Shown here one piece after another: positions 1-32,583 of a stretch of DNA of 32,583 nt. The stretch is from a virus, in the IMG/VR virus record IMGVR_UViG_3300031801_000658, positions 1 to 32,583 of that record; one strand, written 5' to 3'. Every line of letters begins with the position of its first letter. Within the stretch, counting starts at the first letter, position 1. A program made the translations under genes and the position numbers. The notes beneath the pieces were generated by a model. That model worked only from the letters and a program-made list of their open reading frames with translations, was not told the origin of the DNA and searched no databases.

Positions 1-373
1 ACTTGGGAGATAAATATTTAGTTGCAACTCCAGTCACTGCGGCGGTACGAATCGCAGTAAGGGTCTCTCCGTCTAAGATTGCTAATAGTTTTCCAGAGGC
101 CACGTCGTTTATAAGAACCTTGGCAAATATGTTAATTTTGCGCTTGGTGCCCGTTTCGTCTAGGTGTACCCCACACCATTTAATCCCCGCTGTATTTCCG
201 ACAATCGCTGGCATAGATCTGAAATCGCCATTAGGTATGTCCATATACACTTTTGGCGGCATCTGTGTGTTTTCAATGTTTTTAAATAGATCTTCGACAA
301 CTTCTATACATTCTGGAACTGAAAGCGTTTGTGCTACTTCATCGTTTGTAAAGTATTTAACCGGGAGCATCAT
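1..373 (-). CDS. Ornithine cyclodeaminase / mu-crystallin family protein, N-terminal part (runs off the window)
   Basis: The first 124 residues of a protein that continues past the left edge. It carries the family's N-terminal signature: MPPKVYMD, then GDFRSMPAI, a GIKWCGVH strand, and the conserved block LLAILDGETLTAIRTAAVTG before the NAD-binding Rossmann domain, which lies outside the window. Family members are NAD(P)-dependent ornithine cyclodeaminases, alanine dehydrogenases, ketimine reductases or siderophore/amino-acid biosynthesis enzymes; substrate cannot be decided from this part. Two adjacent ATGs (373 and 370) follow an AGGG ribosome-binding-like sequence. The start overlaps the end of the upstream nuclease gene by 17 bases, so it is probably co-transcribed with the replication genes. 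This is an unusual phage gene, likely an acquired auxiliary metabolic gene. Confidence 0.82.
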   Translation of the reverse strand, partial: MMLPVKYFTNDEVAQTLSVPECIEVVEDLFKNIENTQMPPKVYMDIPNGDFRSMPAIVGNTAGIKWCGVHLDETGTKRKINIFAKVLINDVASGKLLAILDGETLTAIRTAAVTGVATKYLSPK

Positions 374-1379
374 AATACCCTATATTAAAGTCTGGTTTGG
401 TACATTCTGCATTTGTCCTTTCAATACCATTCTTTTTGATATGATCTTGCACATATCTACAGATGTTGGTATCTGTACCTTCCCAATTATTCTTATAATA
501 ATCGCAAAGCTTAGTACACTTCCAATGCGACTGGCTCTGTGACAATAATTTAGGGCTTTTATTATTCTTGATTTCGTTAAATCTTTTTCTGAGCATCTTA
601 AGAAATAATTCTTTAGACCCGTCATCAAAGCACAGAGAAAATGGTCCTCCATCTTTTACATAGAAAATGGTCATTATCGCCTGATCGTAATCAGGATACA
701 GCTTGGATATGGCGTAGTAATAGAGAAGCAATTGCGGGTCGCTCTCTAATTTATTATAGTCCTTTTCTTCGCCTGTGGCCCAATTAATTCTTCTACCAGT
801 CTTCCAATCTACAACTTCTATAACACCGTCTTCGGCTTCTGTAACTAAATCTATAGTCCCTTTTATAGCCAGCTTGCCTTTTAGCTTTGTGCCGTCATCA
901 AGAGTGTAGTCGTACTCTGCCCAAGGCTCATCTATCTCTATGTCGAAATGAGGCTCAGTGTCTACAATCTTTCTGTTTCTGGGGTCAAACTGACCATCAT
1001 TATAATGCAGACCCAGCCATGTCCATTTGCGGCATTCTCTTTTTTCTTTGTCTGTATATTCATGGACACAATTGGAGGTGTAGTGTTCGAAACTTTTATC
1101 TACTATTTTATTGACGAACTCTTCTGAGTATAGTTTGCTGCTAGTGAATGTAATCCTTCCAAGCGCGTCGTCTGTGATGCTCATCAGACCGGACTCTGGA
1201 AGGCTCTGGAGCCTTTTCTTGCACGAAGCCAGACACTCCATCACCTTGTGGACAATGGTTCCCTGCTGGGCTTTCTTACCTGACGTTGAGGGAAAACCCA
1301 AGACGTAATTAATATAATACTGCTGCTGGCAGTAATCATAACTATTGTATGACGAGCTTCGTATATAAGCTACGAGCAT
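357..1379 (-). CDS. PD-(D/E)XK nuclease, Cas4/AddB/RecB-like, probable Fe-S cluster
   Basis: 340 aa. Nuclease motifs in order: H44 in GTIVHKVME, D177 in KGTIDLV, D191-W-K193 in EVVDWKTG, and Q216/Y220 in QLLLYYYA (the RecB-family QxxxY motif). A lone Cys17 near the N-terminus and Cys288, Cys292 and Cys307 near the C-terminus match the arrangement that holds a 4Fe-4S cluster in Cas4 and AddB nucleases. Expected role: metal-dependent exonuclease processing DNA ends during phage recombination/replication, or degrading host DNA. It follows thyX with a 10-base overlap and precedes the ornithine-cyclodeaminase-like gene. There is no CRISPR array or other cas gene here, so an adaptation role is not supported. 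Family call is firm; polarity and biological role are inferred. Confidence 0.85.
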   Translation of the reverse strand: MLVAYIRSSSYNSYDYCQQQYYINYVLGFPSTSGKKAQQGTIVHKVMECLASCKKRLQSLPESGLMSITDDALGRITFTSSKLYSEEFVNKIVDKSFEHYTSNCVHEYTDKEKRECRKWTWLGLHYNDGQFDPRNRKIVDTEPHFDIEIDEPWAEYDYTLDDGTKLKGKLAIKGTIDLVTEAEDGVIEVVDWKTGRRINWATGEEKDYNKLESDPQLLLYYYAISKLYPDYDQAIMTIFYVKDGGPFSLCFDDGSKELFLKMLRKRFNEIKNNKSPKLLSQSQSHWKCTKLCDYYKNNWEGTDTNICRYVQDHIKKNGIERTNAECTKPDFNIGYYDAPG

Positions 1380-2002
1380 TTAGTCCACTCCAAAGCGTCG
1401 GATATGATGGGAAGCTCTTCCCTAAAGATGCCCTTGATTTCATTTGCGATGTCCTGATGCTCTTTCTGAGTTGATGGATCTGTTCGCAATTTTATATAAT
1501 GAATCCAGCTTCTGACCGTCCCGTTCATATACATGCGAGTCTTGGTGCTTAGCGGTAGTAAAAATCTAGCGCTTTCTTTGGCTATTCCTCTTAGGAGAGC
1601 TTCTTTATACCGAGAGTAAGACCTTTTGTTCTGTTCTCGGACAGCTATGTTAAACCATTCTTTATCGTTTTTATCCAAGTCATCGAAAGAGTTTTGTCTA
1701 TTCTTTTCGTCTTGCCGTCGAGGTTCGATTTCTTCAAACCCCTCGGCTTCAGCATAACGCTGGCTAAACTCCTGAAAAGAAAAACTTCTATGCCTGAGAA
1801 TTTGAGCGGCTATGCCTCTTGAGGTGTTTATTTCTACCACCATGTTCGCCATTTCAAAAATAGACCAATGCCCGTGATTGATGCAAAACTTAAGTAAGCC
1901 AGCAACGTCTGGGTTGTTTTGATTTTTAGGGTTGCTTACTCTGGCACAGTAGCCAATAGTTTTTTCTGCGTTGCAAGTCAGGGAAATAAGATTAACTGTC
2001 AT
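1370..2002 (-). CDS. thyX: Flavin-dependent thymidylate synthase ThyX
   Basis: 210 aa. Contains the ThyX signature RHRxxSxxxxSxR at about residues 70-82 (RHRSFSFQEFSQR), which binds dUMP and FAD, and a C-terminal RSWIHYIKLRTDPSTQKEH segment typical of the family. It makes dTMP from dUMP with methylene-tetrahydrofolate, FAD and NADPH. I chose the ATG at 2002, which overlaps the preceding dNMP kinase stop as ATGA; a GTG 21 bases upstream (2023) is possible but poorer. With dCMP deaminase, dUTPase and dNMP kinase in the same window it forms a dTTP route, giving the phage thymidylate independent of the host enzyme. Confidence 0.95.
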   Translation of the reverse strand: MTVNLISLTCNAEKTIGYCARVSNPKNQNNPDVAGLLKFCINHGHWSIFEMANMVVEINTSRGIAAQILRHRSFSFQEFSQRYAEAEGFEEIEPRRQDEKNRQNSFDDLDKNDKEWFNIAVREQNKRSYSRYKEALLRGIAKESARFLLPLSTKTRMYMNGTVRSWIHYIKLRTDPSTQKEHQDIANEIKGIFREELPIISDALEWTKCS

Positions 2003-2721
2003 ACAGATGTCAACCAGCCCCACTGACCCAGAACGTTTAGTAGCTCCTTTGATTGTTCTTCAATTGTCATATCTTGATTGTCTATAGTAGCGTCAAATTC
2101 TTCATAGGTATCCAATGCTGTTTCGCTAATATGGGTGTCTTTATGAAGTGTTCTAGTTAAGCGTATCACTTTGCCACCAGCCTGTTGGACCGCTTCTACT
2201 TCATCTGGAAAACGGCAGTCTCCCACAAGAGCTAGCGCGCTTTGCTCTGATTTAATCTGGTTAATACAAAAATCAACCCATATATCTTCCCTTAAGGATC
2301 GACAGACATCCGTTCCAAAATACTGAAGAAACTCTCTAGCTGTAAAATCTTTAACTTGTGATGGGGTGTTTTTTTCTTTTTCAGATCCATAGCACTGTTC
2401 GTATGTCAGGCCAAAGAAATTCATCGCTATTGACTTGAGAGAATCAGCAAAATTGTAGGCTTTGACAAAAGGCCACACATTCATAGAGCAGTACTCGACA
2501 AACCTAGGGTCACGATTGCTAAGATCAAACATCCCCATCTGTTGAACTTCTTCGCCCTTCTCGTCCATAAAAGTGGCGTTTACTAGTAGCTTGCCTCTAT
2601 CATTTAGTGTGAACCTTTCAATTATTTGGCTTTGCTGTAATTCATATCCATGCAAAAAGTTAATGCACGTGGTCTTACCTGCTCTTTTACGACCGCTGAT
2701 GGCAAGAATCTTTTGAGTCAT
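1999..2721 (-). CDS. Deoxynucleoside monophosphate kinase, T4 gp1-like
   Basis: 240 aa. N-terminal P-loop GRKRAGKT at residues 10-17 and the later block LVGDCRFPDEVEAVQQAGG followed by VIRLTR, which is the typical DxRfpnE region of T4 gene 1-type dNMP kinases. It phosphorylates dNMPs (in T4: dTMP, dGMP and hydroxymethyl-dCMP) to diphosphates. Its 3' end overlaps thyX by 4 bases and its ATG overlaps the stop of the small membrane gene upstream, so translation is likely coupled; product order kinase/ThyX fits a dTMP to dTTP supply line. Nucleobase specificity cannot be read from the sequence. Confidence 0.85.
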   Translation of the reverse strand: MTQKILAISGRKRAGKTTCINFLHGYELQQSQIIERFTLNDRGKLLVNATFMDEKGEEVQQMGMFDLSNRDPRFVEYCSMNVWPFVKAYNFADSLKSIAMNFFGLTYEQCYGSEKEKNTPSQVKDFTAREFLQYFGTDVCRSLREDIWVDFCINQIKSEQSALALVGDCRFPDEVEAVQQAGGKVIRLTRTLHKDTHISETALDTYEEFDATIDNQDMTIEEQSKELLNVLGQWGWLTSV

Positions 2722-2885
2722 GCTACTTTATCAAATATAAAGAAGTTGATGGATACCCACAGTAAGAGTTCAGTCCAGTAAGAAGGGGAAAACCCGTGTA
2801 ACGCAGCAGAAATAACCGCCGCAAACATAAAGACGAAGGCTCCAAGTCTGGGGCCAATTCCCAAGTGCATATCAAATCTAGACAT
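2718..2885 (-). CDS. Small membrane protein (unknown)
   Basis: 55 aa if started at the ATG at 2885, which overlaps the HNH gene's stop in the 8-base string ATGTCTAG; a longer in-frame start at 2930 would lie inside the HNH gene. Two hydrophobic stretches (GAFVFMFAAVISAALHG and ELLLWVSINFFIF) suggest two membrane passes. The stop overlaps the dNMP kinase ATG as ATGA. No recognised family; a membrane-located phage accessory protein is all that can be said. Confidence 0.6.
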   Translation of the reverse strand: MSRFDMHLGIGPRLGAFVFMFAAVISAALHGFSPSYWTELLLWVSINFFIFDKVA

Positions 2886-3498
2886 CTGTTTTTCTTTTTC
2901 GGGTTTCTTCTTTAAAATCTTCCAAGTCAATCTGCTGTTTCATTTCTTCATCCAGAGCTTCGTGCTGCGCGATTCGTACCGCTCTTCTTTCACTGTTCGC
3001 ATATTCCTCAAGTTTTTTTGGATTGTTGTATCTCTTTCCTTTTTTCCTCCGTTCCCGTTTATTTTTTTTCTTGTTGCGTGCTTTTATTTCGTCTTGTTGT
3101 TGTCTGGTTCTATGAGGCCTTCTCTTGTGTTTCTTTTCCGTAGCTCGATCTGCTATCATAGAGCTAAGAACGCCATTCGCAGTGGCTAAAGTTCTTTTCA
3201 TCCCCTTTCCAAAAAATTCGATCTTGCCATGACAGCTTTTACACAGAACTAATAAGCCATCTAGGCTTTTTCCAGATAGGTTTAATTCATCGTAGTGGTA
3301 GTGGTGTATTTGGACTTGGCTGCTCTTTAAAGATTTTGTGCAACAAGCAACACATTCGTTATCTTCATCTTTAATCAGCCGGGATCTTATATCTTTCCAC
3401 AAGGAGCTTCGTAGGTACTGTTTATAACTGTCAAACCCCAACCATTCTAGAGTCTGGTCTCTAAGATAATACTCCTTGCATATATAGCTTTTTTTCAC
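2878..3498 (-). CDS. HNH endonuclease with basic C-terminal tail
   Basis: 206 aa. The HNH core is visible as C49-x2-C52, the HH pair at 65-66 in QIHHYHYD, and LLVLCKSCH at 82-90 (C86, C89, H90): a treble-clef ββα-metal nuclease with structural zinc Cys. Residues from about 100 onward are very rich in Lys, Arg and Glu (KARNKKKNKRERRKKGKRY), probably DNA-binding and disordered. It sits between primase and the dNMP kinase, the kind of place where free-standing homing endonucleases insert, but its short, tight junctions suggest it is a settled part of the operon. Could be a homing endonuclease or a replication/packaging nuclease. Confidence 0.82.
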   Translation of the reverse strand: MKKSYICKEYYLRDQTLEWLGFDSYKQYLRSSLWKDIRSRLIKDEDNECVACCTKSLKSSQVQIHHYHYDELNLSGKSLDGLLVLCKSCHGKIEFFGKGMKRTLATANGVLSSMIADRATEKKHKRRPHRTRQQQDEIKARNKKKNKRERRKKGKRYNNPKKLEEYANSERRAVRIAQHEALDEEMKQQIDLEDFKEETRKRKTDV

Positions 3499-3511
3499 AG
3501 GAATTTCATTT

Positions 3512-4573
3512 CTATAACTGCGGTTTTACGTGGGTGTTGATTTCTTCTACGCTCATGTCGCCCACGTCTTTTTGTAGAAGATCAACAAACTGAATATTGT
3601 ACATCCTCTCACACTGCTCGGCGATTTTCTCTCTGGCGTGCATACCAGCCTCGTCCGAGTCGGTCATGACGACCAGCTTCAAGGCTCCAGACCTCTCTAG
3701 GATAATCCGCTGTTGTTCTGCCAATGAGCAACCAAACATTCCCACTACATTATATATACCAGCTTCGTCCAATCTCCACACATCTCCTTGTCCCTCAACC
3801 AAAATAGCCGTGTTGCTTTCCAGAATATGGTCTTTGGCATGCCAATAATTATATAGAGAAGCACCAGAGTTGAAGCCCTTGCTATTTAACCACTTGGGAT
3901 TAATATTAGGACTTGTAGCCCTGCCCACACATCCTATCATGTGTTGATGATTGTTATCATACACAGGAACAACGACTCTGTTGGACATTGGTTTGTTTGG
4001 TGTTGTGCATAACCCAACGTCAAACTTTTCTAGTGTTTTAGGCAAAAAATCTCTGCCTATGTAATAAGGCGCCGGTATTTGTATCCTACTCCTTATTTCC
4101 TCTCTGCTTATACCTTCGCGATGCTCTATTTTTTTCTCAAAAACCTTATTTGCTAACTCTGTAAAAGTAACAATATTGGCTTCATACTTCTCAAGATTAT
4201 CAAAAGAAGACTCTAGAAAGTCACACGCGAATTTAATTGTTTGGCCAAAGGTTACATCTTCTTCTGTAGTAGAGCTTAACACACCCTGCAAGAATCCTAG
4301 TATGTCTTGTTTGTATTCGGTTTCGCAGTGATGAGTAAAGCACTGCCAATTTCCAATAATCGAATCCCCAGTCGTGAATATGCTTACGGCTGTGGGATTG
4401 TCCCCGCCGTGTACCGGACAGGCGAATGTAACTCTATTATCAAATATTTCGTATTCTATTTCAAAATACGACAATAGGTCAGTTATGCGTTCTACCAAAC
4501 CATTTGAAATAGCCGTTATTTTTCTTCTGTCGGTATTATGTTGCGAATGGAATTTGTTCGTTGTCGTTCTCAT
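3512..4573 (-). CDS. DNA primase, DnaG-type (zinc finger plus TOPRIM)
   Basis: 353 aa. N-terminal CHC2-like zinc-binding domain (C52, H55, C78, C83 in ACPVHGGDNP and WQCFTHHCE), then a catalytic core with TOPRIM residues E260 (ILVEGQGD) and D305-x-D307 (MTDSDEAG). It would make RNA primers for lagging-strand synthesis. It is shorter than cellular DnaG and lacks a clear C-terminal helicase-binding domain, as is common in phages. Its start lies 38 bases inside the end of the DnaB helicase gene, with an AAGGG sequence about 10 bases upstream, so helicase and primase are translated as a pair. Confidence 0.92.
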   Translation of the reverse strand: MRTTTNKFHSQHNTDRRKITAISNGLVERITDLLSYFEIEYEIFDNRVTFACPVHGGDNPTAVSIFTTGDSIIGNWQCFTHHCETEYKQDILGFLQGVLSSTTEEDVTFGQTIKFACDFLESSFDNLEKYEANIVTFTELANKVFEKKIEHREGISREEIRSRIQIPAPYYIGRDFLPKTLEKFDVGLCTTPNKPMSNRVVVPVYDNNHQHMIGCVGRATSPNINPKWLNSKGFNSGASLYNYWHAKDHILESNTAILVEGQGDVWRLDEAGIYNVVGMFGCSLAEQQRIILERSGALKLVVMTDSDEAGMHAREKIAEQCERMYNIQFVDLLQKDVGDMSVEEINTHVKPQL

Positions 4574-5999
4574 CTACAATAAACCCTTGGTCTTGCTTCT
4601 TGTTGCCTTTTTTCAATTCATTTCTGGTGCAACCTTCATCTATCTTCGCCACGTCCCCCTTCATGGACATGTTTATGTAATCGCCATCAGCCAGTCCTGC
4701 TCCGTGCCTAGACACTAGGGGGACTAGCTTTTTATTTCCGTTGTCTTCGCCGTCTTCCGCCACCTCTTCTTCTGATTTATTTTTGAAAATGGAGAAACTG
4801 GTACACAGCCATATGAGCCTATCGGAGCCACTGACAACATCAGTAGATTCTTTGGTTATGCCGTCTCTGTTTAGCTGCACAAATGACAGGCACGGGCAGT
4901 CGTATTGAACACAAAAATTGTGCAAGGACGTTATTTGAAAACCAAGAACTTGGAACTCTTGTAGGCCAGAGGACATATTATCCGAGGTCATCAGCTTCAA
5001 ATAATCATACACAATCAAGCAGTCATTAGTTCTTCCATTTTTATCAAATCCTACCTTTTGAGCAATCCATCTTCTCATTACGGAAATAGTTTCTTCAAAA
5101 GGCTTTCCAGCAATGCTGATGTAATCGTAAGGAATGTCTGTTAGTGCCTCAGAAGCTTTGTGTATTTTTTCTTTCTCTATAGCGCTATTGGCAAATTTTC
5201 CTGTGGATATTGTGTTTATGGGAACTTTACTCATATTTGAGATAATACGATTGATATGATCCTCTTTAGACATTTCTGTATCTAACATAAGGACTGGTAT
5301 ATCAAGCTCTTTGGAGACATGCAGAGCGACATTGTCTCCAAACATACTTTTTCCCACCTTTGGTCTAGCGGCTATAAGATCAACACACTTTCTTCTAAAT
5401 CCTCCCCCTATGGCTGTGTCGTATCGTTGATATCCACTGCTGATACCCAGCATGTCCACGGGATTATCTTCTAGATATTGAATATACTCCTCAACATCGT
5501 CCCCAAGGGCAATTGGGCGGTCGTCTCCCCCCTGCTTTATGGAGTTAGAAAGCTCAAATATAGGATTTTCAGCGAGCGAAATAATTTCATTTACTGTTTC
5601 TTCTCCAGTAATTTCAGACAGACTAGCATACGCTTGCTTTATATTTTTTTGTACGGTTCTAGCAAATTCTAGTTTTCTTATCTTGACTGCGTGTTTCCGC
5701 ACATTTTCAAGATGTATCGGAAAGTTAAAAACAGATCTTAGATATTCAAGCTCTTTTTTAGAGTTTAAAATCTCATGAAAATTAAGCTCTGTGGCACTGG
5801 AAAGAATAGAGGATATGTCAACCTGATCACTAGTTTCAAGAATCTTACCAAGACATTTGTATATGATTTGATTTGATTCGTGAACAAAGCTGTTGGCACT
5901 TATTACATCATCAACATCAACAAATGCTTGTGAACCATATTGACATACTCCTGATAACACAGCCCTTTCCGCTGCTGTATCACTGAGTATTTGACTCAT
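4536..5999 (-). CDS. Replicative DNA helicase, DnaB-like
   Basis: 487 aa. N-terminal DnaB domain (about 5-105, beginning TAAERAVLSGVCQYG), linker, then a RecA-fold ATPase with Walker A ARPKVGKS near 211-218, the sensor strand VLMLDTEMS and Walker B LIVYDYLKLM. Hexameric 5'-3' helicase expected to lead the phage fork together with the primase encoded immediately downstream. The start ATG at 5999 follows an AAAGG sequence. The residues after about 420 (EEVAEDGEDNGNKKLV, KKGNKKQDQG) are a charged, probably flexible tail. No intein or intron is seen in the ATPase core. Confidence 0.93.
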   Translation of the reverse strand: MSQILSDTAAERAVLSGVCQYGSQAFVDVDDVISANSFVHESNQIIYKCLGKILETSDQVDISSILSSATELNFHEILNSKKELEYLRSVFNFPIHLENVRKHAVKIRKLEFARTVQKNIKQAYASLSEITGEETVNEIISLAENPIFELSNSIKQGGDDRPIALGDDVEEYIQYLEDNPVDMLGISSGYQRYDTAIGGGFRRKCVDLIAARPKVGKSMFGDNVALHVSKELDIPVLMLDTEMSKEDHINRIISNMSKVPINTISTGKFANSAIEKEKIHKASEALTDIPYDYISIAGKPFEETISVMRRWIAQKVGFDKNGRTNDCLIVYDYLKLMTSDNMSSGLQEFQVLGFQITSLHNFCVQYDCPCLSFVQLNRDGITKESTDVVSGSDRLIWLCTSFSIFKNKSEEEVAEDGEDNGNKKLVPLVSRHGAGLADGDYINMSMKGDVAKIDEGCTRNELKKGNKKQDQGFIVDENDNEQIPFAT

Positions 6000-6002
6000 A
6001 TT

Positions 6003-6539
6003 TTAACCTTTACAGCAAGCGCTGCATCTATAGTGCTCTCTTTTAAGAGATGGAGGAATTAGCTCTACTTTGCCACACAGATGGCAGGTGGCATTCATTA
6101 GTCCTTCAGATGGTTTTCTCGACCGTTGGACGGGATTTGTAGATTTGTCATTAATTAAGTCTGACCCGGCCTCACCGATCTCTATACTGCCGTCATCCTT
6201 GAATTGATTTTGTCTGTCCTCCAAGTTTAGAGACTTGCTCTTGGCAAACCGTTGTCTAGAAGTGTCAACATCATCAGATACCGGCATAGTAAAATCATCT
6301 CCATCTTTTTGTTTCCAGTCTTTTTTAGAGTCTTCCCGGTCGAGCCTTTCCTGCAAAGCGGCATCTAAATTTTCTTCTACCTTTTGCTTCTTATCAATAT
6401 CTGAAACGCTCATTCCAGCCAATCTCTCCTCCATGAATGCTTCAAGACTGTCTTGAATCAGCTTCATGTCATTCGTTAATACCCCTTGCTTCACGCCGTC
6501 TGTAAACGCTTTTATGGCATCTATCCATTTAGGTGACAT
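6003..6539 (-). CDS. Unknown protein with C-terminal zinc ribbon
   Basis: 178 aa, not a family I recognise. The N-terminal third is helical and acidic, the middle (about 60-140) is low-complexity and charged, and the C-terminus is a four-Cys zinc ribbon (CHLCG ... RCSAC) that ends two residues before the stop. Placed directly before dnaB with a 3-base gap and overlapping the UvsY-like gene by 11 bases. Position and a DNA-binding-like zinc ribbon make a replication accessory role (helicase loader or ssDNA-related factor) possible, but this is inference only. Confidence 0.75.
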   Translation of the reverse strand: MSPKWIDAIKAFTDGVKQGVLTNDMKLIQDSLEAFMEERLAGMSVSDIDKKQKVEENLDAALQERLDREDSKKDWKQKDGDDFTMPVSDDVDTSRQRFAKSKSLNLEDRQNQFKDDGSIEIGEAGSDLINDKSTNPVQRSRKPSEGLMNATCHLCGKVELIPPSLKREHYRCSACCKG

Positions 6540-7008
6540 TGTCCACCCTCCGTTTGCTTCTCTGTAATTCTATAAGAGCGCTGCTCATCGATTGTATTCT
6601 CCCAGACATATACGACAATCTGTCTGACACCGCTTGGGCATAAGATAGTATCTCGTTTAGCTTAAGTGCGTGCTCATTATTAACAATAACCGAGTGCTCT
6701 TTCTCTTCGTATTTCATATAACGATCAAACTGTCCTGAGTTTTGCGCTATAATATTCTTAATGTTGTTTTTAGCCCAATTGATTCTAGCCGTCTGTTCAT
6801 TTATTTGTTCTTGCATATATAGAGAATATTGAGCGAGAGAAAAAGCTAGCTCTCCACACTCTATACTCGTAAGAGCCTTAAGCTCAAAGCTTCTCATTTG
6901 TAATACTTTAAGGGCTTCTTCATTATATGAAACCTTGTGTATTCCACGCTTGGCTAAATAGTCATCAATTAGTTGTTCAAAGCGAGATAGCTTATCCTTA
7001 GCTGTCAT
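6529..7008 (-). CDS. Candidate UvsY-like recombination mediator
   Basis: 159 aa from the ATG at 7008, which overlaps the upstream nuclease stop by 11 bases; ATG 7032 and GTG 7038 are alternatives. All-helical and coiled-coil rich. The C-terminal half has a layout that recalls T4 UvsY from memory: a FDRYMKYEEKEHSV segment (UvsY has MDRYEKSEMKTV), a helix with LSYAQAVSDRLSYM, and a closing helix ending IELQRSKRR. It lies one gene away from the UvsX recombinase, the functional partner of UvsY, which loads UvsX onto SSB-covered ssDNA. Sequence similarity alone is weak; the call rests on pattern plus context. Otherwise an unknown coiled-coil phage protein. Confidence 0.45.
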   Translation of the reverse strand: MTAKDKLSRFEQLIDDYLAKRGIHKVSYNEEALKVLQMRSFELKALTSIECGELAFSLAQYSLYMQEQINEQTARINWAKNNIKNIIAQNSGQFDRYMKYEEKEHSVIVNNEHALKLNEILSYAQAVSDRLSYMSGRIQSMSSALIELQRSKRRVDNVT

Positions 7009-7402
7009 CGAAGATTCTGGCTCTCCACTCATCGTCACTCTCTGTATGTGGTAGTTCTATATAGGTGATATTATTTATGTTGGCCCAGTTCGCCTTTTGT
7101 CGGTCTCTTGCCTGAGCCTTATAAAAATCAGCTTTGCTCTTAAAGAAAAAAGAATTGAACTCATAATGCTGAGATCCATGGACCTCGATCATCAGTGTTC
7201 TCTTGGGGATATAGAAATCCGCAAACAGCCCACACCCCGGCAGAGGAACCTCCTCCAGTATTCTATCGTAGGGGAACTCCAGAGTCAAGAGGAATTTTGC
7301 GCGTATATGGTGTTGTGAGCGCGGCCTATTGTCATCTTTATACGGAACGTGGTTAGTAAGGTTCCATGTGTAGGTTTTGCCGTCTAGTCCAGTTATTTTC
7401 AT
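6998..7402 (-). CDS. PD-(D/E)XK-type endonuclease (Vsr/homing-like fold)
   Basis: 134 aa. Core motif: LEEVPLPGCGLFADFYIPKR then MIEVHGSQHYEF, giving D62 and E73 with a following His/Gln, then ARDRQKANWA and a last strand ITYIELP. This is the layout of small single-domain phage nucleases related to Vsr and to PD-(D/E)XK homing enzymes. It overlaps uvsX by ATGA and precedes the UvsY-like gene, so it is embedded in the recombination operon; a Holliday-junction or repair nuclease acting with UvsX is plausible, a mobile homing nuclease less so. Catalytic Lys replaced by His/Gln in EVHGSQH is as seen in related families. Confidence 0.65.
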   Translation of the reverse strand: MKITGLDGKTYTWNLTNHVPYKDDNRPRSQHHIRAKFLLTLEFPYDRILEEVPLPGCGLFADFYIPKRTLMIEVHGSQHYEFNSFFFKSKADFYKAQARDRQKANWANINNITYIELPHTESDDEWRARIFDDS

Positions 7403-8433
7403 AGCATCGCTTTAATATCAGATTCTAGCAATTTTAACAGACTGGGATTTCCTTGTAGGAACTGGTATAGCTTTTCTTGTCCCTGAAATTTAGTAGTGGG
7501 ATCAAATTCTATGGCCTTGGCTTCTTCTTCGTGGTTCTCCATAAAGTTGCATGTGAACCAAGCTCCAGCTTTAGAGATCAGACCAAAATCTGCTCCTAAA
7601 TTGATCCATTCACAAACACTATCAATACCCTTGCCATATCTAAGATAGCTATCTACTACTGCTCCCGGTGGACCCAAGGCAGAATGTTCTACGGTCCAAG
7701 AAATTATCTGTCCAATTGGGGTATCGGAGTTTCCAACGCTCCATTTCTTAACCCCCTTGGATCTTAGCTTAACATCAGACTGGTATTTTATTTTCTGGCC
7801 ACCGTCTTCAATATAAGCCTTTCCATACCCACTGGTATTGGCGATCAGGTGTTGTATAATGATTATGATAGTCTTTTGTATGGGGACTACTGTGCCCATT
7901 TGTTTGCAAAAAGAGGATAGTAGCTTTGGGGTTCCCGCTCTAACCTGACCGTTGATCTCGTTGAGCATCTCTTTTTCTGGAGACAACGCAGAAGCGGAGT
8001 CTATTATCACCACGCAGCCGGGGTGATCTTTTATGATGTTGGTTGCGATGGTCAAAAAATCTTCTGCTGTTAAGATATTGCCTTGAGTGGATTGTATCAA
8101 TTTTAACTTGTCGGGATCTAGCCCCTCTACGCCACTTAGGTTCATTTTCTTGAACCTGCCCTCGGCGTTGAGGTAGTATACCATCCTGCCGCCGTATTCT
8201 TCTTTTTGACAGTTGGCGGCTATTTGTAGAGCGGTGGTGGTTTTTCCACATTTAGGGGCGCCAGATAAAATAACCCAACTGCCTTCTGGAATTCCACCAT
8301 TTAGACCAATGTCTATAGAGGGGCTGACGGAAACCGTTAATATATCTTCTTCCATTACGAGATTAGAATCAATCATAATCTCGCCATACTTCTTAATGAT
8401 ATCTTTTTCTACTTTTTCGTAGTATTCATTCAT
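7399..8433 (-). CDS. uvsX: RecA/UvsX-type recombinase
   Basis: 344 aa. RecA-fold ATPase: Walker A GAPKCGKTT at residues 58-66 following IDIGLNGGIPEG, the catalytic-glutamate strand YYLNAEGRF (E91), Walker B CVVIIDSASAL, and an L2-like region around QHLIANTSGYGKAYIEDGG. Forms filaments on ssDNA and drives strand exchange for recombination-dependent replication and repair. Length and layout are closer to UvsX-like phage proteins than to bacterial RecA. The start overlaps the previous gene's stop in ATGAATGA. Downstream neighbours are a nuclease and a UvsY-like candidate. Confidence 0.88.
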   Translation of the reverse strand: MNEYYEKVEKDIIKKYGEIMIDSNLVMEEDILTVSVSPSIDIGLNGGIPEGSWVILSGAPKCGKTTTALQIAANCQKEEYGGRMVYYLNAEGRFKKMNLSGVEGLDPDKLKLIQSTQGNILTAEDFLTIATNIIKDHPGCVVIIDSASALSPEKEMLNEINGQVRAGTPKLLSSFCKQMGTVVPIQKTIIIIIQHLIANTSGYGKAYIEDGGQKIKYQSDVKLRSKGVKKWSVGNSDTPIGQIISWTVEHSALGPPGAVVDSYLRYGKGIDSVCEWINLGADFGLISKAGAWFTCNFMENHEEEAKAIEFDPTTKFQGQEKLYQFLQGNPSLLKLLESDIKAML

Positions 8434-8866
8434 TGTCCAGATCTCTCAGTTTGGAAATAGTGCTCTTATTCCCGAAGGGTTTTCTTGGCTTCCTATCTGT
8501 TTCTATATCTTCTACGCTAATAGAGTCTTGTGCATCTGATCGTTGTAGAATTTGTTCTTCTTTTGTGATCAGATCTTCTAAGCCGGGAAATCTTAGAGAA
8601 TAGATAGACTTCCCTCTGCTGCTATTCAGAGCCTTGATTATTGCTCTCTCGTCATGCTTGTTGACGAGGCGGTTGGCTAAAATTATTTGGTGGGTATAAG
8701 ACTTCTTCCACTTTTCTGTGTTCCAAAATTTGTACGCGGGGGTTCCAATATTGTCCTTCTCTGCCTGTCTTTGACAAACTGTTTCAGCTATATACTGGGC
8801 TGCTGTGCAATATTCTCCAGTGGAGGGGGATTTGTACCTGCTTTTATCACTTCTTTTTCTCGTCAC
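8426..8866 (-). CDS. Unknown phage protein upstream of uvsX
   Basis: 146 aa, starting with GTG at 8866 (AGGGTG about 9 bases upstream). N-terminal part is basic with a TGEYCTAAQYIAETVCQRQA segment, the middle has WKKSYTHQIILANRLVNKHDERAIIKAL, which looks like a compact helical domain, and the tail is charged and probably flexible. No function recognised. It overlaps uvsX by 8 bases, so expression should be coupled to the recombinase; similar small genes sit beside recombination genes in other phages. Confidence 0.7.
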   Translation of the reverse strand: MTRKRSDKSRYKSPSTGEYCTAAQYIAETVCQRQAEKDNIGTPAYKFWNTEKWKKSYTHQIILANRLVNKHDERAIIKALNSSRGKSIYSLRFPGLEDLITKEEQILQRSDAQDSISVEDIETDRKPRKPFGNKSTISKLRDLDNE

Positions 8867-9305
8867 TTAGTACACCCTGTCTGGTTATCAAGCAAATTGT
8901 GTTTTCGTCTGGGTCTCTAGTCTCTGTGAATTGCGTTGTTAATTCTGGAACATTGTAGGCGGTAATAAGTAAAATATCTTTTTCCAAAACTCCACAAATG
9001 TATGAATGATGAGTTAATCCTCCTCCATATAAGAAGCCTCCAGCCCCTTTGCAAAAATAATATCCATCGTAATCCTTGCCAATCTCTACTTTGTTTGTCC
9101 CATTCTGGATATACATATCCACAATATGAACACCGGTTTCTTTACAGTGAATACTCAAGCGCTCCCAAGCGCTTTCTGGGTATACGCCTTCTCTTTCGTC
9201 ATCTTGGTATACAACTGAGCCCTCCGACAGAGTGGCAACCCAAACACTGCCTTTCTCAAATAAGCTAGCTGTGTACAGATCTGGTTCTGTGCATATAAAG
9301 ACCAT
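8847..9305 (-). CDS. Unknown protein
   Basis: 152 aa from the ATG at 9305, whose A is shared with the upstream stop (TGATG); a TTG at 9308 is less likely. Predicted mostly beta (MVFICTEPDLYTASLFEKGSV, then VHIVDMYIQNG, DGYYFCKGAGGFLYGGGLTHHSYICGV). The Gly/Tyr-rich GAGGFLYGGGLTHH segment is distinctive. No family recognised. Ends in a basic DEKKK tail overlapping the next gene by 20 bases. Confidence 0.65.
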   Translation of the reverse strand: MVFICTEPDLYTASLFEKGSVWVATLSEGSVVYQDDEREGVYPESAWERLSIHCKETGVHIVDMYIQNGTNKVEIGKDYDGYYFCKGAGGFLYGGGLTHHSYICGVLEKDILLITAYNVPELTTQFTETRDPDENTICLITRQGVLSDEKKK

Positions 9306-9631
9306 CAATCGTCCTTTATTTTATGCATCACGTCTGGATTAAACTTGTTCTTTTGTTGAGCCGGTGTCTCCCCAGCCATGGAGGCTTCTTGTGTCATAAC
9401 AGACACTCCGTATTTCTCATTTTTAATCATCATATCTCCAGCGCTTGGAGCATCAGATTTAGATTTTGCAATATGCTCAGTGTCGTCAGAACTTAGTGTG
9501 TCAAGATATTTCTGAACGGTTTTTTCTGTTCTCGATAGATCTGTAGCTAGTTCTTTAACTGGTTGATTCTGATTGTTATCGATATAGAACTTTTCTACTT
9601 TAGTAAGCGGTCCTTTATTTTTGGTTGCCAT
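9305..9631 (-). CDS. Small protein with predicted helix-turn-helix
   Basis: 108 aa. Residues about 25-45 (VKELATDLSRTEKTVQKYLDT) fit a helix-turn-helix of the kind found in sigma-region-4 or DNA-binding phage regulators: 'ELAxDLxRTEKTVxKYL'. The rest is flexible, with Lys, Asp and Ser, and a Met-rich GVSVMTQEASMAGE segment. It may be a transcription or DNA-packaging regulator; function unproven. It overlaps the upstream gene by 17 bases and the downstream gene by one base. Confidence 0.65.
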   Translation of the reverse strand: MATKNKGPLTKVEKFYIDNNQNQPVKELATDLSRTEKTVQKYLDTLSSDDTEHIAKSKSDAPSAGDMMIKNEKYGVSVMTQEASMAGETPAQQKNKFNPDVMHKIKDD

Positions 9632-9983
9632 CTATTACCATCCTTTCTGCTTGAGTTAAATGTCTTGTGGATCTTGTTTTTAGATATTTGCAGTACTGTT
9701 CAAACACTACAGAGCTAACCTTTCTCCAGTCCCAATCCCCGGTTCTTGTTCTATCAGCGTAAGTCCCCCACGGATCAAATATTCTTCCGCGTCCAAATTT
9801 AACGTAGTACGTAACCGATTTGGTATTATCTTCTGTGCCTACGTTGGTTTTATTTACTAGCTTAGCGTAACTTTTAGTGCTGTCTTTTTTTACAGAATTT
9901 CCACCTTCTGTAAAATATGTAACCTCGGTGACAACTGGATTTGGGGCTTGGAAATCCAACTCTTCATTTTCATGTCTAGACAT
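9615..9983 (-). CDS. Unknown protein, possibly virion- or DNA-associated
   Basis: 122 aa from the ATG at 9983, which overlaps the upstream stop in ATGTCTAG; a longer form would start inside the upstream gene. Contains a repeated Thr/Ser/Tyr beta-rich part and a conserved-looking RIFDPWGTYADRTRTGDWDW block followed by a helical VFEQYCKYLKTRSTRHLTQAER end. Not recognised. Co-transcribed with the zinc-ribbon genes upstream. Confidence 0.65.
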   Translation of the reverse strand: MSRHENEELDFQAPNPVVTEVTYFTEGGNSVKKDSTKSYAKLVNKTNVGTEDNTKSVTYYVKFGRGRIFDPWGTYADRTRTGDWDWRKVSSVVFEQYCKYLKTRSTRHLTQAERMVIDGNQK

Positions 9984-10278
9984 TTGGCAGTTCTTTCGTT
10001 GTTTTGATAACGAAGCTATTGTTATCGCCCATGATTGGCGCTTCTTCAAGCTTAACCCCTTCGGAGGGAACCATATAGAATGCGCCAGATACCTCTTTAA
10101 GAAAACTGCTGTCTCCGCAAAAACAACAGTTGGCTTTTATCTTAACGGAGGTTGGGGCATCCTTAACGAGCATCACTTTAGCCAAGTGTTTGCCACAATT
10201 AGAACAATCTAGCTGAATGGATGTTACATCCACTGGCGGTTTAGCCTCTTCAGGCTCTTTTTGAAAAAAATCTACCAT
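9976..10278 (-). CDS. Small zinc-ribbon protein
   Basis: 100 aa from the ATG at 10278, two bases after the preceding stop. Two CxxC knuckles (LDCSNCG and CCFCGD) about 30 residues apart make a zinc ribbon; an acidic N-terminus (FFQKEPEEAKPP) and a beta-rich C-terminus follow. The start at 10332 would extend 50 bases into the upstream gene and is unlikely. Could be a nucleic-acid-binding or transcription-modifying phage protein; no family recognised. Confidence 0.7.
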   Translation of the reverse strand: MVDFFQKEPEEAKPPVDVTSIQLDCSNCGKHLAKVMLVKDAPTSVKIKANCCFCGDSSFLKEVSGAFYMVPSEGVKLEEAPIMGDNNSFVIKTTKELPNV

Positions 10279-10280
10279 GG

Positions 10281-10502
10281 TTATTGTCCGTCGTGGAATT
10301 CTTTGATTTTGTTGATTAAATTTTTTATGCACTCGTATTTGTTGGAACCCTTAACAACTACGGGAACTTTTTCAGATTTAATTCCATATCTACTCATCTC
10401 TGCCAAAGACATTTTGCCTCCAGAACATTCTCCCGTTTTAAGAACTTCGTGAATAGCTATGTCCATTGTTACAATAGCCTTATATGGCGCATCTACAGAC
10501 AT
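10281..10502 (-). CDS. Small unknown protein
   Basis: 73 aa from the ATG at 10502 sharing its A with the upstream TAA (TAATG). The long open frame beginning at 10679 is an out-of-frame extension into the FmdB-like gene and is not used. Sequence MSVDAPYKAIVTMDIAIHEVLKTGE ... GSNKYECIKNLINKIKEFHDGQ suggests an alpha/beta fold. Function unknown. Confidence 0.65.
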   Translation of the reverse strand: MSVDAPYKAIVTMDIAIHEVLKTGECSGGKMSLAEMSRYGIKSEKVPVVVKGSNKYECIKNLINKIKEFHDGQ

Positions 10503-10849
10503 TATTTGGTTCCTTTTTTTATGTATCTCTTTTTTTGCTCGGGAGTCATTTTTCTTATTTCTTTTTTGGTGGCCCTCTTCGACGTGTCTCCAGAGGCCTT
10601 CTTCTTGGCCTCTTCCTGCTCCCCTCTCTTGTCCCCCAGTTCGTATCTCCCCATCTGCTTTGTATTTCTTTCTGCCCAATGTTCGATTGTTTGAGGCTCT
10701 CCTTTCATAAAAATAAATGGAGTCCCAAAGACACGCTCTAGTTTGTTTTTCTCACACTCAGGACATTTTCTTTTTACCTTGTCTTTCATGGATTGGACAA
10801 TTTCAAAACCATGTCCACAAGCAGAACATCGATATTCATATGTTGGCAT
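10502..10849 (-). CDS. FmdB-family zinc-ribbon protein
   Basis: 115 aa. Begins with the family hallmark MPTYEYRCSACGHGFEIVQS, with a second CPEC knuckle (C29 and C32 region) closing an N-terminal zinc ribbon. FmdB was first seen as a putative regulator of formamidase; phage members are of unknown function. The C-terminal half is highly charged (EEAKKKASGDTSKRATKKE, then KKRYIKKGTK) and probably disordered or DNA-binding. TAATG junctions on both sides show tight translational coupling. Confidence 0.82.
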   Translation of the reverse strand: MPTYEYRCSACGHGFEIVQSMKDKVKRKCPECEKNKLERVFGTPFIFMKGEPQTIEHWAERNTKQMGRYELGDKRGEQEEAKKKASGDTSKRATKKEIRKMTPEQKKRYIKKGTK

Positions 10850-11148
10850 TAGACAATTTTTTCCAAATCTTTGATTATAGACCTGACTGCACTAGCATTG
10901 TTCTTCTTTTGTGAATCTACTAGTTGCAAAGATAAAAGCCTTATATTTATTAATTGCTCACACAGATGCTGTACAATATTTCCGGTTATCATGGGAGCCT
11001 TTTGAGACACATCAATAATTTGATAACATTGTTCTTGTTTCATTAGCCGAAATGGTTTACCATCTTCAGTCGTTAAACTGTACTCTCTTTTTAAAGACGG
11101 AAATATTTTTTCGGATAAAGATCCTAGTTCGAAGCCGAATAACTTCAT
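10849..11148 (-). CDS. Small unknown helical protein
   Basis: 99 aa from the ATG at 11148, which overlaps the upstream stop as ATGA; the longer frame from 11214 would read through the upstream membrane gene. Mixed alpha-beta N-terminus (MKLFGFELGSLSEKIFPSLK) and a long C-terminal helix with GNIVQHLCEQLINIRLLSLQ and DLEKIV, possibly coiled-coil. No family recognised. Confidence 0.7.
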   Translation of the reverse strand: MKLFGFELGSLSEKIFPSLKREYSLTTEDGKPFRLMKQEQCYQIIDVSQKAPMITGNIVQHLCEQLINIRLLSLQLVDSQKKNNASAVRSIIKDLEKIV

Positions 11149-11480
11149 CGTTGTAGGCTCCACAAAACAAATAATTGCATCAACGAAACAAAAACGATGG
11201 ACATCCAAGCCCAAGACTTTTTATGTAAATACAACCACACAAGAATTCCTAGAGCCAGTGTTGTTCCAGCGGTTTTTACCCCCATAAATAAAGCTATATC
11301 TCCACCGTCCTGTTGTATTAGCCACCTGCCCACTGGATTAAGTTCAAGATCTATCAAATATTCTTGAGTTTTTATAGACGTATATATGTCAACGGCAGAG
11401 GCAAACCCTATAAAAAGCCACAGTTGGGCGTATGTTGCCGCGTAGGCATATTTGTTAAACAGCCTCGTGAAAGTTTTCAT
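11145..11480 (-). CDS. Multi-pass membrane protein (DUF5658-like pattern)
   Basis: 111 aa with three likely membrane helices: about residues 18-33 (YAQLWLFIGFASAVDIYT), 62-82 (ALFMGVKTAGTTLALGILVW) and 90-108 (AWMSIVFVSLMQLFVLW). The DIYTSIKTQEYLIDLELNPVGRWL loop between helices one and two resembles small integral membrane families with a conserved D...E.NP motif. Role unknown; inner-membrane protein of the phage programme. Confidence 0.65.
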   Translation of the reverse strand: MKTFTRLFNKYAYAATYAQLWLFIGFASAVDIYTSIKTQEYLIDLELNPVGRWLIQQDGGDIALFMGVKTAGTTLALGILVWLYLHKKSWAWMSIVFVSLMQLFVLWSLQR

Positions 11481-11482
11481 GA

Positions 11483-11887
11483 TTATGTTGGATTGCCATA
11501 CCTGTCTTTGCCTTCTAGATTAGATACTTCCTCCCAAACATCTGACCAGCCAGACTCATCATCTCCGCGAACTCTAGCCGCTTTGTCATCTATATAGATT
11601 ACGCCAGCGGGCTTTCCCATATAAGCATGATGATATTTAACACCGCGTGCTTCTAGCCAGTCTGTCCATTCCTTATATCCACGCTCATATTGGCGATGGA
11701 TATTACCCTTCTCTCTGTCTCCATATCTAGCAGTGTATAGAGTTATAGTATATCCCATGTCATAAAGTTTATTAACTTGGTCTATGCCGTGTTGTAGTGG
11801 TCCAGCCTGACTGTAGTCACCGCCATGGTTCTTATCTGCTATAACGCCATCGCAGTCTACTATTAATGTTTTACCTGAATCAGTCAT
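11483..11887 (-). CDS. Small HAD-superfamily phosphatase
   Basis: 134 aa. HAD motif I at D11-x-D13 (IVDCDGVIAD), motif II T52 (LYTARYGD), motif III K92 and motif IV D100/D101 (IYIDDKA). The cap is minimal, as in the C-terminal phosphatase domain of T4 polynucleotide kinase and in small sugar- or nucleotide-phosphatases. Substrate unknown; nucleic-acid end repair and nucleotide-sugar metabolism are both possible, given the neighbouring tRNA and dUTPase/RNR. Start ATG 11887 has a strong AGGAGGAG site at 11891-11898, ahead of the tRNA. Confidence 0.8.
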   Translation of the reverse strand: MTDSGKTLIVDCDGVIADKNHGGDYSQAGPLQHGIDQVNKLYDMGYTITLYTARYGDREKGNIHRQYERGYKEWTDWLEARGVKYHHAYMGKPAGVIYIDDKAARVRGDDESGWSDVWEEVSNLEGKDRYGNPT

Positions 11888-11890
11888 GGT

Positions 11891-11898
11891 CTCCTCCT
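11891..11898 (-). promoter_or_regulatory. Strong Shine-Dalgarno site of the HAD gene
   Basis: AGGAGGAG ends 3 bases before the ATG at 11887. It is within a longer TAGGAGGAGAC string that is repeated ahead of the dUTPase gene. Confidence 0.8.
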
Positions 11899-11902
11899 AT
11901 AT

Positions 11903-11908
11903 ATTATA
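11903..11908 (-). promoter_or_regulatory. -10-like TATAAT between tRNA and HAD gene
   Basis: The minus strand reads CGGTATAATATATAGGAGG here. No -35 matching the host consensus is found 16-18 bases upstream, so this may be a phage-specific promoter, an RNA-processing junction or just AT-rich spacer. Confidence 0.25.
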
Positions 11909-11932
11909 CCGTCCAGATGACGTGGATGCACG

Positions 11933-12006
11933 CACCCTCGACAGGACTCGAACCTGTAACCTACGGTTTAGAAGACCGTTGCTCTATCCTGTTGAGCTAC
12001 GAAGGC
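11933..12006 (-). tRNA. tRNA-Arg, anticodon UCU
   Basis: 74 bases fold as a full cloverleaf: acceptor GCCTTCG with CGAGGGT (two G-U pairs), D stem GCTC/GAGC, anticodon stem ACGGT/ACCGT around loop CTTCTAA, T arm ACAGG-TTCGAGT-CCTGT. The anticodon TCT reads AGA (and AGG) codons, which are common in these AT-leaning genes. CCA is not encoded. It starts at the base right after the PhoH stop codon, so tRNA maturation must cut directly at the mRNA end of phoH. In phages tRNA genes usually top up the host's rare isoacceptors. Confidence 0.93.
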
Positions 12007-12648
12007 TTAAAGTTTGGCTAATATTGCGGATATAATCCTATTTCTAACTATATCATCGTCTGTCAATTCTACTATGCCTACCAAGTTGGTGTCTTCTAGC
12101 TTGTCAAGACAGTTCTCTAAGGCTCCTCTTGCCGAAAGTGGAAGATCACTCTGTTCTGGATCTCCATTAACCACAGCCTTGGATTTTCGCCCAATACGAG
12201 TTATGAACATCTTGATTTGTTCATGCGTTGTGTTTTGGGCTTCATCTAATATCATAAAGGAATTGTGAAAGTTTCTGCCTCTCATATATTCTAGAGGAAC
12301 AACTTCTATCGTTCCATCGGACATATATTTTTTAACAAGTGTAGTCGTTAAGAATAATTTCATTTCTTCTAATACGGGTATGAGATATGGGTGAATTTTC
12401 TCTTGAAAACTACCCGGCAAAAATCCCAACCCCGTTCTCCCAGACTCAACAACCGGTCTGGTTATTATTATCTTTTGGACTTTTCCCTCTTTTAGATATT
12501 CGCAAGCCAATCCTACCGCAATGCTAGTTTTTCCCGTTCCCGCCGGTCCTGCACAAAAAGTTACATCATTTTCTGCTATGGTTCTAATGTACTCAGCCTG
12601 ATTTGGGGTTTTAGGCTTGAGTTGCTTCTTACGTGGGCCTCTTTTCAT
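12007..12648 (-). CDS. phoH: PhoH-like ATPase
   Basis: 213 aa. Walker A GPAGTGKTS at about 34-42, the PhoH block ITRPVVESGRTGLGFLPG, Walker B SFMILDEAQN and motif NGDPEQSDLP. PhoH is an RNA-helicase-related ATPase common in marine phage; its role is not settled (RNA metabolism or phosphate-stress response). The N-terminal KRGPRKKQLKPKTPNQ is basic. The gene stops one base before the tRNA begins. Confidence 0.92.
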   Translation of the reverse strand: MKRGPRKKQLKPKTPNQAEYIRTIAENDVTFCAGPAGTGKTSIAVGLACEYLKEGKVQKIIITRPVVESGRTGLGFLPGSFQEKIHPYLIPVLEEMKLFLTTTLVKKYMSDGTIEVVPLEYMRGRNFHNSFMILDEAQNTTHEQIKMFITRIGRKSKAVVNGDPEQSDLPLSARGALENCLDKLEDTNLVGIVELTDDDIVRNRIISAILAKL

Positions 12649-12657
12649 AAATACTTT

Positions 12658-13098
12658 CTATATACCGGAACTGCCAAAACCTTTGCCACCACGCTCGGTT
12701 TCCTCCAATGAGTCCACTTCTCTTAAGAAGAAAGATGGTACTGCTTGTATAATAAGTTGGGCTATCTTATCTCCTTCACTTATAATATAACTTGCTTGAG
12801 AGGCGTTATGTATGCACACTTTAATTTCGCCCCTGTAATCAGAATCTATTACACCACCAAACCTGTGCAAACCTTTTACACCCATGGAAGACCTGTCCCA
12901 GATAAGGCCAGCATATCCCCTTGGGATAGCCATGGCGATTCCAGTTCCAATCAATCTGGTTTCACCAACGGGAATTGAACTATACTTTTCAGCATAAAGA
13001 TCAAATCCGGCATCTGTATCATGGGCCTTAGATGGAAGCTTAGCGTCGGAGTTTACTTTTTTAACTTGTATTGATCCCACTTCCGGATTACCTCCCAT
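12658..13098 (-). CDS. dut: Deoxyuridine triphosphatase (dUTPase), trimeric type
   Basis: 146 aa. The five dUTPase motifs are present: DTDAGFDLYA, DRSSMGVKGLHRF, GGVIDSDYRGEIKV, EGDKIAQLII and RGGKGFGSSG. Hydrolyses dUTP to dUMP, keeping uracil out of DNA and feeding ThyX. I chose the ATG at 13098 because an AGGAGGAG site lies just upstream; a start at 13131 would overlap the RNR gene. Cytosolic homotrimer expected. Confidence 0.95.
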   Translation of the reverse strand: MGGNPEVGSIQVKKVNSDAKLPSKAHDTDAGFDLYAEKYSSIPVGETRLIGTGIAMAIPRGYAGLIWDRSSMGVKGLHRFGGVIDSDYRGEIKVCIHNASQASYIISEGDKIAQLIIQAVPSFFLREVDSLEETERGGKGFGSSGI

Positions 13099-13103
13099 TT
13101 TGT

Positions 13104-13111
13104 CTCCTCCT
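13104..13111 (-). promoter_or_regulatory. Shine-Dalgarno site fixing the dUTPase start
   Basis: AGGAGGAG, 5 bases before the ATG at 13098, inside the end-to-start junction with the RNR gene. It rules in the shorter dUTPase over the in-frame ATG at 13131. Confidence 0.85.
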
Positions 13112-13117
13112 ATCCAG

Positions 13118-15301
13118 TTAAATAATTTCACAAACGCCTCCTGCGCAAGCTAATTCCTGCTCTGGGGTGGTGTTGTCTTGCTCCTCTATACACTTGGTAT
13201 AGTCCACTGTGTCATAAGATCCTTTAACGTCTACCCACTCTTTCCAATTGTAAACGTCCTTCATACAGTATGTCAACTTCTTAATATCTCCATCCATATA
13301 TTTGTCAGCAAACTTTTGACATCTATCAGCCCAAGTTTTTTTGCCATTACCTTTTACTTTTTGCCCAAGACCTACTAGGGAGTCGCAAGCGGCCCAAAGA
13401 TTATCTTCCCATAAATTAAGTGCCACTTCGATAAGGCCGCTTACAAACATTGCGCCATCCCCGTAATGAGATACCATTTCGCTAGGGAGGTACACTGTTG
13501 TAAAGGGGGCTTGAGGATAATCCTTGTCTCCGCTCACGGGGAGAAGAGAAACTCCACAAAAATACTTTCTATTTTTGAATATAAATGCCTCTACGTCTTC
13601 CCATTCTTCTGGCTTGACATTAATGGTGTTGGATACGTTGTGTTGTAAATAAGGCTGCGCGCAAAGGCTATCGGTTCTGCCTGCCATTACCCAATTTTGT
13701 TGGGTGGATTTGACACAATCTAATAGATCTAAAGCGCCGACTTTATTTTTAAGTTTAGCTCCATCGGGCACTTCTATGCAAAAAGAAACCACGTCATCAC
13801 TGTCGTTGGCAGACCATACGGATTCTTCACAGGCCCGTGGATTCGTTTTCTTGAAATGCTGATAGATATCTTCCATCTTGTTGGCTTGCACTCTCCTGAT
13901 GTATCTTTTAGCGTGATGGGGATGGATTCCAGAGCTAGTCCCAAGAATACAGGACGCTGTGCCTTCAGGTTTAACGCAGGTGGCTCTGGAGGCTTGATTG
14001 ATACCAATCTTTTTAGCAAGCGTCTTGTTGGCCTTCTTGACCTCGCTGGCTCCCTCTTTCTGTACGTCGGGGTCAAGGCAAATCTCATGACGCTCCATGA
14101 TGCCGGTCATAGAGACTCCCAGTAGAGCTTCGCGGCGAAGAATCTTCTCCGTAGTCTCTCCCAGATACGGCATGGATGTAAATCCAGCCTGTAGGGTTCC
14201 TATGATAGAAGCAGCTTTGCAGGATTCAAAAAACTCTTCCTTGGTTTTAATCTTGGCGCAGTTAATTGTACTTAAGTTGCACGCTTGCCATCCCGTTTTA
14301 CCAGTTTCGTCATCAACAGGATAAAGCCCAATTTCAACGCAGGGATTGACTACGAATTCTGTGGAGTCGGCCCATACAAAGCCCGGTTCCCCAAACTCCT
14401 TGACCGATTCCATCAATGCTGCAAATTGTGCAGGGCTGGTCTTGCCGCGTTGTAAAAGAGCAGAGTTGTTAGAGCGACCACGTTGAGGATTATCATGAAA
14501 CCAATTGCCAGTCTTTGCCAGTGCCATCTCTTCATCATCTGGCGAGAAAAGGCAAATTGTAGCGCTCCTACGTACACCGCCAGAAATAACAGCATCAGCA
14601 GCATGCATAACAACGTCGTAGACATCTATAGGCCTCAGTTTTCTAGCTGAAAATAACGCTTCCTTCAGTGCTTTATCTAAAACTTTCTTGATGTTTGTCA
14701 GGGCTTTTTTCAGCGGCTCAGGTCCGGGCGCTTTGCCAGAGCTTGAGCTTAGATACGATCCTGCCGGTCTAATTTCAGAGTAATCAAAAGTTACACTTTT
14801 TCCTTCGTATTCTGAAAACAGATCACAACTTTCAAAATAACTGCTGACTAAAACACCAACAGCGTCAGACCATCCTTCTATTGTGTCTGGTATGACGAAT
14901 TTTTTAGTGCCTTCTTTGTTTTGAACCAGCTTGGGCAGCTTTTCTACATGGTGCTTCTGGACAGAGAACCCAGTGCCACAACCACACAAGAGAAGATACA
15001 TGCACTCTTGGAAGAATCTTGGGCGGTCTATAAACGACGCTATACAATTATAAACTCTAGCATTGTGTTTAAATATTGGAGCGCCACCGAACTGCAAGGC
15101 TCGTTGTGAGCCGAGAACTCTCTTTTTATGCATCATGTCATAAGCCCATTCAATATCCTCTTTCACGTTTGGATATCGATCTAGCATCATTTTTTTGACA
15201 CGATCAACTGATTCTCTCCAAGTCTCTCTTCTTTTTTTCTCTGGTATCCATCGAGCATATTTAGAAACAAACGTGTAATTCTCTAATTCTTTTACAGACA
15301 T
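13118..15301 (-). CDS. nrdJ: Class II (adenosylcobalamin-dependent) ribonucleoside-triphosphate reductase
   Basis: 727 aa, matching the monomeric Lactobacillus-type RTPR in length. Visible features: YNCIAS with a redox Cys86, the PRFFQECMYLLLCGCGTGFS block, active-site NPCVE (C321, E323), a further Cys at 341 in WQACNLSTINC, and a C-terminal C719-x4-C724 (CAGGVC) pair that re-reduces the enzyme. It makes dNTPs from NTPs using vitamin B12, oxygen independently, so the host must supply cobalamin. Closely coupled to the small gene upstream by TAATG. No intein is seen. Identity is firm. Confidence 0.95.
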   Translation of the reverse strand: MSVKELENYTFVSKYARWIPEKKRRETWRESVDRVKKMMLDRYPNVKEDIEWAYDMMHKKRVLGSQRALQFGGAPIFKHNARVYNCIASFIDRPRFFQECMYLLLCGCGTGFSVQKHHVEKLPKLVQNKEGTKKFVIPDTIEGWSDAVGVLVSSYFESCDLFSEYEGKSVTFDYSEIRPAGSYLSSSSGKAPGPEPLKKALTNIKKVLDKALKEALFSARKLRPIDVYDVVMHAADAVISGGVRRSATICLFSPDDEEMALAKTGNWFHDNPQRGRSNNSALLQRGKTSPAQFAALMESVKEFGEPGFVWADSTEFVVNPCVEIGLYPVDDETGKTGWQACNLSTINCAKIKTKEEFFESCKAASIIGTLQAGFTSMPYLGETTEKILRREALLGVSMTGIMERHEICLDPDVQKEGASEVKKANKTLAKKIGINQASRATCVKPEGTASCILGTSSGIHPHHAKRYIRRVQANKMEDIYQHFKKTNPRACEESVWSANDSDDVVSFCIEVPDGAKLKNKVGALDLLDCVKSTQQNWVMAGRTDSLCAQPYLQHNVSNTINVKPEEWEDVEAFIFKNRKYFCGVSLLPVSGDKDYPQAPFTTVYLPSEMVSHYGDGAMFVSGLIEVALNLWEDNLWAACDSLVGLGQKVKGNGKKTWADRCQKFADKYMDGDIKKLTYCMKDVYNWKEWVDVKGSYDTVDYTKCIEEQDNTTPEQELACAGGVCEII

Positions 15302-15483
15302 TATTCCTGCTGTTTATTTTTGGAACCCCTGCGGGGTCTTTTGTTTTTTTTGGTTTGATTATGACCGTCTTTGTTTCTCATGTACCAAGCGTGCATGGCG
15401 GGGCCATCCCGAAAAGACTTTTCCTTTCCGTTCGCCAACTTAAGCGTGAACGGTTTATCACTCTTATTTCCTTTAAGGTTCAT
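15301..15483 (-). CDS. Small basic protein (unknown)
   Basis: 60 aa; stop shares bases with the nrdJ ATG (TAATG). N-terminal KPFTLKLANGKEKSFRDGPAMHAWYMRN could form a small beta-sheet domain; the C-terminus is Lys/Arg-rich (KKNKRPRRGSKNKQQE). Seems to be a genuine translated gene, given ATGA overlap with the thermonuclease gene upstream. Possibly nucleic-acid binding; no family recognised. Confidence 0.6.
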   Translation of the reverse strand: MNLKGNKSDKPFTLKLANGKEKSFRDGPAMHAWYMRNKDGHNQTKKNKRPRRGSKNKQQE

Positions 15484-15863
15484 TTGTCTTTAGTAGCCTT
15501 TCCAGACTCAACCATGCGTTCAGATACGTCTTCTCCATCGACAAATAATCTGCCTAAGACCCTACTGAAAGTAAAGTTGTCTTTAAGCTCTCCTTGTTCA
15601 TCGGCTGGGATGAAGAGAGTAATCTTTTTTTGTTTTCTGGCCGCAAGATCATTGTAAAAAACTTGCTTCAACAAATTGTTGAGGTACTTTTTAGATTCAT
15701 ACCCCTTGATCTTTTCTATCGGGTCTTTAGTGCGGGTTTCTGGAGCCCAGCAGTCAAGCAATCTAACACGAATCGTTCTCGTTATTTCGACATCTACTGT
15801 GTCTCCATCAATAACTCTTACGACTTTGCAATCGGTTGTTATGCCTTTTGGCGGCTCTCGCAT
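15480..15863 (-). CDS. Thermonuclease / staphylococcal-nuclease-like (SNase)
   Basis: 127 aa from the ATG at 15863 (GGGGA about 9 bases upstream; TTG 15878 is a longer option). SNase fold motifs: VVRVIDGDTVDVEI (D21), IRVRLLDCWAPET (R34, E42) and the later FSRVLGRLFVDGEDVSERMVESGKA with an Arg for the catalytic pair. Calcium-dependent hydrolysis of DNA or RNA expected. No secretion signal, so it acts in the cytosol, for example in host-genome degradation or recycling nucleotides for the RNR/dCMP deaminase pathway next to it. Confidence 0.82.
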   Translation of the reverse strand: MREPPKGITTDCKVVRVIDGDTVDVEITRTIRVRLLDCWAPETRTKDPIEKIKGYESKKYLNNLLKQVFYNDLAARKQKKITLFIPADEQGELKDNFTFSRVLGRLFVDGEDVSERMVESGKATKDK

Positions 15864-15867
15864 TGAT

Positions 15868-16344
15868 CTATTCCCCAAAGCCTTTTAATATATTATACAC
15901 TATATCTGAATCAAGATATGTAATTTTCAGACCATTATCTATAAGATGATCATAGACAATTTTGTCTTCTTCTGCCTCCCCGTGAGCCTTAGAACCAACA
16001 GGAACATACCATTCCATCACGCCGCTTTGCCACAGTAATTTTGCACAACTAGCACAGGGCAGGTGTGTTACATAAGCCTTGTACCAGTCGATCTGTTTAA
16101 TTACTAAATTGCTTATAGCGTTGGCTTCCGCATGTACAATAAATGGATATTTGTCAGGTCTTGTGGTGGGGAGATCGTCTTCTTTGACTCCCGAGCAGAA
16201 CCCATTATATCCAATCCCAACAACCACATTGGGACTGCCGACTATGACACAACCTACCTTGGTTTGTGAATCGTGACTGCGTATGGACGCATAGTGCGCC
16301 ATACCCATAAAATACTCATCCCAACTTGGTCGGTTCTGCAACAC
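15868..16344 (-). CDS. dCMP deaminase
   Basis: 158 aa, GTG start at 16344 (an in-frame stop lies just upstream; TTG 16341 is the alternative). Zinc-binding H71-A-E73 (HAEAN) with E73 as the catalytic base, and PCASC with C97 and C100. The N-terminal RPSWDEYFMGMAHYASIRS is typical of dCMP deaminases. It converts dCMP to dUMP for ThyX. It lies in a nucleotide-metabolism cluster with nrdJ and dut. Usually allosterically regulated by dCTP/dTTP; residues for that cannot be checked here. Confidence 0.92.
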   Translation of the reverse strand: MLQNRPSWDEYFMGMAHYASIRSHDSQTKVGCVIVGSPNVVVGIGYNGFCSGVKEDDLPTTRPDKYPFIVHAEANAISNLVIKQIDWYKAYVTHLPCASCAKLLWQSGVMEWYVPVGSKAHGEAEEDKIVYDHLIDNGLKITYLDSDIVYNILKGFGE

Positions 16345-16423
16345 GTCTTTTTTGCCTTACTTGTCTTTTAAGCTTTTGTTTACGCTTGTCTTTTTTACTT
16401 TGTTTTCGTACTGTTTTACCCAT
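16316..16423 (-). CDS. Small highly basic peptide (35 aa)
   Basis: ATG at 16423, one base after the preceding stop, ending at 16316 with 29 bases overlap into the dCMP deaminase start. Translation MGKTVRKQSKKDKRKQKLKR then QVRQKRRVAEPTKLG: over one third Lys or Arg. Placement between two tightly packed genes with no space otherwise used is the main evidence. Could bind nucleic acid. Too short for a sure call. Confidence 0.45.
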   Translation of the reverse strand: MGKTVRKQSKKDKRKQKLKRQVRQKRRVAEPTKLG

Positions 16424-16424
16424 A

Positions 16425-16796
16425 TTAAAATGCTCTTAAAGAGTATGTAGCTCTAATGTCCTTTACTAAATTGGCATGTCCTTGTTGTCTGATCACACAT
16501 AGATCAAACTCTTCGCCTAATATCCTGCCTACATTGTCTGGTTTACACACTTTGTATTCTCCTCGAAATCCTAGTATCTTTGCGGCAATCGACAATGTGT
16601 TGACATCGTTTTTATTGATCTCTAGGATCTGTTTGATACCATTAAAACCAAAACAGCCATATTTACTATCAAGTTTCTTGAAAAGGGCGATATCGCACAG
16701 CAACGCCTTTTTCTTACCGTTCTTGAAGCCAAAATGGTTTATTATTTTGGTTACTGGTTTATACCAGCTACCTAGCTCTTCCTCTATAATGAGCAT
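16425..16796 (-). CDS. Unknown protein
   Basis: 123 aa; ATG 16796 has a good GGGAGGAT site, lying inside the end of the upstream gene (29 bases overlap). Alpha/beta with LLCDIALFKKLDSKYG, GIKQILEINKNDVNTLSIAAKILGFRGEYKV. No recognised motif. The VNTLSIAAKILGF helix and following KPDNVGRIL suggests a small folded domain. Function unknown. Confidence 0.65.
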   Translation of the reverse strand: MLIIEEELGSWYKPVTKIINHFGFKNGKKKALLCDIALFKKLDSKYGCFGFNGIKQILEINKNDVNTLSIAAKILGFRGEYKVCKPDNVGRILGEEFDLCVIRQQGHANLVKDIRATYSLRAF

Positions 16797-17250
16797 CTAT
16801 CCTCCCGAGACCGGCAGCGTAATTAGGAATTACAGAATTAGATTCGACGCTTTTCGCTTTTCTGTCATAAATTTTAATAGACCCGTCTTCTAAAATATAG
16901 ATATAATCAGCGTCATGAATATTAATTTGTTTAATGTTCTCTCGCCTTTGTATTAATTGGCGATATCCACTTAGGTGGCCATAAAAATTCAGGTTGTTAC
17001 CATAATAAACTGGTTGGGCTTGAATAGTCCAGCCGCAGGGAGTCCATACCCAGCACATCGATCTTGGCTGAACGAACTGGTTGATATATAAATGAGAAGA
17101 TAAGTTAAGGTTGTTTGTTTCTATTGTCTGTTCTATATTCCTTACAAAGATTTGTACATCGGCGGCTTGAATCTCGTCGGTTGAAATAAAAGGAACAAGC
17201 GCCATAGTGGCAATGACGACTTTAAGAAAATCTCTTCTATACATGATCAT
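16768..17250 (-). CDS. Exported protein with Tat-like signal, unknown function
   Basis: 160 aa from the ATG at 17250 (ATGA overlap with the propeller gene); ATG 17244 would begin MYRRDFLK. The N-terminus has twin Arg, RRDFLKVVIATMALVPFIST, followed by a small-residue site QAA|D near residue 31, which is the classic Tat (RRxFLK) signal. The mature part has a WVWTPCGWTIQAQPVYYGNN beta segment with two Cys (MCW, PCG) and a loop of RQLIQRRENIKQIN. Folded-state export across the inner membrane is inferred; the function is unknown. Follows a beta-propeller and GDP-fucose gene. Confidence 0.6.
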   Translation of the reverse strand: MIMYRRDFLKVVIATMALVPFISTDEIQAADVQIFVRNIEQTIETNNLNLSSHLYINQFVQPRSMCWVWTPCGWTIQAQPVYYGNNLNFYGHLSGYRQLIQRRENIKQINIHDADYIYILEDGSIKIYDRKAKSVESNSVIPNYAAGLGRIDAHYRGRAR

Positions 17251-18158
17251 ACCTCTAGTATTTCTAAACCGTGAACACAATGTTTAATGTCTTCCTCTAT
17301 TTGCAACTGTTTGACGAACTCCTTCTTATTCATGTCAAACACAAGCAAACGAGCCGGGGAAGAGCCTATTATAGCATAACTTCCGCTTCTAGTCAACCCT
17401 CTATTCCAGTTATTTTCTGCAATCTTATCTACTGAAAATTTAGCAAAGTTAGTGGGTGGAACTGGAAAGAAGTTTGATTGTCCGTCTTTAATAATTCCTA
17501 GGTGTTTTAGACTTGTCATGTTAATCAGGGTGCAGTCATCGTATTCATAAAAGTTGTGCTGAAAACTCTTAACTCCATCTATAGAGGGCATGTATTCTAT
17601 AGCCTCCATGGTTTCAAAATCATACAAGTGTGTTATCAAGGCAGAGAACACCAGTCTGCCAGAAAAGGCAGAAACTGAGTTAATATGATATTTGTCATCT
17701 GACACAGCGCCTTTGGGATCTATTTGTCTTTTGCCTGTGAATATCTTGTGATCTTCTTTGTTCTCTCCTAAAATCTCCCAAAATTCGACCACGTTAAGAT
17801 CTGAGTCCAGTTTAACTATTGCGTCATACCCGGTAGATGTGACCCAAATATGCCCATCGAAGTAACAGATCTCGTGAACGGATTTAAAAAATCCTCTGTC
17901 CTGTTTTTTATTAGTTATTTCGTAGCTGTTTTTATCCAGTTCTAATAAGCCGCTTGAGTCAGCTACAATGATTTTGTCTTCTAAAACGGCTATTCCTCTC
18001 AGCCCTCTTTCGCCACCTCTTGTGTTCTCGTTATCAAACTCTCCCGCATGCGGAATGTATTTAATGATTTCGTCATTGTCGATATCAATAACATAGAGGC
18101 CGCCATGTACAGATCCCTGCTTAGCTGCTCGTATAACTGTTGAGCAAATTACTTTCAT
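17247..18158 (-). CDS. Beta-propeller protein (TIGR03032/DUF4915-like)
   Basis: 303 aa, a chain of four-stranded blade-like repeats (GGLYVIDIDNDE, LRGIAVLEDKIIVADSSG, VHEICYFDGHIWVTSTGYDAIVKLD, HINSVSAFSGRLVFSALI, YAIIGSSPARLLVFDMN). The His-rich VHEI and HINSV turns are typical of propeller families found in glycosylation and sugar-binding clusters. No signal peptide. Overlaps the GDP-fucose gene by 38 bases, so the two are probably made together, and may act on the same glycan; enzymatic activity is not shown. Confidence 0.65.
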   Translation of the reverse strand: MKVICSTVIRAAKQGSVHGGLYVIDIDNDEIIKYIPHAGEFDNENTRGGERGLRGIAVLEDKIIVADSSGLLELDKNSYEITNKKQDRGFFKSVHEICYFDGHIWVTSTGYDAIVKLDSDLNVVEFWEILGENKEDHKIFTGKRQIDPKGAVSDDKYHINSVSAFSGRLVFSALITHLYDFETMEAIEYMPSIDGVKSFQHNFYEYDDCTLINMTSLKHLGIIKDGQSNFFPVPPTNFAKFSVDKIAENNWNRGLTRSGSYAIIGSSPARLLVFDMNKKEFVKQLQIEEDIKHCVHGLEILEV

Positions 18159-19092
18159 TGAACCAGCCTATTGTATTTTCTAGACCTTCCTTTAGACCAA
18201 CAGAAGCTTTGAACCCAAAAGAGGATTCTGCCATACTGGTGTCTAAACATCTCCTCGGCTGTCCGTCTGGTTTAGCTGAGTCAAATATGATCTCTCCTCG
18301 ATAGCCGACTATTTGGCCTATAAGAACGGCTAGCTCTTTGATTGTGATTTCTTTTCCGGTTCCTATGTTAACCGGGGAAGGCTCTTCGTATTGTTCTAAA
18401 GCCATTACTATTGCGTTGGCGCAATCGTCCACGTATAAAAATTCTCTGCTGGCTTTGCCACTTCCCCAGACTACTACTTCTTTGTTTTGATTAGCTTTTG
18501 CCTGTTTAAATTTTAAGATCAGGGCTGGAATAACATGGCTGCTATCGGGATCAAAGTTATCTCCGGGTCCATACATGTTGACAGGAATAAGGGTGATGCC
18601 ATTAAATCCATACTGTTTTCTATATGCCTGAAGCATCTCCATAAGAGCCTTTTTGGCAATACCATATGGAGCATTGGTTTCTTCTGGATATCCGTTCCAG
18701 AGGTCTTCTTCCTTAAAAGGAACCGGCGTAAATTTTGGATATGAGCACACGGTGCTGGTCAACAAAAACTTTTTACAGTTCCGTTTTCGCGCTTCTTCAA
18801 TAAGATTTAGGCCCATGGCCATGTTTTCATAAAAAAAACTTCCGGGGTTCGCCTTGTTCGCTCCAATGCCTCCGACCCTAGCGGCTAGATGTATTATTAC
18901 ACTTGGTTGATAATTTCGAAATAAATAAGCTACATCTAGGCTTTTGGTAAGATCAAGTGACATTGGGGCACGAGACCCCGGAAGCTCTACTATATTATTG
19001 TATCCAGAAGACTTCAACTTTTTGCAGACTATTCTACCTAAAAATCCTTTTCCACCAGTGACAACAATCCTGTCTGTCTTCTCGATGCTCAT
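18121..19092 (-). CDS. fcl: GDP-L-fucose synthase (extended SDR)
   Basis: 323 aa from the ATG at 19092 (GAGGT about 10 bases upstream, and 14 bases after the holin-like gene); the frame could begin at 19140 but that would overlap it. NADP-binding TGGKGFLG at 12-19, catalytic S113/T114 (LTSTVCSYP), Y143-x3-K147 (APYGIAKK) and the family block VNMYGPGDNFDP. Converts GDP-4-keto-6-deoxy-mannose to GDP-L-fucose by epimerisation/reduction. No GDP-mannose dehydratase in the window, so its substrate comes from the host or from elsewhere in the phage. Could modify host LPS or phage glycans. Confidence 0.88.
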   Translation of the reverse strand: MSIEKTDRIVVTGGKGFLGRIVCKKLKSSGYNNIVELPGSRAPMSLDLTKSLDVAYLFRNYQPSVIIHLAARVGGIGANKANPGSFFYENMAMGLNLIEEARKRNCKKFLLTSTVCSYPKFTPVPFKEEDLWNGYPEETNAPYGIAKKALMEMLQAYRKQYGFNGITLIPVNMYGPGDNFDPDSSHVIPALILKFKQAKANQNKEVVVWGSGKASREFLYVDDCANAIVMALEQYEEPSPVNIGTGKEITIKELAVLIGQIVGYRGEIIFDSAKPDGQPRRCLDTSMAESSFGFKASVGLKEGLENTIGWFNESNLLNSYTSS

Positions 19093-19106
19093 TTGATTGA
19101 TAACCT

Positions 19107-19280
19107 CTAAGCAGTTCTTAGACTGTCTCCAACGATCCAAGCGCCACCTAGCAAAACGATGTTGCTAACCTGCTCTGGATTAAGATCAAGTCCAAAAATG
19201 TTGGTGGTAGTTACAACAATACCCCCAACGGCTACCCAGAATCGCCGGGACTTGATTAGTAGCTGTAGCTTTTCAGTCAT
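19107..19280 (-). CDS. 57-aa holin-like membrane protein
   Basis: Starts at ATG 19280 with GGAG about 8 bases upstream, ends at 19107. Translation begins MTEKLQLLIKSRRFWVAVGG and continues through a GLDLNPEQV turn to IVLLGGAWIVGDSLRTA. Two hydrophobic segments (about 14-29 and 39-52) around a short LDLNPEQ turn: a pattern I associate with small phage membrane proteins often labelled holin or lysis proteins. Lies among envelope genes. Function inferred only from size, topology and context. Confidence 0.65.
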   Translation of the reverse strand: MTEKLQLLIKSRRFWVAVGGIVVTTTNIFGLDLNPEQVSNIVLLGGAWIVGDSLRTA

Positions 19281-19318
19281 CGTCTCTTCTCCATAAAAAA
19301 AGTAATACGAAATCCATT

Positions 19319-19663
19319 TCAGAGGGGTCCATCCTTAGTGATTCTATATCCCGTATTAGCTCTATTATCGCAACTGGGACACATAGGGGTCTTCTGACTA
19401 TGCATACCGAGTTGATGTTGAGTCTTTAGAAGCTGTTGCAATAGCACCGTATCTCTCATAACAGCTTGTTTGTTCATGTTTTGCAGACCCGCCGCAAGGG
19501 CGGCTGCGTCTTGGCTAGTTATGGCCACGTTCTGAACTTCAGGGGTAGGCTCGGTTTTTTTAGGAGCCATATAGTAGTTAATGATAGCGATATCCAGAGC
19601 AACGAGTACGACTGCCGCGCACGTTACTTTAAGTACGAGGAGCGTTGATGGTTTTAGAGTCAT
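19319..19663 (-). CDS. Single-pass membrane protein, unknown (spanin-like topology)
   Basis: 114 aa. One N-terminal membrane helix (about 9-31, VLKVTCAAVVLVALDIAIINYY), then a periplasmic-facing helical Ala/Gln region (AALAAGLQNMNKQAVMRDTVLLQQLLKTQHQ) and a CPSC metal/disulfide motif near the C-terminus. Size and topology would fit an i-spanin but there is no partner lipoprotein gene inside it. Overlaps the upstream protease gene by 35 bases. Function unknown. Confidence 0.65.
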   Translation of the reverse strand: MTLKPSTLLVLKVTCAAVVLVALDIAIINYYMAPKKTEPTPEVQNVAITSQDAAALAAGLQNMNKQAVMRDTVLLQQLLKTQHQLGMHSQKTPMCPSCDNRANTGYRITKDGPL

Positions 19664-20588
19664 TGTCTTCTCTAATTAGGGGAAGCACTGGGAATTTTAC
19701 AGTGTCTATGGTGGCCTTAGTTCCTCTGGTTGGAGAGCTTTCAGTTCCTTCTGTGGACATATATGTCATTTCTTGTAGAGAAGGAACCTTAACGTCTGTG
19801 TCAATAGCCCATAGAACGTTTTCTTTCTTGGCGTAGGCTCTCATTCTCCTTACGGGAACGACCAGATTGAAAGTTTCTCCCGCGCCACGAACAAGCATCC
19901 CCATGTACTGTCCAGCATTATCACCAGACCTCTCGCTTAAGAATACTCCACCACCACTGGACCCCGGAAAAGCCGTCACTGTGGTTTGATCGAAGACTAC
20001 ACCGCTTCCGTTGCCCAAGTCAAGAACTCTTCCAACTTGAGAACAAATTCCTCTCGTCATAGAATTCGAGCCAGTTTGGCCTAATAATGAGCCGACATGG
20101 TAAAGTTCTGTGCCAATGGCTACTGGCTTACCTGCGGCCTTATAGAAGGTGGCTGACTTGTCAACAAAACCCTTCTTTCTGACCATTAGAAGAGCCAAGT
20201 CTTCGCCGTTCTCAGAATCACTGTACTTAATGACCTTAGCTTCCATTTTAATTTCGCCAACCCGGCGGCCATTCTCAACTAGCTCCTGAACAATTTGAGC
20301 GTCCTTGAACTCAACAACTGTTTGGGGCTTGCCATCTTTGATGACAATTCTAACCGATCTAAGACCGTCTACAACGTGTGCCGCAGTCCAAACAAAATTA
20401 ACCTTCTGCTTGACGTTTGGGGAAGTTTCGATCTCCCGCGTTACAATAACGCCGGAGCCTTCTCCCCCTGCCGCCTTCACGGTGACGGAAACGTCTTGCA
20501 GATGTTGATAAAGTTGATTGTCCTGAGCGTTTGCCGCCATATTAAATACAGCGATAACGAGTGTAGCGATACACATAGCCTTCTTCAT
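19629..20588 (-). CDS. Secreted trypsin-like serine protease
   Basis: 319 aa. N-terminal Sec signal peptide (MKKAMCIATLVIAVFNMAANA, cleavage near 21). Chymotrypsin-fold triad: H71 (WTAAHVV), D130 (NGEDLALL), S211 in FPGSSGGGVF. Two Cys are scarce, so it is not disulfide-rich. The C-terminal 60 residues are Thr/Ser/Pro-rich and disordered. Expected to cut proteins in the host periplasm or outer envelope. Follows an unknown 263-aa gene and a larger protease; the ribosome site AAGGAAGGAC lies just upstream in a short gap. Confidence 0.85.
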   Translation of the reverse strand: MKKAMCIATLVIAVFNMAANAQDNQLYQHLQDVSVTVKAAGGEGSGVIVTREIETSPNVKQKVNFVWTAAHVVDGLRSVRIVIKDGKPQTVVEFKDAQIVQELVENGRRVGEIKMEAKVIKYSDSENGEDLALLMVRKKGFVDKSATFYKAAGKPVAIGTELYHVGSLLGQTGSNSMTRGICSQVGRVLDLGNGSGVVFDQTTVTAFPGSSGGGVFLSERSGDNAGQYMGMLVRGAGETFNLVVPVRRMRAYAKKENVLWAIDTDVKVPSLQEMTYMSTEGTESSPTRGTKATIDTVKFPVLPLIREDNDSKTINAPRT

Positions 20589-20623
20589 CGGAGTCCTTCC
20601 TTAAGTCTTAGTATATATAGCGG

Positions 20624-21415
20624 TTAGTTAACTACTTCACCACCACCCTGCATACGCCGCTCGATTTCTCTCTGCGGAGTATTGCCGTCGTTTTCCGCAA
20701 CTCCGGGAGCGACAGGAACATTAACAGTGGAAATAGATCTGAGTTCATCTTCTGTAAACTCACTACCAAGAGCAGGATGCTTGATCCATTCGATAGTGGG
20801 AATATGTGATACATCATAGCCACCGAAGTGTTCTGATGTCAAGAAGAACGGAGCCGTGTTATCAAAAACGAGTTCCGCTTCGGCATAAGGAACCCTGAAG
20901 AGTTCTACGCACATCAGACGATATGCTTCACGGAACAGCTTTTTGATTTCGATGGCCGTAGACTCACTCCAGTCGTTTGACCAAGTGTTCTCACTAAGCT
21001 GAACAATATTGCTCATGCCCTGTAAGCAAAGCTCGATCCATCGACGGCAGTAGTCATTCTTTACATCAAAATATCTAATGGGATAGACCTTGAATGCTCT
21101 ACGCTCATGCGTAATGTGATGAGCTTCAAGACGTTCCACATTATCTCTCTTGGTGTTCACATCAATAAGATCGTTCAGGCGAACGAACATGTTATGATGA
21201 TGCTTTACCGCACCAAGCGTCGGGGGGCCGGGAACGAAACAGTCGGTACGAACCGAAAATGCCTGTAGGTGTTCGCCAACCTTGTCAAACAACCGGCCTA
21301 GGGCTAGGTTATGAGTCTCTTTGTTATCCCCCACATTGGGGATAGCCCACTTCACTCCCTCAAACATATAAGGAATAATTGCGTCGTGGGTAGGGGTTGC
21401 TAAGGTATCAGCCAT
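20624..21415 (-). CDS. Unknown 263-aa protein between the two proteases
   Basis: 263 aa, not recognised. No signal peptide or membrane helix. A long mixed fold with Asn/Asp/Glu and aromatics: EGVKWAIPNVGDNKETHNLA, VKHHHNMFVRLNDLIDVN, RRWIELCLQGMSNIVQLSEN, EIKKLFREAYRLMCVELFRV. The C-terminus is disordered (PGVAENDGNTPQREIERRMQ). Strong AAAGGAGAT site before ATG 21415 and codon choice that looks more GC-ending than the neighbours suggest high expression, as in a virion component. It may be substrate, partner or inhibitor of the adjacent proteases; unproven. Confidence 0.75.
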   Translation of the reverse strand: MADTLATPTHDAIIPYMFEGVKWAIPNVGDNKETHNLALGRLFDKVGEHLQAFSVRTDCFVPGPPTLGAVKHHHNMFVRLNDLIDVNTKRDNVERLEAHHITHERRAFKVYPIRYFDVKNDYCRRWIELCLQGMSNIVQLSENTWSNDWSESTAIEIKKLFREAYRLMCVELFRVPYAEAELVFDNTAPFFLTSEHFGGYDVSHIPTIEWIKHPALGSEFTEDELRSISTVNVPVAPGVAENDGNTPQREIERRMQGGGEVVN

Positions 21416-21427
21416 ATTATATCTCCT

Positions 21428-23401
21428 TTACTCGATATTATATTTTTTCTTAAGTCTTTGACGTAGTAAGGTATCAACTTGAAAAGCGGTCATAGTGTGG
21501 TCGTCTCCGTACTCATTAACCAATTCTCCCAGAGCGGTCATAATTTGCTCTGGGCCAATAGACTTCCGTGAACCAAAGGGCACATGTGGCAATAGTGGTG
21601 CTAATCCGGGTGACGATACTGTGTTGGCCTTAAAACCATAAGGGAGAAAATCATTAGGCATCTCATCAACGCTTCTGCCTCTAGGAAGATCTCTGCGATC
21701 CATTACATATTCCTGCGGGTGGTCTGGCCTTGTGTTTGGCAAGCCATGATGCTGGTGTTCATGCATATGCTTTTGTACGCAATCTCCACACCCATCATCT
21801 TGTATTGGGGGCGGAACAGGAGTTTCCCTATCAATATCATACCCATCATCGTCGTTTTCGTCATCCTCTTTTTTCTTTTTTCTTCTCCTTCTTCTGTTAA
21901 GTAAAAATGGAACTCCGTATTTGAGGGCAAGCATGCCTAGACTGGCTCCACCAAGGGTAAAGCTAACGTTTTCAACTGCGTTACCATTACCGCCAGTAGC
22001 CCCATCTAGATAATGAATTCCGTTTTCTGCAAGATCAGAAATTTTGTCGTCTTTATCTTTAACAACGCCTAGTAGCTGATCTATTCTAGATTTAAGAGAG
22101 CCTTTCTGTCCTTCGACAGTTCCTAATAGTTCTTTCAGACCGTTAATTTCATTATTAGAACTTGATAAATTGCCAGAGACTCCTGCAAGCTCAGCTTTTA
22201 GGCTTTCGGAAAGAGCTTCAAGATTGGCTAGCTTTTCTTGAAGTTCTGTGATCTTGTCAAGATATTCTTGGCGTTCTTTTCCAAAGTCAATAGGTGGATC
22301 AACAGGACCACCGGGATCTGGTCTTCCGGGCCAACCATCAAAGCCACCGTCTGGCGGATTTGGGTTAGAGGGAGGTAATACAGGTGGTTGATTGGGCGGG
22401 GGACATCTATCCCAAGGACACCAAGGAAACAGGCCGTTTCCTTCGTATAGCTCGCCAACTCTGATTCCACCATAATATTTTGCCGTATCTGCGATACCAC
22501 CACCGGGGAGCTTCAGTTCGGGGCAAAACATGAACTCTCCCTTGGGGGTTTTCCTAAGACCACCCTTGAGGGGAATAACCACATGGTCTTTAATCTTATG
22601 GCCACAGTGAGGACAGACTTTACTTAATCTTTCTTCTGCGGACTTAGTGTTTATAGCCTCTTCTTTTTCTTCGTACACTAAACTGTAAGAAGTTTCAATA
22701 GGATGTCCCTGACCATTACCCTCAATGATATCGTAAATCTGCTTTAGGGATAGGCCAGCGCCATAGTCATCTGGACCATCATCTGTCCAAGCCCCATCTC
22801 CAACTCTCCAAGCCAGCAAGATACCCAACCTAGTGTGAGTCTCTCCCTTGTCATCTTTGATAAGAATGAGAACTCCGCTACCTGATTGACCACCAATAGG
22901 AGCAGCATTAAAACTAACAACAGCCCCCGCATTTCTCAGGACTCTGCCTTTCCAAGCGCAAACCCATTGTGCGGAAGGACATCCGCCAGCCATCACAAGA
23001 TCGTTAGCTCCTATTTTTGTACCTTTGGGAGCAAGAGGAATGACTCTAGGGGGATATCGACCGAAATATTTCTTTTTTACTGACACTATAGCTAGATCAA
23101 GAGCGGTTCCCTCTTCGTAAGCTACGTATTCAGTTTTAAAAGGAATCATAGCGGACTTGTAGCCATCTTGAAAGAACTCTAGGTGGCCTCTCTTGGCTCT
23201 TCCAATTACATGGCCGTTGGTCAGTACGTAGTAGTTTTCTTCATCTTCTTGAAATACAGTTCCGCTGCCTATGGCTCCGTTGGTATTTACTCTACATACT
23301 GCGTCTAGTGCTTGATCTATGGTGAGTGGTTGAGCGGATGCTGGACTGCTGCTTAGAATTAACGCTAAGAAAAGCGCTATCGCGCATAGAAATTTATTCA
23401 T
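21428..23401 (-). CDS. Membrane-anchored trypsin-like serine protease, multidomain
   Basis: 657 aa. Sec signal peptide (1-23, ASA|Q); protease domain 30-225 with H64 (TNGHVIG), D102 (ALDLAIV), S173 (GGQSGSG); Cys pairs 263/266 (CPHC) and 293 with 328/333, a likely zinc ribbon; Pro-rich linker 334-371 (PPPNQPPVLPPSNPNPPDGG); coiled coil 374-460; one membrane helix 479-501 followed by RRRRRKKKK, a stop-transfer; then an acidic, His/Cys-rich segment (CGDC, HMHEHQHH) and a cytosolic-side helical tail. Protease outside, tail inside is the expected topology. Preceded by GAGG ribosome site. A remarkable architecture for a phage. Confidence 0.82.
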   Translation of the reverse strand: MNKFLCAIALFLALILSSSPASAQPLTIDQALDAVCRVNTNGAIGSGTVFQEDEENYYVLTNGHVIGRAKRGHLEFFQDGYKSAMIPFKTEYVAYEEGTALDLAIVSVKKKYFGRYPPRVIPLAPKGTKIGANDLVMAGGCPSAQWVCAWKGRVLRNAGAVVSFNAAPIGGQSGSGVLILIKDDKGETHTRLGILLAWRVGDGAWTDDGPDDYGAGLSLKQIYDIIEGNGQGHPIETSYSLVYEEKEEAINTKSAEERLSKVCPHCGHKIKDHVVIPLKGGLRKTPKGEFMFCPELKLPGGGIADTAKYYGGIRVGELYEGNGLFPWCPWDRCPPPNQPPVLPPSNPNPPDGGFDGWPGRPDPGGPVDPPIDFGKERQEYLDKITELQEKLANLEALSESLKAELAGVSGNLSSSNNEINGLKELLGTVEGQKGSLKSRIDQLLGVVKDKDDKISDLAENGIHYLDGATGGNGNAVENVSFTLGGASLGMLALKYGVPFLLNRRRRRKKKKEDDENDDDGYDIDRETPVPPPIQDDGCGDCVQKHMHEHQHHGLPNTRPDHPQEYVMDRRDLPRGRSVDEMPNDFLPYGFKANTVSSPGLAPLLPHVPFGSRKSIGPEQIMTALGELVNEYGDDHTMTAFQVDTLLRQRLKKKYNIE

Positions 23402-23411
23402 AGTTGTTTCC

Positions 23412-23495
23412 TCAACGGTTTTTAACCTTCATGAGTATACCTAAAATAAGTAGCACACACGCAAATCCTACTAGAATGATTCCTAAATCCTGCAT
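23412..23495 (-). CDS. 27-aa membrane micropeptide
   Basis: ATG at 23495 shares its A with the stop of the NlpC-like gene (TGATG), with AAAGGA upstream; TGA at 23412-23414. Translation MQDLGIILVGFACVLLILGI then LMKVKNR: a single membrane helix with a positive C-terminal end. The stop is followed closely by the GAGGAAACAACT leader of the protease. Coupling at both ends argues that it is a real, very short gene. Confidence 0.55.
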   Translation of the reverse strand: MQDLGIILVGFACVLLILGILMKVKNR

Positions 23496-24085
23496 CACCA
23501 GTCCTTTTGGATTGTAAACTTATATTCGAAAAGACAAGATCTTGCTAGATCTGCCGGTGTTACCGCAGAGTCAGCGAGGTAAGGCACTGGGTCTAGATGC
23601 GCTTGTCTGTAGGCGTAAACAACCGCCGTGCTACAAACGAACACGTTCGTTGGATCATCATCTTTTATGTTCTGTTCTGCCAGCCTACAAAATGGCAAAT
23701 AGTGTTTTCCGAGCTTCCAGAAATTTTTCCAACCATACGGCAGACCTGTGATCTTTTTCATAACGTCTGTGATATCGTTGGCTATGTCTTTCGTAAGTCT
23801 ATGACCTTTATCATCAAACTCAATATAGTTAGCCGCTCTAAATACGTCGATGTTATCGGGATGGGTTTCAACCTGAGATTTCATAGAAACGGCTCTACCG
23901 CCCTTAAACTCTCTGAATTCTATACATTGCAGATCGTCATCGTCCCAATGTGCTATCGCGGCATGGCTGTGGACTCCACTGCCATACCTTTTAATGAGCC
24001 AAGAAATTAGTCCCTCTCCGCGAAACAGTAAAACGTCTGCCTCTTGAATTTGGGACATCGCTTCGCGATAGGGAACCAATAGCAT
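23495..24085 (-). CDS. Permuted papain-fold hydrolase (YiiX/NlpC-P60-like)
   Basis: 196 aa. EADVLLFRGEGLISWLIKRY and VHSHAAIAHW with H41, then a far-downstream FVCSTAVVYAY with nucleophile C151: the circularly permuted NlpC/P60 (YiiX, DUF830) order, His before Cys. Such enzymes cut peptide or acyl/amide bonds in cell-wall or lipid substrates. No signal peptide, so export, if any, would need a holin or pore. ATG 24085 directly follows the previous stop (TAGATG). Candidate lysis or entry enzyme. Confidence 0.72.
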   Translation of the reverse strand: MLLVPYREAMSQIQEADVLLFRGEGLISWLIKRYGSGVHSHAAIAHWDDDDLQCIEFREFKGGRAVSMKSQVETHPDNIDVFRAANYIEFDDKGHRLTKDIANDITDVMKKITGLPYGWKNFWKLGKHYLPFCRLAEQNIKDDDPTNVFVCSTAVVYAYRQAHLDPVPYLADSAVTPADLARSCLFEYKFTIQKDW

Positions 24086-24406
24086 CTAATTGTTCTCTAG
24101 TTTTTTTTCTATTCTGTCTAATATATCAGCGATCCTTCTCTGATCATTTACGATTTTAATCATTACATTCTGCATGTCTTTTTGGATTTCTGCCCAGCTT
24201 CTGGGCACGTATACCAAGGGTGTTCCATCGGTATCACATTTGGACATGATTTCATTAGAGTTTTTTAACCAGTCTCTTTCGTCATCCATCAAAACTGACT
24301 TTGAAGGAACTGCTTTTAGGATAAGAACCTCAATCACCTTCCCTAAAATCAAAACAATTGCCACTACTGCGGCCAGCATAGGAACTGAAAAGATTTCTGA
24401 ATCCAT
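24086..24406 (-). CDS. Membrane-anchored coiled-coil protein (holin/spanin-like candidate)
   Basis: 106 aa from ATG 24406, with a GGAG site 7-11 bases upstream. One membrane helix (about 10-28, MLAAVVAIVLILGKVIEVLI) and a C-terminal half of helices with WAEIQKDMQNVMIKIVNDQR then ILDRIEKKLE, coiled-coil. Topology resembles phage lysis-type proteins but no family is recognised. Its leader includes the end of the upstream terminator (24421-24457), so it is probably transcribed from a separate start or by read-through. Confidence 0.65.
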   Translation of the reverse strand: MDSEIFSVPMLAAVVAIVLILGKVIEVLILKAVPSKSVLMDDERDWLKNSNEIMSKCDTDGTPLVYVPRSWAEIQKDMQNVMIKIVNDQRRIADILDRIEKKLENN

Positions 24407-24420
24407 GATGACTCCAAGAT

Positions 24421-24457
24421 AAAAAGAGGGGTCGAGAGTGTGAACCAACGACCCCTC
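24421..24457 (-). terminator. Rho-independent terminator
   Basis: On the minus strand: GAGGGGTCG, a 14-base loop, CGACCCCTC (a perfect 9-bp GC-rich stem) followed by TTTTT. Sits 20 bases after the stop of the 189-aa gene, ending that gene's own transcript. It is the only clear intrinsic terminator I found in the window. Confidence 0.88.
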
Positions 24458-24476
24458 CGTGTTATGAAATTGTCAA

Positions 24477-25046
24477 TTAGCCACCAGTCTTGGCAGGATA
24501 GTCCTTGTTGTTGTTCGTAAACGTAACAAAGTCTTCCAGAATGGTGAATTCGCCGGGTACTGCGCGAGTGGGCGTAGCAGCATGGTCGGCGTTAAACGAA
24601 ACGTTATTGCCAGCGCTGCCACCATCGGTTGCGATACCGGTGCTATAAGCAATGCTAGTAATATCAATTCGCTCAGTTTCAGACAAGTCATGAATAGCAA
24701 CGCGCTCTGGCACTTCGCTTCCGGGGAAGGTCAGTAGGGTTGAAGCAACGTTATTAATCTTCGAGGCATAGCCACGAAGCAAGAACTGAGGATCATTGGC
24801 CTTGGGTTGGTAAGCCAAAGCTCCAGAGCCTTTGGCAGTCTGGACACCGGCCTTCCACTTGGAGCCTGTCAGAGCCACAACCTTGGCCCCATAGCCAACG
24901 TCGGGTGTTTCTGAGATGGCGTTAGCCTTGACTTCAAAAGTTCTTGTGACAGGAGACCCTGCCGTGGTGGTGGTGGCGGCATTGATGCCGAGGACAGTGG
25001 CCCCGTTGTTCTTTTTGCCTGTACCTGATATTGTAGTTGTAGCCAT
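24477..25046 (-). CDS. Thr/Ala/Gly-rich protein, probably abundant virion component
   Basis: 189 aa from ATG 25046 (AAAGGTG about 8 bases upstream; the open frame from 25127 runs back across the leader). Begins MATTTISGTGKKNNGATVLG; beta-rich with few charged residues, no Cys, no signal peptide, one aromatic-rich acidic end (EFTILEDFVTFTNNNKDYPAK). It has its own promoter-like leader and its own terminator, and codons look more optimised than the neighbours. This fits a major structural or decoration protein expressed late; family not recognised. Alternatively a small tail or fibre-tip protein. Confidence 0.72.
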   Translation of the reverse strand: MATTTISGTGKKNNGATVLGINAATTTTAGSPVTRTFEVKANAISETPDVGYGAKVVALTGSKWKAGVQTAKGSGALAYQPKANDPQFLLRGYASKINNVASTLLTFPGSEVPERVAIHDLSETERIDITSIAYSTGIATDGGSAGNNVSFNADHAATPTRAVPGEFTILEDFVTFTNNNKDYPAKTGG

Positions 25047-25115
25047 TTTAAACACCTTTCTGTGTTTGGCTATCAATCCTATTTTTCCCGTTAGTATAAG
25101 ATCCGATCCTACTAT

Positions 25116-25121
25116 ATTATA
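25116..25121 (-). promoter_or_regulatory. -10-like TATAAT in the leader of the 189-aa gene
   Basis: In the 98-base gap 25047-25144, the largest in the window, the minus strand reads GGTGTATAATATAG about 70 bases before the start codon. No -35 element is visible at 16-18 bases, in keeping with a promoter for the phage's own sigma factor, encoded directly upstream. Gene spacing plus the following terminator make it a likely single-gene transcription unit. Confidence 0.45.
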
Positions 25122-25144
25122 CACCAATTTAAAGGATATTTTCC

Positions 25145-25636
25145 CTAGTTCAATTCACATATATCCTTTAGCTTCTCCAGACCCCTCTTGACATATCTTC
25201 TGGCTGTTTCCCTGCTATAATTGTTTTTATTGCCTATTTCTTCCATAGTTAAGCTGTAAAAAAATCGTTGTTCGATAACATCTCGAAGTTTTGGTGGCAA
25301 GGTTTCTATTGCATCTATTATTTCTGTCGAGTTTTGATCAAAGCATTCGAATAAATCGTCATTGTAAACCATCCCTTTTCTGTATTTGTTTATGATATAC
25401 AACTCTTTTTGGCATTCCCATTTGATGCTATTGTATAAATAAGACGTGAATTTTTGTCCACAGGATATGTCAAATTTAACAAGGGCTTTCCAAAGCGCCA
25501 CCAGCTTGCATCTATGAAGATCTTCTTTAGGAATGATGTTTTTGTAGAATCCGCAGACCTTGCTCATTATTTTTGCGTTATTTATGTTTTCAAATTCTTT
25601 ATTGAATTCATCATCATATACTTTCCTTTTATCCAT
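25145..25636 (-). CDS. RNA polymerase sigma factor, sigma-70-like (phage late type)
   Basis: 163 aa from ATG 25636 (GGAG at about 9 bases; GTG 25645 is a longer option). Region 2: HRCKLVALWKALVKFDISCG then KFTSYLYNSIKWECQKEL; region 4 with a helix-turn-helix LTMEEIGNKNNYSRETARRYVKRG and the leading LPPKLRDVIEQRFFYS. The short size, without region 1 or 3 expansions, fits small ECF-like or T4 gp55-like phage factors that redirect host RNA polymerase to late genes. Gene order (sigma, then promoter-like leader, then abundant protein, then terminator) supports that role; direct target is inferred. Confidence 0.83.
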   Translation of the reverse strand: MDKRKVYDDEFNKEFENINNAKIMSKVCGFYKNIIPKEDLHRCKLVALWKALVKFDISCGQKFTSYLYNSIKWECQKELYIINKYRKGMVYNDDLFECFDQNSTEIIDAIETLPPKLRDVIEQRFFYSLTMEEIGNKNNYSRETARRYVKRGLEKLKDICELN

Positions 25637-25686
25637 CGGGTCCACTCCGTCCTATTTTCCACTGGTCCTACAAAATTGTCAGACTA

Positions 25687-26310
25687 TTAGAGGTCGTTAG
25701 ATTGTATAATAGTTCCGCCGGAAAGTATTTTGGCATTTTTATAGAGTAAAACAGTTTTCTTGTATTTTTTATCCTCTAGGTCATTGGTTCCTATGTGAGA
25801 TATTTCTCCATTTGGAAATATAAATATGGCCCAGTGCTCATACTCAGATAATTCTAATTTTATGCCCTCAACCTCTGTATCCGCAACAGAAAATTCATCA
25901 TCATCAGAAAGCTCTTTACTACAAATGCTATTTTCTATGCCAACCCTGACATCTCTAAAGCTAAATAACTTTCCTACGCCTAAGAAGAACCTATACCTTG
26001 TTAAGATTACCAAGACCTCAACTCCGGGGGTAGATTCTATATAATTTTGAACAAAATCTGTGATATCAAAATTAGTATGACCAAGCCAGCAATCAAATTG
26101 CTTAATAGGACTCATTCTATCGTCTACTTGATACATTCCCACGGGGGTATGCACTAGCTTAGGGATTCTTTCAAAAAAATCTGCTAGATCAAACTCGGTA
26201 GGCTCTTCGGCATCCTCAGATTCTATACCAGCAAACGGATTAGAATGTGCTGGCTCTGTGTACTGCGGGAGGTCTTCCCACTTTTCCCACGCGATTTTTC
26301 TTTCAGTCAC
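25687..26310 (-). CDS. Unknown 207-aa protein, GTG start
   Basis: GTG at 26310 is 4 bases after a GGAGGT site (26315-26320); the longer TTG frame is an artefact. Acidic N-terminal (EDAEEPTEFDLADFFERI), then a mixed beta part with EVLVILTRYRFFLGVGKLFSF and EHWAIFIFPNGEISHIGTND. No recognised domain. Runs just before the sigma gene, so it may belong to the same regulated transcript. Confidence 0.65.
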   Translation of the reverse strand: MTERKIAWEKWEDLPQYTEPAHSNPFAGIESEDAEEPTEFDLADFFERIPKLVHTPVGMYQVDDRMSPIKQFDCWLGHTNFDITDFVQNYIESTPGVEVLVILTRYRFFLGVGKLFSFRDVRVGIENSICSKELSDDDEFSVADTEVEGIKLELSEYEHWAIFIFPNGEISHIGTNDLEDKKYKKTVLLYKNAKILSGGTIIQSNDL

Positions 26311-26314
26311 GATT

Positions 26315-26320
26315 ACCTCC
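26315..26320 (-). promoter_or_regulatory. Ribosome-binding site fixing a GTG start
   Basis: GGAGGT, 4 bases upstream of GTG 26310. It shows that translation begins at GTG and not at TTG 26322, which lies within the site itself. Confidence 0.75.
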
Positions 26321-26339
26321 AAGACTAAAAGGATTATCT

Positions 26340-26693
26340 CTATTCACTGCCGTACTGTGGAAACACTTGAGTAGGAGAAACTACAGGTTTATCGCTCTGG
26401 ACAAACGCATGTTCCTTCATTTCTGGTTCTGCAAAAAAAAGATCATTAAGGGTTGTTAGCAGTTGATGGTATTGTCTTTTTTGCACTGGTGTTCGACACC
26501 GGCTTTTAATAAATTCTAAACTCTCGGCCATCAACTGTCCAGAATGCAATTCATACAAAAGGTTTGCAAAACCGACAACCGATTCGTCGTCCGAATCCCA
26601 GCCAGCCTCCACCCAAATAATTCCATCTTCGTCTACCAGATAGTTTATATGGCTTTGGACGTTCGGTTTTTCTATATTATTTTTATCGATCAT
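26340..26693 (-). CDS. Unknown protein
   Basis: 117 aa. Begins with INYLVDEDGIIWVEAGWDSDD, a small beta hairpin with acidic end, then a helical region (LLYELHSGQLMAESLEFIKSRC). The rest is flexible. Gives no family match; one of a run of four co-linear unknown genes. Confidence 0.6.
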   Translation of the reverse strand: MIDKNNIEKPNVQSHINYLVDEDGIIWVEAGWDSDDESVVGFANLLYELHSGQLMAESLEFIKSRCRTPVQKRQYHQLLTTLNDLFFAEPEMKEHAFVQSDKPVVSPTQVFPQYGSE

Positions 26694-26697
26694 GTAT

Positions 26698-27102
26698 TTA
26701 ATGTGTGATGAGGTTCAGATTTTGAATAATATCGTGATAATCCTGAATCTGAGAGATTTGATTTTCGTTGGATTGAAAATAATCACTAATCGTAACCCAC
26801 TGGCCGTGTTTAAGATCTATATCGTCTGGTATCATGACTCCGTGATTCAAATTTAGCTCGTATCCCTTTTCTATTTTCCTATTGGTCACTCCTAAAAATT
26901 TAATATCGAGCCATTCGGAATCAACCTTTAGGTATTTATCAGATATTTTTTTGAGAACATCTACGGGTTGTTGTGGGCCATACATTAAATACGATGGAAC
27001 AGAGCTATCTTCCGATACAACTATTTTATAGCTGTTCTGTGTGTTGTTTAAATCAATAGATATAATACCAAGATTGATTTTAGCTTTGTATCTTAAAGAC
27101 AT
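26698..27102 (-). CDS. Unknown protein, beta-rich
   Basis: 134 aa. Strands IISIDLNNTQNSYKIVVS and LDIKFLGVTNRKIEKGYELN form a beta-rich fold, with a C-terminal helical segment. A Nudix-like N-terminal layout was considered, but no Nudix box is visible. Stop is four bases before the next gene's start. Confidence 0.6.
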   Translation of the reverse strand: MSLRYKAKINLGIISIDLNNTQNSYKIVVSEDSSVPSYLMYGPQQPVDVLKKISDKYLKVDSEWLDIKFLGVTNRKIEKGYELNLNHGVMIPDDIDLKHGQWVTISDYFQSNENQISQIQDYHDIIQNLNLITH

Positions 27103-27104
27103 TA

Positions 27105-27308
27105 CTATTGCTCTTTGCTAACGGCGTCTAAAATTTCTATGCAGCTTACGGCGCTTTCATAATCCTGTGTAGCCTTTACAACTTCTTCGACTACGTTAGA
27201 ATGATCGCCAACTGCAAGTGGGTTCTGGCAATAAAGATCTAGTCTTACTCTAGCTTCAGCGGCCTTCGCATGAAAATGCTCTCTGGCCGCTTTCATTGTC
27301 GGACTCAT
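27105..27308 (-). CDS. Small helical protein
   Basis: 67 aa, almost all helix (TMKAAREHFHAKAAEARVRL, VVEEVVKATQDYESAVSCIE). Two bases separate its stop from the next start. Small phage regulator or scaffold-like helper possible; no family recognised. Confidence 0.6.
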   Translation of the reverse strand: MSPTMKAAREHFHAKAAEARVRLDLYCQNPLAVGDHSNVVEEVVKATQDYESAVSCIEILDAVSKEQ

Positions 27309-27364
27309 CTCTTATCCTTCCTAATAGTTCTTACGTTAAAATAAACACTCCAAACTGGCGTTAA

Positions 27365-27577
27365 TTACTTCTTCATACAATTAGGACACTTGCAACCAGT
27401 ATCGTCACAAGCACACTTGTCGCATACGCAATTGTCACAGGCGCAGGCGGCTTTATCGCCACCAGCAACTGGACACACACCAGCACAATTACACAGTAGC
27501 GGACAGAAGTGGAGGCAGTAACCGACCGCAACCCCAATGCCCAAACACAGAAAATGCTTCTTGACAAAGTCTAACAT
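27365..27577 (-). CDS. Cys-rich metallothionein-like membrane protein
   Basis: 70 aa, 15 Cys. N-terminal hydrophobic segment (about 8-30, FLCLGIGVAVGYCLHFCPLLC) anchors or exports it. The C-terminal part (45-67) has nine Cys in 23 residues: CACDNCVCDKCACDD then TGCKCPNC, with CxC and CxxC spacing as in metallothioneins. Expected to bind several Zn, Cu or Cd ions. ATG 27577 (GGGAG 8 bases upstream) overlaps the glycosyltransferase stop by 7 bases. A metal-binding or redox role in the envelope is inferred; a disulfide-rich peptide is an alternative. Confidence 0.7.
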   Translation of the reverse strand: MLDFVKKHFLCLGIGVAVGYCLHFCPLLCNCAGVCPVAGGDKAACACDNCVCDKCACDDTGCKCPNCMKK

Positions 27578-28419
27578 TTGATTTCTCCCTTAAACTGATA
27601 TTGAATCTCTTGATGGCATCCTCTCACTTCGGAGAAATCCATAGAATCCAAATCTATGGCATGTCCTGATAAAAATAGATTGTTTAATTCCTCTAACTCC
27701 ATCCCATACTTTTCCCCAGCTTTGTTTACCGACGACCCCACAATATTAGCAGGGCTATTGACAAGAACGCTTTCGTCAAAACAAGCCATAAGGTTTGGCA
27801 AGGAGACATCAAATTCACCAGACCCCTCAAGTCCGTTAGGGGTATCAAAATCGTAAGTGATCATCTCTAGCACTTGATCTCTTCTATATATATGGCCATC
27901 CACGGAAAATGGATAGGCAAAATTAGTATGTTTGGGTAGTAGCGTCCAATCCCACAAAGCGTACAGGTCGTCAACCGCAATCAATTCTTGGGGGAATGGG
28001 CACGCCTTGTCTTTATATTCGTTTTGAACTGATGTATTACTTCCTAGTCTTAGAGACAAGCATAGCAATTGTTTTTCTTGAGTGTCAAAATACCTAAACA
28101 TAGTGTCTATTGATTCAAAAGTCGTTTCTACTTTTCTGTATAAAATATTATCATCAACAAAAAAGCAAATGTATTCTCCTGAGTTTTTTATAGCCTCTAG
28201 AGTTATGTCTCTAAAATCTGAAGGAGGAGACTGCTGTTTGGTCCAGACTATCTCTTCATATTGATCTTGTAATATATTATACCCATCTTGAAATGCGTCC
28301 GAAGAAGCATTGTAAATGACGGTCATATTAAAAAGATTAGAGCCATTTTTGCTTATGCTATCTAAAAGTAGGCCAAGCTGGTTAGCTCTGTCTCTAGAAA
28401 AGATAATTGTAGAGATCAT
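27571..28419 (-). CDS. Glycosyltransferase, GT2-like (GT-A fold)
   Basis: 282 aa. Begins MISTIIFSRDRANQLGLLLD, as in GT-A family enzymes, followed by VIYNASSDAFQDGY and the metal-binding ICFFVDDNILY (DDN at about residue 90). Later residues carry hydrophobic beta strands. Transfers a sugar from a nucleotide-sugar donor; acceptor unknown. Start overlaps the previous gene's stop as ATGA. Part of the surface-modification cluster. Could also be a paralogue with altered specificity. Confidence 0.65.
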   Translation of the reverse strand: MISTIIFSRDRANQLGLLLDSISKNGSNLFNMTVIYNASSDAFQDGYNILQDQYEEIVWTKQQSPPSDFRDITLEAIKNSGEYICFFVDDNILYRKVETTFESIDTMFRYFDTQEKQLLCLSLRLGSNTSVQNEYKDKACPFPQELIAVDDLYALWDWTLLPKHTNFAYPFSVDGHIYRRDQVLEMITYDFDTPNGLEGSGEFDVSLPNLMACFDESVLVNSPANIVGSSVNKAGEKYGMELEELNNLFLSGHAIDLDSMDFSEVRGCHQEIQYQFKGEIKC

Positions 28420-28730
28420 TCGTCGTTATCTCGATTTTTCTTGGAGTTGTAGTTTTCTGCTGTCTTGTCTAGAATAGTTTTTGCTCTAGACTGTTTTTTG
28501 AAAACTAAAGTTCTTCCGTTTTTTCTGTATGAACCCCTTCTAGAGTAATAAAAAAGTTCTCCAGTTTTAGGGTCTTCATACTCATAAGCGCCTTTAGACC
28601 TGTTTTCCCACTTGCTATGACAAAAAGCAACTCTCTGTTTAGAATCTGGAAAATCTCTCTTGGCTTCTTCGCTAGACATACACCTTGAAACATAATCTTT
28701 TTGTTGTTCGCCTTTACGCGGAGATGGCAT
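28416..28730 (-). CDS. Small phage protein with MPSPRKGEQQKDYVSRCM motif
   Basis: 104 aa. N-terminal SPRKGEQQKDYVSRCMSSEEAK and DFPDSKQRVAFCHSKWEN look like a small conserved phage domain (Cys in RCM and FCH). Then a basic region (YYSRRGSYRKNGRTLVFKKQ). I recognise the pattern from phage proteins but not its role. Overlaps the GT4 gene by 17 bases. Confidence 0.65.
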   Translation of the reverse strand: MPSPRKGEQQKDYVSRCMSSEEAKRDFPDSKQRVAFCHSKWENRSKGAYEYEDPKTGELFYYSRRGSYRKNGRTLVFKKQSRAKTILDKTAENYNSKKNRDNDE

Positions 28731-29781
28731 TTATAATCTCCTTTGCTGTGTTGTCCCAAGAAAATTTCTCGGCTGTTTTTACGCATTCGTCATTGACAAA
28801 AAGTCTGCCCTTTTGTTTTGCTCTGTGAATAGCCCCCATGTAGAGAGCTATCTGTTTAACCTGTTTCTCTCCAACTTTAGCCCACTGTCCCTGACCAAAG
28901 AACCACTTGTTGTCAGTCGCATCTTCTTTTTCGTCTGTGTGTATAAGCATAGAATTGTCTTTGGTGCAAAATTCAGTATGCCCAGAATAATTGGTGGCGA
29001 CTACATGCTTACCACAGGACATCAGTTCTAGCAATTCTAGGTTCCATCCTTCTGCTCTGGAAGGAAAGACACCGCAATCAATTTGTCTCATTATATTATA
29101 CACATCCTGCTGAGTTCTTTGCCTAGGAATTATTCTGATCTTGTCCCCCAGAACAGAGCTTTTGTACAGATTTTCCCAGTATTGATTTTCTTCATCTGTG
29201 TAAAATGGATTGTGGCACATCATCCAAAGCTCTACGTTGTCATTAGGGGTAAAAGCTTCGTTGAAGGCTTCTACTAAAATATCGTGTCCTTTTCTGACCT
29301 CCCATTTACCACAATTAAAAAATACGGTCTCTGTTCTGGAAGACGCGCTTTCTTTGAATATTGTTCTGTCTACCCCCAGAGGAGCCACAAAAACTTTTGG
29401 ATCTCCAGAGACATGTTTCAGGCACACCTCCTTGGCCCATTCAGAGCAAACAATTATCTTGTCAAGTGAACTAAGATGGTGTTCTTCCTGAATTGTAAAT
29501 CTGTCAAGCTCAAAAATAGGAAACCCGATCCTATCGCCCCTTCCCACAAATTGGCTCATGTCATGCTGATGCCATATTCGTAAGCAGGGAGCGTTAAAAT
29601 CGGGCAATTCAGATCTTCCTATACACTCTTTAACGAGCGGGACATAGGAATTATCGCAATCAGGTTGTCCTATTGACCAGAGAGATACCTCAAGAGATGT
29701 GTTAAGAGCCGAGACTATGTTGAGTCCAGCAACTCCGTATCCCAGTTGGTTTATTGGGGATATTATATTAATTGGGTCCAT
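28714..29781 (-). CDS. Glycosyltransferase family 4
   Basis: 355 aa. GT-B fold: N-terminal domain with GYGVAGLNIVSAL (donor-loop Gly), then FVAPLGVDRTIFKE, NCGKWEVRKGHDILVEAF and the retaining-enzyme E-x7-E motif PSRAEGWNLELLELMSCG and VVATNYSGHTE. It would add a sugar from NDP-sugar to a lipid or polymer acceptor. Sits in the sugar module next to an exostosin-like and a GT2-like enzyme. Donor specificity cannot be read. Confidence 0.85.
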   Translation of the reverse strand: MDPINIISPINQLGYGVAGLNIVSALNTSLEVSLWSIGQPDCDNSYVPLVKECIGRSELPDFNAPCLRIWHQHDMSQFVGRGDRIGFPIFELDRFTIQEEHHLSSLDKIIVCSEWAKEVCLKHVSGDPKVFVAPLGVDRTIFKESASSRTETVFFNCGKWEVRKGHDILVEAFNEAFTPNDNVELWMMCHNPFYTDEENQYWENLYKSSVLGDKIRIIPRQRTQQDVYNIMRQIDCGVFPSRAEGWNLELLELMSCGKHVVATNYSGHTEFCTKDNSMLIHTDEKEDATDNKWFFGQGQWAKVGEKQVKQIALYMGAIHRAKQKGRLFVNDECVKTAEKFSWDNTAKEIINAISA

Positions 29782-29989
29782 TTCTACCTAAACTTTCTAT
29801 AAAATCCCAATCTATATGATTGACGACATTTGTCGTACACGATCCAAAAAATGGATGAACCTTTCGGGCTTCTATTGACATCATGGATGCGTGTCGTTTT
29901 AGCTGAGACAAGTTGTGCGCCATGTTCAAGTTCTCTCCGATACAATAGTCGTAGAACACCTTGGTTGCCATGTTAGGAAAAATGTTCAT
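29768..29989 (-). CDS. Small unknown protein
   Basis: 73 aa from ATG 29989, which has an AAGGGG site six bases upstream; a later ATG at 29971 lacks one. Helical N-terminus, then HPFFGSCTTNVVNHIDWDFIESL. It overlaps neighbours by 17 and 14 bases, so it is translated in the same transcript as the glycosyltransferases. No family recognised. Confidence 0.6.
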   Translation of the reverse strand: MNIFPNMATKVFYDYCIGENLNMAHNLSQLKRHASMMSIEARKVHPFFGSCTTNVVNHIDWDFIESLGRNGPN

Positions 29990-30941
29990 AGAAAGCCCCT
30001 TGTATCATTTTTGTCCAATATGACAATTTAGCTTTATCGAGAGTGGGGGCCACAGGTGGCACACGAGACATGATTTCGTCGTACTTCCGCTGTAGCCAGT
30101 CTAGGGAGTTGACAACTCCCCAACTTTTGATTTTCAGTATTGGCAGACCATCCAAGTATCTCATCGCGGGGCCATCTTCGACAATCGGTATGGCTCCCAA
30201 GTAAATAGACTCTAAAATCCTGTAGCAGTCAACCCCGTTGCCGGGAGGACAGGCTACAAATCTGTGCCGAGACAGTTCTGACAGGTATTCTTCGTATGGG
30301 ACATCTGGATTTTCGTGAGAAGTCACCCAATCCCAACCGTTGTTGATAAAAAATTTCTTGATGTGCATTCTGTCTGTAGTATAGTTTTGCCAATTGACAT
30401 AGAGCCAATCCGTTTTTATGAGATCTGGGGTGTTTGATATAGCATCAGCAGCATCTTTACCAACCCCAATCGGGATGCCCTGAAGTTTATTTTTCATCAG
30501 GAGAGGATTGACCACAAACCACTTGATAATATTGTCAGGTATTTTGTTAAAGGTTCCCATTGTAAAAGAATGACATTTGATAGAATACCTATCTTTTAGA
30601 TTACATTTTTCAATATCGCATCTGGGAGAAATCTTTAGGGCTTTATATTCTATTTTTGGTATTTCTGATTCTATAAACGGCAACCATTTTAACATATCCG
30701 TAGCCACCGGATGTTCTTTTTGGTATGCTAATCCAAAGTCACTAAAACCGCTGACCACCACATATTTATTGTGGGTTCTTTTGCACTTGTCAAAAAATTT
30801 GGTGATATGTTCAATATTACAATAGACTATACCAGACGGAGGGATATCATCTATGCCCGGATAATCATATTCATAATTGCAATCGGCTATATCCATCCAA
30901 GACTTACAATTAATTATGTCTAATTTATCTATCAGGGACAT
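29973..30941 (-). CDS. Exostosin-like glycosyltransferase
   Basis: 322 aa. The C-terminal part has the GT47/exostosin-type block: YLSELSRHRFVACPPGNGVD followed by RILESIYLGAIPIVEDG, with Arg and Glu for the donor phosphate and sugar. N-terminal half with VVVSGFSDFGLAYQ and PIGVGKDAAD. Cytosolic. Adds a sugar to surface or virion glycans; the specific linkage is unknown. Overlaps the fusion gene upstream by 17 bases. Confidence 0.65.
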   Translation of the reverse strand: MSLIDKLDIINCKSWMDIADCNYEYDYPGIDDIPPSGIVYCNIEHITKFFDKCKRTHNKYVVVSGFSDFGLAYQKEHPVATDMLKWLPFIESEIPKIEYKALKISPRCDIEKCNLKDRYSIKCHSFTMGTFNKIPDNIIKWFVVNPLLMKNKLQGIPIGVGKDAADAISNTPDLIKTDWLYVNWQNYTTDRMHIKKFFINNGWDWVTSHENPDVPYEEYLSELSRHRFVACPPGNGVDCYRILESIYLGAIPIVEDGPAMRYLDGLPILKIKSWGVVNSLDWLQRKYDEIMSRVPPVAPTLDKAKLSYWTKMIQGAFYEHFS

Positions 30942-32445
30942 CTATTCCTACCCCTCCAAACAGTGTCATTGTATCCATACAAAAGACAGGTCTCTCTGTT
31001 CTTTTATATATCTCGGCGGCTTGTGCGTATTCGCTTTCTACAAAAAGGGCCGCTTCTGGACATCGGTAATAAGCTTCCGCTTTCCATTTGCCAAAACCTT
31101 CGCTGGAGAGTCTTTCTTCTACGGAGTCGTATGGGCTCATGATTAGCTGCTTATATTTAATCTTGTGTAGAGCCAACCAGTCCTCGGTAATATCTCTATA
31201 TTTTTCAAGTCTAGCGGTTACAATTTTCATCAATGGGTATTGAGGAACGTAAACCGTTGGCTCAACTGTTTTCAAATGCTCTACATAGTCTGCGCTGCCA
31301 TCTACTATAGTCCCGTCAAAGTCTGGGCAGAGAACTCCGTCTAGATCGCAAAGGTATGCCCCGCACTGAGGGTCTCTCAGAAAGCTCCATTCCCACGAAT
31401 GGTAGATTGTCGGCAAAATCCCGTAGAAAAAATCTACATCATCTTTTCTATCTTCGTTGATATACATCAACCCGTAAACAAACTCTCCCCTGTTTTTGAG
31501 ATATGATTTAGTTCTCTTAAGAGAGGAGCCACTCCAGCAAGTATCATCAACGACGAGTATCGGGCCAGTGGGTTTATATATCGGTCTAGATATACTTGGC
31601 CTCCAACAGAAGTTGTTGTGTAGAATTCCGTCTACGGTGACAAGTGGTATGTTGCGATATTCAGAAATAATAGACGCTATAAAAGATCCGCTTCGTGGTA
31701 TGCCACAAACAGCACTTACTTCTGGAATATCTTTACACCAGTCTTTTATATCCTTGATCACACCTGCATAAGACTTGTATACGAATTGATGAGTGCCATC
31801 GTCAAAAGGGGCTTTAAAATTAAGATCAATCAATTCATTGACTGACCTTGTTTCGTCCACAGACCTGCAAATAAATTGAGCATGATTCTCACTTGGGTAT
31901 TTTGATTTTGCAAATTGATATATATTACAATCTTCCATTACTATTTCGAAGTTAGGATCATCTTGTATTATTTTAGCAACATTTTCGTGTTCAGGACCAT
32001 CAATATAACATCTAGTTGTTATATATAACGTAGAAGTAATTTTTCGCATGTCTTCAAGAAACTTCTTAACTGCTTCTGCACTGTCCATAGTCTGAAACAC
32101 GAATGAAGCGATGACCATGTCGTATTTATTTTGTTGAATTGTAGACCAATCACTCGTTAACAAATCAATGTCTTCTTTACACAATTCTTCACATCTACCC
32201 ACAATGGATTCCAAGTCATAGCCATGAAGCTCTGTGCTGAATCCTTTGAAATACTTGAAGTGTCTACCAATGCCGCATCCAAAATCTAGTATTTTGTATT
32301 TTCTACCTTTGACATTGATTAAATCTAACGGGGTGTGGGGTAGAGCCTCTACCTCTCCGTGTCCGGTCAGAATACACTCTTTTAACTCTACGTCGTTGGT
32401 GTCTAGGCCTACTTGCTCCCACCGTTCGTTATTAAGATAATCCAT
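30925..32445 (-). CDS. Three-domain fusion: SAM methyltransferase - phosphoribosyltransferase - HAD phosphatase
   Basis: 506 aa. Domain 1 (about 49-195): Rossmann methyltransferase with SAM loop ILDFGCGIGRH (53-62) and acidic YDLES (76-80). Domain 2 (about 220-335): type I PRTase with GIPRSGS (248-254) and the PRPP loop VVDDTCWSGSS (298-308). Domain 3 (363-495): HAD with D367-x-D369 (YLCDLDGVL), T410-A-R and later Lys. Order suggests methylation, PRPP-dependent transfer of a ribosyl phosphate and dephosphorylation, for example making a modified nucleoside or sugar. The HAD motif IV is FVESE rather than DD. Start overlaps the upstream partial gene by 14 bases. Confidence 0.82.
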   Translation of the reverse strand: MDYLNNERWEQVGLDTNDVELKECILTGHGEVEALPHTPLDLINVKGRKYKILDFGCGIGRHFKYFKGFSTELHGYDLESIVGRCEELCKEDIDLLTSDWSTIQQNKYDMVIASFVFQTMDSAEAVKKFLEDMRKITSTLYITTRCYIDGPEHENVAKIIQDDPNFEIVMEDCNIYQFAKSKYPSENHAQFICRSVDETRSVNELIDLNFKAPFDDGTHQFVYKSYAGVIKDIKDWCKDIPEVSAVCGIPRSGSFIASIISEYRNIPLVTVDGILHNNFCWRPSISRPIYKPTGPILVVDDTCWSGSSLKRTKSYLKNRGEFVYGLMYINEDRKDDVDFFYGILPTIYHSWEWSFLRDPQCGAYLCDLDGVLCPDFDGTIVDGSADYVEHLKTVEPTVYVPQYPLMKIVTARLEKYRDITEDWLALHKIKYKQLIMSPYDSVEERLSSEGFGKWKAEAYYRCPEAALFVESEYAQAAEIYKRTERPVFCMDTMTLFGGVGIDVPDR

Positions 32446-32583
32446 CTTTTCTTTTCATCTCGTTTTGAACATATATACAGGGTGAACCATCACATATTTC
32501 GTGTATCTTTCCATTTAGAATATATTTTCTCAGGTCTTTAATTCTTACCCCATCCCATATTTCTTCTAGATCATCATCGTGTA
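32432..32583 (-). CDS. C-terminal end of a radical-SAM-like protein (runs off the window)
   Basis: 49 residues at the right edge, stop at 32432. LEEIWDGVRIKDLRKYILNG followed by KIHEICDGSPCIYVQNE has a C-x5-C arrangement after an IW...LR segment, as seen at the ends of SPASM/radical SAM enzymes. Those bind an auxiliary Fe-S cluster there. Just the tail is visible, so this is a tentative family assignment. It precedes the fusion gene with a 14-base overlap. Confidence 0.45.
   Translation of the reverse strand, partial: HDDDLEEIWDGVRIKDLRKYILNGKIHEICDGSPCIYVQNEMKRKDGLS

Follow-up and report, generated by a model that had tools for sequence, protein, structure and literature searches.

A conserved cassette of large tailed phages encoding a predicted membrane-anchored protease and a possible role in envelope attack

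The window analysed here (the whole stretch of DNA, 32.6 kb) belongs to a large tailed phage and is recorded as a fragment in IMG/VR. Eight minus-strand open reading frames run from position 24406 to 19107 in the order m106, p60, tm28, prot657, g263, prot319, tm114 and hol57, and the eight adjacent genes of an earlier preliminary description are thus all present. The cassette and its boundary comprise the following features:

24421 to 24458, minus strand: intrinsic terminator, a GC-rich hairpin followed by a T run, between s216 and m106
24086 to 24406, minus strand: m106, a holin-like candidate of 106 aa with one N-terminal transmembrane segment (11-29); its C-terminal half is coiled
23495 to 24085, minus strand: p60, 196 aa, a predicted permuted papain-fold (YaeF/YiiX/BcPPNE-like) enzyme without export signal
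23412 to 23498, minus strand: tm28, 28 aa (27 from ATG), a membrane peptide of hydropathy 3.0; optional
21428 to 23401, minus strand: prot657, with a signal peptide and a trypsin-fold protease domain (H64, D102, S173), then a Cys-rich segment, a Pro-rich linker, a coiled coil, a transmembrane segment (~483-501) and a tail
20624 to 21415, minus strand: g263, 263 aa, soluble, of no known family; probable partner of the prot657 tail
19629 to 20588, minus strand: prot319, with a signal peptide and a trypsin-fold protease domain (H71, D130, S211); mobile gene
19319 to 19663, minus strand: tm114, 114 aa, with an N-terminal transmembrane segment and hydropathy 2.5; optional
19107 to 19280, minus strand: hol57, 57 aa, a holin-like hydrophobic peptide, located elsewhere in several relatives

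The four small membrane proteins described earlier can all be recognised (106, 28, 114 and 57 aa), with hol57 being weakly hydrophobic on a simple hydropathy scale. The terminator splits the cassette from the upstream gene s216, and its hairpin was recovered in 23 of 23 folded sequences despite sequence divergence. The gene s216 (24477-25046) is fast-evolving, has no assigned function, is duplicated in several relatives and always stands directly before the slot that the cassette occupies. After m106, the gaps between genes are mostly 0-100 bp. Since a hairpin with a T run lies in the longer g263-prot319 gap of at least one relative, m106-p60-prot657-g263 constitutes the better-defined unit. 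Near the cassette, positions 16768-17280 of the window encode a conserved and likely exported protein of no family with a twin-arginine-like signal (MYRRDFLK).

Searches of the relatives with tblastn recovered the order m106-p60-prot657-g263-prot319 in 26 IMG/VR contigs, a count that takes in some near-copies. Furthermore, exactly two genes matching Trypsin_2 (PF13365) occur in 11 of 12 large contigs, while the twelfth, which starts inside the cassette, has one. Owing to this shared order and the paired protease genes, the five-gene core arrangement is not a product of chance. Co-occurrence in relatives therefore holds for the core and does not extend to tm28, tm114 and hol57, which are optional or relocated. 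The peptide tm28 is found in only part of the relatives, tm114 (37-48% identity) is missing from part of them, and hol57 shows 54-91% identity. The protein m106 (70-92% identity) always lies directly before p60; a 132-aa transmembrane protein at the same place in a distant phage (G013) was considered as its counterpart and set aside, the two being not detectably homologous. The most conserved cassette protein is g263 (87% mean column identity over 25 sequences), comparable to ribonucleotide reductase (RNR; 82-86% identity to the 161-kb relative G001). No relative of g263 was found in species genomes (pattern scan) or in INPHARED, which likewise held none for prot657 and m106 and a single weak match for prot319.

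Several features of G001 are of interest in their own right. Its metabolic genes (L078, L079) include some that are unusual for a phage, namely aldehyde dehydrogenase, class III aminotransferase, 3-hydroxyacyl-CoA dehydrogenase, enoyl-CoA hydratase, IMP dehydrogenase and class I fructose-bisphosphate aldolase, and a DUF1501 protein is also encoded. DNA polymerase III alpha is seemingly split over at least two genes (L076:4468-8858, minus strand; ORFs of 634 and 523 aa with other genes between). A MotA/ExbB-family protein and neighbouring small membrane proteins are encoded close to where the structural block begins (L072, ~8245-12921).

Two Sec-type trypsin-like proteases with full catalytic triads had been reported for this locus, and the present results bear this out. 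Both prot657 and prot319 match PF13365 (44.3 and 36.6 bits against a curated cut-off of 27.6), and no other cassette protein has a Pfam match above cut-off. Behind the hydrophobic signal at each N-terminus stands an AxA-type site. The triads are invariant (H64/D102/S173 of prot657 in 24 aligned sequences; H71/D130/S211 of prot319 in 29), so catalysis by prot657 appears to matter. As judged from its domain plan, prot657 is an exported, membrane-anchored protease, with a basic and His-rich cytoplasmic tail.

The start of g263 follows prot657 by 10-22 bp in every relative. Proteins built like prot657 (signal, protease, Pro-rich linker, coiled coil, transmembrane segment, tail) are also encoded by two distant phages, with 765 aa in G013 (177.8 kb) and 773 aa in G015 (31 kb), and the gene for each is directly followed by one for a protein of 212 or 214 aa. 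Between G013 and G015, identity is 27% for the protease domains, 34% for the tails and 57% for the partners. In the window group, the prot657 tail belongs to a different type and is paired with g263, which has no detectable homology to the 212-aa partner type; the protease of a further phage, G014, has almost no tail and no partner-type neighbour. Because tail type and partner type co-vary, the prot657 tail and g263 are suggested to be a bound pair, i.e., the cytoplasmic tail probably binds g263. The AlphaFold models were too poor for a structure search (pLDDT of 39.5 for g263 and 41.8 for prot657). This pair, the membrane-anchored prot657 with its 263-aa partner, is the key unit of the cassette and had been missed in the preliminary description. 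As separate observations, the G014 gene (L137:7959-9883) encodes a trypsin-fold protease with a C-terminal transmembrane segment inside a head/tail gene block and is followed by a gene for a secreted thioredoxin-like protein, and G013 (L197, L138) has a large tRNA array (11 and 15 genes found in the respective pieces) between its p60 and anchored-protease genes.

The second protease has a separate history. In a sister clade (L007, L012, L013, L016, L021, L034 and L036), prot319 homologues with 70-89% identity to the window copy are located between recA and an endonuclease gene; in the window, recA overlaps the same endonuclease gene. The clades stand apart with full support in the RecA tree and are mixed in the prot319 tree, and a single sister clade for prot319 is rejected by the AU test (p-AU 0.007). 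Given this other location and the tree conflict, prot319 is best described as a single gene that moves independently, not as the fixed member that it was formerly taken to be.

The papain-fold assignment of p60 stands as to its permuted fold. The N-terminal half gives a profile match to PDB 3kw0 (BcPPNE; E 6.5e-5), the residues His41, Glu56 and Cys151 are invariant in this His-to-Cys order (22 sequences), and a homologue is present in G013 (E 1.5e-59). The muralytic NlpC/P60 comparison was rejected, since p60 is of the permuted kind with BcPPNE as its nearest solved relative. Permuted papain-fold members act on lipid or lipoamide substrates and one is a phospholipase (PMC3142127; PMC12994826), and p60 would by family be lipid-directed. 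In profile searches, m106 and hol57 had no family match and no cassette protein matched a holin family; small membrane proteins are present.

In related phages, the slot stands in the order sigma gene, s216, slot, RNR. Three contigs (C13, L225 and L226) have a different, non-homologous gene set after s216 and before RNR, comprising a 194-aa transmembrane protein, an 81-88-aa holin-like protein, a transmembrane protein, a 300-aa protein and a small exported/lipobox-type protein. None of m106, p60, prot657 and g263 was found in this replacement slot, and a further contig (L231) has the first part of the same replacement order. The 300-aa protein carries papain-type motifs (QxxxGxC, H and NSWG) that are invariant in seven sequences; it is papain-like by motif, and profile searches did not confirm this. 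Moreover, the sister lineage G015 encodes an exported matrixin (PF00413, Peptidase_M10; E 9.4e-33; L209, complement ~8132-8743) near its pair of anchored trypsin-fold protease and partner.

Pfam searches found no murein hydrolase in the cassette, PF13539 was not found in 10 relatives, and there is no endolysin among the families listed for G001 (profile searches covering most genes longer than 95 aa). Phages of this family encode sigma factors, which points to a bacterial host. Two phage contigs of this family, C9 and C13 (93.7 and 64 kb, ~158 kb together; L215-L223, G019), with terminase, capsid and RNR 65, 71 and 75% identical, were binned with the SAR202 metagenome-assembled genome OSU_TB57. 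This co-binning, the sole link to SAR202, may reflect a true host relationship or an error of binning. Aldehyde dehydrogenase and tRNA-Arg were considered as host genes and rejected, as both lie on C9 and C13; they belong to the co-binning evidence, which forms one line and not two. Fructose-bisphosphate aldolase was also dropped as a host hint, not being specific. FtsW/RodA is present in 0 of 40 genomes of the order of OSU_TB57, against 10 of 14 controls, and published reports describe SAR202 as lacking peptidoglycan and bearing an S-layer (PMC11994032; PMC10444878). If the co-binning is right, the FtsW/RodA result would indicate a host without peptidoglycan. A SAR202-type member of the Chloroflexota is plausibly the host, and the Gram-negative periplasm to which the proteases had been assigned would be an unlikely destination in such a monoderm.

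The reading put forward here, tentatively and with a likelihood somewhat short of even, is that the locus is, in a family of large, uncultured marine phages, an envelope-attack slot (most likely for lysis) in which proteases replace a murein hydrolase, with an S-layer as a plausible target. The membrane-anchored, exported prot657 would probably hold g263 by its cytoplasmic tail, and prot319, gained as a mobile gene, would add a soluble exported trypsin-fold protease. The lipid-directed p60 and the small membrane proteins would attack or open the membrane, while the exported proteases would act on the protein coat, probably at lysis. Their target would be a protein envelope, the S-layer of a host that lacks peptidoglycan. 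We infer protease activity, target, timing and host; the evidence consists of the core order in 26 contigs together with the invariant catalytic residues, the exchange of the slot content for other genes, among them those of a holin-like and (by motif) a papain-like protein, the matrixin of G015, the lack of an endolysin among the families listed for G001, the SAR202 co-binning and an order without FtsW/RodA. Among the functions suggested earlier, protein-digesting lysis is the best supported, by the replacement set, the matrixin and the failure to find an endolysin, although the papain-fold enzyme is, by its family, directed at lipids and not at murein; no support was found for an anti-defence function. 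A more specific proposal, that a SAR202-type bacterium lacking peptidoglycan and coated by an S-layer is lysed by proteolysis via a dedicated slot with interchangeable proteases (anchored trypsin-fold, soluble trypsin-fold, papain-like and matrixin) and holin-like proteins, is possible but doubtful.

Against envelope attack stand the lack of a holin family match in the cassette, a host link by co-binning that may be an error, an endolysin result obtained with sequence profiles, and a papain reading of the replacement set that profiles did not confirm. In addition, the cassette lies among replication and metabolic genes, outside the late structural block, and the signal peptides would export the proteases once made, without holin timing. 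The last two points would suit surface remodelling or superinfection exclusion, in which exported proteases, available early, strip host receptors or the S-layer or cut the injected tail proteins of competitors, with lysis achieved by something else. The movement of prot319 between phage lineages is likewise accessory-like, and the several glycosyltransferases and sugar enzymes of these phages may alter surfaces. This serious rival is nevertheless rather unlikely, as it leaves the small membrane proteins, the lipid-type enzyme, the slot replacement with a holin-like set and the missing endolysin unexplained. The far higher conservation of g263 than of the protease, mirrored in the partners and protease domains of G013 and G015, raises another prospect, namely a tethering or assembly complex. 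Here, prot657 would mainly be an anchor whose tail docks g263 and its cargo at the membrane, and the protease would sense or trim an envelope partner. The co-variation of tail and partner types and the tail-less G014 protease without a partner fit this scheme, which is quite improbable in view of the invariant prot657 triad, and of a g263 whose binding is predicted and which has no recognisable function.

Packaging of the proteases in particles, or trimming of structural proteins by them, would agree with the position of the related G014 gene among tail-type genes and with s216, which adjoins the cassette and could be structural. The signal peptides and the transmembrane anchor make such a virion-associated or maturation role very improbable, as does the placement of the cassette at a distance from the terminase-portal-capsid block of G001 and on the opposite strand. 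A prohead maturation protease in particular was rejected, since the cassette is outside the head module, where a separate prohead protease/scaffold-like protein lies beside the capsid gene of G001 (by inspection). Nutrient supply, with the exported proteases breaking down envelope or external protein for virus production, would match the many metabolic genes of these phages; as the cassette includes neither a transporter nor a partner peptidase, and the membrane proteins and lipid-type enzyme are left unexplained, this has only the slightest likelihood.

The cassette bears on how viruses leave cells walled by protein instead of murein. Holins and S-layer proteases have been proposed for the egress of archaeal viruses in a review, at which time such viral enzymes were unknown (PMC4456609). 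If true, proteolytic lysis by these phages would be a bacterial-phage case of the S-layer-degrading egress so far hypothesised only for archaeal viruses. The cassette offers named genes and catalytic residues, along with an anchored protease that has an extremely conserved partner, and SAR202, which has been brought into culture, is abundant in the deep ocean (PMC10444878).

Among known systems, the holin-endolysin-spanin cassettes of tailed phages are alike in forming a compact slot with small membrane proteins and a hydrolase, the content of which is exchanged as a unit among relatives. The present locus differs in its enzymes, which are a lipid-type papain fold and proteases that bring their own export signals, and no murein hydrolase or holin family was found in it. 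The archaeal egress proposal shares the combination of membrane disruption with S-layer proteases, whereas the system predicted here belongs to tailed phages with sigma factors and hence bacterial hosts. DegS/HtrA proteases resemble prot657 in the exported trypsin fold and the membrane anchoring; membership in HtrA/DegP was rejected, as Pfam gave no PDZ domain in prot657 or prot319 and both fell far below the cut-off of the NCBIfam HtrA models. In prot657, moreover, the anchor is C-terminal of the protease, the cytoplasmic tail is large and a partner gene follows. Finally, permuted NlpC/P60 proteins (BcPPNE, YiiX and Tox-Act1) share the His-to-Cys order with p60, as reflected in the 3kw0 match, whereas p60 comes from a phage, has no export signal and shares a conserved operon with an anchored protease.

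Follow-up and report, generated by a model that had tools for sequence, protein, structure and literature searches.

A phage-encoded methyltransferase-phosphoribosyltransferase-HAD protein and its widespread two-domain core, a candidate family of PRPP-dependent glycan ribosyltransferases

In the O-ribosylation of butirosin and ribostamycin, BtrL and BtrP, a phosphoribosyltransferase (PRTase) plus a phosphatase, add ribose to a sugar hydroxyl. The way in which glycans acquire ribofuranose when no nucleotide-sugar donor is used was worked out recently, and for one enzyme family only. In that family, PRTase and HAD domains have been proven to ribosylate glycans from PRPP (PMC10299916, PMC12096443, PMC11231755), and a lipid-linked variant of the reaction has also been described (PMC11127046). 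Its members Bcs3 (CriT/CrpP) of Haemophilus influenzae, Cj1432 of Campylobacter jejuni, and the Klebsiella O4 ORF5 and O7 ORF7 proteins carry a PRTase-type and a HAD domain in one chain.

The window analyzed here is a stretch of viral DNA of 32,583 nucleotides (IMG/VR record IMGVR_UViG_3300031801_000658). An initial annotation had pointed out a single chain with a SAM loop, a PRPP loop, and HAD motif I, in which a PRTase and a phosphatase follow one another. All three motifs were located in one uninterrupted ORF (Table 1), where the PRTase precedes the HAD domain and both have intact motifs. The domain search and structure comparison that had been proposed identified a methyltransferase over residues 1 to 209, an XGPRT-like PRTase over residues 218 to 357, and a T4 Pnkp-like HAD phosphatase over residues 358 to 495. 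The N-terminal part is a class I SAM methyltransferase according to its DFGCGIG motif I loop and its match to the Pfam Methyltransf_11 profile (E 2e-5, over the cutoff). The PRTase was matched weakly by Pfam (E 0.003), and the HAD domain was matched weakly by PHROGs, as Pnkp-like; Pfam recognized no HAD domain in the window and none convincingly among 37 aligned family members. The assignment of these two domains is nevertheless firm because of the relatives in the core alignment, the AlphaFold model, and the fold matches to XGPRT and T4 Pnkp. The type I PRTase is recognized by its fold and by a PRPP loop with two adjacent aspartates, and the HAD phosphatase is recognized by D367 and D369 (DxD), T410, K455, and the acidic E470. 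A weak PADLOC match to mad2 covered the methyltransferase portion alone and was not read as a sign of defense.

Table 1. Positions of the fusion gene, its domains and motifs, and other glycan-related genes in the window
Feature	Positions	Strand	Observations
Methyltransferase-PRTase-HAD fusion gene	30925..32445	(-)	506 aa, one uninterrupted ORF
Methyltransferase region, residues 1-209	31819..32445	(-)	Pfam Methyltransf_11/25; PDB 3i9f, E 4e-6
SAM loop DFGCGIGRH, residues 54-62	32260..32286	(-)	Unchanged in both phage relatives apart from H62
Type I PRTase domain, residues about 210-357	31375..31818	(-)	Purine PRTases (profile, E 6e-13); XGPRT fold, Z about 15
PRPP loop VVDDTCWSGSS, residues 298-308	31522..31554	(-)	Relatives: D301 in 73/73, D300 as D/E in 73/73
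HAD phosphatase domain, residues about 358-506	30928..31374	(-)	Pnkp1 profile, E 2e-4; T4 Pnkp phosphatase, Z about 13
HAD motif I DLDGV, residues 367-371	31333..31347	(-)	Relatives: D367 in 72/73, D369 in 72/73
HAD motif II TARLEKYR, residues 410-417	31195..31218	(-)	T410 in 71/73, R412 and R417 in 73/73
HAD motif III Lys455	31081..31083	(-)	K in 73/73
HAD motif IV Glu470-Ser471	31033..31038	(-)	E in 73/73, S in 71/73
RXYLT1/GT47-like glycosyltransferase	29973..30941	(-)	Pfam RXYLT1_C, E 3e-7; retained in G001 and G002
GT4 glycosyltransferase	28714..29781	(-)	Pfam Glyco_trans_1_4, E 7e-17
Possible GT-A-type glycosyltransferase	27571..28419	(-)	By eye: VDDN motif, common to three phages
Upstream gene, C-terminal end only (window edge)	32432..32583	(-)	Resembles end of L138 radical SAM region, by eye
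NAD-dependent nucleotide-sugar epimerase, GDP-L-fucose synthase-like by eye	18121..19140	(-)	Pfam Epimerase, E 2e-62; phrog_540

The AlphaFold model, built from a 75-sequence alignment, replaced a single-sequence prediction with a mean pLDDT of 34; its pLDDT is mostly above 90 over residues 221 to 500 and about 40 to 78 over the methyltransferase. The PRTase model matched the folds of Escherichia coli XGPRT and the Sulfolobus and Pyrococcus purine PRTases (Z, 14 to 15), and the HAD model matched those of the T4 Pnkp 3'-phosphatase and Pnkp1 (Z, 12 to 13). Degenerate PRPP or HAD sites, which would have spoken against the annotated activities, were not seen. Residues D301, G253, R412, K455, and E470 are invariant among 73 aligned members, and D300, R251, D367, D369, and T410 are nearly so. 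This conservation of intact PRPP and HAD motifs argues for ribosylation of a glycan. From domain anatomy and genomic context we infer the activity, the sugar as acceptor, the order of the steps, and the site of methylation, and on balance the protein is probably a phage-encoded glycan-tailoring enzyme. Working inside the phage's own glycosyltransferase operon, the PRTase domain would transfer ribofuranose-5-phosphate from PRPP to a hydroxyl on a lipid-linked sugar or on a glycan still being built. The HAD domain would strip the 5-phosphate and leave the sugar free for extension or capping, and the N-terminal methyltransferase would then O-methylate this product, either at the ribose just added or at a neighboring sugar.

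The residues around the acceptor site bear on the choice between a sugar and a base, both of which had been considered initially. We take XGPRT residues D92 and K115 to be those that contact the purine base in 6-oxopurine PRTases. Their counterparts in the window are Trp304 and Asn330, and among the 73 relatives the D92 position is Asp in 2 and the K115 position is Lys in 5, whereas both residues are present in all five of the solved relatives shown. This loss argues for a glycan acceptor. A Glu/Gln-Trp-Asn motif at residues 352 to 354, with Ser at position 354 in the window group, occurs in most members and probably belongs to acceptor binding. An alternative is that an aromatic compound resembling a nucleobase is ribosylated by the PRTase, the HAD domain converts the product to a nucleoside, and the methyltransferase modifies it, yielding a small nucleoside-like molecule. 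The fold and the nearest solved relatives are indeed those of nucleobase enzymes, which counts against a glycan acceptor. The profile matches to purine and orotate PRTases fit a base, and a hood tryptophan conserved in 71 of 73 members could stack on a ring. Other PRTases also lack the XGPRT Asp and Lys, so another base could be used. We nevertheless consider a nucleobase acceptor unlikely, since the base-contact positions are variable, the neighbors and fusion partners are of glycan type, and purine and pyrimidine salvage enzymes are absent among the commonest neighbors. The sugar option of the initial annotation is thus retained and its nucleoside-like product is not.

Glycan acceptors are also favored by the setting of the PRTase-HAD core. 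In 30 cellular loci, the commonest neighbors are glycosyltransferases, flippases, methyltransferases, epimerases, and sulfotransferases, and in plasmid loci a lipopolysaccharide biosynthesis (flippase-type) gene, the PRTase-HAD gene, and a glycosyltransferase gene follow in this order. The core is also fused to GT2 plus Capsule_synth (L072), GT2 (L084), GT4 (L023), FkbM methyltransferases (L056 and L079, and marginally L063, which also has GT4), other methyltransferases (L121 and L018), and radical SAM (L119). The L072 protein (L072:1303-6825), of 1,841 aa and from an alphaproteobacterial MAG, resembles a capsule polymerase with GT2, Capsule_synth, and GT2 regions and a C-terminal PRTase-HAD core. 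The 28 viral loci speak less clearly for a glycan, since the majority of their neighbors had no match and the annotated ones are led by methyltransferases, with GT2 and further sugar-modifying families coming next. A link to tellurium resistance clusters, mentioned in the initial annotation, found no counterpart: Ter genes were absent from the 25 commonest families near the 58 loci (30 cellular and 28 viral), and nothing relevant was found in the literature searched.

The frequent flippases fit a further alternative, in which polyprenyl phosphate is the acceptor and the product is a lipid-linked ribose donor for a separate transferase, as in three-component pentofuranose systems. Lipid-linked ribose is known to be formed from PRPP with the help of a HAD PRP domain, but the enzyme in that case is a membrane protein of the UbiA type (PMC11127046) and the fold seen here is soluble and XGPRT-like, which makes this route quite unlikely. 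It is very unlikely that the fusion protein acts on phage or host RNA or DNA, with ribosylation or 3'-dephosphorylation combined with methylation as in Pnkp/Hen1 RNA repair: the HAD domain is nearest to Pnkp 3'-phosphatases and the window also holds DNA metabolism genes, but the protein has no kinase or ligase domain and polysaccharide loci are the main setting of its cellular homologues.

Glycosyltransferase genes adjoin the fusion gene, in agreement with the sugar cluster originally described. Two of the three downstream glycosyltransferases named there were recognized by Pfam (GT47-like and GT4), and the third is GT-A-like by eye only, its product having no Pfam match and no useful PDB match. 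The fusion gene shares 17 bases with the GT47-like gene downstream and 14 bases with the gene upstream, an arrangement suggestive of an operon. It also occurs as a single ORF in two other IMG/VR contigs, one of 31 kb (L005/L138; 504 aa, 77% identical) and one of 77 kb (L135/L140; 508 aa, 67% identical), and gene order matches in both along almost all of the overlap with the window. The fusion is therefore stably maintained in one phage lineage, and neither chance nor assembly error accounts for it. The C terminus of the upstream gene, compared by eye, is nearly identical to the tail of an ORF pair in the 31-kb contig, the first part of which is a Radical_SAM region (the match in G001 has an E value of 3e-17). 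This radical SAM gene (L138:4136-5168), directly upstream of the fusion, is split over two overlapping frames by a frameshift or a sequencing error. In the 77-kb contig, a CAP59-type glycosyltransferase is directly upstream and the radical SAM match is absent.

Some other genes of these phages were noted. In both related phages, DUF1501 and IscA-like iron-sulfur proteins are encoded just upstream of the cluster (L138:1626-3262 and L135:1555-3119, the L135 IscA-like protein by eye). The 77-kb contig has, at 61 to 76 kb (L143:1179-16147), a second dense run of glycosyltransferase, sugar-nucleotide, and sugar-like ORFs, judged by eye from translation starts. Two DNA polymerase III alpha-like pieces (L142:9367-11280 and 18041-19729, by eye) have metabolic-looking genes between them. 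The window itself encodes two trypsin-like proteases (19629-20588 and 21428-23401; Pfam Trypsin_2) with signal-peptide-like starts, which is unusual for a phage.

Residues 213 to 500 represent a two-domain family of wide distribution, whose first recognized relatives were on rhizobial and Paracoccus plasmids, and the PRTase-HAD part can be aligned over almost its full length with 128 loci. A profile scan, needed because a single-sequence scan of viral contigs gave no matches, yielded 49 viral loci and 440 genome-contig relatives, the best 80 of which were retained. These 80 come from Pseudomonadota, Planctomycetota, Verrucomicrobiota, Bacteroidota, Bacillota, Cyanobacteriota, Spirochaetota, haloarchaea, and others. 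Pfam, NCBIfam, and PHROG have no dedicated model for the core; its members match xanthine or orotate PRTase models in NCBIfam, and similarity in GenBank phage records is limited to the Pnkp-like HAD. No known activity was found for any core member. This common core without a curated family is of more interest than the triple fusion. Five loci, viral and from Schlesneria (L034, L043, L049, L052, and L090), encode Cys-rich N-terminal extensions, some with HGEC, that are possibly metal binding.

A 74-sequence tree places the window group with two Schlesneria (Planctomycetota) sequences (support, 99/86) within a mainly viral clade (99/94) with long branches. For the N-terminal methyltransferase fusions, those of the window group and L018, the tree is compatible with one origin as well as with separate ones. 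A single origin of the C-terminal ones was rejected, as the tree requires four changes, and several methyltransferase fusions other than that of the window arose separately. The triple fusion is rare and, among the sequences found, confined to one phage lineage of three members, and no characterization of it was found, although the PRTase-HAD core is common. The methyltransferase could be a passenger that acts in another step of the operon, with coexpression as the sole reason for the fusion. Stand-alone PRTase-HAD proteins are the rule and few members carry a methyltransferase. The moderate modeling of the methyltransferase part counts against the glycan-tailoring reading as a whole. We regard a passenger role as rather doubtful, because the core has methyltransferases of different families attached to it, on either side, methyltransferases are prominent next to the viral genes, and the fusion is retained in three phages at 67 to 77% identity. 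If the glycan-tailoring function is correct, phages that combine the core with a methyltransferase may make a methylated and ribosylated glycan of their own, which might decorate virions or serve to alter the host surface.

Compared with known systems, the core shares its fold (Z, 14 to 15), PRPP loop, and hood tryptophan with the 6-oxopurine PRTases E. coli XGPRT, Sulfolobus GpT-1 and GpT-2, and Pyrococcus 1vdm, but it lacks their base-contact Asp and Lys, is fused to a HAD domain, and resides in glycan loci; it is therefore, on the basis of the base-contact residues, not a 6-oxopurine PRTase. Its HAD domain shares the fold (Z, 12 to 13) and motifs I to III with the 3'-phosphatases of T4 Pnkp and Pnkp1 but differs in having Glu-Ser as motif IV, no kinase domain, and another partner. 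BtrL and BtrP are separate proteins, whereas the two activities expected of the core reside in one chain.

The known PRPP-dependent ribofuranosyltransferases resemble the core in being encoded in glycan loci, in being sometimes fused to glycosyltransferases, and in PRPP being the expected donor. Bcs3 and Cj1432 have the order HAD (PRP) and then PRTase (gPRT) (PMC12096443, PMC10299916), whereas the PRTase comes first in the window and its aligned relatives. The core retains the vicinal D300 and D301, while Bcs3 has D680 and E818 from different loops and carries helical-bundle insertions (PMC10299916). Pnkp1 was the sole PDB match of the HAD profile at E values up to 10, no gPRT or PRP chain was present by name among the best 60 of 114 PRTase-HAD profile matches, and Bcs3/gPRT structures were absent among the fold matches listed, which is compatible with remote kinship. 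Because of the opposite domain order and the vicinal Asp pair, compared by published descriptions, the core was not filed with the Bcs3/Cj1432 type. We tentatively propose, as a reading with nearly even prospects, that it constitutes a second family of glycan ribosyltransferases that depend on PRPP, assembled independently of the Bcs3/Cj1432 type from a purine-salvage-type PRTase and a Pnkp-type HAD and present in many bacterial phyla, archaea, and phages, to which the phage fusion would add methylation within the same chain. If so, the core could serve as a sequence marker for ribose-containing glycans, and such glycans would be more numerous in bacteria and archaea, made by an uncurated but common family with the same two expected activities as the Bcs3/Cj1432 type, other nearest relatives, and the opposite domain order.
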